A stretch of DNA of 64,000 bases, taken from NCBI RefSeq assembly GCF_015277815.1, contig NZ_CP063813.1:806001-870000 (forward strand), read 5' to 3'. Of this stretch, positions 1 through 64,000 are shown one piece after another. The position numbers and the translations under genes are program-made. How positions within the stretch are numbered: position 1 is the stretch's first letter; every line of letters starts with the position of its first letter. A model generated the notes under the pieces. It was given only the letters and a program-made list of their open reading frames with translations, searched no databases and was not told the DNA's origin. The DNA is from Microbacterium atlanticum (GTDB lineage: Bacteria > Actinomycetota > Actinomycetes > Actinomycetales > Microbacteriaceae).

Positions 1-641
1 CGGGCGGGCAGAAGCGGCGCCTGGACGTCGCGCTCGGACTCATGCACGCGCCGCCGCTCATCTTCCTCGACGAGCCGTCGACGGGCCTGGATCCCCAGAG
101 CCGTGCGAACCTGTGGCAGCACATCATCGACCTGCGCGCGCAGTACGGCACGACCGTCTTCCTCACCACGCACTACCTCGAAGAGGCGGACCGCTACGCC
201 GAGCGCGTCATGGTGATGGACAAGGGCCGTGTCATCGCCGATGACACCGCGGCGCGCCTGAAGGCCGAGCTCGCCGGCGACCTGCTGACGTTCGGCTTCG
301 CCTCGGAGACGGATGCCGCCGCCGCCGTCGCCGTCGTGCAGCGACTCGCCGAGCGCGAGGTTCAGCGGGTCGGGCCATCCGTCACCCTCACCGCGCTCGG
401 CGGCGACGCCCTGCTGCCGTCCGCGGTGCGCGAGCTCGACGCCGCCGGCCTCACGGTCCAGACCGCGACGGGCGTGCCGCCCACTCTCGATGACGTGTTC
501 CTCGCGCTGACCGGCCGCACGCTCCGTGAGGCGGGCGAGGGCGAGGCCGAGCCCGAAGAGGCCGCAGAGACCGCAGAGGCGACGGATGCCGCGGCTGCAA
601 CCGCCGGCGCGCCGGCCGAGAAGACAGGAGTGAGCCGATGA
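1..641 (+). CDS. DrrA-type ABC exporter ATP-binding subunit, 5' truncated by window edge
   Basis: This is the C-terminal part of an ABC ATPase that powers export by the ABC-2 permease encoded next. The reading frame is already open at base 3 and starts inside the ABC signature (GGQKRRLDVA). It is followed by the Walker B stretch FLDEPSTGLDP and the switch histidine in LTTHYLEEADR. The Walker A half lies outside the window. The last 35 or so residues form an Ala/Glu-rich acidic tail that is not part of the ATPase fold. The stop overlaps the start of the permease by four bases (ATGA), so the two are translationally coupled. The family (daunorubicin resistance DrrA-like) exports drugs or lipids; the substrate here cannot be told. 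Confidence 0.9.
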   Translation, partial: GGQKRRLDVALGLMHAPPLIFLDEPSTGLDPQSRANLWQHIIDLRAQYGTTVFLTTHYLEEADRYAERVMVMDKGRVIADDTAARLKAELAGDLLTFGFASETDAAAAVAVVQRLAEREVQRVGPSVTLTALGGDALLPSAVRELDAAGLTVQTATGVPPTLDDVFLALTGRTLREAGEGEAEPEEAAETAEATDAAAATAGAPAEKTGVSR

Positions 642-1432
642 CCACCGAGATGCAGACCCGCCCCGACACCGCGGTGCGCGCGAACGCGGCGCGCGACACG
701 TGGAACGTGCTCACGCGCGAGCTGAAGCCCGTCGTGCGCGACCCGTTCACGCTGATCTTCAGCCTGGTGCAGCCGCTGGTGTTCCTGGGGCTGTTCGCGC
801 CGCTGCTGGTGGGCTCGTCGGGCGCGCCGGTGGGGGAGACCCTGCAGTGGTTCGTGCCCGGTGTGCTCGTCATGATTGTGCTGTTCGGCACCGGGGCGAC
901 CGGGTCGAACCTGCAGTACGAGATGATGACCGGCTCCCACGAGCGCACGCTCGTCGCGCCGCTCGCGCGGTCGTCGCTGCTGGTGGGCCGCGCGCTCAAG
1001 GAGATCGCGCCGATCGTGGTGCAGGCGCTCATCATCGTGCTCATCGCGTGGCCGTTCGGGTTCACCATCAACGTGCCGGGTCTCGTCATCGGCCTGTTGC
1101 TGCTCGCGGTGTTCGGCGTCGGCCTCGGCGCGCTGTCGTACACTCTCGCCCTCAAGACCAAGGACCGCGAATGGCTCTTCTGGGGCGTGCAGCAGACGCT
1201 GATCTTCCCGCTGCTGATCCTGTCGGGCATGCTGCTGCCGCTCGACGAGGGTCCAGCGTGGATGCGGGCGGTGGCCACGGTGAACCCGATCAACTGGGTC
1301 GTGCAGGCCGAGCGGGCGCTGTTCGCCGGCGACCTCGGCGCGACCGAGGTGCTGTGGGGCTGGATTGCGGCGATCGTGCTGGCCATCGTCGGGCTGGCGG
1401 TCGGCATCCGCGCGATGCGCAGGAGCAGCTGA
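638..1432 (+). CDS. ABC-2 type (DrrB-like) transport permease
   Basis: A 264-residue integral membrane protein, the usual length of DrrB-type permeases. About six hydrophobic segments are visible, for example in the stretches FSLVQPLVFLGLFAPLL, VPGVLVMIVLFGTGATG, LIIVLIAWPFGFTI and IAAIVLAIVGLAVGI. The first 30 residues are a polar cytoplasmic leader. It forms the membrane channel for the ATPase upstream, with which it shares an ATGA overlap. It is the last gene of its operon: a hairpin follows and the next gene converges. The export substrate is unknown. A nearby MarR gene on the same strand could regulate it, but the GGDEF gene lies between them, so this is weak. Confidence 0.9.
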   Translation: MTTEMQTRPDTAVRANAARDTWNVLTRELKPVVRDPFTLIFSLVQPLVFLGLFAPLLVGSSGAPVGETLQWFVPGVLVMIVLFGTGATGSNLQYEMMTGSHERTLVAPLARSSLLVGRALKEIAPIVVQALIIVLIAWPFGFTINVPGLVIGLLLLAVFGVGLGALSYTLALKTKDREWLFWGVQQTLIFPLLILSGMLLPLDEGPAWMRAVATVNPINWVVQAERALFAGDLGATEVLWGWIAAIVLAIVGLAVGIRAMRRSS

Positions 1433-1442
1433 CCCGAACAGC

Positions 1443-1480
1443 GGGTGCCCCGAACCGGCGTGGCCGGTCCGGGGCATCCC
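1443..1480. terminator. Convergent hairpin between permease and GGDEF gene
   Basis: An inverted repeat with arms near GTGCCCCG-AACCGG and CCGGTCCGGGGCATCC around a five-base loop, with one bulge and one mismatch. It sits in the 63-base gap between two converging genes and can act in both directions. There is no U-tract, as is common at high GC. Confidence 0.55.
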
Positions 1481-1495
1481 ACGCCTTCGGGCGTC

Positions 1496-2887
1496 TCAGA
1501 GGACGGGCGCGGGCACGGACGACTCTGTGTGCGCGACGGCGACGCGATCGCCGCCGGCCATCTTCGCCTCGTACATGGCGTGATCGGCCGCGCGGATGAG
1601 CTGGTCCATGACGGGGGCGCCGTCGTTGCCGACCGTGACCACGCCGACACTCGCGGTGATCGAGAGGCCCGGGGGCAGGTCGGGGTACGGCTCGGCCACC
1701 GCGGCGCGGATGCGGTCGGCCAGCGCCGCGGCGTCATCCGGGTCGTCGACCGTGGCCACCGCGATGAACTCGTCGCCGCCGAACCGGCCGAGCACATCGG
1801 ACTCCCGGATGACGCCCCGCACCCGCTGGCCGATCTCGCGCAGCAGCGCGTCGCCGGCGGCGTGGCCGAGCAGGTCGTTCACGGCCTTGAAGCCGTCGAG
1901 GTCGATGAAGATGACGGTGAGTGCACGGTAGCCGTGCATCAGCGTGCGCGTGACGTCCTCCTCGATCAGCCGCCGGTTGGGCAGCCCGGTCACCTCGTCG
2001 TGCATCGCCGCGCGGCGGAGCGTCTCTTCCAGGCGGATCCTCGCGATCGCCTGCGCCGCCTGGTTGGACAGCGCTTCGGCCAGCGGGACGGCCTCCTCGT
2101 CGAACTCGCGGGGATGGTCGAAGTAGCAGATCATCGATCCGACCGCGTCGCCGTGGGAGCGCATCGGCGACGCGATCGCCGCGTGAACCCCGGCGGCGCG
2201 GAAGATGTCGCTCATGCCGGCACCGGGAACGTGGCGGTCCGCCTCCTCGGCGGAGCGCACGATCAGCACCTCGCCGGCCAGGACGGTCACCGTTCCCGTC
2301 GGCTGCAGACCGCGCGGCCAATGCGCGGCGAGCGGATTCACGCCGGCCGCGTGCACGAGTCCGTCTCCGCCGCTGATGTGCACGCTGACGGCGCTCGCGG
2401 CGAAGGCCCGCCGGGCGACATCGACCAGGAGCTCGGCCGCGTCCATCTCGGTGCGGACGTTGCCGAAGCCGACCGCCGCGTTGAGGAGGATCTGGAGGCG
2501 CTGGCGGCCCCGCTCGGTCTTCGCCTCCGCGCCGCGGAAACCCAGGTTGAACGCGGACCGCGTCGAGACGTCGTACACCGCGAGGCGCTCGGCGCCCCCC
2601 TCGTCCTCGCCGAGCGAGCCGACGACGACGGGTCGCACGACGCCCGACACTGCGTGCAGCGTGGCGTCGGTGGGGCGCTGCCCGTCCGCTCCCGCCAGGG
2701 GCATCCGCAGCGTCAGCAGCGCTTCGAGCGGCCGTCCGATCACGTCATCCCGGTCGCAGTTGAGCCACTCGAGCAGCCGCGGGTTGGCATCGAGGATCCT
2801 GGCGTCCCGGTCCACGGCGATGAGCCCGCACGTTGCGAGGCCTAGCACGGAGTGCTCGAGCCGGAAGAGGTCGACAGGTTGCGGCAT
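1496..2887 (-). CDS. PAS-GAF-GGDEF diguanylate cyclase
   Basis: A 463-residue soluble protein predicted to make cyclic di-GMP from two GTP. An N-terminal PAS-like region (about residues 8-110, VDRDARILDANPRLLEWLN) is followed by a GAF-like domain (about 140-285) and a GGDEF domain (about 300-455). The active-site motif GGDEF starts at residue 370. An RESD sequence stands five residues before it, matching the RxxD inhibitory I-site, so product inhibition is likely. No membrane segment or signal peptide is seen, so the sensing is cytoplasmic. It is transcribed divergently from the MarR gene. Its architecture and motif position match the second GGDEF protein at 42653-44029, suggesting paralogy. 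The signals bound by PAS and GAF are unknown. Confidence 0.9.
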   Translation of the reverse strand: MPQPVDLFRLEHSVLGLATCGLIAVDRDARILDANPRLLEWLNCDRDDVIGRPLEALLTLRMPLAGADGQRPTDATLHAVSGVVRPVVVGSLGEDEGGAERLAVYDVSTRSAFNLGFRGAEAKTERGRQRLQILLNAAVGFGNVRTEMDAAELLVDVARRAFAASAVSVHISGGDGLVHAAGVNPLAAHWPRGLQPTGTVTVLAGEVLIVRSAEEADRHVPGAGMSDIFRAAGVHAAIASPMRSHGDAVGSMICYFDHPREFDEEAVPLAEALSNQAAQAIARIRLEETLRRAAMHDEVTGLPNRRLIEEDVTRTLMHGYRALTVIFIDLDGFKAVNDLLGHAAGDALLREIGQRVRGVIRESDVLGRFGGDEFIAVATVDDPDDAAALADRIRAAVAEPYPDLPPGLSITASVGVVTVGNDGAPVMDQLIRAADHAMYEAKMAGGDRVAVAHTESSVPAPVL

Positions 2888-3006
2888 CCGATCAGAGCGG
2901 TGCTGCTGAACATGGCGGCCTCCTGTCTTCCGTGCGGTCTGGCGCCCAGTGGCGGGCTGGGGGCGACGTATCGTCGAACTCCACCCAGCCTAGACGATAT
3001 TTCGCA

Positions 3007-3050
3007 AACTTAGATAACTTTCCTAGATGTTAGCAATCTGAGCTATTCTG
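3007..3050. promoter_or_regulatory. AT-rich divergent control region with possible MarR operator
   Basis: The 194-base gap between the divergent GGDEF and MarR genes holds an unusually AT-rich stretch. It contains two TAGAT copies and a weak inverted repeat AGAT-N7-ATCT (3024-3038). MarR proteins often bind next to their own promoter, so this is a candidate operator. The symmetry is weak. Confidence 0.3.
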
Positions 3051-3081
3051 GTGAGAGACGGGGCTGAGGGAGAAGGGCGGC

Positions 3082-3522
3082 ATGGCGAGGGACACGGCGG
3101 GGCTCACCCTGGGGCAGGCGCTGCGCCAGTACCTGGACGCGCGCAACGCGGCGATGGTGGCCGCGCGCGCCACCCTCGGCATCAGCGACATCGACGCCCG
3201 GGCCCTGCTGTTCATCGTGGGCAATCCCGGAACGCGCCCCACCGCCCTGCGCGAGTATCTGGGGATCACCTCCGCGGGTGTGACGACGCTCATCGACCGG
3301 CTCGTGGACCGCTCCCTCGTACGGCGCGACGTCGACCCCGACGACCGGCGGGTCAACCGCATCACCGCGACGATCGACATCGGCGAAGATCCGTGGTCGG
3401 TCCTCAACCGGTTCGACGATGACTTCGAGATCGCCGTTGCCGCCGCCGATGAGACGCGGGTCGGGGATTCGGCCGCCCTGCTCGCGTCACTCGTCGAGGC
3501 GACGGTCAGCACGCGCCACTGA
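3082..3522 (+). CDS. MarR-family transcriptional regulator
   Basis: A 146-residue winged-helix regulator, the normal MarR length. The recognition part reads TALREYLGITSAGVTTLIDRLVDRSLVRR, followed by the wing DVDPDDRRVNRITAT, a clear variant of the family's DPxDRR motif. MarR proteins act as dimers and usually repress nearby genes until they bind a small ligand. The gene stands alone, divergent from the GGDEF gene, with an AT-rich gap between. The start is an ATG with a purine-rich stretch (GGAGAAGGG) upstream. The target could be itself, the GGDEF gene or the exporter; nothing in the sequence decides. Confidence 0.85.
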   Translation: MARDTAGLTLGQALRQYLDARNAAMVAARATLGISDIDARALLFIVGNPGTRPTALREYLGITSAGVTTLIDRLVDRSLVRRDVDPDDRRVNRITATIDIGEDPWSVLNRFDDDFEIAVAAADETRVGDSAALLASLVEATVSTRH

Positions 3523-3543
3523 CGGGCGCCGCGCATCGGCCAC

Positions 3544-3888
3544 TCAGGCCTCGTCGTGGCCGTGGTACGCGTTCGACTTGGCCTCGAGGAACGCGCACAG
3601 GTCCGCCAGCGCCGTCAGCTCGGCGGCAAGCTCGCGCAGTCCCGCCGGGTCGAGGACGAGGTTGCCCTCGCGAGGCTCCATCGTCGCGACCCACTGCGCG
3701 GCGTCCTGCGTGGCCGGCTGGATGAACACCCCTGTCGGCGCGTGATCGAGCCGGAAGACTACGAGACCGGTGTTCGCTCCGCCGTCGCCGTCCTGCACCA
3801 TCACCCGTGCGGCGCCGGCGAACCGCCTGCCCGAGGCCCGGTACTCGGCGAGCCAGGACTCCAACGTCTCCAGATTCCGAAACGCCAT
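3544..3888 (-). CDS. Small protein of unknown function, 114 residues
   Basis: I chose the start at 3888 because a strong GGGAGG ribosome site precedes it; an open frame continues further upstream but has no such signal. The protein begins MAFRNLETLESWLAEYRASG, has a central beta-rich part (GLVVFRLDHAPTGVFIQPAT) and a helical end rich in Leu, Ala and Glu. No signal peptide, membrane segment or known motif was recognised. It converges with the MarR gene and is divergent from the EAL gene. It looks like a real, soluble protein by codon pattern, but I cannot name a family. Confidence 0.7.
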   Translation of the reverse strand: MAFRNLETLESWLAEYRASGRRFAGAARVMVQDGDGGANTGLVVFRLDHAPTGVFIQPATQDAAQWVATMEPREGNLVLDPAGLRELAAELTALADLCAFLEAKSNAYHGHDEA

Positions 3889-4012
3889 CGCGATCCTCCC
3901 GCTGCCTGTGCGCCGAAATGAGTATAGAGACCCAGCGGAGGCGGACTGTAGCCGATCTCCGCACCTCGGGTCGCGGGTTGCGACCGCCCACCCGAGCCGG
4001 TGGACTGGAGCG

Positions 4013-4783
4013 ATGCCCACCACCGAGGACCTCGCGGACGATCTGGCGAGGGCCGTCGGCGGTTCGCAGATCTCCGCGGTGTTCCAGCCGCAGGTGTCGC
4101 TGGAGAGCGGGTCCGTCGTCGCCGCGGAGGCGCTGTGCCGGTGGTCGCACCCGCGGCTCGGCGACGTCGACCCGGTGACGATGATCGCCGTCGCCGAGCG
4201 CAGCGGCGTCATCCACGCGCTCGGCCGCCGCATGCTCGACGAAGGCCTCCGGAGGCTCGCGGAGTGGCGCGGGAACGGCCGCGACTGGGCGGTCGCCGTC
4301 AACGTCTCACCGCTGCAGTTCGAGGACGCGTCCTTCGTGCGCGACGTCGTCGCCGAGGTGACGCGCCGCGGGCTCGCCCCGGGCTCGCTCGTCCTCGAGC
4401 TCGCACCGCACCCCGAGCCGGCCGATCACGACGCCCTCCTCCCGCAGCTGCGAGCGCTCGGCGAGTGCGGCGTCGAGATCTCCCTCGCCGGTTACGGCAC
4501 CGGCTCTCCGCCCCTCGGGCGACTCCCGCAGATGCCGCTGGCCGAGGTGAAGCTGTCGGGTGAGCTCGTGCGCGCGGCCGACACGGAAGGCCTCGCGTCC
4601 CTGGGCCGCGAGGTCGACATCGCGCACGCGCACGGGCTGCGCGTCGTGGCGGAGGGGATCGAGACACTCACCCACCTGCACGTGGCCAGGCAGCTCGGCT
4701 GCGACCGCGCGCAGGGCTTTCTCATCCGCGAGCCGCACTCCGACATCGCGTTCCCGTCAGGAGCGCCTGCTGCCGCAGAGTAG
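4013..4783 (+). CDS. EAL-domain protein with degenerate active site
   Basis: A 256-residue stand-alone EAL domain. Active EAL phosphodiesterases cut c-di-GMP to pGpG using metal-binding acidic residues. Here the EAL motif (AEALCRW), the NVS segment and the VVAEGIET loop are kept. The usual DDFGTG is replaced by LAGYGTG, so both aspartates are gone. LEITE has become LELAP, and the KID segment is KLS. Catalysis is therefore unlikely; a role as c-di-GMP binder or protein partner is more plausible. The start ATG has GGAG only two bases upstream, so the exact start is less sure. The TAG stop is also the first half of the -10 box of the next gene. Confidence 0.8.
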   Translation: MPTTEDLADDLARAVGGSQISAVFQPQVSLESGSVVAAEALCRWSHPRLGDVDPVTMIAVAERSGVIHALGRRMLDEGLRRLAEWRGNGRDWAVAVNVSPLQFEDASFVRDVVAEVTRRGLAPGSLVLELAPHPEPADHDALLPQLRALGECGVEISLAGYGTGSPPLGRLPQMPLAEVKLSGELVRAADTEGLASLGREVDIAHAHGLRVVAEGIETLTHLHVARQLGCDRAQGFLIREPHSDIAFPSGAPAAAE

Positions 4784-4795
4784 CGTTGTCGCATG
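4781..4795 (+). promoter_or_regulatory. Leaderless promoter of glycosidase-like gene
   Basis: TAGCGT (4781-4786) is followed by six bases and then the ATG at 4793. This geometry would place the transcription start on the start codon. No Shine-Dalgarno sequence is present. The box overlaps the stop codon of the EAL gene. Confidence 0.6.
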
Positions 4796-7700
4796 ACGGC
4801 GACGCGGCGAGGCATCCTTGCCGTCGTCACCATCCTGGTGCTCCTCGCCCTGGGGCTCGGGGTGGGCGTCGTCGTCGGCGACGCGCTCGGCATCCGCACG
4901 GAGCCCGCCGTGCAGATGCAGCCCGCCGCCGCCACCGCGGCGGAGGTCGCCGCCGCGGTGCCGCCGCCCGAGTTCACGACGGTCGACGCCCCCGACACCG
5001 AGCGGATGCGCGTCGCGCTGGAGGAGTTGACGGATGCCGTCGACGCGGCGTCCGCGCGCGAGGGCGAGGCGTCGCTGACCGTCACGCTCCTGCCGACACT
5101 CATCGCCGAATCCGAGGCGGCCGACGGCTACACCGTCGCGGGGGACGGCCGCGGGCTGCGCATCCAGGCCACCTCCGAGACCGGCGCCGTCCGCGCCGTC
5201 TACGACCTGGCTTCCCAGGTGCGCGCCGGCCTCCCCGTCGAAGACCTCGTCGGCACGCACGAGGCCTCCCGCCTGCTGCTGCGGATGACCGACCTCGGCG
5301 CCGTCGGCGTCACCCCCGACCCCGCCGCGTGGGAGGCGGGCGACGACTACTCGCACGCGTCGAAGGCCTTCGCCGACGTGATCGTGCCCGAGGCGCCGTA
5401 CATCGACGAGGCGGCGCTCGCCGAGGCGTACGACGACTTCGACGTCTTCCTGCGCCACTCGCTGGCGAACGGGTTCAACGCGGTGGCGTTCCCCGGCTTC
5501 GTCGAGTTCGTCACCTTCGACGGCGCGCCGGGCGGCCCCGTCTACCCCGACGGCGACGACCATCGCGACAAGGCGTCGGCGCTGCTCGCGGCCTTCGCGC
5601 CGTTCTGGGACCGCGCCGACGAGCTCGGTGTGAAGGTGTTCCTGCGCACCGACATGCTGGCCCTCACCACTGCGCTGGAGGAGCATCTCGTCGAGCGCTT
5701 CGGCTCTCTCGACACCGAGAACCCGCAGTTCTGGGACGTCTACACCGCCGGCCTGGACGAGCTCTACGCCGCGGCGCCGGCGCTCGACGGCGTGCTCGTC
5801 CGCATCGGCGAGGCGGGGCCCGTCTACGACGTCGAGGGCTGGGACTACTACTCTGCGCTCGAGGTCACCACGGTCGACGCCGTGCGCGCCATGCTCGAGG
5901 CGTTCTCGGCGCAGGCCGAGGCATCCGATCGCGAGGTCATCTTCCGCACGTGGTCGGTGGGAGTGGGCGCCGTCGGCGACATGCATACCAACAGCGCCTC
6001 GTACGAGGCGGTGCTCGGCGGCATCGACTCGCCGGCCCTCATCGTCTCGACGAAGTACACGCTCGGCGACTTCTACACGTGGCTGCCCCTCAACGACACG
6101 CTCGAGCAGGGCACGCAGCGGCGCATCGTGGAGTTCCAGAGCCGGCGGGAGTTCGAGAACTTCGGCGCGTTCCCGAACGACCTCGGTCGCGAGTACCAGT
6201 ACGCCCTGCAGACGCTCCTCGAGGCCGACGATCGAGTCGAGGGAGTGTGGGTGTGGACGCAGGACGGCGGCCCGTGGCGCGCCGGCCCGATGACGCTGTA
6301 TCTCAAGGCCGGGTTCTGGCAGCTGTACGAGCTGAACACGCAGGTCGCGGCATCCCTCGCCCGGGACCCCGACGCCGACGTCACCGCGGTGACCGCGGCG
6401 TGGGCGCGGGAGTGGTTCTCGGACGACCCCTCGACCGTCGCGGCGATCGTCGACGCCATGAGCGTCTCGCGCGACGCGATCGCGCAGGGCATGTACATCG
6501 AGCCGTTCGCCGCGCAGCGGGTGTTCGCCATCGGGCTCGAGCCGCCGCCCATGATGTGGATCTTCGAGTGGGACATCCTCACCGGCGATTCCGCGGTGCT
6601 GGACGTGCTGTACGCCATCGTGCGGGACTCGGGCGGCGATCCCGAGGCGGCGATCGAGGCCGCGATCGCCGACGGCGAGCAGGCGGTGGCGGCGGTCGAG
6701 CTCATGCGCGAGACGCTGACGGCGACGGATGCCGCGACCTGGCGCGGGCCCGAGATGCGCGAGGCCTTCCTCGACACGCTGGACTACGAGCTCGACACCC
6801 TGCGGCTGCTCGCGGCGTACCGGGCCATGATCCTGCACCAGGGCCAGTGGCATGACACGCTCGCCCCCGGCGCGCGCGCCGCGTGGGACGCCGACCGCGC
6901 GGCCTTCGAGCGGCTGGCGGCGGAGCATGTCGAGACCTACGAGGGTGACATCGACCACCCCGCCTTCAACCTCACCGCCGCGCAGCTCGGCGTCGAGCGC
7001 GCCGAGCGCGACGCCGCGATGGCGTGGCTGGCTCGCGTGCTGCTCGTGCTGGCGGCGGCGTGGGTCGTGATCGGCATGCTCGCCGCCCGAACCCGGCTGG
7101 TCGCCAAGCCCGGCGCCGCCGCCGCGCGGGCGACCTGGCTCTCGTCGACGCGCCCGTGGCGGGCCCGCGAGTCGACGCTCGGCATGCTCGAGCTCGACCG
7201 CTGGCTGCTGCTCATCGTGCCCGCCGCCCTGCTCATCGCGACGCGCGCGGTGCAGACGTCGTTCCTGTCGTGGACGCACCTCGCCGTCATCATCGGCGCC
7301 TGGGCGGTCTTCGCCCTCGTGCTGCGGCTGTTCGTGTGGAACCGCTCGCCGTGGCCGGTCATCGCAGCCGTGGGCGGCGTGGTCGTGCTCCGCTGCATCG
7401 TCACGCTGTTCGCGCTGTCGTTCACCGGACCCGGCGGCTACTGGTTCGCGTTCTGGACCGACCCGGTGCTGCGCACGCTGTACATCACCGTGGCGTTCGC
7501 GCTCTTCGCGTGGGTGTTCGTCGCGGCGGGCTGGGCGCTCGCGGCCCAGATGCGCCCGCGGCGGGCGACCGGGTTCGTGCTCGCCGCGGTCGGCGCGGGG
7601 CTCCTCGTGCCGTCGGTGGTCGTGGGTCTCGTGGGCCTCGAGTCGGCACTGACCCTCTGGAACGACGAGCTGGGTCTCCTCCCGTGGGGGCTCGCGCGCA

Positions 7701-7837
7701 TCCTCGGCATCACGACCTACCTCGAGATCCCGGATGCCACGCCGTGGGCCGCCGCGGGCTTCGGCCTCGCCCTCGTCGTGGGGGGCACGCTGCTGGCCCT
7801 GCCGGGGCGCCGGCGCGCGGCATCCGTCGCCTCCTGA
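4793..7837 (+). CDS. Membrane-anchored glycoside hydrolase-like protein (distant GH67 resemblance)
   Basis: A 1014-residue protein with one N-terminal membrane helix (about 6-31), a large outward domain (about 35-735) and about seven C-terminal membrane helices (about 741-1002). The outer part has a hexosaminidase-like N-terminal domain (GAVRAVYDLASQV) and then a probable TIM barrel. Segments such as GVLVRIGEAGPVYD and IVEFQSRREF recall conserved stretches of GH67 alpha-glucuronidases (SEGQPGP and the ELQITQE region), but only distantly. It would act on glycans at the cell surface. It lies just upstream of the amino-sugar uptake operon, so a cell-wall or host glycan is a fair guess. Transcription appears leaderless. 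The substrate and catalytic residues are not established. Confidence 0.65.
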   Translation: MTATRRGILAVVTILVLLALGLGVGVVVGDALGIRTEPAVQMQPAAATAAEVAAAVPPPEFTTVDAPDTERMRVALEELTDAVDAASAREGEASLTVTLLPTLIAESEAADGYTVAGDGRGLRIQATSETGAVRAVYDLASQVRAGLPVEDLVGTHEASRLLLRMTDLGAVGVTPDPAAWEAGDDYSHASKAFADVIVPEAPYIDEAALAEAYDDFDVFLRHSLANGFNAVAFPGFVEFVTFDGAPGGPVYPDGDDHRDKASALLAAFAPFWDRADELGVKVFLRTDMLALTTALEEHLVERFGSLDTENPQFWDVYTAGLDELYAAAPALDGVLVRIGEAGPVYDVEGWDYYSALEVTTVDAVRAMLEAFSAQAEASDREVIFRTWSVGVGAVGDMHTNSASYEAVLGGIDSPALIVSTKYTLGDFYTWLPLNDTLEQGTQRRIVEFQSRREFENFGAFPNDLGREYQYALQTLLEADDRVEGVWVWTQDGGPWRAGPMTLYLKAGFWQLYELNTQVAASLARDPDADVTAVTAAWAREWFSDDPSTVAAIVDAMSVSRDAIAQGMYIEPFAAQRVFAIGLEPPPMMWIFEWDILTGDSAVLDVLYAIVRDSGGDPEAAIEAAIADGEQAVAAVELMRETLTATDAATWRGPEMREAFLDTLDYELDTLRLLAAYRAMILHQGQWHDTLAPGARAAWDADRAAFERLAAEHVETYEGDIDHPAFNLTAAQLGVERAERDAAMAWLARVLLVLAAAWVVIGMLAARTRLVAKPGAAAARATWLSSTRPWRARESTLGMLELDRWLLLIVPAALLIATRAVQTSFLSWTHLAVIIGAWAVFALVLRLFVWNRSPWPVIAAVGGVVVLRCIVTLFALSFTGPGGYWFAFWTDPVLRTLYITVAFALFAWVFVAAGWALAAQMRPRRATGFVLAAVGAGLLVPSVVVGLVGLESALTLWNDELGLLPWGLARILGITTYLEIPDATPWAAAGFGLALVVGGTLLALPGRRRAASVAS

Positions 7838-7870
7838 CGCGGGCCGCAGCGCTGCCACCGAGCGGCCAGC

Positions 7871-7951
7871 TTGGTTTCGTACGCTGATCCCTCGTGTAAC
7901 GTTTGGGAGAAAATTCCGGTTGCGGCGTGACATATGGTTTTTTCTTCCATA
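7871..7951 (+). promoter_or_regulatory. Promoter/operator region of amino-sugar operon
   Basis: The 156-base gap before the operon contains a possible promoter (TTGGTT at 7871, TGTAAC at 7895, 18-base spacer). Downstream of it is a perfect inverted repeat TATGG-N9-CCATA (7933-7951). GGAGAAAATTCC at 7906-7917 is a second weak dyad. One of these may be the site for the RpiR-type regulator encoded at the operon's end; the assignment is a guess. Confidence 0.4.
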
Positions 7952-7993
7952 CAGTGGTGGTCGGCTGGAAGGTCCATGCACAAGGGAGTTCTC

Positions 7994-9286
7994 ATGAGGA
8001 AGCGCATCTTGCCCATCGCCGTGTTGGGTGTGGCAGTACTCGGCATCACCGCCTGCAGCGGTGGCGGCGGCGGAGACGACTCGGGCTCGGGCTCGGGCGA
8101 GGGGAAGACGCTCGACGTCTGGATCATGCAGGGCACGAACCCCGACGCCGAGCCGTTCTTCGACGAGGTGGCCGAGGCGTTCGAGGAGGAGACCGGAGCC
8201 ACGCTCAACGTCGAGTTCGTGCAGTGGGCGGACGCGCACGACCGGTTCGTCACGTCGATCGCGGGCGGCACGACGCCCGACGTCGCCGAGACGGGGACCA
8301 CGTGGACCACGGAGTTCGCCGACGCCGGCGCGCTGGCGCCGATCGGCGAGTATGTGAGCGAGGCAGGCCTGGACGGCGACCTCGTCGAGGGCCTCGTGGC
8401 CTCGGGCACGTACGAGGACGAGCTCTACGGCATGCCGTGGTACGCCGGCGTCCGGTCGCTGGTCTACCGCACCGACGTCTTCGAGGAGCTCGGTCTGGAC
8501 GCTCCCACGAACTGGGACGAGCTGCGCGACGCGGCGCTGGCCATCAAGGCGGCCAAGCCCGACATGACCGCCATCGCCGTTCCGGGTGACGCCGAGTTCA
8601 CCGTGTACCCGTGGGTGTGGGGTGCCGGGGGCGAGGTGGCCACCGAGGACGGCGGCGAGTGGACCAGCGAGCTGGACTCCGCCGAGTCGATCAAGGGCCT
8701 CGAGTTCTGGACGGGTCTTGCCACGGAGGACAACCTGTCGTCCGCGGGCGCCACCACGTGGAAGGAGACCGACGTGCTGGACGGCTTCGCCGCGGGCACC
8801 GTCGGGATGGGCGTGATGGGCTCGTGGACGCCGTCGGCGATCGTGGAGAAGAACCCCGACATGGAGGGCAAGTTCGCGGCGATCCCGATCCCGGCCGAGG
8901 ACGGCGGCATCGCCCCGTCGGTGCTGGGCGGCTCGCACCTCAGCGTCTTCGAGACCGCGGAGGACAAGGACCTCGCGTTCGCGTTCGTCGAGCTGATGAC
9001 CACCGGCGAGTTCGCGGAGAAGTGGGGCGCGCAGAGCGGGTACTTCCCGGGCCAGACCTCGCTGCTGGAGCAGACGATCGCTGACGCCGACCCGATGGTC
9101 GTGCCCTTCGCGACGCAGATGGTCGAAGGCGGCGCCTCGGTGCCCGTGACGCCGACCTTCGGCGCAGTGCAGGCCAAGAAGACGACCAGCGCCATGATGC
9201 AGGCCATCCTCTCCGGTCAGAAGGACGTCGAGACGGCGGCCAAGGATGCCGCGGCCGAGATGACCGCGACGCTCAACGGGCAGTAA
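7994..9286 (+). CDS. Sugar ABC transporter substrate-binding lipoprotein
   Basis: A 430-residue family 1 (MalE-like) solute-binding protein. The signal peptide ends in a lipobox ITAC with the lipid-bearing cysteine at residue 21, followed by a Gly/Ser/Asp linker. The start at 7994 is set by GGGAG five bases upstream and by the normal signal peptide that results; an in-frame ATG 60 bases earlier would spoil it. It would sit on the outer face of the membrane and deliver a sugar to the two permeases that follow. The operon's enzymes point to MurNAc, GlcNAc-MurNAc or anhydro forms as cargo. This is inference from context; the binding site cannot be read from sequence alone. Confidence 0.9.
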   Translation: MRKRILPIAVLGVAVLGITACSGGGGGDDSGSGSGEGKTLDVWIMQGTNPDAEPFFDEVAEAFEEETGATLNVEFVQWADAHDRFVTSIAGGTTPDVAETGTTWTTEFADAGALAPIGEYVSEAGLDGDLVEGLVASGTYEDELYGMPWYAGVRSLVYRTDVFEELGLDAPTNWDELRDAALAIKAAKPDMTAIAVPGDAEFTVYPWVWGAGGEVATEDGGEWTSELDSAESIKGLEFWTGLATEDNLSSAGATTWKETDVLDGFAAGTVGMGVMGSWTPSAIVEKNPDMEGKFAAIPIPAEDGGIAPSVLGGSHLSVFETAEDKDLAFAFVELMTTGEFAEKWGAQSGYFPGQTSLLEQTIADADPMVVPFATQMVEGGASVPVTPTFGAVQAKKTTSAMMQAILSGQKDVETAAKDAAAEMTATLNGQ

Positions 9287-9297
9287 GAGACCGACGC

Positions 9298-10275
9298 ATG
9301 GCCTACCTGACCCAGGCGCCGGTGGCGGAGGAGCGCACCTCCTCCGCCGCCGGCCCGGCGGTCCCGGCGGGGGGATCCCGCCGGCGCCCGATGGACCGCC
9401 TCCGGCCCTGGATGCTCCTCGCACCCGCGCTCGTGGTGCTCGCGGGACTGCTCCTCTGGCCCCTCATCCGGGTCGTCCTGTTCTCGTTCCAGGACTACGG
9501 TCTGCGCGAGATCGTCTCGGGCGAGCCGAACTTCATCGGCGCCGACAACTACGTCGAGGCGCTGACGAGTCCGACCCTCTGGACCGTGGTGCTGCCGAAC
9601 ACGGTCGGCTTCGCGGCGCTCGCGGTGCTCGGCACCGTCGCGTTCGGCACTCTCGTCGCGCTGCTGCTGCAGTCGCTCGGCACGTTTTGGCGCACGGTCG
9701 TGGCGAGCGCCATCATGGCGGCCTGGGCCATGCCCGCCGTCACCGGCACCTACGTCTGGGTGTGGATCTTCGACGCCGACCGCGGCATCGTCAACCAGCT
9801 GCTCATGCAGCTCGGGCTCATGGCCGAGCCCTACAACTGGTTCACCAACCGCTGGTCGTTCTACGCCATCGTGCTGCTCAACGTCATCCACCACGGCTTC
9901 CCGTTCGTCGCGGTCACCGTTCTCGCCGGGCTGCTCGGCGTGCCGAAGGAGACGCTGGAGGCGGCATCCCTCGACGGAGCCGGCGCATGGCGCCGCTTCT
10001 GGAGCATCACATTTCCGCAGCTGAACCAGGTGTTCGCGGTCGTGATCATCCTGTCGACCATCTGGGACTTCAAGGTGTTCGCGCAGGTCTACCTGATGCC
10101 CGGCGGCGCCGGATCGAACCGCGAGGTGCTGAACCTCGGGGTGTGGTCGTACGTCGAGTCCTTCGGGCAGAACCGGTACGGCTTCGGCTCCGCGATCGCG
10201 GTGCTGCTCACGCTCCTGCTGCTCGCCATCACCGTCGTCTACGTGCGGCGCCTGTTGAAGGAGGACCAGCTGTGA
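9298..10275 (+). CDS. Sugar ABC transporter permease (MalF type)
   Basis: A 325-residue permease with about six membrane helices and the EAA loop that docks the ATPase (EAASLDGAGAWRRFWSITFPQL). The N-terminal 35 residues are polar and Pro/Ala-rich. It pairs with the next gene, whose GTG start overlaps this stop (GTGA). No ATPase gene is present in the operon, so the importer probably borrows a shared ATPase of the MsiK/MsmK kind encoded elsewhere, a known arrangement in actinomycetes. Confidence 0.92.
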   Translation: MAYLTQAPVAEERTSSAAGPAVPAGGSRRRPMDRLRPWMLLAPALVVLAGLLLWPLIRVVLFSFQDYGLREIVSGEPNFIGADNYVEALTSPTLWTVVLPNTVGFAALAVLGTVAFGTLVALLLQSLGTFWRTVVASAIMAAWAMPAVTGTYVWVWIFDADRGIVNQLLMQLGLMAEPYNWFTNRWSFYAIVLLNVIHHGFPFVAVTVLAGLLGVPKETLEAASLDGAGAWRRFWSITFPQLNQVFAVVIILSTIWDFKVFAQVYLMPGGAGSNREVLNLGVWSYVESFGQNRYGFGSAIAVLLTLLLLAITVVYVRRLLKEDQL

Positions 10276-11099
10276 CCCGGCCCTCGCTCACGCGACGCGC
10301 GCTAAAGGGCGTCGCCGTCTTCCTGCTCCTCGTCTTCACGCTCTTCCCGACGTACTGGATGCTCGTCAGCGCCGTCGATGAGAACCCGTCCGGCGGCGCC
10401 GAACTGGTGCCCCGCCAGTTCACTCTCGACCACTTCGTCTACGTGCTGACCGACGGCGGGTTCGCCACGTTCCTGAGCAACTCGGCCGTCGTGGCGCTGG
10501 TGGTCGTGGTGGTCTCGGGGCTGCTCGGCCTCCTGGCATCGATCGCCGTCGCCCGCTTCCGCTTCACACTGCGGACGCAGATCGTCATGATGATCCTCAT
10601 CGTGCAGATGGTGCCGCTCGAGGCGCTCGTCATCCCGCTGTTCGTGCAGGTGCGCGACCTGCAGCTGCTGGGTACGCTGCTCGGGCTGATCGTCGTCTAC
10701 ACCGCGCTCGCGCTGCCGTTCGGCATCTGGATGCTGCGCGGCTTCGTCGCGGCCGTGCCGGTCGAGCTGGAAGAGGCGGCCTACATCGACGGCGCGTCCT
10801 GGTGGCGGATGTTCCGCTCGGTGCTGCTGCCGCTGGTCGCACCGGGCCTGGTGGCCACCAGCGTCTTCGCCTTCATCACCGCGTGGAACGAGTTCATCTT
10901 CGCCATGACGCTCCTCGGCGGCGTGTCGGAGAACTACACCGTCTCGATCGGCCTGCGGCAGTTCTTCGGCCTGCACTCCAACGACTGGGGCTCGGTCATG
11001 GCCGCGTCGACCATCATCACGATCCCCGTCATGGTGTTCTTCATCATCGTGCAGCGGCGCCTGTCGAGCGGTCTGGTGGCCGGGGCGGTGAAGGGCTGA
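10272..11099 (+). CDS. Sugar ABC transporter permease (MalG type)
   Basis: A 275-residue permease starting at GTG 10272, inside the stop of the preceding permease. Six hydrophobic helices are visible, the first being GVAVFLLLVFTLFPTYWML. The EAA loop reads EEAAYIDGASWWRMFRSVLLPL. It forms the second half of the import channel. The next gene, nagZ, begins two bases after its stop, so the uptake and the breakdown enzymes are made from one message. Confidence 0.92.
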   Translation: MTRPSLTRRALKGVAVFLLLVFTLFPTYWMLVSAVDENPSGGAELVPRQFTLDHFVYVLTDGGFATFLSNSAVVALVVVVVSGLLGLLASIAVARFRFTLRTQIVMMILIVQMVPLEALVIPLFVQVRDLQLLGTLLGLIVVYTALALPFGIWMLRGFVAAVPVELEEAAYIDGASWWRMFRSVLLPLVAPGLVATSVFAFITAWNEFIFAMTLLGGVSENYTVSIGLRQFFGLHSNDWGSVMAASTIITIPVMVFFIIVQRRLSSGLVAGAVKG

Positions 11100-11100
11100 T

Positions 11101-12537
11101 ATGGACCCCCATGAGCTGGTGCCCGGCGTCCTGCTGCCCGGGTTCGCCGGCCGCGAACTGCCGGACTGGCTGCGCGCCGAACTGGAGCGCGGTCTCGGCG
11201 GAGTGTGCCTGTTCGCGGGCAACGTCGACGCCGCTGACCCTCGTGGCACGGCACGCCTGGCCGCGGCCATCCGCGCCGTCCGGCCCGAGGCGCTCGTCGC
11301 GGCCGACGAGGAGGGCGGCGTGGTCACGCGGCTCGAGGGCCGTGACGGCTCCACTCTGCCCTCGCCCGCGCAGCTCGGCCTCGTCGCGCCCGCCGTCGCG
11401 GAGCGGGCGAGCGCGGTGCTGAGCGAGCGCGTGCGCCGTGCGGGCATCGACCTGCTCCTCGCGCCGAGCGCCGACGTCAACGACAACCCGGCGAATCCGG
11501 TGATCGGAGCGCGCTCGTTCGGCGGCGATCCGCACGACGTCGCGGCGCGGGTCGCCGCCACGGTGCGCGGCATCCGCTCCCGCCGCGGCGTGGCGGCCTG
11601 CGTGAAGCACTGGCCCGGCCACGGCGACACCGATGTCGACTCGCACCGCGGCCTGCCGACGGTGCCCGCGGCGACCGTCGCGCGACACGCCGAGCCGTTC
11701 GCCGCCGCGATCCGCGAAGGGGTGCCCGCCATCATGACCGCGCACATCGTCGTGCCCGAGTGGGGCGCCGAGCCTGTGACCGTCAACCCCGACGCGATCG
11801 CCCGGCTGCGCGCGGAGGGGTTCGACGGCGTGGTGATCACGGATGCCGTCGACATGGCCGCCATCGCCGACACCTACGGCCTCGGGGGCGGGGCCGTCCG
11901 CGCCCTGGCCGCCGGCATCGACCTGGTGTGCCTCGGCAACCCTGAGCTCAAAGGCGCCGACGCCGCCGCGCAGTACGCCGAGGTCACGTCGGCCGTCATC
12001 GCCGCACTCGACGAGGGAATCCTCGCCCCGGAGCGGCTGCGAGAGGCGCACGCCCGCGTGGCCCGGCTGGCCGCCGAGCTGACCGCAGCGCGCGCGGCCG
12101 CAGACGCGGGTACCGCCGGTCCGCTGCCGGTCGAGCCCGCCCTCCTCGGCACCGACGACACCGCGGCGATCGCCGCGGCGCTGGTCGCGGCATCCGACCC
12201 CTCCGCCGTGTCGGCCCTCGCCCGCATCGACCGCGTCGTCGACGCCCGCGCAGGCGCGACGCAGGCGGCCGCGACGCGTGCCGTGCCGGTCGACCGGACG
12301 CTGCGGGAGCTCACGGGCCACCCGGCGGCGCACAGCGGGGGAGTGACGGCCGTCGTCGCCGACCGGCCGAGCGACGCCCAGCTCGCGGTCATCGAGCGGG
12401 AGCGCGCGGCCGGGCAGAGCATCGTGGTCAACGTCGGCGCGATCCCCGGCGGTTTCGACGCCGCGGTGGTGCAGCTCGGTGCCGACTCGAGGTTCTCCGC
12501 CGCGATCGTGCGGTCGTGGACGGGGGAGAGCCGATGA
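11101..12537 (+). CDS. nagZ: GH3 beta-N-acetylhexosaminidase, NagZ-like
   Basis: A 478-residue family 3 glycosidase that removes GlcNAc from GlcNAc-MurNAc fragments. The signature KHWPGHGDTDVDSH starts at K169 and includes the histidine (H182) of the acid/base loop. The likely nucleophile is D248 in VVITDAVDMAA. There is no signal peptide, so it acts in the cytoplasm; this means the uncut disaccharide or muropeptide must first be imported, which fits the ABC transporter upstream. The C-terminal third (about 330-478) is an extra domain of Ala-rich character. Its stop overlaps the start of anmK (ATGA). A broader hexosaminidase role cannot be excluded. Confidence 0.88.
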   Translation: MDPHELVPGVLLPGFAGRELPDWLRAELERGLGGVCLFAGNVDAADPRGTARLAAAIRAVRPEALVAADEEGGVVTRLEGRDGSTLPSPAQLGLVAPAVAERASAVLSERVRRAGIDLLLAPSADVNDNPANPVIGARSFGGDPHDVAARVAATVRGIRSRRGVAACVKHWPGHGDTDVDSHRGLPTVPAATVARHAEPFAAAIREGVPAIMTAHIVVPEWGAEPVTVNPDAIARLRAEGFDGVVITDAVDMAAIADTYGLGGGAVRALAAGIDLVCLGNPELKGADAAAQYAEVTSAVIAALDEGILAPERLREAHARVARLAAELTAARAAADAGTAGPLPVEPALLGTDDTAAIAAALVAASDPSAVSALARIDRVVDARAGATQAAATRAVPVDRTLRELTGHPAAHSGGVTAVVADRPSDAQLAVIERERAAGQSIVVNVGAIPGGFDAAVVQLGADSRFSAAIVRSWTGESR

Positions 12538-13715
12538 GGGTCCTGGCGCTGCAGTCCGGCACCAGCGCCGACGGGATCGACGCGGCGCTCGTCACGGTCG
12601 AGCCGTCGCCGGACGGACTCGAGCTCGAGATCGAGCGCTGGGGCACGGAGCCGTGGCTTCCCGACGAGCGCGACCTCGTGCGGCGCGCCGTCCACGGCGA
12701 CCGGCTCGACCCGGCCGCGTGGTGCGCGCTGGAGACCATGGTGGGCCAGGCCTTCGCCCGCGCTGCGGTGCGCTTCGCCGACGGCGCCGACACCGTCGAC
12801 GTGGTGTGCGCCCACGGGCAGACCGTGTTCCACGGGGTCGAGGCGGGCGTGGTGTGGGGCACGCTGCAGGTCGGCGAACCCGCCTGGATCGCCCGCGCCA
12901 CCGGCCTCCCCGTGGTCTTCAACCTGCGCGTGGCCGACGTCGCCGCCGGGGGCATGGGGGCACCCCTGATCACCGCCTTCGACGAGCGGTGGCTCGCGGC
13001 CTCAGCCGAATCGGCAGGCGCCCCGGTCGCGTCGCTCAACCTCGGCGGCATCGCCAACGTGCAGGTCGTGCATCCCGACGGGCGAGCCGCCGGCTTCGAC
13101 ACCGGGCCGGCCAACGCGCTGCTCGACGCCTGGATCAGCCGCGCCACCGACGGGGCCGAGGCGTTCGACCGCGACGGCGCGCACGCGCGGGCGGGGCGGG
13201 TCGACGGCGAGCTGCTCGGGAGTCTGCGCGCGCACCCGTACTTCGCCCTGCCTGCGCCCAAGACCACCGGGCGCGAGACGTTCACGATCCGCACCGTCGA
13301 CGACGCCCTCGACGGCCGCGACCTGCCGCTCGCCGACATCTGCGCGACGCTTCTCGAGCTCACCGCCACCACCGTCGCCGACGCGCTCGCCGACGCCGCC
13401 CCGGCGCGCGTCGTGGTCTCGGGCGGCGGGGCGCGCAACCCCGTCCTGATGGCGCGGCTCACCGAGCACCTCGGCTTGCCGGTCGAGCCCAGCGACGCCT
13501 GGGGCATCCCCGCCGACGCGCGCGAGGCCGTCATGTTCGCCCTGCTGGCCTACCTGTCGGCGACCCGCGTCCCGCTCGTGCTTCCCGGCACGCCGGCCGG
13601 CCACGCCGCCGTCGCCGGCCAGTGGGACCTGTCGGCCGCGCCCCTGCCCACCGTCCCCGCGGCATCGCCGCAGCCGCACCGCCTGCGCGTGCGCACACGA
13701 GAGGAGCGATCGTGA
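12534..13715 (+). CDS. anmK: Anhydro-N-acetylmuramic acid kinase
   Basis: A 393-residue kinase that opens and phosphorylates 1,6-anhydroMurNAc to MurNAc-6-phosphate using ATP. Family motifs are clear: LQSGTSADGIDAAL at the N-terminus, HGQTVFH, ADVAAGGMGAPL (GQGAPL in most relatives), LNLGGIAN, FDTGPANALLDAW and VVSGGGARNPVL. The start at 12534 overlaps the nagZ stop; a further in-frame ATG 18 bases earlier lies inside nagZ and has no support. Its product feeds MurQ, encoded two genes later. Presence of AnmK implies that the cell meets anhydro sugars made by lytic transglycosylases, its own or those of other bacteria. Confidence 0.93.
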   Translation: MRVLALQSGTSADGIDAALVTVEPSPDGLELEIERWGTEPWLPDERDLVRRAVHGDRLDPAAWCALETMVGQAFARAAVRFADGADTVDVVCAHGQTVFHGVEAGVVWGTLQVGEPAWIARATGLPVVFNLRVADVAAGGMGAPLITAFDERWLAASAESAGAPVASLNLGGIANVQVVHPDGRAAGFDTGPANALLDAWISRATDGAEAFDRDGAHARAGRVDGELLGSLRAHPYFALPAPKTTGRETFTIRTVDDALDGRDLPLADICATLLELTATTVADALADAAPARVVVSGGGARNPVLMARLTEHLGLPVEPSDAWGIPADAREAVMFALLAYLSATRVPLVLPGTPAGHAAVAGQWDLSAAPLPTVPAASPQPHRLRVRTREERS

Positions 13716-14608
13716 GCATCGTCGCCGTCGATCTCGGGAAGACCGGATGCCGCGTCCGAGCGACCTCCGGCACGACCGTGTCATCCGCCGCCGGGGCCGG
13801 AGTGCCCGGCCTCGCCGACAGCGAGGGGGACGCCCGAGCCTTCGCCGCCATCGTCGCCGCCCTGGGCGAGCTTCCCGTGGGGGTGCGGGGCAACGTCTCG
13901 TCGATGGGCGTGGGAGCCGCCGGCGCGGAAGCCGCGCCCGCCGCGGCGCAGGCCCTCGCCGAGCGCGTGGCCGCGCACGTCGAGGCGCCGGTCGCCGTCA
14001 CCAGCGACGCGGTGACCGCGCACGCCGGCGCCTTTGAGGGGACGCCCGGCACCATCGTGATCGTCGGCACCGGCACGGTGCTGCTGACCTTGGATGCGGA
14101 GGGCGTGCTGTCGCAGACCGACGGCTGGGGACCGTGGCTCGGCGACGAGGGGAGCGGGCGCGCGATCGGCCAGGAAGGACTGCGGGCGGTGCTCGCCGCG
14201 CACGACGGGCGCGGACCCGCCACGGCGCTGACCGCCGCCGCACTCGCCCTGCACTCCCCGCTGCGCACCCTTCCCCGCTGGGTCGCCGACACCGCCGCGC
14301 CGGCCCGGCAGCTCGCGCGCTTCGCGCCGTTCGTGCTCGAGGCGGCGGCCGCCGGCGACGCCGTCGCCCGCGACATCGTCGACCGCGGCGTCGAGGCGGT
14401 CGTGACCGCCTGCGCTGCGGCATCCGGTCCGTATTGCCTCATGGGCGGGATCGCCGGCTCCGGCGTCTTCGGCGACACGCTGCGCGCGCGCCTGCGCGAC
14501 CGGGGGCTCACGGTCGCCCAGCCGCTCGGCGACGCGCTCGCCGGGGCGGAGTACATCGCCCGCACGCCGGGCAGCGCCTACGAGAGGAACGTGGTGCGCC
14601 ATGGTTGA
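13712..14608 (+). CDS. BadF/BadG-type amino-sugar kinase (MurNAc/GlcNAc kinase, MurK-like)
   Basis: A 298-residue ASKHA-fold kinase beginning at GTG 13712, inside the anmK stop, with GAGGAG before it. The phosphate-binding loop is IVAVDLGKTGCRVR. The second loop is TIVIVGTGTVLL, followed by DGWGPWLGDEGSGRAIGQEGL, typical of the N-acetylglucosamine kinase family. MurK of clostridia belongs to this family and phosphorylates MurNAc and GlcNAc. Here the kinase would supply MurNAc-6-phosphate from non-anhydro MurNAc, doing what a PTS does in E. coli and Bacillus. It could also phosphorylate the GlcNAc freed by NagZ. Eight bases overlap with murQ. Substrate preference is inferred from context. Confidence 0.85.
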   Translation: MSIVAVDLGKTGCRVRATSGTTVSSAAGAGVPGLADSEGDARAFAAIVAALGELPVGVRGNVSSMGVGAAGAEAAPAAAQALAERVAAHVEAPVAVTSDAVTAHAGAFEGTPGTIVIVGTGTVLLTLDAEGVLSQTDGWGPWLGDEGSGRAIGQEGLRAVLAAHDGRGPATALTAAALALHSPLRTLPRWVADTAAPARQLARFAPFVLEAAAAGDAVARDIVDRGVEAVVTACAAASGPYCLMGGIAGSGVFGDTLRARLRDRGLTVAQPLGDALAGAEYIARTPGSAYERNVVRHG

Positions 14609-15533
14609 CCTGGACGATCTGCGGCACCAGCTGGCCTCGCTCACCACCGAGGCCATCGACCCGGACTACTCGGACCTCGACCTGCGGAGCACACCCGAGC
14701 TGGTCGCGGCCATGATCGACCACAACCGGCAGGTCACCGAGGCGCTCGCCGACGCCTCGACCGCCCTCGCCGCCGCCGTCGACGTCGCCGCCGAGCGGCT
14801 GCAGCTGGGGGGGCGCCTCGTCTACGTCGGCGCCGGCACGCCGGGGCGGCTCGGCATCCTCGACGCGAGCGAGATCCCGCCGACATTCGGCGAGCCGGCG
14901 GAGCGGGTCGTCGGCATCATCGCCGGGGGCGAGCAGGCGATCCGGTGGGCCGTCGAGAACGCCGAGGACGACCTGGCCGCGGGGCGCGACGACATCGCAC
15001 GTGCGGGCATCGGCCCCGACGACTGCGTGGTGGGTCTCACCGCCTCGGGCCGCACGCCCTACGTGCTGGGTGCGATCGCCGAGGCCCGCGCGCGCGGCGC
15101 CGCCACCATCGGCGTGAGCTGCAACCTCGGTGCGGAGCTGTCGGCGGCCGCCGACGTGGGGGTCGAGGTCGTCGTGGGTCCCGAGCTCCTCGCCGGATCC
15201 ACGCGCCTCAAGGCCGGCACGGCGCAGAAGATCGTGCTCAACACCATCTCGACACTCGCCATGGTCCGCATCGGCAAGACCTACGGCAACCGGATGGTCG
15301 ACGTGCGCGCGACGAACGAGAAGCTGCGTGCACGGGCGGTGCGCACGGTGATGGGCGTCGCCGACGCCGACCCCGCCGTCGCGCGCCGTGCCCTCGCCGC
15401 CACCGGGTGGGAGGTCAAGCCCGCGATACTGATGTGCATGAGAGGACTGACCGCGGACGCCGCGGCCCGCGCGCTTTCGGAGACCGGCGGACGACTGCGC
15501 GAGGCGCTGGACAGCGTCCCCGGGGCCGTGTGA
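14601..15533 (+). CDS. murQ: N-acetylmuramic acid 6-phosphate etherase
   Basis: A 310-residue SIS-domain enzyme that cleaves the lactyl ether of MurNAc-6-phosphate, giving GlcNAc-6-phosphate and D-lactate. The motif GAGTPGRLGILDASEIPPTFG is close to the family's GAGTSGRLG...SECPPT; serine is replaced by proline in the TSG turn. The catalytic glutamate is E91, and the second glutamate lies in AVENAEDD. The blocks GPELLAGSTRLKAGTAQK and GKTYGNRMVDV are also typical. The start at 14601 overlaps the kinase by eight bases. MurQ is the point where both kinases' products converge. NagA and NagB, needed for the next steps, are not in the window. Confidence 0.94.
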   Translation: MVDLDDLRHQLASLTTEAIDPDYSDLDLRSTPELVAAMIDHNRQVTEALADASTALAAAVDVAAERLQLGGRLVYVGAGTPGRLGILDASEIPPTFGEPAERVVGIIAGGEQAIRWAVENAEDDLAAGRDDIARAGIGPDDCVVGLTASGRTPYVLGAIAEARARGAATIGVSCNLGAELSAAADVGVEVVVGPELLAGSTRLKAGTAQKIVLNTISTLAMVRIGKTYGNRMVDVRATNEKLRARAVRTVMGVADADPAVARRALAATGWEVKPAILMCMRGLTADAAARALSETGGRLREALDSVPGAV

Positions 15534-16408
15534 TGGACGTCCTGCTGCGGGTGCGCCAGTCGCGCGACCGCCTCAGCGCGTCCGAGCGCCGCGTCGCCGA
15601 CGTGGTGCTGGCCGACCCCGAGGTCGTGCGCACGTCGACGATCATGCGGCTCGCCGATGTCAGTGAGGCGTCCCAGTCGACCGTGGCCCGGTTCTGCCAG
15701 AGCCTCGGCTACCCCGGCTACCGCGAGTTCCGCCTCGACGTGATCTCCGCGCTCAGCCGCGACCAGGCGCAGCGCGTGAGGTTCGACATCGCCGAGGGCG
15801 AGATCAGCGCCGACGACTCGATCGCCGACACCGTCGCCAAGATCGCGTTCCAGGAGATCCAGGCGATCCAGGACACCGCCCAGACGATCGACCCCGATGC
15901 CGTCTCCCGCGCGGTCGCCGCGATCCGCTCGGCCCGTCGCATCGAGCTCTACGGCGCCGGCGCCTCGTCGCTCAGCGCCCAGGACCTGTTCCAGAAGCTC
16001 AGCCGCATCGGCAAGCCGGCCGCGGTGTCGGTCGACATCCACCTCGCCCTCGTGCAGGCTGCCCTGCTGGACGACGCATCCGTCGCCGTAGGCGTCTCGT
16101 TCCGCGGCGAGACCCGCGAGACGCTGGACTTCCTCGCCACTGCCCGGGGCGCCGGCGCGCTGACCATCGGGATCACCAACGCCGCGCAGTCCTCCCTCGA
16201 CGACGTCTGCGACATCGTGCTGCACACCAGCGTCCGGGAGAGCCGCTTCCGCAGCGGCGCGATGGCCAGCCGCATCGCGCAGCTCGCGCTCATCGACATG
16301 CTCTTCGTGCTGGTCCTGCGCCAGGACTTCCCGCTCATGACCGAGAGCCTGCGGCGCACGTACGACGCCGTCAGCTCCCGCCGGCCGGATTCCGGTGCGA
16401 CGGCCTGA
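15533..16408 (+). CDS. RpiR-family regulator (MurR-like)
   Basis: A 291-residue regulator with an N-terminal RpiR helix-turn-helix (about 1-80, ADVSEASQSTVARFCQSLGYPGYREF) and a C-terminal SIS sugar-phosphate binding domain (about 120-260, RIELYGAGASSLSAQDLFQKLSRIG). In E. coli the relative MurR represses murQ genes and is released by MurNAc-6-phosphate. Being the last gene of this operon and sharing one base with the murQ stop, it very likely senses MurNAc-6-P or GlcNAc-6-P and controls the operon. The DNA site is probably in the gap 7838-7993. Confidence 0.88.
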   Translation: MDVLLRVRQSRDRLSASERRVADVVLADPEVVRTSTIMRLADVSEASQSTVARFCQSLGYPGYREFRLDVISALSRDQAQRVRFDIAEGEISADDSIADTVAKIAFQEIQAIQDTAQTIDPDAVSRAVAAIRSARRIELYGAGASSLSAQDLFQKLSRIGKPAAVSVDIHLALVQAALLDDASVAVGVSFRGETRETLDFLATARGAGALTIGITNAAQSSLDDVCDIVLHTSVRESRFRSGAMASRIAQLALIDMLFVLVLRQDFPLMTESLRRTYDAVSSRRPDSGATA

Positions 16409-16477
16409 CCACCCCGCGGATCGACGTATGCTTCCGTCGCGGCATCCGTCGACTCTTGATCCGTGGAAAGGACTGGA

Positions 16478-16966
16478 ATGACCCTCGAAGACATCCCCGT
16501 GACCACCATCCGCGGCGAGGAGACGACCTTCGGCGAGCTCGTCGACGGGCGCCTCGCCCTCGTGGTGAACGTCGCCTCGCGCTGCGGGCTGACGCCGCAG
16601 TACGAGCAGCTCGAGGCGCTGCAGAAGGCGTACGCCGCGCGCGGGTTCACGGTGGTCGGCTTCCCGAGCAACCAGTTCATGCAGGAGCTGTCGAGCGAGG
16701 AGGCCGTCGCCGAGTACTGCTCGACCACGTGGGGAGTGACCTTCCCGATGTCGCAGAAGGTGCGGGTCAACGGCCGCAGCGCCCACCCGCTGTACCAGCG
16801 GCTCACCGACACGCCCGATGTCGACGGCAAGACGGGGCGCATCACGTGGAACTTCGAGAAGTTCCTCGTGAGCCCGTCGGGCGAGGTGAAGCGGTTCCCG
16901 CCGCAGACGAAGCCCGACGCGCCCGAGGTCGTCGAGGCCATCGAGGCCTGGCTGCCCGGCGAGTAG
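16478..16966 (+). CDS. Glutathione peroxidase family protein (cysteine type)
   Basis: A 162-residue thiol peroxidase that reduces hydroperoxides, in bacteria of this type usually with thioredoxin rather than glutathione. The peroxidatic cysteine is in NVASRCGLTPQY; glutamine lies in GFPSNQF, and tryptophan plus asparagine in ITWNFEKF, completing the family tetrad. A second cysteine in AEYCSTTWGV may be the resolving one. ATG 16478 is preferred over GTG 16463 because GAAAGGA stands five bases before it. It is cytoplasmic and forms its own unit between the amino-sugar operon and the CHAD gene. Confidence 0.93.
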   Translation: MTLEDIPVTTIRGEETTFGELVDGRLALVVNVASRCGLTPQYEQLEALQKAYAARGFTVVGFPSNQFMQELSSEEAVAEYCSTTWGVTFPMSQKVRVNGRSAHPLYQRLTDTPDVDGKTGRITWNFEKFLVSPSGEVKRFPPQTKPDAPEVVEAIEAWLPGE

Positions 16967-16976
16967 CGGCCCGGCT

Positions 16977-17064
16977 GCGGCAGAACTCCACGCATCTGCG
17001 ACCGACGGTGCCCGGGTCGGCCGAGACGCCGGCGTCCGACGCCGGTTCGGTGGAGTACTGCCGC
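16977..17064. repeat. Imperfect long-range inverted repeat in intergenic gap
   Basis: Two 15-base arms, GCGGCAGAACTCCAC (16977-16991) and GTGGAGTACTGCCGC (17050-17064), are reverse complements at 14 of 15 positions. Between them are smaller dyads, for example CGGCGT-CCG-ACGCCG. It follows the peroxidase gene and may serve as its terminator or be a copy of a dispersed intergenic repeat. Confidence 0.5.
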
Positions 17065-17091
17065 GTCGCCTGCAGACAGGCCGCCCGGTCC

Positions 17092-17106
17092 TAGGCTCGG
17101 GACGTG
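17092..17106 (+). promoter_or_regulatory. Leaderless promoter of CHAD gene
   Basis: TAGGCT (17092-17097), then six bases, then GTG at 17104. No Shine-Dalgarno sequence is seen. Confidence 0.6.
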
Positions 17107-17985
17107 GGCAGCCGGCAGAAGGACCTCGCGATCGGGACGGTGCTCGGCGACATCCTGCGCCGGGCGGCGGCGGAGGTCGAGGAGACGCTGCCCGCGGCGC
17201 TCGCCGACGAGCCGGACGCGGTGCACCAGCACCGGGTGCGCGTGCGGCGGCTGCGCAGCGTGCTGGCGGGCTTCGAGGACTCCCTCGACACCGGCCAGGC
17301 CGACCGGCTGCGCGTCGCCTATGCCGAATGGGGCAGCCAGCTCGGCGTCGTGCGCGACATCGAGGTGCGCGCGAGCGTCGCGGCGGAGACCCTCGAGGAT
17401 GCGGGGATCACCGACCCCGCGATCATCCGGCGGCTCGTCGACAGCGAGCGGGACGCCTACCCGGCCGCGCACGCGCGCCTCGTCGAGCTCGCCGCCTCGC
17501 CGCGGGCGCAGGAGCGGGCGCGGACGCTCGAGCGCTTCGTCGAGGCGATGTACGTCGTCGACCACGACCGCCCGGCCGAGCCCGCGCTGGCCGAGGTGCT
17601 GCGCGCCCAGGTGAAGCGCGTGCGCACCGCGGCGCGCCGGCTCGATGAGTCCACCGAGCGGTTCCACGATCTGCGCAAGGCCGCCCGCCGGGCGCGGTAC
17701 GTCGCCGAGGCCGTCGCCGACGCGGTCCCGGACTTCGCCCCGCACACGGTACAGGCCATCGCCGAGGCGGGCGACGATCTCCACGACGCGCTGGGCGGCC
17801 ACCGCGATCTCACCCTGCTCGCCCAGCACGCCCGTCAGGAGGGCGCCCGCGCGGCCCACGCCGGGGAACGGTCCGAGGACTACGAGGCGATCGCCGTCCT
17901 CGCCGAGGACGCCGCCGCCGAGCTGCTGGCGGATGTCGGCCCGGCGGTGCGGCAGCTGCGGGCCGCGGCATCCGACCTCCCCTGA
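17104..17985 (+). CDS. CHAD domain-containing protein
   Basis: A 293-residue all-helical protein. The CHAD signature appears twice, as expected: VHQHRVRVRRLRSVLAGF near residue 40 and FHDLRKAARRARYVAEAV near residue 190. These basic histidine- and arginine-rich helices bind polyphosphate in characterised relatives. Unlike many family members it lacks the CYTH (triphosphatase) domain. It is cytoplasmic, possibly associated with polyphosphate granules. It starts with GTG directly after a leaderless-type promoter. No close operon partner; pcrA follows under its own promoter. Confidence 0.9.
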   Translation: MGSRQKDLAIGTVLGDILRRAAAEVEETLPAALADEPDAVHQHRVRVRRLRSVLAGFEDSLDTGQADRLRVAYAEWGSQLGVVRDIEVRASVAAETLEDAGITDPAIIRRLVDSERDAYPAAHARLVELAASPRAQERARTLERFVEAMYVVDHDRPAEPALAEVLRAQVKRVRTAARRLDESTERFHDLRKAARRARYVAEAVADAVPDFAPHTVQAIAEAGDDLHDALGGHRDLTLLAQHARQEGARAAHAGERSEDYEAIAVLAEDAAAELLADVGPAVRQLRAAASDLP

Positions 17986-18037
17986 CGCCGCCGTCGACCG
18001 CGCCGGTGTCGGCGTCCGCGCCTAGACTTGACGGGCA

Positions 18038-20500
18038 ATGACCGACGCCAGCACCCCCATCATCGTCGGCAGCGACATCGGTCCGCGCGCCTCCGCCGTG
18101 CGCGCGGACGACGACCTGCTGGCCGGCCTCAATCCTCCGCAGCGCGAAGCCGTGACCTACCGCGGTCAGGCGCTGCTCATCGTCGCGGGCGCGGGGTCGG
18201 GCAAGACGAGCGTGCTCACCCGGCGCATCGCGTCGCTGCTGCGGGGCCGCGAGGCGTGGCCGAGCCAGATCCTCGCGATCACGTTCACCAACAAGGCCGC
18301 GGGCGAGATGCGCGAACGCGTCGAGCAGCTCGTGGGCGACTCGGCGCGCGGCATGTGGATCTCGACGTTCCACTCGGCGTGCGTGCGCATCCTGCGGCGC
18401 GAGGCCGAGCAGTTCGGGTTCACGAAGTCGTTCACGATCTACGACTCCGGCGACTCGCGGGCGCTGATCAAGCGGCTGGTGAAAGAGCACGAGGCCGACG
18501 CGTACGGCCTGACCCCCGCCGCCACGCAGTCGAAGATCTCGCGGCTGAAGAACGAGCTGGCGGATGCCGAGTCCTACGCCCGCTCGGCCAACATGAACGA
18601 TCCCGCCGAGCGGGTGTTCGTCGAGCTGTTCGCGGCCTACCAGCGCGAGCTGCAGCGGGCGAACGCCTTCGACTTCGACGACCTCATCGCGCAGACGGTG
18701 TTCCTCTTCCGTGCCTTCCCGCAGGTCGCCGACGTGTACCGGCGCCGGTTCCGTCACGTGCTGGTCGACGAGTATCAAGACACCAACCACGCCCAGTACG
18801 CGCTGATCCACGAGCTGACGCGGCCGCCGGGCTCGGATGCCGCGCCGATGGCCGCATCGGGCGGCATGATGATCTTCGAGCCCGAGCCGGCGGCCGAGGA
18901 CGGCGCGTCGCTCACCGTCGTCGGCGACTCGGATCAGTCGATCTACGCCTTCCGCGGGGCGGACATCCGCAACATCAGCGAGTTCGAGAAGGACTATCCG
19001 GGCGCCAAGGTGGTGCTGCTTGAGCAGAACTACCGCTCGACGCAGAACATCCTGTCGGCCGCCAACGCCGTCATCAGCCACAACTTCGACCGCAAAGACA
19101 AGAAGCTGTGGACCGATGTCGGTGCCGGTGAGCAGATCATCGGCTTCACCGGCTATTCGCAGCACGACGAGGCCCAGTTCGTCGCCGACGAGATCGAGGC
19201 GCTCCGCCGCAGCGGCGTGGACTACTCGCAGATGGCGGTGTTCTACCGCACGAACTCGCAGTCCCGTGCGCTGGAGGAGATCTTCATTCGCTCGGCGCTG
19301 CCGTACAAGATCATGGGCGGCACGAAGTTCTACGAGCGCGCCGAGATCAAGGACGCGCTGGCGTACCTCGTCGCGGTGGCCAACCCCGCCGACGAGATGG
19401 CGATGCGCCGCATCATCAACCGGCCCAGGCGCGGCATCGGCGATGTCACGATCGAGACCATCGCGCGCTACGCCCAGGACGAGGGCATCACATTCCGCGA
19501 CGCGCTGGCGAACTCGTCGGCGCTGGGAGTCGGCCCCAAGATCCAGGCGGCCATCGCGCAGCTCGACGCCGTGCTGGCCGAGGCATCGGAGATCATGCTC
19601 CCCGCCTCGGGCGAGCTCGCACCGCCGACCGCGGTCGCCGAGGGCCTGCAGCTGCTGCTGAACAAGAGCGGCTACTACGACGCGCTGCGGGCGAGCAAGG
19701 ACGCGCAGGACGAAGCGCGCATCGAGAACCTCGACGAGCTCGTCGCCGTCGCCCGCGAGTTCGCCCGGAACAACCCCGAGGGCACGCTGCTGGACTTCCT
19801 CACGGAGGTCGCGCTGGTGTCGGATGCCGACGACCTCGAGGACGCCTCCGGCTCGGTCTCGCTCATGACGCTCCACACCGCGAAGGGGCTCGAGTACGAC
19901 GCCGTGTTCGTCACGGGCGTCGAGGAGGACCTGATCCCGCACCGCATCTCGGCGGGTGAGCCCGGCGGCCCGCAGGAGGAGCGGCGCCTCTTCTACGTCG
20001 GCATCACGCGTGCCCGCAAGCGGCTCTTCCTGTCGCTGGCGATGACGCGTGCGCAGTTCGGCGAGGTGACGGTGGCGATGCCGAGCCGCTTCCTGCAGGA
20101 GATCCCGGCCGAGCTGCTGCACTGGCGCCAATCGCCGGGCGATGTGAACTCCCGCGGCGGCACGCAGTCGCGCGCGCTCAACGCGCGACGGGGCTCGGGG
20201 TTCGGAGGCGGGTCGGGCCGTCGCTACGGCGACGACCTGGTGCCGCTGGGTCGACGGGAGCGGCCGGCGGCGGCGCCGGGCAGCGGAATCGAGCGCTTCG
20301 CGAACAAGATCCCCGCCAAGGTGCGCGACAACGGCGACCTCGAGCTGGCGCCGGGCGACCGCATCCGCCACGACGACTTCGGCGAGGGGCGCGTGGACGC
20401 CGTCACGGGCGAGGGGGCGAAGCGCGTCGCGCACGTGCGCTTCGACGCCGCAGGCCCGAAGAAGCTCTTGATCAAGATCGCGCCCATCGAGAAGCTCTGA
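18038..20500 (+). CDS. pcrA: ATP-dependent DNA helicase UvrD/PcrA
   Basis: An 820-residue superfamily 1 helicase that unwinds DNA 3' to 5' in nucleotide excision repair and in removing RecA or stalled complexes. Walker A is IVAGAGSGKTSVLTRR; Walker B is VLVDEYQDTNHAQY. QNYRST (motif IV), SLMTLHTAKGLEYDAVF (motif V region) and EERRLFYVGITRARKRLFLS (motif VI) are all present. An insertion of about 35 residues (GSDAAPMAASGGMMIFEPEPAAEDGAS) follows Walker B and looks specific to a clade. The C-terminus ends in the Tudor-like RNA polymerase binding fold (GDRIRHDDFGEGRV). A TAGACT box lies nine bases before the ATG. Confidence 0.95.
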   Translation: MTDASTPIIVGSDIGPRASAVRADDDLLAGLNPPQREAVTYRGQALLIVAGAGSGKTSVLTRRIASLLRGREAWPSQILAITFTNKAAGEMRERVEQLVGDSARGMWISTFHSACVRILRREAEQFGFTKSFTIYDSGDSRALIKRLVKEHEADAYGLTPAATQSKISRLKNELADAESYARSANMNDPAERVFVELFAAYQRELQRANAFDFDDLIAQTVFLFRAFPQVADVYRRRFRHVLVDEYQDTNHAQYALIHELTRPPGSDAAPMAASGGMMIFEPEPAAEDGASLTVVGDSDQSIYAFRGADIRNISEFEKDYPGAKVVLLEQNYRSTQNILSAANAVISHNFDRKDKKLWTDVGAGEQIIGFTGYSQHDEAQFVADEIEALRRSGVDYSQMAVFYRTNSQSRALEEIFIRSALPYKIMGGTKFYERAEIKDALAYLVAVANPADEMAMRRIINRPRRGIGDVTIETIARYAQDEGITFRDALANSSALGVGPKIQAAIAQLDAVLAEASEIMLPASGELAPPTAVAEGLQLLLNKSGYYDALRASKDAQDEARIENLDELVAVAREFARNNPEGTLLDFLTEVALVSDADDLEDASGSVSLMTLHTAKGLEYDAVFVTGVEEDLIPHRISAGEPGGPQEERRLFYVGITRARKRLFLSLAMTRAQFGEVTVAMPSRFLQEIPAELLHWRQSPGDVNSRGGTQSRALNARRGSGFGGGSGRRYGDDLVPLGRRERPAAAPGSGIERFANKIPAKVRDNGDLELAPGDRIRHDDFGEGRVDAVTGEGAKRVAHVRFDAAGPKKLLIKIAPIEKL

Positions 20501-20556
20501 GTCGCCGGGGCGCGGCGCGGCGACGCGAGGGCCTGACCGCGTCGACGGCCGCGGGT

Positions 20557-20571
20557 TAGGCTCGATCAATG
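20557..20571 (+). promoter_or_regulatory. Leaderless promoter of sseB-like gene
   Basis: TAGGCT (20557-20562), six bases, then ATG at 20569. The short leader has no ribosome site. Confidence 0.6.
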
Positions 20572-21693
20572 GCCTTGTTCTCGCGCCGTCCGAAGAAGCC
20601 CGCCGAGTCGCCGACGCCCGCCCCCGAGCCGGCCGCCGACGTCGAGCCGGAAGCCGGCGTCGAGCCTGCCGCCGGCGTCGAGCCGGAAGCCGGCACTGAG
20701 CCTGCGGAGGCCGCGAGCGATGCGCAGACGGATGCCGCGGCATCCGTGCCCATCTCGGTCTCGTCGTTCGGCGGACTCGGCGTCGGACCCGGGGCGCCTC
20801 GAACGGCCGAGCCCACGCAGCCCGCCGCCGGATCGGCGACCCAGGCCGCCGGGCCCACGCCGCCGCGCCCGCGGGTCGGGGTCCGGGAGTGGATGCGCAC
20901 GGCGCCCGAGCCGACCGAGACCATCGCGGGGCTGCACGACAACGCGCTGCTGCATGCCGCGCTCGGCCGGGTCGGCGACGCGCCGCCCGCCCAGGCGCTG
21001 CTGGACGTCGCGCGGCAGCTGCTGCAGGGGCACGTGTTCCTGCGGGTGAAGGGAGACGCGCGCGCGCTGCTTGCGGAGGGCAAGGGGCTGCCGCTGGCGG
21101 TGGCCACCGTGGGGGAGCGCAGCTTCGCGCTGGCGTACTCGAGCGGTGCGGCGCTGCAGGCGAGTCTGCGCGCGGACGGCGACGCCGACACCTCGGCGAT
21201 GGCGCAGCCCGTGCTGACGGTGCTCCGGCACGTGATATCGAGCACGCACGACGGACTGATCCTCGACCCGGCCTCCTCGCCGTCGCGCGCCGTGCTGCCG
21301 AAGGAGCTGCTGCAGCGGGCGGTGGAGCAGGCCGATCCCAAGCTCACGGTGAAGACCCTCCTCGCCGCCCCGCGCACGATGGCGGTCAGCGCGGAGGTCG
21401 CCGAGGCGCTCACCCGCGTGCCGCTCTGGGTCGCCGTCGGCACCGCGGACAGCGGCGCGCGCGGCCTCGCCGAGAGCCGCAGCGCCGACGGCACGCGCCA
21501 CCTCGAGGTGTACTCCCACCCGCTGGAGGTGGCGGTGATGGGTCGCGGCGACAACGCAGCCCCGATCACGCCGGCTCAGCTGTCGCGCGCGCTGCGCACC
21601 GACGAGGGCATCACCGGGGTGATCGTGGACCCGGGCGGCCCATGGCTGCGCCTCAGCCGCGACGAACTGGCACCGGTGCTCGCCCTCAGCTAG
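20569..21693 (+). CDS. SseB family protein
   Basis: A 374-residue cytoplasmic protein. Residues 1-110 are low complexity, with short near-repeats of the type VEPEAG/VEPAAG (about residues 24-42), likely disordered. The SseB N-terminal domain follows (about 120-240: NALLHAALGRVG...VFLRVKGDARALL...FALAYSSGAALQA), and a C-terminal SseB-like part is at about 245-374. SseB-type domains are widespread in actinomycetes and are not well characterised. The DNA encoding residues 54-59 contains a perfect 16-base palindrome, GGATGCCGCGGCATCC (20730-20745). It forms a single-gene unit. Confidence 0.85.
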   Translation: MALFSRRPKKPAESPTPAPEPAADVEPEAGVEPAAGVEPEAGTEPAEAASDAQTDAAASVPISVSSFGGLGVGPGAPRTAEPTQPAAGSATQAAGPTPPRPRVGVREWMRTAPEPTETIAGLHDNALLHAALGRVGDAPPAQALLDVARQLLQGHVFLRVKGDARALLAEGKGLPLAVATVGERSFALAYSSGAALQASLRADGDADTSAMAQPVLTVLRHVISSTHDGLILDPASSPSRAVLPKELLQRAVEQADPKLTVKTLLAAPRTMAVSAEVAEALTRVPLWVAVGTADSGARGLAESRSADGTRHLEVYSHPLEVAVMGRGDNAAPITPAQLSRALRTDEGITGVIVDPGGPWLRLSRDELAPVLALS

Positions 21694-21748
21694 GGAGCGG
21701 AGGCGTAGGCACCCAGAGCATCGGGTGACGGATGTCGCGACTGCCCGC

Positions 21749-21763
21749 TAGCGTCTGATCATG
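21749..21763 (+). promoter_or_regulatory. Leaderless promoter of ligD-polymerase gene
   Basis: TAGCGT (21749-21754), six bases, then ATG at 21761. Confidence 0.6.
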
Positions 21764-22792
21764 GCGTCCCCGCGCATCACCCTCACCGTCCCCGGTCCGA
21801 ACGGCGACCGGGAGGTGGGGATCTCCAACCCCGACCGCGTGATCTGGCCGCAGCTCGGGATCACCAAGCGCGAGCTCGCCGAGTACCTCATCGCGGTGCA
21901 GGGGCCCTTCCTGGCCGCCAACGGCGACCGGCCCGTCTCGCTGGAACGGTTCCCCGAGGGCGTCGAGGGGGAGCGGTTCTACTCCAAGAATCCGCCCAAG
22001 GGCGCGCCGTCGTTCGTGGAGTCGCGCACCGTGACGTACAACAGCGGGCGGCGGCATCCGCAGATCGTCCTCACCGAGATCGCCGCGGCCGTGTGGGCAG
22101 TGCAGATGAACACGATCGTGTTCCACCCGTGGGCCTCGCTGACCGCGAACACCGACAACCCCGTCGAGCTGCGCATCGACCTCGACCCGCAGCCGGGCAC
22201 GGACTTCGCGGATGCCGCGGCCGTGGCCCCCGCGATGCGCGACGTGCTCGCCGAAGCGGGACTCACGGCGTTCCTCAAGACCAGCGGCAACCGCGGCATC
22301 CACGTGTTCTGCCCGATCGAGCCGGAGTGGGAGTTCCTCGACGTGCGGCACGCGGTCATCGCCGCGGGGCGCGAGCTGGAGCGGCGGCATCCCGACAAGG
22401 TCACGATGAACTGGTGGAAGGAGGAGCGCGGGAAGCGCATCTTCATCGACTTCAACCAGGCCAACCGCGACCGCACGATGGCCGGCGCCTACAGTCCGCG
22501 GGCGCTTCCCACGGCGACCGTGTCGACCCCGCTGACGTGGGAAGAGCTCGAGGCGGGCATCGACCCCGCCTCGTTCACGGTGCGGACGGTGCCCCAGCGC
22601 CTCGCCGACTCCGGCGACCCGTGGGCCGACCTGCTCGCCGAGCCCGGACGGATCGACACGCTCCTGGAGTGGTGGCAGCGCGACCTCGACGACGGGCTCG
22701 GCGAGCTGCCGTTCCCTCCGGACTTCCCGAAGATGCCCGGCGAGCCGCCGCGTGTGCAGCCCAGCCGCATCAACCCGGAGAACTGGCAGTAA
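21761..22792 (+). CDS. LigD-type polymerase/primase domain protein (NHEJ)
   Basis: A 343-residue stand-alone polymerase domain of the LigD family. In non-homologous end joining this archaeo-eukaryotic primase fold adds nucleotides, preferably ribonucleotides, at broken ends. The first metal-binding pair is in LRIDLDPQPG and the third aspartate in RIFIDFNQANR; the segment FLKTSGNRGIHVFCPI is the family's conserved core. It lacks ligase and nuclease domains. A separate ATP-dependent ligase is encoded 8 kb away (30937-31983, opposite strand). Ku is not in the window. Confidence 0.9.
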   Translation: MASPRITLTVPGPNGDREVGISNPDRVIWPQLGITKRELAEYLIAVQGPFLAANGDRPVSLERFPEGVEGERFYSKNPPKGAPSFVESRTVTYNSGRRHPQIVLTEIAAAVWAVQMNTIVFHPWASLTANTDNPVELRIDLDPQPGTDFADAAAVAPAMRDVLAEAGLTAFLKTSGNRGIHVFCPIEPEWEFLDVRHAVIAAGRELERRHPDKVTMNWWKEERGKRIFIDFNQANRDRTMAGAYSPRALPTATVSTPLTWEELEAGIDPASFTVRTVPQRLADSGDPWADLLAEPGRIDTLLEWWQRDLDDGLGELPFPPDFPKMPGEPPRVQPSRINPENWQ

Positions 22793-22801
22793 GACGCGCC
22801 C

Positions 22802-22862
22802 GATTGCACGGCGGTTGCACGGCTCATCGTCCGCCGCGGGGCCGACGACGCTTCCGTAGCTT
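22802..22862 (+). promoter_or_regulatory. Direct-repeat promoter 1 of 3 (lipoprotein gene)
   Basis: Heptamers GATTGCA (22802-22808) and GGTTGCA (22813-22819) repeat with an 11-base period. TAGCTT, a -10 box, starts 44 bases after the second heptamer (22857-22862). The same arrangement recurs before the next two transcription units. Confidence 0.6.
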
Positions 22863-22905
22863 CGCTGGGAGCCGGAATGACCGGCCCCTGAGCATCGGAG
22901 CACAC

Positions 22906-23493
22906 ATGTCCATCCCCGGCTTCAAGCCCCATGGCATCACCAACGTCCACGTCAACCACACCGGTCCGCGATCGTCGTTCGCCCTCGCACTGGCAGGAGC
23001 CGTCATGGCGGGCGCCTTCGTCCTCACCGCGTGCGCGCCGGCCGCGAGCCCGACGGCCGCCGAGGCCACCGCGGCTTCCGAGCCGTCGCCCGCCCCGAGC
23101 GATGCGGGCGCGGCCGGCACGCAGCCCGCCGGGGGCGCGGCATCCGTCCTCGCCATCGAATCCGACGCCGTCCTGGCATGGCAGGACCGCTGGTACGACA
23201 ACTTCTGCAGCAGTGCGGTCATCGCCCTGGGCGACGAGAACTGCATCGGCATCGCGCTGGAAGGTGTCGAGCAGGCGCGCACGGCGCCCGAGCGCATCGA
23301 GGCCGAGGTGCCGTCGGGAGCGCTCGGCGACGAGCTGCGCGCCGCGGCGGCCGAGGTCGCGGCGGCCGGCGAGGCGTTCCTCGCCGCGAGCTGCGACACC
23401 GTGCCGACGGAGTGCGTCGCCGAGACCGACGACCTCACCGACGCGGTTCGGATGTACGGCGATGTCGTCGCCGAGGTGGTCGCGGCGAGCTGA
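22906..23493 (+). CDS. Putative secreted lipoprotein of unknown function
   Basis: A 195-residue protein with an unusually long N-region (22 residues) before a hydrophobic signal stretch ending in the lipobox LTAC; the lipidated cysteine would be residue 43. A Pro/Ala/Ser linker follows (about 44-85). The mature domain (about 86-195) is acidic and helical and has four cysteines (NFCSS, ENCIG, ASCDT, TECVA) that could form two disulfides. The start is supported by GGAG five bases upstream; an internal Met34 could be an alternative start but leaves too short a signal peptide. It is followed by a strong terminator. Shared promoter repeats tie it to the protease and SARP genes downstream. Family not recognised. 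Confidence 0.75.
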   Translation: MSIPGFKPHGITNVHVNHTGPRSSFALALAGAVMAGAFVLTACAPAASPTAAEATAASEPSPAPSDAGAAGTQPAGGAASVLAIESDAVLAWQDRWYDNFCSSAVIALGDENCIGIALEGVEQARTAPERIEAEVPSGALGDELRAAAAEVAAAGEAFLAASCDTVPTECVAETDDLTDAVRMYGDVVAEVVAAS

Positions 23494-23507
23494 CCCGCCG
23501 TACCCGG

Positions 23508-23541
23508 GAGCGGGCTGCGATCGACGGATCGCAGCCCGCTC
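23508..23541 (+). terminator. Strong hairpin terminator
   Basis: Perfect 15-base arms GAGCGGGCTGCGATC (23508-23522) and GATCGCAGCCCGCTC (23527-23541) around a four-base loop, 15 bases after the lipoprotein stop. Ends with CTTCGG; no long U-tract. Confidence 0.75.
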
Positions 23542-23562
23542 TTCGGCGTCTGCGGGCCCTTC

Positions 23563-23624
23563 GATTGCGCAGCGGTTGCACGGTGCAACGCCCGCCCCGC
23601 AGCACCGTTGCACGCCAATAGCTT
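23563..23624 (+). promoter_or_regulatory. Direct-repeat promoter 2 of 3 (protease gene)
   Basis: GATTGCG (23563-23569) and GGTTGCA (23574-23580) repeat with an 11-base period. TAGCTT (23619-23624) starts 45 bases after the second heptamer. The second heptamer is part of a perfect dyad TTGCAC-G-GTGCAA (23576-23588), and a third copy, CGTTGCA (23606-23612), lies six bases before the -10 box. The ATG at 23633 is eight bases after the -10, so the message is almost leaderless. Confidence 0.6.
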
Positions 23625-23632
23625 GCTCAACC

Positions 23633-25216
23633 ATGAACACGACCACACACCGCTCACGCCGCGGCCTCGCTCTCGCGGGTGCCGCCCTCACGGCCACGTC
23701 GGCGCTCGCGCTGACCGGCTGCATGTCCTTCACCGTCTCGCCCGGCCAGGGCGCCGCCGGCGTGGCCGGCGGCGCCGGAGGCGTCGGCTTCGACGACATC
23801 CAGACCGCCGCCATCCAGATCGAGGCCGTCGGCACGTTCGTCTCGCCCGAGATGGGCGGATACGAAGCAGCCGGACGCGGCTCGGGGTTCCTCATCAGCG
23901 AGGACGGCCTGGCCGTCACCAACAACCACGTCGTCGTCGGCGCCGGCACGCTCAAGGTGTGGCGCGGCGGCGACACGTCCGAGACGCTCAACGCGAAGGT
24001 CCTCGGCTCGTCGGAGTGCCTCGACCTCGCGGTCATCCAGCTGCAGGAGGACGACTACCCGTACTTCTCGTGGCACGAGGGCGACATCACCACCGCCACC
24101 GACGTCTACGCGGCCGGGTTCCCGCTGGGGGACCCCGAGTTCACGATGACGCGCGGCATCGTGTCGAAGGCCGACACGGCGGTCGACACCCCGTGGGCGT
24201 CACTCGACCACGTCATCGAGCACGACGCGCGCATCCGCGGCGGCAACTCGGGCGGTCCGCTCGTCGACGCCGACGGAAGGCTCATCGGCGTGAACTACGC
24301 CGGCAACGACCTCCACGACCAGAACCTCGCGATCCACCGCGACGAGGTGCAGCAGGTGCTCGACCAGCTGGCCGCCGGCGAGAGCGTGCTCAGCCTCGGC
24401 ATCAACGGCACCGGCCTCATGACCGAGGAGGGCGAGGGCCTGGGCATCTGGGTGAACTCGGTCGCCTCGGGCTCGGCCGCCGACAAGGCCGGCGTCGAGC
24501 CCGGCGACCTCATCACCAAGATGGAGGGTGTCAGCGTCGGCACCGACGGCACGATGGCCGACTACTGCGACGTGCTGCGCACCCACGGGCAGGATGCGAC
24601 CCTGGGAGTCGAGCTGTACCGCCCCGCGGACGGCATCTACTACACCGGCCAGTTCAACGGCGAGCCCGTCGATGGCGTCTCGGTCGCGAGCGAGGCGGGC
24701 GCGAGCTCGGGCGGCTCCGGCGGCGGCGCCAGCGCCGCGGCGGACTTCGTGTCGGTCGTCGACGACACCGGCAGCGTGACCGTCGACGTGCCCGAGGCGT
24801 GGTCGAGCATCGACACCAGCGTCTACACCGACCCTCGCGGCGGTCAGTGGGCCCGCATCGACGCCTCGACCGACGTCGCCGCGTTCGCGAGCGGCTGGTC
24901 GGTGCCCGGTGTCTCGGTGGTGGCGGCTCCCGCAGCCACCGCGACGATCCAGCCCGAGGAGTGGCTGCAGATGACCGCCGACTACCTCACCCAGTCCGGC
25001 TGCTCGCAGCAGGCGATCGACGAGTACGCCGACGACCTGCACTCGGGAGTCTTCCAGTACTGGACGGGCTGCGGTGAGACGGCCGCGGACTACCTGATGC
25101 TCGCCGCGTACTCCAACGACGGCCAGTACCTCATCGTGCTGTCGGTCACCGCGCTGAGCGAGGGCGACTTCACCGCGATCGACCGCGCGCTGGGAAGCTT
25201 CCAGGCGGCGTTCTGA
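23633..25216 (+). CDS. HtrA/DegP-like S1C serine protease, lipoprotein
   Basis: A 527-residue secreted protease anchored by lipid at Cys30 (lipobox LTGC). The trypsin-like domain (about 60-255) has the triad H99 (TNNHVVV), D131 (CLDLAVI) and S206 (RGGNSGGPLV). A PDZ domain (about 265-360, GIWVNSVASGSAADKAGVEPGDLI) follows. After a Gly/Ser linker there is a C-terminal domain (about 380-527) of unknown family with two cysteines. HtrA-type proteases degrade or refold damaged exported proteins. Lipid anchoring replaces the usual N-terminal membrane helix. It is followed by a hairpin terminator and shares promoter repeats with its two neighbours, so it is probably co-regulated with them. Confidence 0.88.
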   Translation: MNTTTHRSRRGLALAGAALTATSALALTGCMSFTVSPGQGAAGVAGGAGGVGFDDIQTAAIQIEAVGTFVSPEMGGYEAAGRGSGFLISEDGLAVTNNHVVVGAGTLKVWRGGDTSETLNAKVLGSSECLDLAVIQLQEDDYPYFSWHEGDITTATDVYAAGFPLGDPEFTMTRGIVSKADTAVDTPWASLDHVIEHDARIRGGNSGGPLVDADGRLIGVNYAGNDLHDQNLAIHRDEVQQVLDQLAAGESVLSLGINGTGLMTEEGEGLGIWVNSVASGSAADKAGVEPGDLITKMEGVSVGTDGTMADYCDVLRTHGQDATLGVELYRPADGIYYTGQFNGEPVDGVSVASEAGASSGGSGGGASAAADFVSVVDDTGSVTVDVPEAWSSIDTSVYTDPRGGQWARIDASTDVAAFASGWSVPGVSVVAAPAATATIQPEEWLQMTADYLTQSGCSQQAIDEYADDLHSGVFQYWTGCGETAADYLMLAAYSNDGQYLIVLSVTALSEGDFTAIDRALGSFQAAF

Positions 25217-25234
25217 CACCTGGGCGACACGGAG

Positions 25235-25275
25235 GAGCGGATGCCGCGGCACACTGCGTGCCGCGGCATCCGCTC
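25235..25275 (+). terminator. Strong hairpin terminator after protease gene
   Basis: Perfect 18-base arms (25235-25252 and 25258-25275) around a five-base loop. The stem contains GGATGCCGCGG and its complement, like the hairpins at 33721 and 52262. Confidence 0.75.
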
Positions 25276-25289
25276 GCTCGTGGGTGGCG

Positions 25290-25385
25290 GATTGCAGCGC
25301 GCCGCGCCTGCCGACCCGTCCGCGATTGCATCAAGATTGCACCGTGACCCGCGCCGGGCGGCGCGGGCCGCGGCGCGCCTAGCAT
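25290..25385 (+). promoter_or_regulatory. Direct-repeat promoter 3 of 3 (SARP operon)
   Basis: GATTGCA occurs three times, at 25290-25296, 25324-25330 and 25335-25341; the last two are exactly 11 bases apart. TAGCAT, the -10 box, is at 25380-25385, 45 bases after the last copy starts. If the regulator encoded here is the binder, this would be autoregulation. Confidence 0.6.
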
Positions 25386-25420
25386 CCTGAGAGACCACGA
25401 ACCGGAGGAGACCGACGCGC

Positions 25421-28192
25421 ATGGGGATCGACATCGAACTGCTCGGGGCGTTCGGCCTGCGGATCGACGGGAGCGCGGTGCCGGTGCGCGGCGACCTCCC
25501 GCGCGCCCTGCTCGCGCGTCTGGCGAGCACGCCGCGCGAGCTCGTCCCGTCGGAGGAGCTCATCGCCGACGTCTGGGCAGATCGTCCCGAGAACGTGGTC
25601 TCGACGCTCCGTGCGCACCTGTCGCGACTGCGCAGCGCCGGCCTCGGCGCGTCGATCGTCGGCGCGCGCGGCGGCTACCTCATCGACATCCCGCGGGAGC
25701 GGGTCGACCTCACGCGGTTCCGCGACGACCTCGCGCAGGCCGCGCAGATCACCGACGCCGAGCAGCACCTGGCCCGCCTCGTCGAGCTGGCGGGGATCGC
25801 GGGGCAGGAGCCGCTCGCCGACCTCGACGGGCATCCGTTCCTGGCGCGGCTGCGCGCCGATCACCTGGAGGAGCGGCGGCTGCTGGACGAGGACCTCGCC
25901 GAATCGGCCATCGAGCTGGGCGACGACAGCCTCGCCACCGCCGTGCTGGCCGGAACCGTGGAACGCCACCCGCTGCACGAGCGGCCGGTGCGGCTGCTCG
26001 CCCTCGCCCTCGCGCGCTCCGCGCGCTACGCCGACGCGCTGGCCGTGCTGGACGGCTACCGCGAGCGGCTCACCGACCAGGGGCTCGACGCCTCGGCCCG
26101 CGTGGACGCGCTGCGGGCCTCGATCGTGCGGCTCGACCCCGCCGTCGTCGCGCCGATCGGCATCGGCGGGACGGTCAACCGCGTCGGCATCGCCATCCCG
26201 CTGACCCGCTTCATCGGACGCGGGAGCGACCTGCTCGCCCTGCGCGAGGCCCGGCGCGGGCACCGGCTGGTCACCGTCGTGGGGCCGGCGGGAGTGGGCA
26301 AGACCCGGATCGCCGTGGAGCTCGCGCGCGAGGCGACCACCGCCCTGGACGACGACCAGTACATGGTGGACCTCGCCGACATCCGCGACCCCGACGACGT
26401 CGTGGCCGCCATCGCTGCCGTCGTCCGGGCGCGCGAGCTCAGCATCGACGGCATCGTGCGCCGCCTCAGCCGCGGTCGCGTGCTCCTGGTGCTCGACAAC
26501 GCCGACCATGTGATCGGCGCCCTCGCCGTCGCCGTCGACGCCCTGCTGGCCCAGACCGAGCACCTGCGCATCGTCGTGACCAGTCGCGAATCGCTGCGCC
26601 TCGCGCAGGAGCACGTCGTCGTGCTGCGTCCGCTCGTCGGCGACGACGCGGAGGACGCCTGGCGGCTGTTCAGCGAGCGGGCCGCGGATGCGCGCGGTGG
26701 CCGCGCCTTCCACGACGAGGAGCTCGCCGAGGCCCGGCAGCTGTGCGCGCAGCTGGAGGGAATCCCGCTCGCGCTCGAGCTCGCGGCGGCGCGGCTGGAC
26801 GTGCTGGACGTCGAGCAGGTGCGCGAGGGCATCGGCGGCCGCGGGGCGGGCACCGGCCGGCACGACAGCGTGCGCGCCGCGATCGGCTGGACGTTCGACG
26901 AGCTCGACGACGACCAGCGGGCGCTCCTGGCGGACGTCGCCCGGTTCGCCGGGACCTTCACCGTCGGCGCCGCGGCCGGTACGAGCGGTCTGGACACCGC
27001 CCGGACGTCCGAGCTCCTGATGCAGCTGGTCGGTCGCTCGCTCGTCGCCGTCGACCGCAGCGGCACCGGCCGGCGGCGATTCCGCGTGCTCGAGTCGACG
27101 CGCGAGTTCCTCGCCGATCGCGACGACCCCGCCCGCGTCGCCGCGTGGCGGCTGAGGCACCGCTGGTGGTTCGCCGACCTCGCCAGCCGGCTCGGCCCGA
27201 CCCTGCGCACGTTCGAGGCCCGCGACACCATGGCCGTGCTCGACGGCTTCCGCGCGGATCTCGCCGTCGCGTTCGAAGGCGCCATCGAGGCCGGCGATCG
27301 CGAGGCGGCGGTGCGCATCGCGGGCTGGCAGGCGCAGTACTGGTTCCTCCGCGGGCTGCTGCGGGAGGGCCGCACCCGTGTCGAGCGGGCCCTCGCGCTG
27401 CCGGGCGACCCGACCGACTCGGACGGGCTGGCTCTCACCGAGCTCGCCAACCTCGCCTACCAGACCGGCGACGCGATGGCCGGGTTCGAGGCGATCGCCC
27501 GCGCCCGCGCGGAGGGGGAGCGTCGCTCGGACGCCTCGGTCACCGCGGTCGCGCTGTCGCGCGAGGCGTTCGGGCGGTCGATGTTCGGCGAGCCGGACCT
27601 CGGCGAGCAGCTGATGGCGCAGGCGCTGGACCTGCTCCCCGACGCCCAGGCCTGGGCGCGCGCCGAGGTCCACATGTCGCTCGGCCAGCTGCGACGGGCG
27701 CAGGCGCGGCCGGACGACGCGCTCGCGGCGCTCAGCGAGTCGCACCGCATCGCATCCTCGGTCGGCTACACGTGGATGATCACGTCGTCGCAGTACATCA
27801 TGGCCAAGTCGCTCGTCGACGCACGACGGCCACGCGAGGCGATCGCCGTCGCGCGCAGCGCGATCGCGGCTGCGCGTGCGAACGAGGACGCCGCCGGTGC
27901 CCTCGCCGTCGTGCACGTCGCGGCCGGCGCGTGCGCGTTCGTGGAGCGGCACGAGGTGGGCGCGCGCCTCATGGGCGCGGTGGACGAGCTCGGACGGCGC
28001 TACGACTACGACATCGCCGCCGCGGAGGGCGACGATGCGCGCCGCCTGCGGGAGGCCGTCGCGCAGGGTCTCACCCCCGGCGAGTTCGAGCACGAGTACC
28101 GCAACGGGCGCCGGCTCGGGTGGGACGAGGTCTCGGCGCTGATCGAGCGTCTTCCGCAGACCGCGCCGCTCCCCGCCGAGGCGACGGCGTGA
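25421..28192 (+). CDS. SARP/AfsR-like transcriptional regulator (wHTH-BTAD-NB-ARC-TPR)
   Basis: A 923-residue regulator. It has an OmpR-like winged helix (about 1-90, SEELIADVWADRPENVVSTLRAHLSRLR), a bacterial transcriptional activation domain (about 95-245), an NB-ARC-type ATPase (about 260-520) and a TPR-like helical C-terminus. Walker A is VVGPAGVGKTRIAVE with K294; Walker B is VLLVLDNADHV; GLPLALE-like motif appears as GIPLALELAAARLDVL. Such proteins bind 11-bp-spaced direct repeats and activate antibiotic or stress genes; the ATPase and TPR parts sense a signal. GGAGGAG lies ten bases before the ATG. Its stop overlaps the start of a paralog (GTGA). Confidence 0.9.
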   Translation: MGIDIELLGAFGLRIDGSAVPVRGDLPRALLARLASTPRELVPSEELIADVWADRPENVVSTLRAHLSRLRSAGLGASIVGARGGYLIDIPRERVDLTRFRDDLAQAAQITDAEQHLARLVELAGIAGQEPLADLDGHPFLARLRADHLEERRLLDEDLAESAIELGDDSLATAVLAGTVERHPLHERPVRLLALALARSARYADALAVLDGYRERLTDQGLDASARVDALRASIVRLDPAVVAPIGIGGTVNRVGIAIPLTRFIGRGSDLLALREARRGHRLVTVVGPAGVGKTRIAVELAREATTALDDDQYMVDLADIRDPDDVVAAIAAVVRARELSIDGIVRRLSRGRVLLVLDNADHVIGALAVAVDALLAQTEHLRIVVTSRESLRLAQEHVVVLRPLVGDDAEDAWRLFSERAADARGGRAFHDEELAEARQLCAQLEGIPLALELAAARLDVLDVEQVREGIGGRGAGTGRHDSVRAAIGWTFDELDDDQRALLADVARFAGTFTVGAAAGTSGLDTARTSELLMQLVGRSLVAVDRSGTGRRRFRVLESTREFLADRDDPARVAAWRLRHRWWFADLASRLGPTLRTFEARDTMAVLDGFRADLAVAFEGAIEAGDREAAVRIAGWQAQYWFLRGLLREGRTRVERALALPGDPTDSDGLALTELANLAYQTGDAMAGFEAIARARAEGERRSDASVTAVALSREAFGRSMFGEPDLGEQLMAQALDLLPDAQAWARAEVHMSLGQLRRAQARPDDALAALSESHRIASSVGYTWMITSSQYIMAKSLVDARRPREAIAVARSAIAAARANEDAAGALAVVHVAAGACAFVERHEVGARLMGAVDELGRRYDYDIAAAEGDDARRLREAVAQGLTPGEFEHEYRNGRRLGWDEVSALIERLPQTAPLPAEATA

Positions 28193-30921
28193 CAGCCGTG
28201 CGCATCGCGCTCTTCGGCGCCTTCGAGGTGTCCGGCGACGGTGCGCCCGAGGCGGTGCGGGGCACCATCCCGCAGGCGATCCTCGCGCGGCTCGCCCTCG
28301 AGCCCGGACGCGTCTTCTCGGCCGACGAGCTCGTCGAGGCACTGTGGTCGGAGCCGACCGCCGCCGTCGTCAGCAGCCTCCGCGCGCACATCTCCCGCCT
28401 GCGCGCCCGCGGGTGGGGCGAGGCGCTCGTCGGCGGCCGCGCGGGCTACCGACTCGAGCTGCCCCCGCAGGCGGTCGACATCGTCCGCTACCGCGCTCTC
28501 GTCGCCGGGAACGGCGCCTCGTCGCGCGCGGCCGAGCTCGAGGACGCCGACCGCCTGTGGCGCGGCGCGCCGCTCAGCGGGTTTGGCGAGTTCCCGTTCG
28601 CCCGGCCCGTCGCGGAGGACCTGGCAGCGCTCCGTCGAACCGCACTCCTCGAGCTGACCAATCTGCGACTGGAGGCGGGGGATGCCGCGGGGGCGGTCGC
28701 CGCGATCTCGCCGCTGGCGCAGGACCTCGGCGACGAAGAGATCGGCGCGCTGTACGCCCGCGCCCTCGACCGCTCGGGGCGGACGGCCGATGCCCTGGCG
28801 ACGATCGACGCGCGCGCCACCGCGCTGCGTGACACCGGCACCCGCCCGCCGCGGGACCTCGACGCCCTGCGGCTCGCGATCGCCCGGCAGGACGAGGCCG
28901 AACCTGCCGTGGTCGACCGCCCCGTCGACCGTGTCGGGATCCCGGTCCCCGTCACGAGGTTCGTCGGACGCGAGAATGAGCTCGAGGTCATCCGGCGCGG
29001 CCGCGCCGAGTCGCGCCTGGTCACGCTCACCGGCCCCGCGGGGGTCGGCAAGACGCGCCTGGCGATCGAGGTCGCCCGGCGCGCACGCGCCGACGAGGAC
29101 GAGCAGCAGCGGCTCATCGACCTCGCGGTCGTCTCGTCGCCCGACCGCGTCGTGGGCGCCGTCGCCGACGCCGTCGGCGCGGCCGCCCACTCCGTCGACG
29201 CGATCGCCGACGCGCTCGGCGGCCGGCGGACGCTGATGATCCTCGACAACGCCGAGCACGTGCTGGGCTCCACGGCATCCCTGGCCGCCCGGCTGCTCGA
29301 GCGATGCGCCGGGCTCAGCATGCTGGTCACGAGCCGGGAGTCGATGCGGATGCCCGGGGAGCGGGTCATCGTCCTCGATCCGCTCTCGAGCGCGGCCGCC
29401 GGTGACGCCGTCGCGCTGTTCCTGCAGCGTGCGAGCGAGTCCAGCGGCATCCGCGACTGGAGCGCCGCCGAGATCGGCGAGGCTCAGCGCCTGTGCACCC
29501 AGCTGGACGGACTGCCGCTCGCCATCGAGCTCGCCGCCTCGCGCCTGGACGTCCTCACCCTGGAGGAGCTCGCCTCGTCGCTCGACGCGGCACCCACCGG
29601 GCCGCGGCGCGGAGGCCGTCATGACTCGATCGACGACGCGATCGCGTGGAGCGTGGCGACGACGTCGCCCGCCGAGCGTGCGCTACTGGCGCAGCTGGCG
29701 GAGTTCTCGGGCTCGTTCACCCTCGACGCCGTCGCCGGCGTGTGCGACGCCGGCGACGGCGACCCCCGAGAGGTCGCGGTCGCCCTCGCGCGCAAGTCGC
29801 TCGTCGCCGCGGTCGCGCCGACGCCCGGCGAGCGCCGGTTCCGCGTGCTCGACACCGTCAAGCGCCACATGCGGGCGCGGCATGCGATCGAGGATCTCGA
29901 GTCGTGGCACCGGCGGCACGCGGCGTGGATGACCGAGGACGCCGAGCGCCGGGCGCCGCTGCTGCGCACCGCCGACAACCGCCGCGCACGGGCGGCGCTC
30001 ACCGCCAACCGCGCCGACCTGGACGACGCGTGCCGGCGGCTCATCGACGGAGGGGACCGCCCCACGGCCGTGCGTCTGGTCGCCGCGCTCGCATGGCACT
30101 GGTACGAGCGCGGCAGCGGACACGAGGCGATCGCGACGATCGATCGGGTCCTCGACCTGCCCGGCCCGACCGCCCCCGACGCGGAGGCGACGGCGCTGTA
30201 CGCCGCGTCGTTCATGCGGTCGGTCTCGGGTGACGTGCTGGCGACGCTGCGCACCATGGAGAGGTTCGCGCTGGTCGCCGACCAGGCCCAGGACCCGTCG
30301 CTGCCCATGATCGCGCACACGATGCAGGCGACGATCGCCGCGCACGGCGAGTCGGTCGAGGCGGCGGAGGCGGAGCTCGCCACGGCCCAGCGGCACCGGG
30401 AGCGCCTCGCCGACGACAGAGTATGGGCGGTCGTGGACCACCTGTACATCCGCGGCGACGCACTGCGGGTGATGGGACGGCCCGCGCAGGCGCTGGACTC
30501 GCTCGAGCAGGCCTACCGGCTCGCCACCGAGCTCGGGCACACGTGGGCGCTCGCCTCCACCTGCTACATCACGGGCAAGGTGCTGACGCAGGTCGGCCGT
30601 CCGCGCGATGCGATGGGGATGCTGCGGACCGCCGCGCACCGCTCCGCCGAGCGGGAGGATGCCACGAGCACGGTCGCCGCCGTCAGCGGGTACGCGATCG
30701 CCCTCGTGGAGGCCGGCGAGCATCGCCGCGCCGCCGAGCTCTTCGGCGCGGTGGACGCGCTCGGCCCGCGGTTCGGCTTCCACCCCGTCCTCTCGGACGG
30801 CTCCTACGCGGCGCCCTTCCGCGAGCGCGCCGCTGCCGGGCTGGGAGCGGCGGAGTGGGACGAGGCGATCGCGCGCGGGCGGGACCGAGATCTGCGCTGG
30901 GCGCTCGCCCAGCTCGCGTGA
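28189..30921 (+). CDS. SARP/AfsR-like regulator, tandem paralog
   Basis: A 910-residue protein of the same domain order as its upstream neighbour: winged helix (ADELVEALWSEPTAAVVSSLRAHISRLRARG), BTAD, NB-ARC (LTGPAGVGKTRLAIE, K288; LMILDNAEHV; GLPLAIELAASRLDVL) and a TPR-rich end. Several stretches match the first paralog nearly word for word, for example DRVGIPVPVTRFVGREN against NRVGIAIPLTRFIGRGS. The GTG start at 28189 sits in the stop of the first gene, so both are made together and may form mixed dimers. It ends 15 bases before the converging ligase gene, with no hairpin in between. Confidence 0.9.
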   Translation: MTAVRIALFGAFEVSGDGAPEAVRGTIPQAILARLALEPGRVFSADELVEALWSEPTAAVVSSLRAHISRLRARGWGEALVGGRAGYRLELPPQAVDIVRYRALVAGNGASSRAAELEDADRLWRGAPLSGFGEFPFARPVAEDLAALRRTALLELTNLRLEAGDAAGAVAAISPLAQDLGDEEIGALYARALDRSGRTADALATIDARATALRDTGTRPPRDLDALRLAIARQDEAEPAVVDRPVDRVGIPVPVTRFVGRENELEVIRRGRAESRLVTLTGPAGVGKTRLAIEVARRARADEDEQQRLIDLAVVSSPDRVVGAVADAVGAAAHSVDAIADALGGRRTLMILDNAEHVLGSTASLAARLLERCAGLSMLVTSRESMRMPGERVIVLDPLSSAAAGDAVALFLQRASESSGIRDWSAAEIGEAQRLCTQLDGLPLAIELAASRLDVLTLEELASSLDAAPTGPRRGGRHDSIDDAIAWSVATTSPAERALLAQLAEFSGSFTLDAVAGVCDAGDGDPREVAVALARKSLVAAVAPTPGERRFRVLDTVKRHMRARHAIEDLESWHRRHAAWMTEDAERRAPLLRTADNRRARAALTANRADLDDACRRLIDGGDRPTAVRLVAALAWHWYERGSGHEAIATIDRVLDLPGPTAPDAEATALYAASFMRSVSGDVLATLRTMERFALVADQAQDPSLPMIAHTMQATIAAHGESVEAAEAELATAQRHRERLADDRVWAVVDHLYIRGDALRVMGRPAQALDSLEQAYRLATELGHTWALASTCYITGKVLTQVGRPRDAMGMLRTAAHRSAEREDATSTVAAVSGYAIALVEAGEHRRAAELFGAVDALGPRFGFHPVLSDGSYAAPFRERAAAGLGAAEWDEAIARGRDRDLRWALAQLA

Positions 30922-30936
30922 CGCGGCGTCGGCTCG

Positions 30937-31983
30937 TCAGACCAGCACGTCGGCCAGATCGTACGCTGTCACGACCTCGAGCTGCTCGTACGTGCACGAC
31001 CGCGGGTCGCGGTCGGGGCGCCAGCGCTCGAACTGCACGGTGTGGCGGAAGCGCCAGCCCTCGAGCTGGTCGTAGCGCACCTCGAGCACCCGCTCCGGGC
31101 GCAGCCGCACGAACGAGGAGTCGGCCCGGCCGGACTGGAAGCGCGACTTCTCGCCTTCGCCCCGCAGCACCTCGCCGTCGGCGTCGCGCTCCACGAGCGG
31201 GGCGAGCTCGTCGATGAGCTCGAGCCGGCGCTTGTCGCTCCACGCGGCGACCCCGCCGACCGGGTACAGCGTGCCGTCCTCGCCGTAGAGCCCCACGAGG
31301 AGGGAGCCGACGCCCTGTCCGGACTTGTGGATGCGATAGCCGAGCGCCACGACGTCGGCGGTGCGGGCGTGCTTGATCTTGAACATCGAGCGCTTGCCCG
31401 GGGCGTACGGCTGGTCGAGGGGTTTGGCCACGACGCCGTCGAGGCCCGCCCCCTCGAACTCGGCGAGCCAGCGCCGCGCGAGCTCGGGGTCGTCCGTCGT
31501 GCGCGTGACGTGGACGGGATGGGGAACGCCGCGCAGCAGCGTCACGAGCGCCTCGCGCCTCGTGCCGAACGGCTCCGCTTGCAGGTCGCGGTCGCCGACG
31601 GCGAGCAGGTCGAACGCGATGAACATCGCCGGCGTCTGCTCGGCGAGCATGTTCACCCGCGACGCCGCGGGATGGATGCGCTGCGACAGCGACTCCCAGT
31701 CCAGGCGCCGCCGCCCGTCGCGATCGACCGGCACCACGATCTCGCCGTCGAGCAGGCACGGCTCGGGGAGGACGCGGGCGAACGCCTCGACGAGCTCGGG
31801 GAAGTACCGCGTCAGCGGCTTGGCGCCCCGCGACCCGATCTCGACGTCCTCGCCGTCCCACGAGATGAGGGCGCGGAACCCGTCCCACTTCGGCTCGTAG
31901 CTGAGACCGCCGGGCGCCTTCGCCGGATCGGGGATGTCGGGCACGGACTTCGCCAGCATCGGCGCGGGGATCTCGTACGGCAT
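30937..31983 (-). CDS. ATP-dependent DNA ligase (LigC-type)
   Basis: A 348-residue ligase with a nucleotidyltransferase domain (about 1-200) and an OB-fold (about 210-340). The lysine that takes up AMP is in YEPKWDGFRA, followed by IGSRGAKPLTRYFPEL (motif Ia), CLLDGEIVV (motif III), AGLDGVVAKPL (motif IV) and MFKIKHARTADVV (motif V). Small stand-alone ligases of this type (LigC) act in repair or as helpers in end joining. I chose ATG 31983, which has GGAG three bases upstream; an ATG nine bases earlier is possible. It may work with the LigD-type polymerase at 21761. Confidence 0.92.
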   Translation of the reverse strand: MPYEIPAPMLAKSVPDIPDPAKAPGGLSYEPKWDGFRALISWDGEDVEIGSRGAKPLTRYFPELVEAFARVLPEPCLLDGEIVVPVDRDGRRRLDWESLSQRIHPAASRVNMLAEQTPAMFIAFDLLAVGDRDLQAEPFGTRREALVTLLRGVPHPVHVTRTTDDPELARRWLAEFEGAGLDGVVAKPLDQPYAPGKRSMFKIKHARTADVVALGYRIHKSGQGVGSLLVGLYGEDGTLYPVGGVAAWSDKRRLELIDELAPLVERDADGEVLRGEGEKSRFQSGRADSSFVRLRPERVLEVRYDQLEGWRFRHTVQFERWRPDRDPRSCTYEQLEVVTAYDLADVLV

Positions 31984-32140
31984 GCGCTCCATCCTGCCGC
32001 TGCGCGCCGACACCCGACAGTCCCGGCGCGCCCCGCCCAACCTGCCCGGCCCGGCTCGCCCGGCCCGGATGGATGCGCGACGGCGCGGGAGTGGGCAGAC
32101 TCGGAAAGCGCCCGCGTCAGCCCCGGGCACGGAGGTGAGC

Positions 32141-33718
32141 ATGGACGTGGTCTTCCAGTTCCTGGCCGATCGCCCGATCGTGCTGCTGTTCCTCCTCCTC
32201 GGGGTCGGCGCGGCCCTGGGGACGGTTCGCGTCGCGGGCGTCTCGCTCGGTGCCGTCGGCGTGCTCTTCGCCGCGATCGGCATCACCGCGTGGGGTGTGT
32301 CGACGGGGGTGACGATCGAACTTCCGGCAGCGGTCGGCGACCTCGGGCTCGTCGTCTTCGCGTTCTGCACCGGCCTCATCGCGGGGCCCGGGTTCTTCAA
32401 CGCGCTGCGCACCTCTTACCTGCTGATGCTCGCTGTCGCCGGCGTGCTCGTCGTGGCGGGCGGCCTGGCGTTCTGGGTCGGGTCGGCTCTCGGCATCCCG
32501 CCGCTCACCATCGCCGGAACGTTCGCCGGCGCCCTCACGAACACCCCCGCCCTCGCCGCGACCGGCGGCAGCCCGGAAGCGACCGTCGGCTACGCCAGCG
32601 CGTACGTGTACGGCGTCATCGCCGCGATGATCGGCGTCGCGCTCGCGCTGCGCTCGCGTGCGCGCGACACCGACGCGCAGGCCCCGATCGTCGGCAAGCC
32701 GATCGAGGTCGACACCACCTCGCGCCCGACCGCGGCCGACATCGCGGCCGGGTACGGCGGCCGGGTGGCGTTCTCGCGGCGGCGGCACGCCGACGGCGAG
32801 GTGGAGATCGTCGGCCCCGACACGGAGCTGGAGCCGGGTGACATCGTCAACGTCGTCGGGCCGAGCGACGACGTCGAGGCGGTGAAGACCGAGCTCGGCC
32901 ACACGTCGGCGATCGACCTCACCCGGGACCGCAGCCGTCTCGACTTCCGGCGGATCATCCTGTCGGATGTACGGCTGGCCGGACGCTCGATCGCGAGCCT
33001 GCGCCTTCCCGAGCGCTACGGTGCGACGATCGCGCAGGTGCGGCGCGGCGATGTCGACTTCGTCGGCAGCCCCGACTTCGTGCTGCACCAGGGCGATCGC
33101 CTGCGCGTGGTCGGGCCCACCGGATCCATGGGGGAGATCACCCGCTTCCTCGGCGACTCCGAGCGCGGTCTCGCCGACATCAACCCGGTCGCCCTCGGCA
33201 TCGGCGTCCTGCTCGGCATGCTGCTCGGGTCGATCGTCGTCCCGCTCCCCGGCGGCGGGCAGTTCAGCCTGGGCTACGCGGCGGGCGTGCTCGTCGTCGG
33301 GCTGATCATGGGGCGCATCGGCCGCATCGGGCGCGTGGTGACGTCGCTGCCCAACACCGCGTCGACCGTGCTCGCCGAGTTCGGGCTGCTCACCTTCCTC
33401 GCCTTCGCCGGCACCAAGGCGGGTTCGCTCATCCTCTCGGCGATCGCCTCGGGCGAGGTGGTGCGCCTGCTCGTGCTCGGCGCCGTGCTCTCGACGTTCT
33501 TCATGGGCGCGACCTTCGTGCTCGCCCGCGCCGTGTTCCGCCTCGGCGGCACGCGGTCGTCGGGCGTCATCGGCGGTGCGCAGACGAACCCGGCGATCCT
33601 CGGCTTCGCCAATTCCCGCACCGACTACGACGTCCGCGTCGCGCTCGGCTACACCCTGGTCTACCCGGCCGCGATGGTCGTCAAGATCCTGATCGCGCAG
33701 GTGCTCGTCGAGCTGTGA
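32141..33718 (+). CDS. AspT/YidE-type transporter with two TrkA-C domains
   Basis: A 525-residue membrane protein of the aspartate-alanine exchanger family. Five or so N-terminal helices (1-170) and six C-terminal helices (about 365-525) each hold a family repeat; both carry the Asn-Pro segment (GALTNTPALAAT and GAQTNPAILGFA). Between them are two RCK_C/TrkA-C-like regulatory domains (about 205-290 and 295-365), each with the signature LEPGDIVNVVGP or LHQGDRLRVVGP. The ATG at 32141 has GGAGG five bases upstream. Substrate is unknown; dicarboxylates or amino acids are plausible. It is a single-gene unit closed by a hairpin. Confidence 0.88.
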   Translation: MDVVFQFLADRPIVLLFLLLGVGAALGTVRVAGVSLGAVGVLFAAIGITAWGVSTGVTIELPAAVGDLGLVVFAFCTGLIAGPGFFNALRTSYLLMLAVAGVLVVAGGLAFWVGSALGIPPLTIAGTFAGALTNTPALAATGGSPEATVGYASAYVYGVIAAMIGVALALRSRARDTDAQAPIVGKPIEVDTTSRPTAADIAAGYGGRVAFSRRRHADGEVEIVGPDTELEPGDIVNVVGPSDDVEAVKTELGHTSAIDLTRDRSRLDFRRIILSDVRLAGRSIASLRLPERYGATIAQVRRGDVDFVGSPDFVLHQGDRLRVVGPTGSMGEITRFLGDSERGLADINPVALGIGVLLGMLLGSIVVPLPGGGQFSLGYAAGVLVVGLIMGRIGRIGRVVTSLPNTASTVLAEFGLLTFLAFAGTKAGSLILSAIASGEVVRLLVLGAVLSTFFMGATFVLARAVFRLGGTRSSGVIGGAQTNPAILGFANSRTDYDVRVALGYTLVYPAAMVVKILIAQVLVEL

Positions 33719-33720
33719 CG

Positions 33721-33747
33721 ACGGATGCCGCTCCCCGCGGCATCCGT
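33721..33747. terminator. Bidirectional hairpin between converging genes
   Basis: Perfect 11-base arms ACGGATGCCGC (33721-33731) and GCGGCATCCGT (33737-33747) with loop TCCCC. It serves the transporter gene and the converging LAL-regulator gene. Confidence 0.75.
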
Positions 33748-33752
33748 CCCGC

Positions 33753-36680
33753 TCATGCGGACGCCGAGGCCGCGGCGGAGGCGGCGTACAGTGCGGCGGC
33801 CTCGGCGCGGTTCGCGGCGCCGATCTTGGCGAGGATCGCCGACACGTGCACCGACGCGGTCTTCGGGCTGATGAAGAGCCGCTGACCGATCTGCGGATTG
33901 GTGAGCCCCTCGGCGACCAGCTCGAGCACCTGCAGCTCCCGCGGCGTCAGCGCCGCCGCGCCCTTCGTCTGCCGCGCGCCGGCGCCGGCGAGCCGGGCCT
34001 GCGCCGCCAGCTCGGCCGCCCACCGCGCGGCGCGGGCGACGCCCTGCGCCGGCGCCTCGGCGGCGACCTCGTCCAGGACGGAGGCCGCGCCCGAGCGGTC
34101 GCCGTCATCGGCGAGCGCCCACGCGAGGCGGATCCGCCCGGCCTGGCGATGCCACACCGGCAGCCCGTCGTCCCCCGGTGCGCCGGACACCTCACGCCAT
34201 GCCGCCACCCGGTCGGCCGGGGTGGCGGCGTCGCCGGCGTCGGCGAGGAGCGCCCGCACGAACCGCGCGGCCGCCTGCGCCGCGTCGTGGCGGGACCAGC
34301 CCGCCATCGCCCGCTCGAACCGGGCGCGCAGCTCCGGGGCGGCGGGCCTTCCGGCGGGCAGGCTCAGCAGTCCCGCGGTCACGAGCGCGTAGCGGCGCGC
34401 GGCGGGCGAGCCGGCCTCGCCCTCGGCGACCGCCAGCACGTCGCCGGCGGCCTCCGTCCCGCCGTCCGCCGCGTGCAGCGTCAGGGCGCGATCCGCCGCC
34501 TCGATCACCCACCACCCCTCCTTGTCGGGGTAGCGGCGCTGGGCCTCGTCGATCCGTGAGCGCTCGGCGGCCAGCAGCTCGTCGCGTTCGTCGGGGCGGT
34601 CGTCCCACGAGAGGTGGGACGCGAGCAGCCGCACGACGAACGCGCTGTCGACCGGGTTCATGAGCCGGCGGGCGCGCTGCGCGAAGCGGTGGGCCTCGGC
34701 GGGCCGGCCCGCAGCGAACAGGGCGAACGCCAGCGAGTGCGCGATCGACGCGCCCGAGCCGCGTTCGATGCCCGCCCGCGCGACGTCGTCGTAGTGCTGG
34801 GTCCCGACGACGATGGCCTCGTCGTACCGGCCCACGCGCACCAGCATGTCGGTCAGGGCGTGCCCGGCGTACGCGCGCAGCGGCGGGTCGAGCCGCAGCG
34901 TGACGGCCCGCTCGAGCGGTGCCAGCGCGCCGGGCTCGTCGTCGTCCTCGCCCGCGATGCGCTACGCCTCGACCGTCAGCGCGACGGCCAGCGCGGCGTC
35001 GTCGCCGGCCTCCTCGGCGAGGGCGATCGCCCGGTGCGCGTGGGCGGCGGCGGCCTCGCCGTGCTCGTCCAGCGCGATGTTGGTGAGCACGCGCGACAGC
35101 AGGATGCGGGCACGGGGGTCGTCGATGCCCTCCAGCAGGGCGACGGCCTTCTCGAGGTCCTCGTTGCGGCCGTGGTGCTCGGGGTTGTACGTCTCGACGA
35201 ACCGCTGGCGCAGCAGTGCCGCGCGCGTGTACGGGTCGTCGGGGCATACGGCCAGGCCCTCGTTCGCCGACCGCAGCGAGCGCTCGGGGTCGCCGAGGTC
35301 GTGCCACGCCTGTGCGGCGTCGAGGTGCAGCTCGGGGAGCGTCGTGCCGGCGCGGGTCGCGGCATCCGGCACCTGATCCCACAGCTCGGTGAGACGCTCG
35401 GTGAGCTCCGCGGAGGTGGCGGGCGAGAAGCGCGAACGCAACTGCCGCAGCGCCGCGACCGTGGCATCGAACGCCGCGGTGAGGTCGCGTGCGGCGAGCC
35501 AGTGCTCCGCGACGGCCGACGCGTCGTCGGGCGAGTCGCCCCGGTGGTCGCGCAGGTGCTCGGCGTAGCGACGGTGCACCCGCACGCGCTCGCTCGGCAG
35601 CATCTCCGCCTCGACGGCCTCGCGCGTCAGCGCATGGCGGAAGGCGTAGCCGGCGCCGTCGGCGAGGATCACCCTGCTGTGGACCGCCTCGCGCACGGCG
35701 AGATCGAGCGCCGCCTCGTCCAGCGCGCACACCGCCGCGAGCACGTCGTGGTCCAGGTGCATGCCACCGGCGGCCATGGTGCGCACCGCCTGCTGCGCGT
35801 CGTCGCCGAGCCGTGCGTAGCGGGCGAGCACCAGCTCGCGCAGCGTGTCGGGAAGAGGACGGTCGCCGAGATCCACGAGCTCCTCGACGAGGAACGGGAT
35901 GCCGCCGCTGCGCTCCGCCAGCGCTTCGACGAGCCGGGGGTCGAGCCGTCCGGTGAGCTGCTCGACCTGCTCGGCGACCTCGTCGGGGCTGAGCGGCGTC
36001 ACCTCCACGCGCACGACCGACCGGGTGCGGTCCAGCTCCGCCAGCACCGGGCGCAGCGGATGGAACCGGTCGATGTCGTCGGAGCGGTAGGTGGCGACGA
36101 TCGTGAGGCGCCGCCCGCGAAGCGTGCTGGCGAGGGTCTTCAGCAGCGCCATGGTCGCGGCATCCGCCCACTGCAGGTCCTCGAGGACGACCACGATGTG
36201 CCGGTGCTGCGACAGCCGCTCGAGCAGCACCTCGATCGCCTCGGCGAACTCGCCCGCGGGCTCATCGTGCTCGTGGGTCTCGGGTGCGATGCCGGGAACG
36301 AGCGCGGCCAGGCTCGCGATCGCCGCCGCGGAGCCCGCCGCCTCGCGCAGCTCGTCGGTGCCGACCGCCGTGTGCAGGTCGCGCAGCACGCGGCGGATCG
36401 GCCCGAACGGCGCGCCGATCGGGCCGAGGTCGATGCACTGCCCGAACGCGACGACGGGGCGTTCGGTGACGGCGGCCGGCTGTCCGGCCTCGAAGGGGTC
36501 GGTCGCGACGAGCGCGAGGAACTCCTGGACGAGCCGCGTCTTGCCCACACCCGCCTCGCCGCGCACGACGACGGTGCGGGGGTGGCCGCCGGAGCCCTCG
36601 TCGAACGACTCGAGCAGGGTGGCGAGCTCGGCGTGCCGGCCGACCATGCGCGAGCTCGAGGGGAGTGCGGGCATGGTCAT
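33753..36680 (-). pseudogene. LuxR-family LAL regulator interrupted by one in-frame TAG
   Basis: Read as one frame, this is a 975-residue LAL regulator. It has an AAA ATPase at the N-terminus (Walker A GEAGVGKTR, K47; Walker B VVVLEDLQWADAAT), long TPR-like helices, and a C-terminal LuxR helix-turn-helix (about 908-965, LTPRELQVLELVAEGLTNPQIGQRLF). Codon 573 is TAG (34962-34964 on the plus strand, read as CTA). The frame is otherwise open on both sides: the product would stop at LTVEA, and the same frame resumes RIAGEDDDEPGAL. A downstream ATG at 34847 could start a separate 364-residue fragment holding the DNA-binding domain. This is either a young nonsense mutation, a base error, or a programmed split. 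No frameshift is needed. Confidence 0.8.
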
Positions 36681-36711
36681 ATCGTGGCACCTTCCCGGGC
36701 GCGGCGGCGGG

Positions 36712-36903
36712 TCATCGCGCGGCGACGAACGTCGAGCGCCGCACGCGAGTCGCGCCGCGGGACCACATGGCGAGCGGGCGCACGCGCGGGCGGTCCGCCG
36801 CCGGGCCGTGCTCGCGCTGCCTGCGCACGAGCTCGGCGTCGCGCGCGAGGTCGGACGCGCGGTGCCGGTCGAGGGTGTAGGCGGTGTAGGTGATGTCGTT
36901 CAT
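36712..36903 (-). CDS. Small basic protein of unknown function, 63 residues
   Basis: Begins MNDITYTAYTLDRHRASDLARDAELVRRQREHG; the first half is a helix rich in Arg, Asp and Glu, the second half is basic and ends in FVAAR. GGGAG stands six bases before the ATG. It lies 31 bases upstream of the LAL gene on the same strand, so it is likely co-transcribed with it. No membrane segment. I do not recognise the family. Confidence 0.55.
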   Translation of the reverse strand: MNDITYTAYTLDRHRASDLARDAELVRRQREHGPAADRPRVRPLAMWSRGATRVRRSTFVAAR

Positions 36904-36988
36904 GGGTCGCTCCCGTCTGCTCGCGATCCCCGGTGCGGGGTCCGGACTGCTGACAGGAACGACCTTCCTCCCTGAGGAGAGGGCGCTT

Positions 36989-37023
36989 CATCGGGCGGAT
37001 GCCCAGTCTTGGGACGCCCGATG
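36989..37023 (-). terminator. Nested hairpin downstream of AI-2E transporter gene
   Basis: Outer arms CATCGGGCG (36989-36997) and CGCCCGATG (37015-37023) are a perfect match. Inside is a second stem CCCA-GTCT-TGGG. It begins 63 bases after the AI-2E stop codon and precedes the small gene at 36903, so it probably separates the two units. Confidence 0.5.
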
Positions 37024-37085
37024 CCTTAGACCGCCGCGACCGGCCCCCCTGAGCCGTAAGGCGGCGGAGGACGCGGAGCCGCGCG

Positions 37086-38237
37086 TCACCCGGCGACGGG
37101 ATGCTTCGGGCGCGCCCACCGGGCCGCGAGGTTCGGACCGTCCCATACCTGCACGGCTCCCCACGCCGCCGCCGCGATCGGCACGGCCAGCACGGCGCCG
37201 ACGATGCCGCCCAGCACCGTGCCGATGGTCAGGGCGACCAGGATGACGAAGGCGTGCAGCTTCATCGAGCGACCCATGAGCACCGGCTGGAGGAAGTTGC
37301 CCTCCAGCTGGTTCACCAGGACCACGACGCCGACCACGAAGAGCGCGTTGACCCAGCCGTTGGCGACGAGGGCGACGAGGGCGGCGATGATGCCGGCGAG
37401 CGTGGCACCCACGATGGGGATGAAGGCGAGGAGGAAGACCAGCACCGACAGCGGGATCGCCAGCGGCACGTCGAGGATGAGGAGGCCGATCAGGATGCCG
37501 ACCGCGTCGACGAGCGCGACCAGCGCGGTTCCCCGCACGTACGATCCGAGCACGCCGACGGTCTTGTCGCCGATCCGGTGCGCCCGGAGATAGTTCTCGC
37601 CGCGGAACGGGCGCAGCACGAACTCCCACATCTGCGGGCCGTCCTTGAGGAAGAAGAAGAGGATCGTCGCCATCAGCACGAAGCCGGTCACGAAGTTCGC
37701 CACCGCGCTCACGCCCGCCAGCGCCCCCGACCCGAACTGGGCGCTGGTGATGAAGTCGAGGATGCCGTCGACCCACTGGTCGAGCTGGTCCTCGGTCGGC
37801 GCGAACGGGAGCGTCTGCACCCACGCGACCACGGCCTGGATCCCGTCGACCGCCTGGGCGTAGAGCTCGTCCCACTGGTCGCGCACCGCCCACACGATGA
37901 GCCAGCCGACGCCGGTGAGCAGCAGCACGATGGCCAGCAGCGTGATCACCGTCGCGAGCACCGGCGGGACGCCGCGCCGGCGCATCCACCGCATGACCGG
38001 TGCGAACGCGCACGCGAGGATGAGCGCGATCACCAGGGGGATCGTGACGAGCGTCAGGTACTGCAGCGCGAAGACGATCGCGGCGACGACCAGGCCGACC
38101 ACGATGATCTGGATCGCGCGGATGCCGAGCTTGCCGAATCCGTCGGCCCACAGGCTCCACGGCGGTCGTGTGGCCCTCGGCTCGACATCCTGCGTCTCGA
38201 GCACCACGCGCTGCGGGTCGTTGCGGAAGAGTCCCAT
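37086..38237 (-). CDS. AI-2E family transporter
   Basis: A 383-residue membrane protein with about eight helices. The family pattern is clear: paired N-terminal helices (IIVVGLVVAAIVFALQYL, IPLVIALILACAFAPVM), a long soluble loop (about 110-190), and the C-terminal part with FLKDGPQMW, VRGTALVALVDAVGILIGLLI, FIPIVGATLAGIIAAL and the EGNFLQPVLMGR motif. Members export autoinducer-2 or act as sodium-proton antiporters; the precise job is not predictable. The start ATG at 38237 lies six bases after a TACCCT box (38244-38249 on the plus strand), a leaderless arrangement. Confidence 0.9.
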   Translation of the reverse strand: MGLFRNDPQRVVLETQDVEPRATRPPWSLWADGFGKLGIRAIQIIVVGLVVAAIVFALQYLTLVTIPLVIALILACAFAPVMRWMRRRGVPPVLATVITLLAIVLLLTGVGWLIVWAVRDQWDELYAQAVDGIQAVVAWVQTLPFAPTEDQLDQWVDGILDFITSAQFGSGALAGVSAVANFVTGFVLMATILFFFLKDGPQMWEFVLRPFRGENYLRAHRIGDKTVGVLGSYVRGTALVALVDAVGILIGLLILDVPLAIPLSVLVFLLAFIPIVGATLAGIIAALVALVANGWVNALFVVGVVVLVNQLEGNFLQPVLMGRSMKLHAFVILVALTIGTVLGGIVGAVLAVPIAAAAWGAVQVWDGPNLAARWARPKHPVAG

Positions 38238-38249
38238 GAGCCGAGGGTA
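38235..38249 (-). promoter_or_regulatory. Leaderless promoter of AI-2E gene
   Basis: On the minus strand: TACCCT, six bases, ATG. No ribosome site between box and start. Confidence 0.55.
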
Positions 38250-38299
38250 TGCGCCCCTCGCCGCCGGGCCGGTCGACTTGCGCGCGCGTCCCGCGAGGG

Positions 38300-39532
38300 C
38301 TACGCGAAGGCGCTCATGCCGGTGATGTCCCGGCCGATGAGCAGGGCCTGCACGCTCTCGGTGCCCTCGTAGGTGTGGATGGCCTCGATGTCGGCCATGT
38401 GCTGCATCACGCCGTTCTCGAGCAGGATGCCGTTGCCCCCGAGCAGGTCGCGGGCGACCGCCGCGATGCGCCGGGCCGCTCGGGTGTTGTGGTACTTCGC
38501 CAGCGACGCCTGCGTCGGGCGCAGCTCGCCGCGCTCCTCGAGGTCGGCCATCCAGCGGCAGTAGAGCTGCATCGCGGTGAGCTCCTCGAGCATCTGCGCG
38601 AGACGCTCCTGCACCATCTGGAACCTCGCCAGCGGCTTGCCGAACTGGATCCGCTGCTGCGCGTACGCCAGCGCCGCCTCGTAGCAGGCGGTCGCGTGCC
38701 CCAGGGCCGACCAGGCGACACCCGACCGGGTGGAGTACAGCACGGTCGAAGCATCCTTGAAGCTGCGCGTGCCAGGCAGCACGGCGTCGGCGGCGACGCG
38801 CACGCCGTCCAGCGCGATGTGCGCCTGGTGGATGCCGCGCAGCGACGCCTTGCCCGCGATCACGGTGCCGGTATAGCCGGGCGCGTCCTGCGCGACGAGG
38901 AAGCAGCGCACCGCCCCGTGGAACTCGTCGCCCGGTGCCTCGACGCGGGCCCACACGAGGGTGATGCCCCCCGACGCGCCGTTGCCGATCCACTTCTTGG
39001 CGCCGTCGAGCACCCACTCGTCGCCGTCGCGACGGGCGGTGGTCTCGAGAGACACCGAGTCCGAGCCGTGGTCGGGTTCGGTGAGGGCGAAGGATGCCGC
39101 GACCCGGCCGCGCGCGACGGGCACCAGCCAGCGCTCCTGCTGCTGGTCACTGCCGAACAGGGCCAGCGTGCGCAGCGCGAGCCCGCCCTGAACGGCCAGT
39201 ACCGTCCCGAGGGAGCCGTCCCCGCGCGAGATCTCCATGTTCACCAGGCCCGCCGCGAGGGGCGAGAAGCGGGTGAGGGCGGGGTGATCGATGCCGTCGT
39301 TGAAGAGGTCGAGCTCGCCGGCGCGCATGGCGAGGTCGAGCGGGTACTCGGCGGCGTCCCATGCCTGCTGCATGCGCGTGCCGACCTCGTCGATGTACGC
39401 CTTCGCGCGGTCCCATGCCTCGCGGTCGGCGGCGGGGAGGTCGGCGAAGACGGCGTAGTAGTCGGTGCCCGCTCGCGCGGTGACGTCGTAGCCGGCGACG
39501 CTCTGACCGGGGCGGGGCTGGAACTCGGTCAC
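38300..39532 (-). CDS. Acyl-CoA dehydrogenase
   Basis: A 410-residue flavoprotein dehydrogenase. Conserved parts are FALTEPDHGSDSVSLETTA (flavin and substrate site), WVLDGAKKWIGNGASGGITLVWARV, IQFGKPLARFQMVQERLA, and the C-terminal IHTYEGTESVQALLIGRDITG, where the glutamate of YEGT is the likely base, as in glutaryl-CoA dehydrogenases. It would introduce a double bond into a CoA thioester and pass electrons to ETF. It stands alone with its own promoter region (39533-39654). The exact acyl substrate is not predictable; glutaryl-CoA or a branched or short acyl-CoA is possible. Confidence 0.92.
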   Translation of the reverse strand: MTEFQPRPGQSVAGYDVTARAGTDYYAVFADLPAADREAWDRAKAYIDEVGTRMQQAWDAAEYPLDLAMRAGELDLFNDGIDHPALTRFSPLAAGLVNMEISRGDGSLGTVLAVQGGLALRTLALFGSDQQQERWLVPVARGRVAASFALTEPDHGSDSVSLETTARRDGDEWVLDGAKKWIGNGASGGITLVWARVEAPGDEFHGAVRCFLVAQDAPGYTGTVIAGKASLRGIHQAHIALDGVRVAADAVLPGTRSFKDASTVLYSTRSGVAWSALGHATACYEAALAYAQQRIQFGKPLARFQMVQERLAQMLEELTAMQLYCRWMADLEERGELRPTQASLAKYHNTRAARRIAAVARDLLGGNGILLENGVMQHMADIEAIHTYEGTESVQALLIGRDITGMSAFA

Positions 39533-39581
39533 GGGTGCTCCTGACGGCGGATCCGGCGGCGCAGGGCGGCGCCGAGGTGGA

Positions 39582-39610
39582 ACTGAATGTCAGGTGCAAT
39601 AGTACTCAGT
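39582..39610 (-). promoter_or_regulatory. Imperfect palindrome upstream of acyl-CoA dehydrogenase
   Basis: A 29-base sequence starting ACTGAATGT and ending AGTACTCAGT; the outer ACTGA/TCAGT arms match and inner positions match partly. The placement fits a TetR- or GntR-type operator for a fatty-acid regulator. The only TetR gene in the window is 8 kb away. Confidence 0.35.
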
Positions 39611-39654
39611 CTCACGGCAAGCCGTCCGCATCAGCGGTCGGGCGCGAACCCCGC

Positions 39655-40323
39655 TCAGGTGCGCGCCTCGTGGCGGAGGGGCTTGAGGCGGGCGGGCGCG
39701 TCGGCGGCCGGCATCCACTCGCACGCGAAGGTGCCGCGGTAGCCGAACAGGAAGCCGAACCGCCGGTTGCGCACCTCGAGCTCGATGTGGAAGAGCCCGT
39801 CGCCCTCGTCGTAGCGCTCGCGGAGCCGCGCCCGGCCGCTGAAGAGCATCGGGAACCGGAACGCGATCGGCCCCTCGTAGAACCGCTGTGCGTCCGAGGT
39901 CAGCTCGAGCCCGCCGCTCTCGTCCACGCGCAGGTCCAGATCGACGGCGAGGTGCTGGTGGGTGCCGAGATAGTCCACGATCCGGCCGTCGGCGAGGATC
40001 ATCGTGGCGTCGAACCGTCGCCGGCGGCCGCCGATCGCGTACTCGCGGACGAAGGTCACGGTCTCCCGTCCGAGCGGGTCGAGGTAGGGGAAGTTCTCGA
40101 CGACGAACGGCACGTCGGCGCCGGTGTCGGGGATCAGGATGTTGCGCAGCCGCCCGATCTGGAGGAACGGCACCGTCCACCACGGTCCGCGCCGGATCGT
40201 CGCCATCACGCCCCGCCCGACGCACGCCTCACCCGCGTCGAGGCCCACCCCGAACCGTCGCTGCATCATCGGGTGCAGCCGGTCGAAGTCGGCGCCGAGC
40301 GCCTGCTGGAAGATCGAGGTCAC
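39655..40323 (-). CDS. DUF4166 domain protein
   Basis: A 222-residue protein. DUF4166-like features are the opening FQQALGADFDRLHPMMQRRFG, then VENFPYLDPLGRETVTFVREY and IAFRFPMLFSGRARLRERYDEGDG. In other actinomycetes this domain is often found near or fused to membrane or saccharopine-dehydrogenase-like proteins; its function is not known. It starts with GTG inside the stop of the preceding SRPBCC gene, so the two are an operon and probably act together. No signal peptide or membrane helix is evident. Confidence 0.8.
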   Translation of the reverse strand: MTSIFQQALGADFDRLHPMMQRRFGVGLDAGEACVGRGVMATIRRGPWWTVPFLQIGRLRNILIPDTGADVPFVVENFPYLDPLGRETVTFVREYAIGGRRRRFDATMILADGRIVDYLGTHQHLAVDLDLRVDESGGLELTSDAQRFYEGPIAFRFPMLFSGRARLRERYDEGDGLFHIELEVRNRRFGFLFGYRGTFACEWMPAADAPARLKPLRHEART

Positions 40324-40949
40324 CGGGCGGACTCCGGATCCGGAAGGGTCGCCAGGGACGCCGGGGCGTCGGCGAGATGGTCGGAACGGCGAGCGGATGC
40401 CTCGGGCGCACGGCGGCAGCGCGCCGCGCGGGGGCGGTCACGGCGCCACCACCACAGCACGCTCCACAGCGGCCACCGCTCGGGCGGAGTCCCGGTCTCG
40501 AGCCAGATGCGCAGCCGGTCGAAGCTCCACGCCGTCGCCCAGCCGAGCAGCGGGCGCACGACGGCGTCGAGCCGGCCCCAGCCGGGTGCGTAGTCGTAGC
40601 CGGTGGAGAAGACGGTGACCCCGTCCGCGCCGACGACGTACCGCCAGTACCCGCGGCCGGACGCGATGGGCGACAACGGGTCTGCGGTGTGGAAGCGCAG
40701 CGCGGACGTGCGCGATCCGTCGGCGCGGTGCTTCTCGCCGAGGCTCACACCGGTCCCCCGCACCGTGTGGAGGGCCATCTCGCGCTCGTACGTGAAGGCG
40801 GTGGCACCGCCCGTCGTCGTTCCCGTCGGTGTGATCCGGGAGAACCGCAGGTCCCAGCGGACGTGCTGCGCGGGATCCTGCGTCGCGGCCCAGACCGCCT
40901 CCGGGTCGGCGGCGATCGACGTCTCGACGAAGATCCCGCGGTGCCTCAC
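40320..40949 (-). CDS. SRPBCC (START-like) family protein
   Basis: A 209-residue protein of the polyketide-cyclase/SRPBCC fold, which makes a deep pocket for a hydrophobic ligand. Typical parts are FVETSIAADPEAVWAATQDPAQHVRWD at the N-terminus, and GYWRYVVGADGVTVFSTGYDYAPGWG. The last 50 residues are Arg/Ala-rich and probably disordered. The GTG start at 40949 follows TAGCGT by exactly six bases on the minus strand, a leaderless promoter. Its stop overlaps the DUF4166 gene by four bases. Ligand unknown. Confidence 0.8.
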   Translation of the reverse strand: MRHRGIFVETSIAADPEAVWAATQDPAQHVRWDLRFSRITPTGTTTGGATAFTYEREMALHTVRGTGVSLGEKHRADGSRTSALRFHTADPLSPIASGRGYWRYVVGADGVTVFSTGYDYAPGWGRLDAVVRPLLGWATAWSFDRLRIWLETGTPPERWPLWSVLWWWRRDRPRAARCRRAPEASARRSDHLADAPASLATLPDPESAR

Positions 40950-41007
40950 ACGACGACGCTACGGCACGCGTGCGCCGCCGAGCCGGCGACAGGCCCGCGA
41001 CCGGATG

Positions 41008-41238
41008 CTACTTCGACGTCAGACCCGCGCGCCAGCGCCGCTGCTCGCGGGCGAACAGGACGGCGAACACCGCCCAGACGCCCACGTCGTCGGCGAGGCC
41101 CATCGGTCCGAGCACCAGCTCGGGGATCAGATCGAGGGGCACGAACGTGTACACGACGGCGGCGATCGCGGCGACCCATGTCGTCGGCGCGACACGGTGC
41201 TCGCGGCGCGTGACCGCCTTGAGGAACCTGAACCACAT
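41008..41238 (-). CDS. DUF1232 (YkvA-like) small membrane protein
   Basis: A 76-residue protein with the DUF1232 motif TFVPLDLIPELVLGPMGLADDVGVW and two hydrophobic helices. A longer version starting at GTG 41298 is possible, but the added 20 residues look like non-coding sequence, and ATG 41238 follows a CACACT box by six bases. Function unknown. Confidence 0.7.
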   Translation of the reverse strand: MWFRFLKAVTRREHRVAPTTWVAAIAAVVYTFVPLDLIPELVLGPMGLADDVGVWAVFAVLFAREQRRWRAGLTSK

Positions 41239-41339
41239 GAGACCAGTGTGCGTCACGCCTGCGACAGCGCGGCGGGTGCTTGACAACGAAGTGATCACGG
41301 CCCCGTCGCGGTAGCATCCCGAAAACGACCGGAGGCGCG

Positions 41340-41693
41340 ATGAAGAACAGCTGGACCCCGCTCGCCGTCGTCTACCTCGGGCTGGCGATCGTCGGTCTCG
41401 TCGGCACCTTCGTGCTGAACGCGTGGTCGGTCGTCGCCGGTCGCGATTACCTCGGCGACCTCTTCGGGAGCGGCCCGGCCGTCTCGTCGATCGGTGTCGA
41501 CCTGCTGATCGTCGCTGTCGCGGGGGCGGTCCTGATCGTGGCCGAGGCGCGGCGACTGGGCATGAAGCGCGCGTGGCTCTACATCGCGCTCTCGCTGGTC
41601 ACCGCCTTCGCCTTCACCTTCCCGCTGTTCCTCGCGATGCGCGAGCGGAGGCTGCGGGCGATCGCGACCGGCCGGCCAGGCTCCGCCTACTGA
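41340..41693 (+). CDS. DUF2834-like membrane protein
   Basis: A 117-residue protein with three membrane helices (VVYLGLAIVGLVGTFVLNAW, VDLLIVAVAGAVLIVAEA, WLYIALSLVTAFAFTFPLFLAM) and a final FPLFLAMRERRLRA, a pattern of the DUF2834 family. CGGAGGCGCG before the ATG gives a ribosome site and TAGCAT upstream a -10 box. Function unknown. It is divergent from the DUF1232 gene and converges with the AraC gene. Confidence 0.75.
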   Translation: MKNSWTPLAVVYLGLAIVGLVGTFVLNAWSVVAGRDYLGDLFGSGPAVSSIGVDLLIVAVAGAVLIVAEARRLGMKRAWLYIALSLVTAFAFTFPLFLAMRERRLRAIATGRPGSAY

Positions 41694-41710
41694 GGGTCGA
41701 CGACGCGTCG

Positions 41711-42577
41711 TCACGCGCGCTCGACGGGCAGCCACAGCTCGCACGTGGCCGTGCGGAAGTCCTCGGCGCGATCGAGCACCGCCACGATCGACGGACCGGG
41801 GCGAAGGCGCCACGGGTTGGACGGGAACCACTCGGTCGCCGTCGCGGCCCACGTCGACTGGAGGGCGTCGGGGTACGCGCCGGTGCTCAGGAACACGGCC
41901 CACGCGCCGGCCGGGACGTCGATCGTGTCGAGGTCGTCGGGGACGGGGGTCTTCTCCGAGACCGCGACCCCGTGCAGGTAGGTCAGCTCGCTGCCCTCGG
42001 CGAAGTCGGGGTCGACCTCGGCGCTGATCTGGAGCAGTCCCCGGGGCTCGGTGTCGCTCAGCGCCTTGAGGCGGGCGTGCTCGCCCGCCGCAAGCCCGGA
42101 GACGAACGCCTGGATGTGCGGGTTGACCCCGTGGTGGATGAGGGGCACGCGGGCGGCGTGGCCGACGAGGCGGAAGGCGGGGCGGTCGGTGAGGCGGGTG
42201 TCCATGGGGGTGTTCCCTTCGACGGTCAGGCGGAACCTGAGCTGCGGTTGTGAGCGAAGGGGTCCGCCGTGCAGACGAACGTCGCCCGGAGTGCTGCCGT
42301 GCACCGACCGGAACGCCCGGCCGAAGGCCTCGGTCGAGCTGTAGCCGTACCGCACCGCGACGCCGAGCAGGTCGGCGCCTGCCACCACCTCGGACGCGGC
42401 GACCGTCATCCGTCGACGCCTCACGTATTCCGACAGCGGCATGCCCGCCAGCGACGAGAACATCCGGCGTACGTGGTACTCCGTCGTGCCGAGGTCGGCG
42501 GCGAGGACATCGAGGGCGAGGTCGCCGGTGAGGCCGTCCTCGACGGCCTCCACGACCCGGTTGAGGATCCCGATCAC
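41711..42577 (-). CDS. AraC-family regulator with GyrI-like effector domain
   Basis: A 288-residue regulator. The AraC helix-turn-helix pair is N-terminal (about 1-105: LDVLAADLGTTEYHVRRMFSSLAGMPLSEYVRRRR and LGVAVRYGYSSTEAFGRAFR). The GyrI-like ligand-binding domain follows (about 125-288: FRLVGHAARVPLIHHG, GVAVSEKTPVPDDLDTIDVPAGAWAVF). This order is that of Rob/SoxS-GyrI type multidrug-sensing regulators, which respond to hydrophobic or cationic drugs. The start is GTG 42577 with GGGAG six bases upstream. The target gene is not obvious from context. Confidence 0.9.
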   Translation of the reverse strand: MIGILNRVVEAVEDGLTGDLALDVLAADLGTTEYHVRRMFSSLAGMPLSEYVRRRRMTVAASEVVAGADLLGVAVRYGYSSTEAFGRAFRSVHGSTPGDVRLHGGPLRSQPQLRFRLTVEGNTPMDTRLTDRPAFRLVGHAARVPLIHHGVNPHIQAFVSGLAAGEHARLKALSDTEPRGLLQISAEVDPDFAEGSELTYLHGVAVSEKTPVPDDLDTIDVPAGAWAVFLSTGAYPDALQSTWAATATEWFPSNPWRLRPGPSIVAVLDRAEDFRTATCELWLPVERA

Positions 42578-42652
42578 GGTTTCTCCCTTCGACGACCAGC
42601 CTGGTCGAGGAGTCCGGCGGCCGCCCGATGATCGCGGACCGATGTTGTCGGC

Positions 42653-44029
42653 TCAGCCGCCGACGTGCGCCAGGGTGAGGCGGTTCTTCCCCGTGCGCTT
42701 GGAGCTGTACATCGCCGCGTCGGCGCGCACGAGCAGCTGCTGGGCGTCGGGCTGCTCGTCGATGCCGGGGAGGTAGAGCGAGATCCCCACGCTCACCGAT
42801 GCCGAGACGACGCCGCCGGCGACCGTGATCGGTGCCCGGGTGACCTCCAGGATCCGCTCGGCGATCGCCTCTGCGGCCGGCGCATCCGCTCGGGCGCAGA
42901 TGGCGACGAACTCGTCGCCGCCGATGCGTCCGACGAGATCGCCGACACGGACGGACGCCGTCAGCCGCGCGGCGAGCTCGAAGAGGACCATGTCACCGGA
43001 GGCGTGGCCGAAGGCGTCGTTGATGCTCTTGAAGTCGTCGACGTCCAGGAAGAGGACGGCGAGCGGCTCGCCGGCGGCGGCCGAGGCGGCGATCGTCTCG
43101 TCCAGGCTCAGCTGGAGCAGCTGCCGGTTCGCGACGCCGGTGAGCTGGTCGTGAAGGGCCAGGAAGGCCAGGCGGCGCTGCAGCCGCACCCGCGTGAGCG
43201 TCTGTGACGCCTGGCGTCCGAGCGCCTGCTGCAGGTCGAAGTACTGCGCGTCGAAGTCGGTGCGCCGCGCGAAGAAGCACGCCAGGTTGCCGAGGCGCCT
43301 GCCGTCGGAGAGGAGCGGTGTGACCGTGATCGACGACAGTCTCTCGGCGCGCATGGCCGCGGCGAGTTCGGGGTAGACGTCGCCGATCTCATCGGCGTTG
43401 ACGACGGTGACCTCCGCCGCGTTGCGCAGCGACGGAACGGGAGCGACCTTTCCGGCGAGGGGATTGGTGCCGCCCTTGAGCTGGAGCTCGCCGTCGTCGT
43501 CGGTCAGATAGACGGCCGCGTCGCGCGCGGCGAACGCGTCGCGCGCGGCGGCGGCGAACGACTCGGCCACCTCCTCGTCGGTGGCGCTGACGTCGAAGCT
43601 GCTCGAGACGTCCTGGAGGACGCGCACCCGCTGCTCGGACGTCTCGGCGGTGCGACGGGCGGCGAGAAGCTCGCGCTCGTACTGCGCACGCTCGGTGGCC
43701 TTGAAGACCGCCATCCGGACGAGACCTGCCTGCTCGTCACGGGCGGAGTTGACCAGGGTGGGCAGGGGCGTCCCGTCGGCCGTCACGAGGGTGAGCGCCA
43801 CCTCCTCCACGGAGCCCCGCAGGTGAAGGACCTGGGTGTGGCGCGTCTCGTAGAACAGCCGGCTACCCGCGTCGAGCAGCGACGCGAAGGGCCGGCCGAC
43901 GACGTCCTCGCGAGCGTGGCCCATCCAGGTGAGGAAGACCCCGTTGGCGTCGACGACATCGCCGCCGGGCGTCGTCGCCACGAGCCCGCACGGAGCGTGC
44001 TCGAACCAGCCGTCGCCGTGCCCGCTCAT
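42653..44029 (-). CDS. PAS-GAF-GGDEF protein coupled to RsbQ-like hydrolase
   Basis: A 458-residue predicted diguanylate cyclase. A PAS domain (about 5-115, FEHAPCGLVATTPGGDVVDANGVFLTWMGH) is followed by a short coiled segment (about 118-145), a GAF domain (about 150-285) and GGDEF (about 295-455). The motif GGDEF begins at residue 370; RVGD five residues before it is an RxxD I-site, so the enzyme looks active and feedback-inhibited. The start at 44029 overlaps the stop of the upstream hydrolase gene (ATGA). In Bacillus, RsbQ hydrolase works with the PAS domain of RsbP; here the same pairing seems to feed a c-di-GMP output. A longer N-terminal frame exists but lies inside the hydrolase gene. 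Confidence 0.9.
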   Translation of the reverse strand: MSGHGDGWFEHAPCGLVATTPGGDVVDANGVFLTWMGHAREDVVGRPFASLLDAGSRLFYETRHTQVLHLRGSVEEVALTLVTADGTPLPTLVNSARDEQAGLVRMAVFKATERAQYERELLAARRTAETSEQRVRVLQDVSSSFDVSATDEEVAESFAAAARDAFAARDAAVYLTDDDGELQLKGGTNPLAGKVAPVPSLRNAAEVTVVNADEIGDVYPELAAAMRAERLSSITVTPLLSDGRRLGNLACFFARRTDFDAQYFDLQQALGRQASQTLTRVRLQRRLAFLALHDQLTGVANRQLLQLSLDETIAASAAAGEPLAVLFLDVDDFKSINDAFGHASGDMVLFELAARLTASVRVGDLVGRIGGDEFVAICARADAPAAEAIAERILEVTRAPITVAGGVVSASVSVGISLYLPGIDEQPDAQQLLVRADAAMYSSKRTGKNRLTLAHVGG

Positions 44030-44823
44030 GCGACGAAGGCGAGGATCTGGTCTGCCACCTCGTCGGGTGCCGACAGGTTGGGCACATGGCCGGTGGCATC
44101 GAGGAGCGCGAAGCGGCTCGTCCTGATGGCGGCGTGCACATATCGGCCGACGGACTCGCCCGCGATGGCGTCCTCGCGGCACTGCAGCACGAGGGTGGGC
44201 ACGCAGACGAGCGGCAGGTCGGTGCGGTTGTCCGACAGGAACGTCACGCGTGCGAAGTGACGGGCGATCTCGGGGTCGATGCTGCAGAAGCTGTCGGTGA
44301 GGCGCTGACCGAGCTCGGGCCGGTCGGGCCGGCCCATGATGACCGGGGCGGTGGCCTGCGACCAGCCGAGGTAGTTGGCGTCCAGGGCGTCGAGCATCGC
44401 GTCGATGTCCTCGCGCCGGAAGCCGCCCTCATACCCGTCCTCGTCGGTGTAGCGCGGGGAGGGGCCGACGAGCACGAGGCCGCGGAATCGCGACGGGTCG
44501 CGGTTCGCGGCGAGCACGCCGATCATCGCACTCACCGAGTGACCGACGAAGACGACATCGGTGACATCGAGCGCCTCGAGGATCTCGAGGACGTCCGTCG
44601 CATACCCGTCGAGCGAGTCGTACTTGCTCCGGTCGTACGCCGACGAGTCCGATCCGCCGGCTCCCACATGGTCGAACAGGACGACACAGTGGTCGGATTC
44701 GAAGCGCAGGGCGACGAGGCTCCAGGCCTCCTGGCTGCAGCCGAAACCGTGGGCGAACATCACCACGGGGCGGCCAGGGTCGCCGATGACCTTCACGTTG
44801 TTGCGGCGCAGCGCATCAGCCAT
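44026..44823 (-). CDS. RsbQ-like alpha/beta hydrolase
   Basis: A 265-residue alpha/beta hydrolase. The catalytic triad is S96 (VFVGHSVSAM), D218 (LQCREDAIAG) and H246 (DATGHVPNLS). The positions and surrounding text (NNVKVIGDPG, MFAHGFGCSQEAW, VVLFDHVGAGGSD, LDGYATDVLEILEALD) closely follow Bacillus RsbQ. RsbQ makes or supplies a hydrophobic signal to a PAS domain partner; plant strigolactone and karrikin receptors are distant relatives. Translation is coupled to a PAS-GAF-GGDEF gene, a likely partner. It is cytoplasmic. The message has a short leader with a small hairpin. Confidence 0.9.
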   Translation of the reverse strand: MADALRRNNVKVIGDPGRPVVMFAHGFGCSQEAWSLVALRFESDHCVVLFDHVGAGGSDSSAYDRSKYDSLDGYATDVLEILEALDVTDVVFVGHSVSAMIGVLAANRDPSRFRGLVLVGPSPRYTDEDGYEGGFRREDIDAMLDALDANYLGWSQATAPVIMGRPDRPELGQRLTDSFCSIDPEIARHFARVTFLSDNRTDLPLVCVPTLVLQCREDAIAGESVGRYVHAAIRTSRFALLDATGHVPNLSAPDEVADQILAFVA

Positions 44824-44842
44824 GGCGTTCCCATCATCGGCG

Positions 44843-44860
44843 CAAGAGGAACGCCTCTTG
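44843..44860 (-). promoter_or_regulatory. Small hairpin in leader of rsbQ-like gene
   Basis: Arms CAAGAGG and CCTCTTG (44843-44849, 44854-44860) around a four-base loop, 20 bases before the start codon. A TACGAT box lies just upstream. It could be an operator or an mRNA hairpin. Confidence 0.4.
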
Positions 44861-44883
44861 AGATCGTACGCGACGCACGTCGC

Positions 44884-47604
44884 TCATCCGACCGCCGCGC
44901 GGCGCCGGAGGCGCGCACGGCGGATCCACTTCTCGAGCTCGATCAGCACCGGGACCAGGAGCGCCAGCCCGAGGGCGATGAGCCACTCGTCGCCCGACAG
45001 GCTCGTCGTTCCGATGAGCCGCTGCATGAAGCCGACCTCGACGGCCGCCACCGTGAGCACGAGCGGGATGGAGAGCCACTTCACCGCGATGAGGATGGGC
45101 GGCGCGAGGCCGGACTCGGGATCGCGGCGCATCACCAGGCCGCCGAAGATCGAGCCGAGGGCGCACACGACGAATGCCATGGTCACGGGCACGTTCGGCT
45201 GGGTGGAGCTGAGCTGGTCGGGGTAGATCAGCAGCGGGATCAGCGTCGTGAGGAAGATGAGGCCGCCGTAGATGAACCACAGCGTCACCGCCGCGGGATT
45301 GGCGATGGTCTTCTTCGGGTCGCGCGGCGGCTTGAGCATGATGCCCTCGGGAGCCGGGTCGAGGAGGATCACGATGACGGGGAAGATCGCCACGAAGAAG
45401 TTCAGGAACAGCACCATGATGGGCGTCAGCGGCACGCCGTCGTTGATGCCGAAGATGCTCGCCACGAGGAACAGCAGCACGAGCGAGAACAGCTGCGACA
45501 TCTGGAACCGGACGTAGCTGACGATCTTCTCGTAGATCGAGCGCCCGAGGCGGACGGCCGTGACGAGGGTCCCGAAGTTGTCGTCGACGAGGATCATCTT
45601 CCCCGCCTGCTTGGTCACGTCGCTTCCCGACCCCATGGCGACGCCGATGTCGGCCTGCTTGAGCGCGGCGGCGTCGTTCACGGCGTCGCCGGTCATCGCG
45701 ACGACGGCGCCCTGCTCCTGCATGAGGCGGGCCAGGCGCAGCTTGTCCTCGGGCGTGACCCGGCCGAACATGTGGAGTCGGGGGAGGGCGGTCTTGAGCT
45801 CGTCGTCGCTCATCGCCTGGATCTCGGCGCCGCTGGCGGCGCCCTCGCCGAGACCGAGCTTGGAGCCGATCGCGGCGGCCGTGATCGCGTGGTCGCCGGT
45901 GATCATGCGCACCTCGATGCCCGCCTCCCGGGCGATCCGCACCGCCTCCTTCGACGACGGGCGCAGCGGGTCGATGATCCCGACCAGCCCGACGAAGATG
46001 AGGTCGGACACGGCCGCCATCGGATCCTCCGCCACCGCCGCGTCCGGCGCGTAGCGTCGGAACGCGAAGGCCAGCACGCGCAGCCCCTGCTCGGAGAGCG
46101 AGCGGTTGGCTTCCAGGATCTGCTCGCGGCGGTCGGCGATCGGCACGACGCCGTCCATGGTCGCCACCGCGCTGCAGCGGTCCAGCACGACGTCGGGGCC
46201 GCCCTTGACGTAGCCGACGAGCGTCTCGGTGCCCTCCACCGGGATGCGGTGGAAGGTCGCCATGAACTTGTACGCCGAGTCGAACGGCACCTCGGCCACC
46301 CGCGGGAACTTCGCGCGCGTGAGCTCCGCCTCGGCGCCCAGCTTCGCCGCCAGCACCACCAGGGCGGCCTCGGTCGGGTCGCCGATGACCGCGCCGTCGT
46401 CCGACACGGTGGCGTCGCTGCAGAGCGTGAGCCCGAGGGCGAGCTGGGTGAACTGCGGCACGGGGAGTCCGGCGGCGTGGCGGACCTCGCCGGTCTTCTC
46501 GTAGCCGGAGCCCGCCACCGTGAACCACTCGCCGCGGTAGTACAGCGACTCCACCGTCATCTCGTTCATGGTGAGCGTGCCGGTCTTGTCGGAATTGATG
46601 GCGCTCGTCGCGCCGAGCGTCTCGACGTCGGTGAGGTTCTTGACCACCGCCTTGTGCTCCGCGAGCTGGCGGGACCCGTACGAGAGCATCGCCTGCACGA
46701 ACGACGGCATGCCCGTCGGGATCGCCGAGATCGCCATCGAGATGCCGAGCAGGATCACCGAGGCGATCTCCTGCCCGCGCAGCAGGCCCGTCACGATGAT
46801 GACGGCGACGGCCCCCCATGCGATCCAGCCGAGCACGCCGGTGAGCGAGTCGAGCTCACGCTGCAGGGGCGACTTGGCGGGCTTGACGGACGAGAGCATC
46901 GACGCGATGCGACCCATCTGCGTCTGCATGCCGGTGTCGGTGACGACGATCGCCGCCGTGCCGCGGGTGACCTGGGTGTTCTGGAAGACCATGTCGGTGC
47001 GGTCGCCCAGTGTGGTCTCGGGATCGGCGAGGGTCGAGGCATCCTTCGCGATCGGCGCGCTCTCGCCGGTGAGCGCCGCCTCCTGCGTCTCGAGCGTCGC
47101 CGACCGGAGGATCCGCCCGTCGGCGGGGACCAGGTCGCCCGCCTCGAGGTTCACGATGTCGCCGGGGACGAGGGTCGTCGCGTCCAGCTGGACCAGCGTG
47201 CCGTCGCGGACGACCTTCGCCTGCGGGATCTGCATCTTCGACAGCGCGTCGACGGATGCCTTCGCCTTCATCTCCTGCCGCGTGCCGAGCACGATGTTGA
47301 GCACGACGAGGGCACCGACGAGGATTCCGACGCTCACCTGGTTGATGAAGAGGCTGATGATCGCGACGGCCACCAGCATGATGTTCATGGGGTCGGCCAG
47401 CTGCTGCAGCGCCACCTGCCATGTCGACGGGGGCTTCTCGGCCGCGATGGCGTTCGGGCCGTGCTCGGCGAGCCGTGCCGCGGCGTCGGCGGCGGTGAGG
47501 CCGCGCTCCCGGTCGCTGCGGAGCGCCGCGACGACCGCGTCGGGCTCCTGGGTGTACCACGGGGCGTCCGATGCCGTGCCGGGCGGGGTGTCCACGGTGC
47601 TCAT
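44884..47604 (-). CDS. Cation-translocating P-type ATPase (P2-like), atypical ion site
   Basis: A 906-residue P-type pump with the N-terminal cation-ATPase domain, actuator (EAALTGESAPI), phosphorylated aspartate D339 in SDKTGTLTMNE, nucleotide site (KGGPDVVLDR), and hinge TGDAVNDAAALKQADIGVAMG. About ten membrane helices are visible. The M4 motif, PEGLP in calcium pumps, is IPTGMP, lacking the glutamate; the M6 segment LFLNFFVAIFP keeps the asparagine but not the usual TD. The hinge reads GDAVND instead of GDGVND. The cation is therefore uncertain. ATG 47604 follows TATGTT by six bases, a leaderless promoter. A TetR gene lies 62 bases upstream in the same direction. Confidence 0.88.
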   Translation of the reverse strand: MSTVDTPPGTASDAPWYTQEPDAVVAALRSDRERGLTAADAAARLAEHGPNAIAAEKPPSTWQVALQQLADPMNIMLVAVAIISLFINQVSVGILVGALVVLNIVLGTRQEMKAKASVDALSKMQIPQAKVVRDGTLVQLDATTLVPGDIVNLEAGDLVPADGRILRSATLETQEAALTGESAPIAKDASTLADPETTLGDRTDMVFQNTQVTRGTAAIVVTDTGMQTQMGRIASMLSSVKPAKSPLQRELDSLTGVLGWIAWGAVAVIIVTGLLRGQEIASVILLGISMAISAIPTGMPSFVQAMLSYGSRQLAEHKAVVKNLTDVETLGATSAINSDKTGTLTMNEMTVESLYYRGEWFTVAGSGYEKTGEVRHAAGLPVPQFTQLALGLTLCSDATVSDDGAVIGDPTEAALVVLAAKLGAEAELTRAKFPRVAEVPFDSAYKFMATFHRIPVEGTETLVGYVKGGPDVVLDRCSAVATMDGVVPIADRREQILEANRSLSEQGLRVLAFAFRRYAPDAAVAEDPMAAVSDLIFVGLVGIIDPLRPSSKEAVRIAREAGIEVRMITGDHAITAAAIGSKLGLGEGAASGAEIQAMSDDELKTALPRLHMFGRVTPEDKLRLARLMQEQGAVVAMTGDAVNDAAALKQADIGVAMGSGSDVTKQAGKMILVDDNFGTLVTAVRLGRSIYEKIVSYVRFQMSQLFSLVLLFLVASIFGINDGVPLTPIMVLFLNFFVAIFPVIVILLDPAPEGIMLKPPRDPKKTIANPAAVTLWFIYGGLIFLTTLIPLLIYPDQLSSTQPNVPVTMAFVVCALGSIFGGLVMRRDPESGLAPPILIAVKWLSIPLVLTVAAVEVGFMQRLIGTTSLSGDEWLIALGLALLVPVLIELEKWIRRARLRRRAAVG

Positions 47605-47616
47605 GGCTTGAACATA
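47602..47616 (-). promoter_or_regulatory. Leaderless promoter of P-type ATPase gene
   Basis: Minus strand: TATGTT (47611-47616), six bases, ATG (47602-47604). Confidence 0.55.
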
Positions 47617-47666
47617 CAGCGGCACGTCGCGCGCGGCACAGTGCTTTTTCGCCGCCTCGCGCGAGG

Positions 47667-48353
47667 TCAGTCGTCGAGCTCGGCGCGGAGTCGGCGGGTG
47701 AGCTCGGCGGTCGGGATCCCGCGGCGGAACACCGCGACGACGACGTCGTCCGCGGCCGGCGCCGACTCGTCGTCGGGGAGCACCCCGAACCGGCGGCGGG
47801 CGTCGTCCAGGGCGGACTTGAGCACCGAGACGGGCACCTTCTTCGGCCCGCGGATCAGTCGCCGCAGGACGTGGTTGTGCACCGCCGTGATCAGGGCGGC
47901 GAACCCCACGGCGTCGAGGGGATCGAGGCCAGGCAGCGACGCGCGCAGATACTCGTCGAAGAGCCGCTCGTAGCGGAAGACGGTCACGATCTCGCGCTCG
48001 CGCAGGGCGGGCACGCCGCGCACCACCGCGTACCGGCGGCGGGCCAGCTCGGGGTCGGCGGCGAAGTGGGAGTAGACGAGAACGGATGCCTCGCACACCG
48101 CGGCCCACGGGTCGGGGTGCGCCCGCCCGAGGAAGTCGCGCAGGCGGTCCAGCAGCACCTCGTGGTCGGTGAAGACCACGTCGTCCTTCCCGCCGAACTG
48201 GCGGAAGAACGTCGACCGCGACACCCCCGCCGCCTGGGCGATCTGCTCCACCGAGGTCTGGTCGAACCCCTGCTCGTCGAACAGCTCGAGGGCGGCGGCC
48301 ACCACCGCCGCGCGCGAAGCGGCCTGGGCTGCGGAGGCGGCGGTGTCGGACAT
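47667..48353 (-). CDS. TetR-family transcriptional regulator
   Basis: A 228-residue regulator with the N-terminal TetR helix-turn-helix (about 12-60, AALELFDEQGFDQTSVEQIAQAAGVSRSTFFRQFGGKDD) and a helical ligand domain of the mycofactocin/TetR_C type. It is upstream of and co-directional with the P-type ATPase gene, and divergent from the FAD-Rieske oxidoreductase gene (122-base gap). TetR proteins most often control the divergent neighbour, so the oxidoreductase is the first candidate target. Confidence 0.9.
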   Translation of the reverse strand: MSDTAASAAQAASRAAVVAAALELFDEQGFDQTSVEQIAQAAGVSRSTFFRQFGGKDDVVFTDHEVLLDRLRDFLGRAHPDPWAAVCEASVLVYSHFAADPELARRRYAVVRGVPALREREIVTVFRYERLFDEYLRASLPGLDPLDAVGFAALITAVHNHVLRRLIRGPKKVPVSVLKSALDDARRRFGVLPDDESAPAADDVVVAVFRRGIPTAELTRRLRAELDD

Positions 48354-48475
48354 CTCGGGGAGAGCCTAATGCGCCGCGCTCTGCGGTGCGGGCTTCGCCG
48401 CGCGCGCCCTGCCGGGCGGGACGGCCGCTGTCAACGGGGCTCGACGCGGCGGCACGCGTGCACTTCACTGGCCCC

Positions 48476-50059
48476 ATGACGCCGATCTGGAAGCGGGGCG
48501 CGCCGGCCGTCCCCGGGACGCCCTTCGAGCCCGGGCGGCACCGCGACGTGGTGGTCGTCGGCGCGGGCCTCACCGGCCTCGCCACCGCGCTGCTGCTCGT
48601 GCGCCAAGGCCGCGATGTCGCGGTGATCGAGGCCGGCGAGGTCGGGGAGCTGGCCTCCGGGGCGAATACCGGCAAGCTGACCGTGCTGCAGGGCTCGGTC
48701 CTGTCGTCGATCCGCCGGCACCACTCCGCCCGCCTCGCTCGCGCGTACGTCGACGCCAACCTCGACGGCGCGCGATGGCTGACCGGGATCGCGGAGGAGC
48801 TCGGCGTGCCCTTCTCGCGCCGCGCCGCGTACTCGTATGCGCAGACGCCGGACGGCGTGCGCCGGGTGGATGCCGAGCTGGAGGCCGCGCTCGAGGCCGG
48901 ACTGCCCGCGCGGCGCGTCGAGCCGGACCAGCTCGCGCAGTCGCCCTTCCCCATCCTCGGCGCGGTGGCGCTGGACGGCCAGGTCGCGATCGACCCCCAG
49001 CGGCTGCTCGTCGCCATGGCCGAGGCGTTCCTCCGGGAGGGCGGCACGCTGCACACCGGCGTGCGCGCGACCGGGGCGCAGGTGGTCCCGCACGCCGGCG
49101 TCGAGACCACCGCCGGCTTCGCCGAGGCCGACCAGGTCGTGCTCGCCACCGCCACCCCGATCGTGGATCGCGGCCTGTACTTCGCGAAGGTGAGCGGGCT
49201 GCGCTCCTCGTGCGTCGCCTTCACGACCGACGGGCCGCTTCCCGAGGGCCTGTACGTCACCGTCGACGGCGAGACGAAGTCGGTCAGGTCGATCACGGCC
49301 GACGACGGACCCGTCGAGCAGGCGCAGCTCGTCGTCGGCGGCAACGGGTTCCCGACCGGACGCTCCTCGTCGCCGCGCACGCGGATCGACGCGCTGATCG
49401 CGTGGACCCAGCGCCACTTCCCGGGTGCGGAGCCGGTCGCCGAGTGGTCGGCGCAGGACTACCAGTCGCACAACCTCGTGCCGTTCGTCGGGGCGATGCC
49501 ACGCTCCCTCGGGCGCATCCGGTTCGCCACCGGCTACGCCAAGTGGGGACTCTCCAACGCGCCGGCGGCCGCCCTGCGCCTGGCGGCCGAGATCGACCGG
49601 GTGCCCCGGCGCGACCGTCCGGACTGGATGAACGTCATCGCGACGCGCTTCACCGTCCCCGCCGACCTCGCGCGAGGCGGCGTGCAGAATCTGCGGGTCG
49701 GCTGGGAGGCGACGGCCGGGTGGATCGGCGCGCAGGTCGCCCCGACGCCGGTGCGTCGCCCCGCCGACGGTTGCGGGGTGGTCGCGGGCCGCGGCGGGCA
49801 GCCGGTCGGCATCTCGACCGTCGGCGGGCGCACCCGGGCGGTGAGTGCGGTCTGCACCCACATGGGCGGCGTGCTGCGCTGGAACGACGCCGAGTGCACG
49901 TGGGACTGTCCGCTGCACGCGTCGCGCTTCAGCGCGGACGGAAGGCGCATCGAGGGTCCCGCGCTGCATGACCTCTCCCGACTGCCGCGCGTGCCCGGCG
50001 AGGAGGTCGAGGAAGCGCCCGGCGCGTCGCTGCGGTCGGAACCGCTCGACGAGCGGTAG
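48476..50059 (+). CDS. FAD-dependent oxidoreductase with C-terminal Rieske domain
   Basis: A 527-residue two-part protein. The DAO-type flavin domain (about 20-385) opens with VVVVGAGLTGLATALLLVRQGRDVAVIEAG. The C-terminal Rieske domain (about 435-520) has the [2Fe-2S] ligands in VCTHMGGVLRW and CPLHASRF. Proteins of this shape oxidise amines or similar substrates and pass electrons through the cluster; the substrate is unknown. The start ATG 48476 is six bases after a weak TTCACT box. It is divergent from a TetR gene. A longer frame to 48386 is open, but it adds a sequence without character. Confidence 0.88.
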   Translation: MTPIWKRGAPAVPGTPFEPGRHRDVVVVGAGLTGLATALLLVRQGRDVAVIEAGEVGELASGANTGKLTVLQGSVLSSIRRHHSARLARAYVDANLDGARWLTGIAEELGVPFSRRAAYSYAQTPDGVRRVDAELEAALEAGLPARRVEPDQLAQSPFPILGAVALDGQVAIDPQRLLVAMAEAFLREGGTLHTGVRATGAQVVPHAGVETTAGFAEADQVVLATATPIVDRGLYFAKVSGLRSSCVAFTTDGPLPEGLYVTVDGETKSVRSITADDGPVEQAQLVVGGNGFPTGRSSSPRTRIDALIAWTQRHFPGAEPVAEWSAQDYQSHNLVPFVGAMPRSLGRIRFATGYAKWGLSNAPAAALRLAAEIDRVPRRDRPDWMNVIATRFTVPADLARGGVQNLRVGWEATAGWIGAQVAPTPVRRPADGCGVVAGRGGQPVGISTVGGRTRAVSAVCTHMGGVLRWNDAECTWDCPLHASRFSADGRRIEGPALHDLSRLPRVPGEEVEEAPGASLRSEPLDER

Positions 50060-50095
50060 TAGGCTGGGGCACTGGTCGATATCTCGACGTCGAGA
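50060..50095 (+). promoter_or_regulatory. sucCD promoter with perfect 14-bp palindrome
   Basis: TAGGCT (50060-50065) is a -10 box. The palindrome TCTCGACGTCGAGA (50082-50095) begins 16 bases after it, in the untranslated leader, a place where a bound repressor would block transcription. Confidence 0.6.
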
Positions 50096-50143
50096 CGCTT
50101 TCCCCGCGTCGTCCCGCCCATTCGCCCCAGCGAAGGAATCACT

Positions 50144-51310
50144 GTGGATCTGTACGAGTACCAGGCACGAGACCTTTTCGAGAAGTACGAGGTGCCGGTG
50201 CTCCCGGGCATCGTCGCCGACACCCCCGAGGAGGCGAAGGCAGCGGCCGAGAAGCTCGGCGGCGGCGTCGTCGTCGTGAAGGCGCAGGTCAAGACCGGCG
50301 GCCGCGGCAAGGCGGGCGGCGTCAAGGTCGCCAAGAGCCCGGACGAGGCGTACGAGGCGGCCAAGGCCATCCTCGGCCTGGACATCAAGGGCCACGTCGT
50401 CAAGCGCGTCATGGTCGCCGCGGGCGCCCGCATCGCGAAGGAGTACTACTTCTCGGTGCTGCTGGACCGCGCCAACCGCTCGTACCTGTCGCTCGCGTCC
50501 GTCGAAGGCGGCATGGAGATCGAGCAGCTCGCGGTCGAGAAGCCCGAGGCGCTGGCCCGCATCGACGTCAACCCGGGCACGGGCATCGACAAGGCCAAGG
50601 CCGTCGAGATCGCCGAGGCCGCCGGCTTCGACGCCGAGCTCGTCGACAAGGTGAGCGACGTCTTCGTCAAGCTCTACAACGTCTACAAGGGCGAGGACGC
50701 CACCCTGGTCGAGGTCAACCCGCTCATCCTCTCGGAGGACGGCGAGATCATCGCGCTCGACGGCAAGGTGACGCTCGACGAGAACGCCGAGTTCCGCCAC
50801 CAGGGCCACGCGCTGCTCGAGGACAAGGACGCCGCCGACCCGCTCGAGGCCAAGGCCAAGGAGAACGACCTGAACTACGTCAAGCTCGACGGTCAGGTGG
50901 GCATCATCGGCAACGGCGCGGGCCTGGTCATGTCGACCCTCGATGTCGTCGCGTACGCCGGCGAGAGCCACGGCGGCGTCAAGCCCGCCAACTTCCTCGA
51001 CATCGGCGGCGGCGCGTCGGCCGAGGTGATGGCCGCGGGCCTGGACGTCATCCTCGGCGACCCGCAGGTCAAGTCCGTGTTCGTGAACGTCTTCGGGGGG
51101 ATCACGGCGTGCGACGCCGTCGCCAAGGGCATCGTGGGCGCGCTCGCCGAGCTGGGCGCGACCGCGTCGAAGCCTCTCGTGGTGCGGCTGGACGGCAACC
51201 GCGTCGAAGAGGGCCGCAAGATCCTCCAGGATGCGAACCACCCGCTGGTGACCCTGGCCGCGACGATGGACGAGGGCGCCGACAAGGCCGCCGAGCTCGC
51301 CAACGCCTGA
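50144..51310 (+). CDS. sucC: Succinate-CoA ligase (ADP-forming) beta subunit
   Basis: A 388-residue ATP-grasp subunit of succinyl-CoA synthetase, which makes ATP or GTP from succinyl-CoA in the TCA cycle. Typical parts are [22 protein letters not shown] at the N-terminus, [19 protein letters not shown] (nucleotide site), [26 protein letters not shown] and [14 protein letters not shown]. The start is GTG 50144, with GAAGGAA five bases upstream. It forms an operon with sucD, 33 bases downstream. A palindrome in the leader suggests control by a repressor. Confidence 0.97.
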
Positions 51311-51343
51311 GACTCACACCCGGATACGAGGAACGAAACAGAC

Positions 51344-52246
51344 ATGTCGATCTTTCTTGACAAGGACTCCAAGGTCATCGTCCAGGGCATCACCGGCGGC
51401 GAAGGCACCAAGCACACCGCGCTGATGCTCAAGGCCGGCACCAACGTCGTCGGCGGCGTGAACGCCCGCAAGGCCGGCACCACGGTGCTCCACCACGACC
51501 GCGACGGCAACGCCGTCGAGCTGCCCGTCTTCGGCTCGGTCGCCGAGGCGATGGAGAAGACCGGCGCCGACGTGTCCATCGCGTTCGTGCCCGCCGCGTT
51601 CACCAAGGCAGCGATGGTCGAGGCCATCGACGCCGAGATCCCGCTGCTCGTGGTCATCACCGAGGGCGTGCCCGTCGGCGACACCGCCGAGGCGTGGGCG
51701 CACGCCACTGCGAAGGGCAACAAGACGCGCATCATCGGTCCGAACTGCCCCGGGATCATCACGCCCGACGAGTCGCTGGTGGGCATCACGCCCGCCAACA
51801 TCACCGGCAAGGGCCCCATCGGCCTCGTCTCGAAGTCGGGCACCCTCACCTACCAGATGATGTTCGAGCTGCGCGACATCGGCTTCTCGACCGCCATCGG
51901 CATCGGCGGCGACCCCATCATCGGCACCACGCACATCGACGCGCTCGAGGCGTTCGAGGCGGACCCCGAGACCAAGGCGATCGTCATGATCGGCGAGATC
52001 GGCGGCGACGCCGAGGAGCGTGCGGCCGACTTCATCAAGGCCCACGTCACCAAGCCGGTCGTCGGGTACGTCGCCGGCTTCACCGCCCCCGAGGGCAAGA
52101 CGATGGGCCACGCCGGGGCCATCGTCTCGGGTTCGGCGGGCACCGCGCAGGCGAAGAAGGAGGCCCTCGAGGCCGCCGGCGTCAAGGTAGGCAAGACGCC
52201 GTCCGAGACCGCCGCGCTGATGCGGGAGATCATCGAGGCGCTCTGA
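51344..52246 (+). CDS. sucD: Succinate-CoA ligase (ADP-forming) alpha subunit
   Basis: A 300-residue CoA-binding subunit. The phosphohistidine is in [20 protein letters not shown]. The CoA-binding part opens [23 protein letters not shown], and the CNCP-like segment [14 protein letters not shown] is present. It forms the alpha-beta enzyme with sucC. The unit ends at a long perfect hairpin 15 bases after the stop. Confidence 0.97.
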
Positions 52247-52261
52247 GCGCAGAGCGTGACA

Positions 52262-52306
52262 GCGAGGGCGGATGCCGCGACACCGGGTCGCGGCATCCGC
52301 CCTCGC
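52262..52306 (+). terminator. Very strong hairpin after sucD
   Basis: Perfect 20-base arms (52262-52281 and 52287-52306) around loop ACCGG. The stem contains GGATGCCGCG and its complement. Confidence 0.8.
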
Positions 52307-52360
52307 CGTGTCAGCCGGCCGGCGGCGCCGCCCTCTCGTGAGCCGCCTACGCTGGAGGAC

Positions 52361-52798
52361 ATGCCGTTGACCGGAGAGTACAAGCCGTCCACGTCCGACT
52401 GGGCGCGCAAGCAGGCGGAGGTCTTCGAGGCCTCCAAGGGGGAGAAGGCGAACACGCTGCGCGGCGTGCCGATCATCGTGCTGACGACCGTCGGCGCGAA
52501 GACCCGCGCACTGCGCAAGACCGCGCTGATGCGGGTCGAGCACGACGGGCGCTACGCCGTCGTCGCCTCGAAGGGCGGGGCGCCGGACGAGCCGAAGTGG
52601 GCCGACAACATGCGTCGTCATCCCCTCGTCGAGCTGCAGGACGGCGCGGTGAAGCGCGACTACCTCGCGCGCGAGGTGACCGGCGACGAGCGCGCGCAGT
52701 GGTGGGAGCGCGCCACCGCGGTGTGGCCGGACTACGACGCCTACCAGATGCGCACCGACCGGCAGATCGCGGTCTTCGTGCTCGAGCCGCAGGGCTGA
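52361..52798 (+). CDS. Deazaflavin (F420)-dependent nitroreductase family protein
   Basis: A 145-residue small beta-barrel protein of the DDN family. The motif [39 protein letters not shown] is typical, followed by [18 protein letters not shown]. Relatives bind F420 and reduce quinones, nitro drugs or other compounds. The start ATG lies seven bases after TACGCT, with GGAGG in that interval. It is a single gene between sucD and the converging NCS2 permease. Substrate unknown. Confidence 0.88.
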
Positions 52799-52851
52799 TC
52801 CCGGTCCCGGCCGAGCCCGACGTCGAACGCGCTCTCGGAGAGGAACAGCGC

Positions 52852-54336
52852 TCAGCCCAGCAGCGCCTCCAGCGGCCCGCGGGCGAAGTAGAGCACGAAG
52901 CCGGCGGCCACGATCCACAGCAGCGGGCTGATCTCGCGCGCCTTGCCCGACAGCGAGCGCACGACCACCCACGCGACGAAACCCGCGCCGATGCCGTTGG
53001 CGATCGAGTACGTCAGCGGCATGACGGTGATGGCGAGGAAGACCGGCAGCAGGATCGAGAAGTCGGAGAAGTCGATGAAGCGGATCTGCGACATCATCAG
53101 CGCACCGACGATGACCAGCGCCGCCGCGGCGACCTCGGTGGGCACGATCGAGACGAGCGGCGTGAAGAACATCGCCACCAGGAACAGCCCGCCGGTCACG
53201 ACGTTCGCGAATCCGGTCCGGGCGCCCTCCCCGATCCCGGCGCCGGACTCGATGAACACCGTGTTGGACGAGCTGGAGGTCAGGCCGCCCGCGACCGCGC
53301 CGACGCCCTCGACCACGAGCGCCGACTTGATGCGAGGGAAGTCGCCCTTCTCGTCCGCGAGGCCCGCCTCCTTCGACAGGCCCGTCATCGTGCCCATCGC
53401 GTCGAAGAAGTTCGTGAAGACCAGGGTGAAGACCAGCATGAGGGCAGCCAGCACGCCGATCCGCTCGAACGAGCCGAACGAGATCTGACCCACGAGCGAG
53501 AGGTCCGGGATGCTCACGAGCGACGCCGGCAGCTCGGGCACCGACAGCCCCCAGCCGCCGGGGTTGACCTCGTCGCCGGCGAACTTCGGGCCGATGTTCC
53601 AGACTGCCTCGACGATCACGGCGACGACCGTGCCGGTCACCAGGCCGATGAGGATGCCGCCCTTGACCTTGCGCGCCACCAGGATGCCGGTCAGCAGCAG
53701 TGTGAAGACGAAGATGAGCGTCGGCACCGTGGCGACCGAGCCGTCGACGCCGAGGCCCACCGGGGGAGAGGAAGCGCCGGTGGACGTGACCAGGCCCGCG
53801 TCGACGAAGCCGATGAACGCGATGAACAGGCCGATGCCGACGGTGATGGCGAGCTTGAGCTGCAGCGGCACCGCGTCGAAGATCATCTGCCGCAGCCCGG
53901 TTGCCGCGAGGAGCACGATGAGGAGGCCGTTGATCACGACGAGGCCCATCGCCTCGGGCCAGGTCACCTGGCCGACGACCGAGACGGCGAGGAACGAGTT
54001 GATGCCGAGCCCCGCCGCGAAGGCGAACGGCAGCCGGGTCACGAGACCGAACAGCACCGTCATGACCCCCGCGGTGAGCGCCGTCGCGGCGGCCACCTGA
54101 GTGAATCCGAGGGTACCGCCGTCCACGTCGACGCCGGCGGACAGGATGATCGGGTTGAGGATGACGATGTAGGCCATCGTCACGAAGGTCACCACACCGC
54201 CTCGGACCTCGGTGCCGATGCTCGAACCGCGCCGGGTGATCTCGAAGAACCCGTCCAGGCGGCCCTTCGGCGTGGGCGTCCGGGGACTTTCGACCTCGCC
54301 GGGTGCGTTCGACGTGGTGGACGGACCTGTGCTCAT
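52852..54336 (-). CDS. NCS2-family purine permease (AzgA-like)
   Basis: A 494-residue transporter with about 12-14 membrane helices. AzgA-type features include GGVVTFVTMAYIVILNPIIL, PFAFAAGLGINSFLAV, FTNFFDAMGTMTGLSKEAG, SSSSNTVFIESGAGIGEGARTGFANVVTGGLF, and IRFIDFSDFSILLP. The family imports adenine, guanine or hypoxanthine with protons. I set the start at 54336, where GGAGG stands seven bases upstream; an in-frame ATG at 54354 lies only three bases from a TAGCGT box, so it would be outside the message. The nearby purN and purH genes fit a purine theme. Confidence 0.9.
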   Translation of the reverse strand: MSTGPSTTSNAPGEVESPRTPTPKGRLDGFFEITRRGSSIGTEVRGGVVTFVTMAYIVILNPIILSAGVDVDGGTLGFTQVAAATALTAGVMTVLFGLVTRLPFAFAAGLGINSFLAVSVVGQVTWPEAMGLVVINGLLIVLLAATGLRQMIFDAVPLQLKLAITVGIGLFIAFIGFVDAGLVTSTGASSPPVGLGVDGSVATVPTLIFVFTLLLTGILVARKVKGGILIGLVTGTVVAVIVEAVWNIGPKFAGDEVNPGGWGLSVPELPASLVSIPDLSLVGQISFGSFERIGVLAALMLVFTLVFTNFFDAMGTMTGLSKEAGLADEKGDFPRIKSALVVEGVGAVAGGLTSSSSNTVFIESGAGIGEGARTGFANVVTGGLFLVAMFFTPLVSIVPTEVAAAALVIVGALMMSQIRFIDFSDFSILLPVFLAITVMPLTYSIANGIGAGFVAWVVVRSLSGKAREISPLLWIVAAGFVLYFARGPLEALLG

Positions 54337-54462
54337 GTGGTTGACCTCCGTCATACAACGCTAGTCGCTCCGGCGGCCGCCCCTGACGCGGTCGAGCGGA
54401 TGCCTCCCCTCGCGGCGCGGGCGACCGGCGGCCGGACCCGCACGAAGTAGGGTCGATGGCGC

Positions 54463-55806
54463 ATGAATCGCCTCATCGTCGCCCTCCTCGCGTCCGTCGA
54501 CGCCGCCATCGCGGTCGCCGTCGGCCTTGCCGCGACCCTCGCGCCGCTGACCCTGCTGTGGGTGTTCGGATTCGGCGCGGGTGCCGACTGGGGCGTTCTA
54601 TGGCCGGCCGCGGTGTCGGTGTGGCAGCTGGGCCACCTCGTCCCGCTGCAGATCACGCTGCCGCCCGACTACCTCGCCGAGACGGGAATCGCCGCGGACG
54701 CGGCATCCTTCGTCCTCTCCCTCGCGCCCCTCGCCTTCGCCGCGTTCACCGCCGTCTTCGCAGCGCGGTCGGGTGTGCGCGCTTCGCGCGCCGACGCCTG
54801 GGCCACCGGTGTCGCCACGTCGTCCCTGGTCTTCGCCGGTCTCGCCGCCGGTGCCGCGCTCACGGGCGCGAACGAGCCGGCGTCGGCCGCGACGTGGCAG
54901 GCGATCCTCGTGCCGACGCTCGTGTTCGCCCTCCCGGCGCTCGCGGCGGCGATCGTCACCGAGTGGAGGGAGGCCGGAGCGGGCCCGATCGCGCGGCTCC
55001 GCGACCGGGTCGAGGCCCTTCCGCACGGCTGGGCCGAGACGCCCGCGCTCATCGCTCGCGGGTCGGCGGTCGCCGTCGTGGGGCTGGTCGGTCTGGGAGC
55101 CGCGGTCGCCGCCGTGGCCGTCTTCGCACGGGCGGGCCAGATCGTCGCGCTGTTCCAGGCGGGCGACGCCGACGTGCTGGGGGCGACCGTGCTGACCCTC
55201 GGCCAGCTCGCGTACGTGCCGACCCTCGCGGTGTGGGGCATGAGCTTCGCGGCCGGGCCGGGATTCGCCGTGGCGGAGGGCACGTCGGTCTCACCTGCGG
55301 GCACCCAGGTCGGCGTGGTGCCGGGGCTTCCCGCGCTGGGCGCGGTGCCGGACTCGACGACGTCGTGGCTGCTGCTGCTCGCACTGCTGCCCGTCGCGCT
55401 CGGCGCGCTGGCAGGGTGGATCGCCCGCTCGCGCCTGGTGGCGCACGGCGTGCACGAGGACTCAGACCGGGAGCGGTCGGCCGGCGATCCGCTCGGCGCA
55501 CGGCTCGTCATCACCGCGGGGATCGCGATCGTGTCAGGCGGCGCCGCCGCCCTGTTGGCGCTCGCCGCCTCGGGATCGCTCGGACCGGGCCGCCTGGCCC
55601 ACTTCGGTCCGGACCCCGGGCCGCTCGCGCTCGCGGTCGGGCTGGAGGTGCTCGTCGGCGCGGGCATCCTGCTGCTGTCGCCCCGGCGCGCGGCCGGCTC
55701 CGTCGAGACGGCGCCTCCCGCGCCGGCCGACGTCGTGGAGGCGACGACGGAGCCGATCGTGCTGCCGAGTCTGACCCCGCACGGGCCGGGGCGGCTTCCG
55801 GACTAA
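54463..55806 (+). CDS. PerM-like DUF6350 membrane protein
   Basis: A 447-residue protein with about ten membrane helices and a short charged C-tail. Mycobacterial PerM (a DUF6350 protein) is encoded directly before purN and purH, and the same order is seen here, so orthology is likely. PerM was linked to cell division and acid persistence in mycobacteria. The sequence itself is mostly Ala/Leu/Val-rich and shows no catalytic motif. The start is ATG 54463, nine bases after TAGGGT. The stop is ten bases before purN. Confidence 0.8.
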   Translation: MNRLIVALLASVDAAIAVAVGLAATLAPLTLLWVFGFGAGADWGVLWPAAVSVWQLGHLVPLQITLPPDYLAETGIAADAASFVLSLAPLAFAAFTAVFAARSGVRASRADAWATGVATSSLVFAGLAAGAALTGANEPASAATWQAILVPTLVFALPALAAAIVTEWREAGAGPIARLRDRVEALPHGWAETPALIARGSAVAVVGLVGLGAAVAAVAVFARAGQIVALFQAGDADVLGATVLTLGQLAYVPTLAVWGMSFAAGPGFAVAEGTSVSPAGTQVGVVPGLPALGAVPDSTTSWLLLLALLPVALGALAGWIARSRLVAHGVHEDSDRERSAGDPLGARLVITAGIAIVSGGAAALLALAASGSLGPGRLAHFGPDPGPLALAVGLEVLVGAGILLLSPRRAAGSVETAPPAPADVVEATTEPIVLPSLTPHGPGRLPD

Positions 55807-55818
55807 ACTGGGCCGGTG
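55804..55818 (+). promoter_or_regulatory. Leaderless promoter of purN
   Basis: TAAACT (55804-55809), six bases, then GTG at 55816. The box overlaps the TAA stop of the PerM-like gene. Confidence 0.55.
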
Positions 55819-56418
55819 CTCACGGTCGCCGTCCTCATCTCGGGCACAGGGTCGAATCTGCGCGCACTGCTCGACGCGGCGGCCGAACCCGAGTTCCCCG
55901 CCCGCATCGTCGTCGTCGGCGGTGATCGCGAGGCCGACGGCTTCGCCCACGCGGAGGAGTACGGCATCCCGACCTTCATGGTGCCGTTCGCGCAGTTCGC
56001 CACGCGGGAGGAATGGGGGGCCGAACTCGGCACGCAGCTCGCGGTGTGGCAGCCGGACCTGGTGGTGCTGAGCGGCCTGATGCGGCTGCTGCCGTCGGAT
56101 CTCGTCGATGCGTGGTCGCCGCGCATCATCAACACCCATCCGGCCTACCTTCCGGAGTTCCCCGGTGCGCACGGCGTGCGCGACGCACTGGCCGCCGGCG
56201 TCGCCCAGACCGGGGCCAGTGTGATCATCGTCGACAGCGGAGTGGACTCCGGCCCTATCCTCGCCCAGGAGCGCGTGCCGGTGCTGCCGGGCGACGACGA
56301 GCACGCCCTGCACGAGCGCATCAAGCCCGTCGAGCGGCGCCTGCTCATCGACGTGGTGCGCCGCGTCGCGACCGGCGATCTCGACCTCGCGGCGGAGTCC
56401 GCGCGCGCCCAGCTCTGA
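55816..56418 (+). CDS. purN: Phosphoribosylglycinamide formyltransferase
   Basis: A 200-residue enzyme that adds a formyl group from 10-formyl-THF to glycinamide ribonucleotide, step 3 of purine synthesis. [20 protein letters not shown] is the phosphate loop; [21 protein letters not shown] holds the catalytic histidine, and [18 protein letters not shown] is the metal- and substrate-loop. The start is GTG 55816. purH follows after 25 bases. Confidence 0.96.
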
Positions 56419-56443
56419 CCCATCCCCACAGAGGAGAACCCGC

Positions 56444-58048
56444 ATGGCCGGACCGAGCCACGACCCCGCCCTCTACCGCTCGCGCGACCTCGTCCCGGTG
56501 CGCCGGGCGCTGGTGTCGGTGAGCGACAAGACCGACCTGCTGGCGCTCGGTGCCGCGCTCGCCGAGGCGGGCGTGGAGATCGTGTCGACCGGCGGCTCGG
56601 CCACGCTCCTGCGCGACGCGGGCTACGACGTGACCGACGTCTCGAGCGTCACCGGGTTCCCGGAGTCGCTCGACGGCCGCGTCAAGACGCTGCACCCCGG
56701 CGTGCACGCGGGACTCCTCGCCGATCTGCGCCTCGAGGACCACGAGCGTCAGCTCGCCGCCCTGGACATCGCGCCGTTCGAGCTCGTCGTGGTGAACCTG
56801 TACCCCTTCGTCGAGACGGTGCGCTCCGGGGCACAGGGCGACGACGTGGTCGAGCAGATCGACATCGGCGGTCCCGCCATGGTGCGCGCGTCGGCGAAGA
56901 ACTACGCCAACGTCGCGATCGTCGTCTCGCCGTCGTCCTACCCCGCCGTGATGGAGGCGGTCCGCGCCGGGGGCACCACCCTGGTGCAGCGGCGCGAGCT
57001 CGCGGCGCGCGCCTTCGCGCACACCGCGGAGTACGACCGCGCCGTGGCGACCTGGTTCTCGGAGGGCACGCTGCTCGAAGAGGACCTGCCCGCCCACCTC
57101 ACGATCAAGGCCGAGCGCCTGGCGACGCTGCGCTACGGCGAGAACGCGCACCAGCGCGCGGCGATCTACACCCGCAACGGCGGCCATGGCATCGCCCAGG
57201 CCACGCAGCTGCAGGGCAAGGAGATGTCGTACAACAACTATGTGGACGCCGATGCCGCCCTCCGCGCCGCGTTCGACATGGTCAAGCCGGCCGTCGCGAT
57301 CATCAAGCACGCGAATCCGTGCGGGATCGCCGTGGCCGCGCCGAAGTCACCCGACCCCATCGCCAGCGCACACCTGCGCGCCCACGAGTGCGACCCGGTG
57401 TCGGCCTTCGGCGGTGTCATCGCCGCGAACCGCACGGTCACGCTGAAGATGGCCGAGAACCTCCGCGACATCTTCACCGAGGTCATCGTCGCCCCCGACT
57501 TCGAGCCCGAGGCGCTGGAGGTCTTCCGCCTCAAGAAGAACCTGCGGGTGCTGCAGCTTCCCGCCGACTGGCGGCAGGAGCGGATGGACGTCCGCCTCGT
57601 CTCGGGCGGCCTGCTCCTGCAGGATGCCGACCGGTTCCCCGATGACATCGAGTCGGTCGCGAAGGACTGGCAGCTGGTGTCGGGGGAGCGCCCGTCCGAC
57701 GACGAGATGACCAACCTCATCTTCGCCTGGAAGTCGTGCCGCGCGGTCAAGTCCAACGCCATCGTGCTGGCCAAGAGCTCGGCCACCGTCGGCATCGGCA
57801 TGGGCCAGGTCAACCGCGTCGACTCGTGCCGGCTCGCGGTGGAGCGCGCGGGAGATCGCGCGGCCGGGTCGGTCGCGGCATCCGACGCGTTCTTTCCCTT
57901 CGCCGACGGGCCGCAGGTGCTGCTGGACGCCGGCATCTCGGCGATCATCCAGCCCGGCGGCTCGGTGCGCGACGACGAGGTGATCGCCGCGGCGCAGGCG
58001 GCGGGCGTCACGATGTTCTTCACGGGCGAGCGCCACTTCTTCCACTGA
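56444..58048 (+). CDS. purH: AICAR transformylase / IMP cyclohydrolase
   Basis: A 534-residue bifunctional enzyme for the last two steps of IMP synthesis. The N-terminal MGS-like cyclohydrolase domain (about 20-165) has [20 protein letters not shown] and [17 protein letters not shown]; the transformylase domain (about 170-534) has [27 protein letters not shown], and the C-terminal [31 protein letters not shown] precedes the ATG. It forms an operon with purN. A new unit begins downstream with its own promoter. Confidence 0.97.
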
Positions 58049-58118
58049 CGCCCGCCCCCGGTGACGGCGCTTGCGCGCGCCCGGGTTAGGGTCGATGGAG
58101 TTTGGCCAGGAGGACCGC

Positions 58119-59315
58119 GTGATCTGGGAGATCGACGAGTCGACCCGCGGCATCGAGGGTCTCGACGAGGATGGGCGACCGCGGCCGGCGTACGCCGCGT
58201 CGCTGGGCCTGGTGCGCGCGCCGTTCGGGCGCCGGGCGCTCGCGGCGGCCGTCGAGGCCGCGGTCTACGTGCTGCTGCTGCTGCCGCTGCTGCTGGGCGC
58301 CCTGCCGGCGCTCATCGGGGCGGGCGCGGACGCCGATCCGGCCGAGGCGCTGCGGGACCGATGGGTGCTCATCGTCGTCTGCAGCGCCGTGTCGACGGTG
58401 CTCGTCAGCGTCTACCTCATCGTGCAGCTCGTGCTGCACGGCCGTCGGGGTGTCACGCTCGGCAAGGCGCTGACGGGCCTGCGCTCGGTGAACGTGCGTA
58501 CGCTCGAGCGTCCCGGCTTCTGGCGGGGAGCCGTCGTGCGCGGACTCGTGCTGGGGGCGAGCTTCGCCGTGCCGCTGCTCGGACCCGTCCTCGTCGTCGC
58601 GCTGTCGCCGTTCTTCGATCCCGACCGCCGGGGCCGGGGATGGGCAGACCTCGCCGGCGCGACGTGGTTCGTCGACATCCGGCACGGACTGAACCCCTAC
58701 GACGCCAAGCGCATGCGCATCGCGCGCAAGACGGTGGCCACCGACCTCGAGGACGTCCGCCGCGAGCTCCCGTCGCTCGCCACGGCTGCCGGCGACGCCG
58801 CGACGGCCGCCTACGTCCCGGCTGCGCGCAGCAGCGGCGGCGTGCTCGGGGCGGTGCGCGGCGACGGGCCCGACGCCGGGTCGCCGACGGCCTCGGCGTC
58901 ACCGCCTGCGCCAGCCCCGGCGGCCTCGGGATGGGTGCCACCGCGGCTGCTGCCGGAGACGCCCGACGTTCCGGCCGCGCAAGCGCCGCCGGCCCTGCGC
59001 TTCGTGCTCGACACCGGCCGCATCATCGACGTCGGCACCGGCATCCTGATCGGCCGCGATCCGGCGCCGGTCACCGGCGACGACGGCGTCACCCCGGTCC
59101 CGATCGACGATCCCACCATGTCGGTCTCCAAGACCCATCTCGCGGTGCTGCCGCACGGCGGCGACACCGTCGTGGTCGACCGCGGGTCGACCAACGGCAG
59201 TGTGGTGGTGCGCGGCGGGGCGGAGCATCCGCTCACTCCGGGCGCGCCGGCTGCGCTCCGGCCCGGCGATACGATCCGGTTCGGCGACCGACACGCAATG
59301 ATCCGCATCGGCTGA
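58119..59315 (+). CDS. RDD-family membrane protein with C-terminal FHA domain
   Basis: A 398-residue protein. The RDD domain (about 20-210) has three membrane helices (VLLLLPLLLGALPALI, WVLIVVCSAVSTVLVSVYLIVQ, GLVLGASFAVPLLGPVLVVA). A flexible Pro/Ala segment follows (about 245-300), and the FHA domain (about 305-398) carries LIGRD, SVSKTHLAV and DRGSTNGSVVV, the phosphothreonine-binding residues. I chose GTG 58119 because AGGAGG stands five bases before it and TAGGGT at 58087 would start the message near 58099. The ATG at 58095 would then lie outside the message. It is next to a type VII secretion ATPase and probably part of that system. Confidence 0.85.
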   Translation: MIWEIDESTRGIEGLDEDGRPRPAYAASLGLVRAPFGRRALAAAVEAAVYVLLLLPLLLGALPALIGAGADADPAEALRDRWVLIVVCSAVSTVLVSVYLIVQLVLHGRRGVTLGKALTGLRSVNVRTLERPGFWRGAVVRGLVLGASFAVPLLGPVLVVALSPFFDPDRRGRGWADLAGATWFVDIRHGLNPYDAKRMRIARKTVATDLEDVRRELPSLATAAGDAATAAYVPAARSSGGVLGAVRGDGPDAGSPTASASPPAPAPAASGWVPPRLLPETPDVPAAQAPPALRFVLDTGRIIDVGTGILIGRDPAPVTGDDGVTPVPIDDPTMSVSKTHLAVLPHGGDTVVVDRGSTNGSVVVRGGAEHPLTPGAPAALRPGDTIRFGDRHAMIRIG

Positions 59316-59340
59316 GACCGGTGCTCGACCAGGACGGCGA

Positions 59341-62300
59341 ATGAGACTCAAACTGACGCTTCAGCGTCGCGACGGCCATCACACCGACATCGTGGTCACC
59401 TCCGACACCACGGCGACCGTGCAGGACGTGGCGCGCCGCATCGCCGAGACCGATCCCGCGCGCAGCTTCGTGTCGTCGCCGCGCGATGTCCTCACGCTCG
59501 AGGTGGCTTCGCCGACGTCGTCGGCGTTCCAGCTGCTCGAGCCCGACATGCTGATCAGCGACGCGCCGGTGGGCTCGGGCTTCGTCGCATCGATCGCGAA
59601 CCTCGGGGCCGACTACGTCTCGAGCCGCCGGGCGGGCGCGCCGCCGGCGGCGATCCTGACGGTCGTGGCCGGCCCGTTCGCGGGACGGGAGTTCCCGCTG
59701 CCGCGGGGGCACTTCACGATCGGCCGTGCGGCCGCGGCCGACGTCGTGCTCGACGACCCGCTGGTGTCCAAGCGGCACGCCCGCATCGAGGTCGGAGCCT
59801 CCGTGGAGCTGGTGGACCTCAACTCCGCCAACGGCATCGTGGTCGACGGCGGCCTGGTGCAGCGCCTCCGCGTCATCCCGGGTCAGCGGTTCGCGCTCGG
59901 CGACACCGAGCTCGTCGTGCGCATGGTGCAGGACTTCGCGCCGGTGGAACAGGACCCCGTGCTCGAGCGGGGCGGATCGCTGCTGTTCAACCGCAGCCCG
60001 AGGGTCGAGCCGCGCTACGTGGGAGAGGAGCTGCCGGAGCCGCGCCTGCCCAAGGACCCGGTGAGCCGCCTGTTCCCGTGGCCGATGCTCGTCGCGCCGG
60101 TCATCCTGGGCGCGTCGATCTTCGCGATGACCGGGAATCCGCGCTCGCTGCTGGTCGTGCTGCTGTCGCCCCTCATGCTGCTCGGCAACTTCATCTCGCA
60201 GCGCACGCAGGTGGGTCAGCGGGTGCGCAAGGAGGCCGAGATCTTCGAGCGCACCTTCGAGGAGCTCGAGGAGAAGCTGTACCGGGAGCGTCCGCGGGAG
60301 CGCGAGGTGCGCAACGCCGAGGTGCCGCCGGTCGCCGTCGTGTTCGACGAGGCGATGCGGCTGGGGCCCATGCTGTGGACGCGGCGCCCCGAGCACTGGA
60401 ACTTCCTGTCGGTCAGGCTGGGGACGTCCGAGGCGCCCTCGCGCACGACGATCAAGCGGGCTGAGAACCCCGACGCGCTGCAGGAGTACGTCGACCGGGT
60501 CGACCGCCTCCGTGAGCGATATCGCATCATCGACGGCGTGCCTGTGCTGGAGTCGCTGCAGAGCGTCGGCGTGATCGGCGTCGCAGGACCTCCGCGGGAG
60601 GCGGCCGACGCGCTGCGCGGCCTGTGCGTGCAGCTGTTCGGGCTGCACTCGCCGAACGAACTCGTCGCCGTGGCGATCACCGAGCCGCAGTGGGCGACGC
60701 AGCTGGAGTGGCTGAAGTGGCTGCCGCACACCACGAGCGAGCGCAGCCCGTTCCGCGACATGCCGCTGTCGGACTCGGCGTCCACGGGTGCCGCCCTCCT
60801 GTCGGCGCTGGAGGAGCTGGTGATGCGCCGGTCGAAGGCGGCGTCATCGCCGCGACTGCCGCTCGACGACGACTGGGACCCGATGCGCTACGGCACGGAC
60901 GTCCGCCGCGCCGCGGAGGACGCGACGTTCCCGGGGCAGACGGCGGTCGTCGTGATCGTGACGGCGGATGCCCCGGTGGATCGTGCCCGCCTGACCCAGG
61001 TGCTCGAGCGCGGCGCCGACGTGGGCGTCTACGGACTGTTCGTGGCGCCGGTCGTCGAGGCGCTGCCGGCGGTCTGCCGGAGCTTCGTCGACGTCTCGGG
61101 CGGGCTGGAGGCGGCACGGGCGGGGACGGTCCGCAGCGGCGTGGAGTACCCGGCCACGGCGGTGGAGGGCGTGTCGAACGAGCTCATGAGCGTGCTGGCC
61201 AGGCGCCTGGCTCCGGTCGCCGACTCCAGCACGGTCATCGAGGACTCCTCGGACATCCCCAACTCTGTCATGTTCCTCTCGGTCGTCGGCCCGGAGATCG
61301 CGTCGGATCCGTCGTTCGCCGTCGAGCGCTGGCGCGAGAACAACACGATCGTCGACCGCTCGGGCGCGACGCTGCCGCGCCTGAAGAAGGCCGGCAGCCT
61401 GCGGGCGATCGTGGGGCAGGGGGCGACCGACGCGATGACCCTCGACCTGCGCGCGCAGGGACCGCACGCCCTCGTCGGCGGCACCACCGGCGCCGGCAAG
61501 TCGGAGTTCCTCCAGGCGTGGGTGCTCGGCATGGCCGCCGCCCACAGCCCCGACCGCGTGACGTTCCTCTTCGTCGACTACAAGGGCGGGTCGGCCTTCG
61601 CCGACTGCGTCGAGCTGCCGCACTGCGTCGGCCTGGTGACCGACCTGAGCCCGCACCTCGTGCGGCGCGCCCTGACGAGCCTCCGCGCCGAGCTGCACCA
61701 TCGCGAGCACCTCTTCAACCGCAAGAAGGCCAAGGACCTGCTCGAGCTCGAGAAGCGCCGCGACCCCGACGCGCCCCCGGCGCTGGTCATCGTGATCGAC
61801 GAGTTCGCGGCGCTCGCCGGCGAGGTGCCCGAGTTCGTGGACGGCGTCGTCGACATCGCCCAGCGCGGCCGCTCCCTCGGCATCCACCTCATCATGGCCA
61901 CGCAGCGGCCGGCCGGTGTCATCAAGGACAACCTGCGTGCCAACACCAACCTCCGCGTCGCGCTGCGCATGGCCGACGAGTCGGACTCGAAGGACGTCGT
62001 CGACGACCCGGTCGCCGCCCGCTTCGACCCCGGGATCCCCGGTCGCGGCATCGCCAAGACGGGGCCCGGGCGTCTGGTGCCGTTCCAGTCCGCCTACGCG
62101 GGCGGCTGGAGCACCGATGAAGCGCCGGCAGCCGACGTGAGCGTCGCCGAGCTGCGGTTCGGGTCGGTGCAGAGGTGGGAGCTCGACGACCAGGGCGAGG
62201 CGACCGACGACACCGCCGACCCGGGGCCCAACGACCAGAAGCGCATCGTCGCGACGCTCGTGGCGGCCGCGGCGCAGGCGCGCATCCCGGCGCCCCGGCG

Positions 62301-63864
62301 CCCGTGGCTCGACGACCTCGAGACCACCGTCGACATCCGGGCGCTCCGCGCCGGGCGGCCGGGGAGCATCCTGCTCGGCAAGCGCGACGTCCCCGAGCGG
62401 CAGCTGCAGGAGCCGGTGTACTTCGAGCCCGACCGCGACGGCTCGCTCCTGGTCTACGGCACGAGCGGGTCGGGGAAGTCCACGGTGCTGCGCACCGCCG
62501 CGATCTCCGCGGCGATGGGACGTCGCGCCGAGAACGTCGCGGTGTACGGGCTGGACTTCGGCGCGGGTGCGCTCAAGAGCCTCGAGGTGCTGCCCCACGT
62601 CGGGTCGATCATCCCGGGCGACGACGCCGAGCGCGTCCAGCGCATCCTGCGGTCGCTCGGCGCCGTGCTCGACGACCGCGGCAAGCGGTTCTCGGCCGCC
62701 AACGCGTCGAGCATCGCGGAGTACCGAGAGCTCACCGGTCGCGACGAGCCGCGCATCATCCTGCTGCTGGACGGGCTGCCGCAGTTCCGCGGCGAGTGGG
62801 AGACGACCACCGCGCGGATGCCGTTCTACCAGGCGTTCATGCGCATCCTGGGCGAGGGGCGGCCCCTCGGCGTGCACGTCGTCGCGACCGCCGACCGCTC
62901 GGGGTCGGTGCCCACCGCGGTCAGCTCCAACATCTCGCGCCGCGTGATCCTGCGGCTCGCCGACGAGAACGCGTACTCGCTGCTGAACGCGCCGAAGGAC
63001 GTGCTGGACGAGCGCTCGGCGCCCGGCCGCGCGATCATCGACGGATTCGAGACGCAGATCGCGGTCCTGGGCGGCACCCCCAATGTCGCCGAGCAGACCA
63101 AGCTGCTCGGGCAGTGGGCCGCCGAGCTGCGCGCGCTCGGCGCGCGCGAGGTCGACGAGATCGGGTCGCTCCCGACCCGCCTGGCCTGGTCGGCGCTGCC
63201 GGACCGGATCGGGGACCTCCCCGCGCTCGGCATCGCCGAGGACACCCTCGCGCCCCGCGAGGTCGATCCGGTCGGCACCTTCGTCGTCGCCGGGCCGCCG
63301 CTGGCGGGCAAGACCAACGCGATGAAGGCGCTGGTCACCGCGATGGTGCGCTTCGACCCGGGCGTGAGGCTCTTCCACTTCGGAGGCCGCCGGTCGCAGC
63401 TGAAGGAGTTCGCGCCGTGGATGCGCAGCGCCACGACGCCCGACGAGGCCAAGGAGCTCGCGACCGAGCTCGCCGAGCTCGTGGCCGACGAGTCCATCGA
63501 GACCCGTCTCATGATCGTGATCGAGGATGTGCCCCAGTTCGCCGACTCGCCCGCCGAGCGGCCGCTCAAGGCCCTGTTCCAGGCCGTCAACCGCAGCGAG
63601 CACTTCCTCATCGGCGACGCCGACGTCACGCAGGTGACCAGCGGGTTCGGGCTCGTGGGCGACTTCAAGGGCGGACGCAAGGGCATCATCCTCAAGCCCG
63701 ACGCCTTCGACGGCGACGCGGTGTTCAAGGTGCCCTTCCCGAAGGTCAAGCGGGCGGACTTCCCCGACGGGCGCGGCATCTTCGTGCAGGCGGGCCGCCA
63801 GGTGACGGTGCAGCTGCCGCTCGTGGAGGCATCCGCTCTCCCCGTAGCCGTGCCGCAGCACTGA
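59341..63864 (+). CDS. FHA-FtsK/SpoIIIE ATPase, EssC-like type VII secretion motor
   Basis: A 1507-residue membrane ATPase. The N-terminus has a ubiquitin-like stretch (about 1-85) and an FHA domain (about 100-195, TIGRAAAADVVLDDPLVSKRHARIE). Two membrane helices lie at about 247-285. Three P-loop domains follow: GGTTGAGKSEF (K720; VIDEFAALAG as Walker B), YGTSGSGKSTV (K1046; LLLDGLPQFR, lacking the usual glutamate), and AGPPLAGKTNA (K1324; VIEDVPQFAD). The first domain is complete; the other two look weakened. The FHA head and length are those of EssC of type VII systems in Firmicutes, unlike mycobacterial EccC, which has no FHA. It should drive secretion of WXG100-type proteins; such a gene is expected just past the right edge. 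Confidence 0.9.
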   Translation: MRLKLTLQRRDGHHTDIVVTSDTTATVQDVARRIAETDPARSFVSSPRDVLTLEVASPTSSAFQLLEPDMLISDAPVGSGFVASIANLGADYVSSRRAGAPPAAILTVVAGPFAGREFPLPRGHFTIGRAAAADVVLDDPLVSKRHARIEVGASVELVDLNSANGIVVDGGLVQRLRVIPGQRFALGDTELVVRMVQDFAPVEQDPVLERGGSLLFNRSPRVEPRYVGEELPEPRLPKDPVSRLFPWPMLVAPVILGASIFAMTGNPRSLLVVLLSPLMLLGNFISQRTQVGQRVRKEAEIFERTFEELEEKLYRERPREREVRNAEVPPVAVVFDEAMRLGPMLWTRRPEHWNFLSVRLGTSEAPSRTTIKRAENPDALQEYVDRVDRLRERYRIIDGVPVLESLQSVGVIGVAGPPREAADALRGLCVQLFGLHSPNELVAVAITEPQWATQLEWLKWLPHTTSERSPFRDMPLSDSASTGAALLSALEELVMRRSKAASSPRLPLDDDWDPMRYGTDVRRAAEDATFPGQTAVVVIVTADAPVDRARLTQVLERGADVGVYGLFVAPVVEALPAVCRSFVDVSGGLEAARAGTVRSGVEYPATAVEGVSNELMSVLARRLAPVADSSTVIEDSSDIPNSVMFLSVVGPEIASDPSFAVERWRENNTIVDRSGATLPRLKKAGSLRAIVGQGATDAMTLDLRAQGPHALVGGTTGAGKSEFLQAWVLGMAAAHSPDRVTFLFVDYKGGSAFADCVELPHCVGLVTDLSPHLVRRALTSLRAELHHREHLFNRKKAKDLLELEKRRDPDAPPALVIVIDEFAALAGEVPEFVDGVVDIAQRGRSLGIHLIMATQRPAGVIKDNLRANTNLRVALRMADESDSKDVVDDPVAARFDPGIPGRGIAKTGPGRLVPFQSAYAGGWSTDEAPAADVSVAELRFGSVQRWELDDQGEATDDTADPGPNDQKRIVATLVAAAAQARIPAPRRPWLDDLETTVDIRALRAGRPGSILLGKRDVPERQLQEPVYFEPDRDGSLLVYGTSGSGKSTVLRTAAISAAMGRRAENVAVYGLDFGAGALKSLEVLPHVGSIIPGDDAERVQRILRSLGAVLDDRGKRFSAANASSIAEYRELTGRDEPRIILLLDGLPQFRGEWETTTARMPFYQAFMRILGEGRPLGVHVVATADRSGSVPTAVSSNISRRVILRLADENAYSLLNAPKDVLDERSAPGRAIIDGFETQIAVLGGTPNVAEQTKLLGQWAAELRALGAREVDEIGSLPTRLAWSALPDRIGDLPALGIAEDTLAPREVDPVGTFVVAGPPLAGKTNAMKALVTAMVRFDPGVRLFHFGGRRSQLKEFAPWMRSATTPDEAKELATELAELVADESIETRLMIVIEDVPQFADSPAERPLKALFQAVNRSEHFLIGDADVTQVTSGFGLVGDFKGGRKGIILKPDAFDGDAVFKVPFPKVKRADFPDGRGIFVQAGRQVTVQLPLVEASALPVAVPQH

Positions 63865-63901
63865 CGGGCGGCGACGGGGCAGGCGGGCGCGGGGTCATGC
63901 C

Positions 63902-63998
63902 ATGGGGAATGGTCCCCATCGCCCCCCGTCGATCGCGTCGGTTAGGTTTCTGATGTCCCGCCCGGGGTGGGTCGGGTTACCTGAGTGAGGGAGTTGAC
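63902..63998 (+). promoter_or_regulatory. Inverted repeat and promoter for an off-window gene (probable WXG100)
   Basis: Perfect 7-base arms ATGGGGA (63902-63908) and TCCCCAT (63913-63919) with a four-base loop. TAGGTT (from about 63942) may be a -10 box, and GAGGGAG near 63987 is a ribosome site seven or so bases before the window ends, so a start codon must lie at or past base 64000. Confidence 0.5.
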
Positions 63999-64000
63999 GA

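Follow-up and report, generated by a model that had tools for sequence, protein, structure and literature searches.

A conserved pair of direct repeats, far upstream of the -10 box, as the probable operator of large SARP regulators linked to an HtrA-like protease in Microbacterium and a related genus

The closest described counterparts of the promoters considered here are those bound by SARP regulators. AfsR, a large SARP of Streptomyces coelicolor with winged-helix (wHTH), BTAD and NOD domains, binds the afs box, which a review (PMC10972967) gives as two 11-bp direct repeats, CGTT(T/C)ATCGNN; a second source (PMC10936776) centres this box at -29.5, places the 3' repeats of SARP sites 8 bp from the -10 and gives -61.5 as the centre of class I CAP sites. 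In the structures of AfsR the activator lies over the -35/spacer region and docks onto sigma region 4. SanG and PolR are SARPs that likewise use two heptamers, their sites overlapping the -35 according to the same review (PMC10972967). For PimR of Streptomyces natalensis and its SARP-LAL counterparts, two papers (PMC3367932, PMC5930380) describe an operator upstream of the -35 and propose class I activation; PimR has a single target, whose -35 its main site, with the heptamer CGGCAAG, precedes by 55 nt. In the portions of the SARP literature surveyed, binding upstream of the -35 is described for PimR and its counterparts alone, and there is no report of the operator presented below, nor of a SARP controlling an HtrA protease. 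Regulated HtrA-like envelope proteases are known from actinobacteria, where papers on MprAB in Corynebacterium and on CutRS/CssRS in the secretion stress response of Streptomyces place them under two-component systems.

The locus studied here, part of a 64,000-nucleotide stretch of Microbacterium atlanticum DNA (the window), shares features with each of these systems and is identical in arrangement to none. Three consecutive units, encoding a lipoprotein, an HtrA-like protease and a large SARP with its paralogue, are each preceded by paired heptamers (Table 1). As with AfsR, the candidate regulator appears to be a wHTH-BTAD-NOD protein, with R92 conserved, and the sites consist of two 11-bp repeats with a TT core, in the same orientation by our reading. 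The differences from AfsR lie in the position of the sites, which are much further from the -10, and in the predicted targets, a protease and a lipoprotein. PimR provides a precedent for an operator upstream of the core promoter, with a proposed class I mode, but here one 45-bp geometry recurs across many promoters and no -35 was found. Finally, while MprAB and CssRS/CutRS are two-component systems, the candidate regulator of the protease here is a STAND-type SARP. The preliminary description had reported the heptamer pairs, with their 11-bp period, at three sets of coordinates and had given distances of 44, 45 and 45 bp between heptamer 2 and the -10; re-reading and re-measurement, counted between the first bases of the two elements, show all of these to be exact.

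Table 1. Features of the three units, with positions counted from the first letter of the window.
Feature	Positions	Strand	Basis or remark
Operator 1: heptamers GATTGCA (22802) and GGTTGCA (22813), 11-bp period	22802..22819	+	Motif count, coordinate reading
-10 box of the lipoprotein unit, TAGCTT	22857..22862	+	44 bp from start of heptamer 2
Lipoprotein gene (open reading frame starts at 22906)	22906..23493	+	Cysteine C43 of lipobox type, then a linker and a predicted bundle of helices
Operator 2: heptamers GATTGCG (23563) and GGTTGCA (23574)	23563..23580	+	Motif count, coordinate reading
Extra heptamer CGTTGCA, separated from the HtrA -10 by 6 bp	23606..23612	+	
-10 box of the HtrA unit, TAGCTT	23619..23624	+	45 bp from start of heptamer 2
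HtrA-like lipoprotein protease: Trypsin_2, PDZ, C-terminal PsbP/Mog1-like domain	23633..25216	+	
Further lone GATTGCA, located 34 bp before operator 3	25290..25296	+	
Operator 3: heptamers GATTGCA (25324) and GATTGCA (25335)	25324..25341	+	Motif count, coordinate reading
-10 box of the SARP unit, TAGCAT	25380..25385	+	45 bp from start of heptamer 2
SARP1: large AfsR-type SARP (wHTH, BTAD, NB-ARC), recognition helix LRAHLSRLR	25421..28192	+	
SARP2: SARP1 paralogue, GTG start overlapping the SARP1 end by 4 bp, recognition helix LRAHISRLR	28189..30921	+	

The exact pattern GRTTGCRNNNNGRTTGCA occurs three times in the genome of 3,712,988 bases, solely at the three promoters where it was first reported, and its reversed control not at all; the 148 further genus genomes contain seven matches, one apiece in seven genomes, and the reversed control matches once in all 149. 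Once two mismatches are allowed the counts become unremarkable: the window has four where 1.51 would be expected, a number that 6 of 100 shuffles reach, and the whole genome has 57, with 33 for its reversed control. It is therefore the exact matches that carry the evidence, through where they lie and how they are conserved. Three relaxed matches in the same genome (G000:C1, 314046, 1437249 and 3328871) were considered as regulon members and rejected, there being no -10 at 45 bp, and VRTTGCRNNNVRTTGCR, the pattern with a period of 10 rather than 11, is found at three places that stand outside these counts. A stricter motif, SRTTGCACGAASRTTGCR, is unmatched in the window's own genome, whose spacers differ. 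Among 366 genus genomes it is found with at most one mismatch at 31 places in 26 genomes (reversed control, two places); all 15 exact matches, in 12 genomes, adjoin a SARP gene. The one-mismatch places number 16; three fall at loci with a SARP (G149, G235 and G321) and 13 have neither a SARP or HtrA gene within 1.5 kb nor a TANNNT box at 44-46, which means that the looser motif has a background. Across 398 genomes of the family, exact SRTTGCACGAASRTTGCR occurs at three places, in G066, G676 and G683, the last probably by chance since that genome has no SARP1 match and the site no -10 at 45. A related pattern, sought in a wider collection of genome contigs, gave 13 stretches, five in Microbacterium or Salinibacterium soli and eight in unrelated organisms, which we take as chance; a protein scan of this collection returned no relative. 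A scan open to any heptamer pair recovered the repeats already described, displaced in register, and a handful of other, isolated pairs (at loci L060, L143, L056, L044 and L120).

Comparison of relatives, proposed in the preliminary description as a check, indicates that the pair is kept before the HtrA gene, the lipoprotein gene and, in some genomes, the SARP gene. SARP1 has matches in 75 of 149 genus genomes, 11 of them spanning at least 900 of its 923 residues: at 65-100% identity in G000 (the window's genome), G086, G051 and G047, at 40-43% in G133, G005 and G111, and at 33-36% in G060, G083, G001 and G066. A search for HtrA in 366 genus genomes returned 21 genes in 20 genomes. In what we call group A (G000, G321, G149, G271, G051, G086 and G047), the operator stands before HtrA in all seven genomes, before the lipoprotein gene in five (G000, G086, G051, G149 and G271) and before SARP1 in three (G000, G321 and G047), although many of the conserved sites stem from related genomes and are not independent. 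The SARP-promoter site is degenerate and without a -10 at 45 in G086, G149 and G271, and a similar remnant is present in G051. In group B (G001, G060, G066, G083, G235, G258 and G259), where the SARP is about 32% identical, a single site appears to drive a divergent alpha/beta-hydrolase gene (Abhydrolase_1 in the G083 copy) through -10-like boxes reading CAGGCT, GAGGCT or CAGTCT. Further sites precede a hemerythrin gene and the gene for an uncharacterised protein in G047, and the gene for an uncharacterised lipoprotein-like protein in G005. Two HtrA promoters carry three to four tandem heptamers, one of them degenerate, with the 11-bp period, and the variant HtrA sites of G111 and G290 (CGTTGCA gcgg CGTTAAC) also have their -10 at 45. 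TGCA-like repeats upstream of HtrA in G186 and G019 were rejected as sites, being 52 and not 45 bp before TACGGT.

Sites and fixed spacing are conserved in two genera, the second being represented by S. soli (G676), of the same family. Contig 7 carries its SARP1/SARP2 pair, 50% and 39% identical to SARP1 of the window; the HtrA gene (47%) is on contig 1, of 2.0 Mb, more than 350 kb from both contig ends. Three heptamers follow one another in 11-bp register in the promoter of this HtrA gene, which has a poor -10 (AAGACT) and a leader. Sites also occur before SARP1, a lipoprotein gene (29% identical to that of the window, with cysteines shared), a small open reading frame and, close to a third SARP, a glycosyltransferase gene.

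The distance between heptamers and -10 is almost constant in these promoters. We tabulated 34 sites, of which 31 have a -10, at 45 bp in 27 cases and at 44 in four (the G000 lipoprotein promoter, G066, G083 and G235); the remaining three are SARP sites of the G086 type, and G001 is counted with CAGGCT at 45, read from the letters, the automatic pick being another hexamer at 39. In the strict TANNNT subset, 21 of 22 sites are at 45 and one at 44. Because the tabulated -10 is the best box chosen within 38-51, the independent test is a scan of this geometry at all offsets, in which TANNNT had to be followed by a start codon 11-15 bp further on; in the loci collected at hits to SARP, HtrA or the motif, it returned 19 unique hits at 45, which include orthologues and represent roughly ten promoter lineages, and four in total at 54 other offsets between 20 and 74. 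Measured from the end of heptamer 2, the -10 is 37-38 bp away, against the canonical 8 bp, so that the site is some 30 bp further upstream and the distance is indeed as unusual for a SARP as first remarked. Across the 22 chosen sites, only the heptamers, the -10 and some of the spacer carry information. Identity in the 38-bp gap is 38-42% between orthologous and 35% between non-orthologous promoters; for the heptamers it is 81-85% and 81%, values that are partly due to construction since sites were picked by their heptamers. No recognisable -35 is present within this poorly conserved gap, and a sigma-70 consensus scan of 22700-25500 found no promoter, that is, no TTGACA-like -35 with a consensus -10 there. 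Start codons are often 57-59 bp after heptamer 2, which suggests leaderless mRNAs; that of HtrA in the window, 14 bp past the first base of the -10, would give a near-leaderless one. If the start codon is +1, the repeats would span about -68 to -47, and their centre, calculated from a predicted -10 and a presumed leaderless start, would be at about -57.5, compared with -61.5 for class I sites.

That the third unit encodes a SARP and its paralogue, as first described, agrees with the domain hits and with the alignment of both proteins to AfsR and EmbR chains. The BTAD domain scores 43.9 bits in SARP1 and 42.9 in SARP2 (cut-off 22.1); the Trans_reg_C winged helix scores 31.8 bits in SARP2 and 25.7 in SARP1, just under the cut-off of 26.2; NB-ARC is found in SARP1 (32.3 bits, cut-off 23.5) and AAA_22 in SARP2 (34.1, cut-off 27), and TPR repeats below cut-off in SARP2 only. 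Neither is an AfsR orthologue by the NCBIfam equivalog, with 77.8 and 96.9 bits where 1430 are needed. The sites have the heptameric direct repeats and 11-bp period of a SARP operator, and their 3' repeat neither falls 8 bp from the -10 nor overlaps a -35. In AfsR, according to PMC10936776, R92 contacts T-38 and T88 contacts G-36; here the base-contact residue R92 is conserved, as are R87, S91 and R94, and T88 is replaced by A. Covariation of A88 versus T88 with the site proved weak and was discarded, since G005 keeps a site of the TTGC type in spite of its V88. Recognition helices of operator-linked SARPs read LRA[HYV]xSR[LM]R or ARAYMSRLR, and those of the other SARPs inspected LRVYVSRLR, IRVYITRLR, LQTLVSRVR and similar. 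The helices of SARP1 and SARP2 are almost identical, so either or both could bind.

In the 149-genome set, the exact site occurs in seven of the 11 genomes with a near full-length SARP1 (at least 900 of 923 residues) and in none of the other 138 (Fisher p=1e-9, ignoring the relatedness of genomes). The HtrA promoter has a site in all eight genomes with a SARP1 at 50% identity or more, in two of four with a SARP at 39-43% (the variant of G111 and G290; in G005 and G133, at 42-43%, no pair of this kind lies closer to HtrA than 300 bp) and at none of ten HtrA genes from genomes without a SARP1 match of at least 39%, including G001 with its group B SARP. When seven SARP-bearing operator loci (15-40 kb of the window, L068, L070, L074, L075, L160 and L161) were compared by BLAST at E 1e-8, antisense-frame matches being set aside, SARP was the sole family common to all, and the S. 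soli HtrA locus had HtrA alone in common. The suggestion that the SARP pair binds the repeats holds to the extent that a SARP is the likely reader, as indicated by gene adjacency, the seven-locus BLAST, the S. soli HtrA site and the style of the repeats; the binding itself we infer. Autoregulation, also part of the preliminary description, is suggested by a site at SARP1 in G000, G321, G047 and S. soli, but is not universal given the degenerate sites of G086, G149, G271 and G051.

We consider it probable, from sequence comparison, that the large SARP or SARPs encoded alongside use the heptamer pairs as operators and would activate a small regulon from about -57.5. Two SARP protomers (SARP1, SARP2 or both) would sit side by side on the 11-bp repeats, from -68 to -47, and would recruit RNA polymerase to promoters with a -10, often TAGCNT, and no recognisable -35. 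So strict a distance as 45 bp speaks for a contact that is rigid, and the apparent lack of a -35 leads one to expect an activator; class-I-like recruitment through contact with the C-terminal domain of the alpha subunit, made from a fixed distance, is the most likely mode. Its members would be the helical lipoprotein and the HtrA-like lipoprotein protease, joined in several species by the operon of the SARPs; the regulon would thus be small. A more specific proposal is no more than tentative: that a clade of Microbacteriaceae SARPs has a promoter class of its own, in which a protomer pair, possibly a SARP1/SARP2 hetero-pair, held rigidly near -57.5, replaces the -35 by a contact other than the sigma adaptation of AfsR, on mostly leaderless mRNAs, with HtrA under a STAND ATPase and not a two-component system.

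OmpR/PhoB-type response regulators also bind direct repeats, and one belonging to an envelope- or secretion-stress two-component system could read the sites; MprAB and CutRS/CssRS are examples of such systems that control HtrA proteases in other actinobacteria. We regard this as unlikely, because a SARP alone is common to the operator loci compared, exact sites in the 149-genome set are confined to genomes with near full-length SARP1, and HtrA genes lack the site where no SARP1 match reaches 39%. It is similarly improbable that the SARP represses or tunes these promoters, or acts in the canonical manner from heptamers close to the -10. The CGTTGCA at 23606 might be such a heptamer, and G321 has GATTGCA in the corresponding place just before the HtrA -10; however, it has no counterpart in G086, G047 or S. 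soli, and among 15 tabulated promoters only those two, of G000 and G321, have a heptamer so close to the -10, while against repression the pairs are located upstream of the core promoter, not over it, and a promoter without a -35 would be expected to need an activator. That the sites are functionless relics of recently duplicated promoter DNA, as their clustering in one locus in group A might suggest, is very hard to credit when a single heptamer/-10 spacing is kept across a gap only 35-42% identical and an HtrA gene on a separate contig in another genus retains its site. Should activation by SARPs from this far-upstream, single spacing without a -35 be correct, the same SARP domain would work in a second way, the loci would offer ready-made regulator-promoter pairs for testing it, and an HtrA-like quality-control protease would fall under a STAND-type regulator outside antibiotic clusters.

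As for the function of such a regulon, the proposal of an envelope-stress response stands in so far as the HtrA-like protease and the helical lipoprotein are common targets, and both would plausibly fit protein quality control outside the membrane; but sites at hemerythrin, glycosyltransferase and alpha/beta-hydrolase genes make the other targets diverse, and 'envelope stress' is thus a guess. The HtrA-like protein has Trypsin_2 (99.4 bits, cut-off 27.6) and PDZ_6 (40.7, cut-off 27) domains and a lipobox-type cysteine, C30, and scores 136.7, below the cut-off of 416.2 for the NCBIfam Do family (DegP/HtrA). H99, D131 and S206, which we take to be the catalytic His-Asp-Ser triad, are invariant in 12 sequences. 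The model of its protease part is poor (pLDDT <50, residues 1-369) and the C-terminal domain alone was used, its predicted fold matching PsbP first, with DcrB, MTC28 and Mog1p lower. The lipoprotein belongs to no family found in Pfam or NCBIfam; its model, which averages a pLDDT of 73.7 and exceeds 90 in most blocks of its helical part, predicts a bundle of four long helices and a short one, with four conserved cysteines.

On one side the locus is bordered by a LigD-type primase-polymerase gene, on the other by an ATP-dependent DNA ligase gene encoded on the opposite strand; homologues of both likewise border it in the related genome G086. Within it, the HtrA-like protease ends at its C-terminus in a PsbP/Mog1-like domain. 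The HtrA promoters of two other genomes of the genus (L116 in G186 and L117 in G019) carry distinct TGCA-like 11-bp repeats with a TACGGT box 52 bp on, a pattern that possibly reflects another regulator for the same protease.

In G321, the SARP1 operator has an additional one immediately 5' of it, for which TAGCGT stands at 45 bp; this additional operator could provide an alternative, leaderless SARP1 start with a longer N-terminus (MNILTC...). The SARP2 copy of G149 is matched by the SARP2 query in residues 1-217 only (57%), the remainder being matched by the SARP1 query (37%). In Salinibacterium soli, a UDP-glycosyltransferase gene close to a third SARP carries an operator whose box, CACTGT, stands at 45 bp, with the start codon at 58.

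Coordinates of the features discussed
Feature	Location	Remark
LigD-type primase-polymerase gene	window 21761-22792	one border of locus
PsbP/Mog1-like domain	window 24743-25216	
ATP-dependent DNA ligase gene	window 30937-32412	other border of locus; opposite strand
SARP2 copy, G149	L132:10685-13444	
Additional operator, G321	L134:1783-1900	
UDP-glycosyltransferase gene, S. soli	L161:4321-5688
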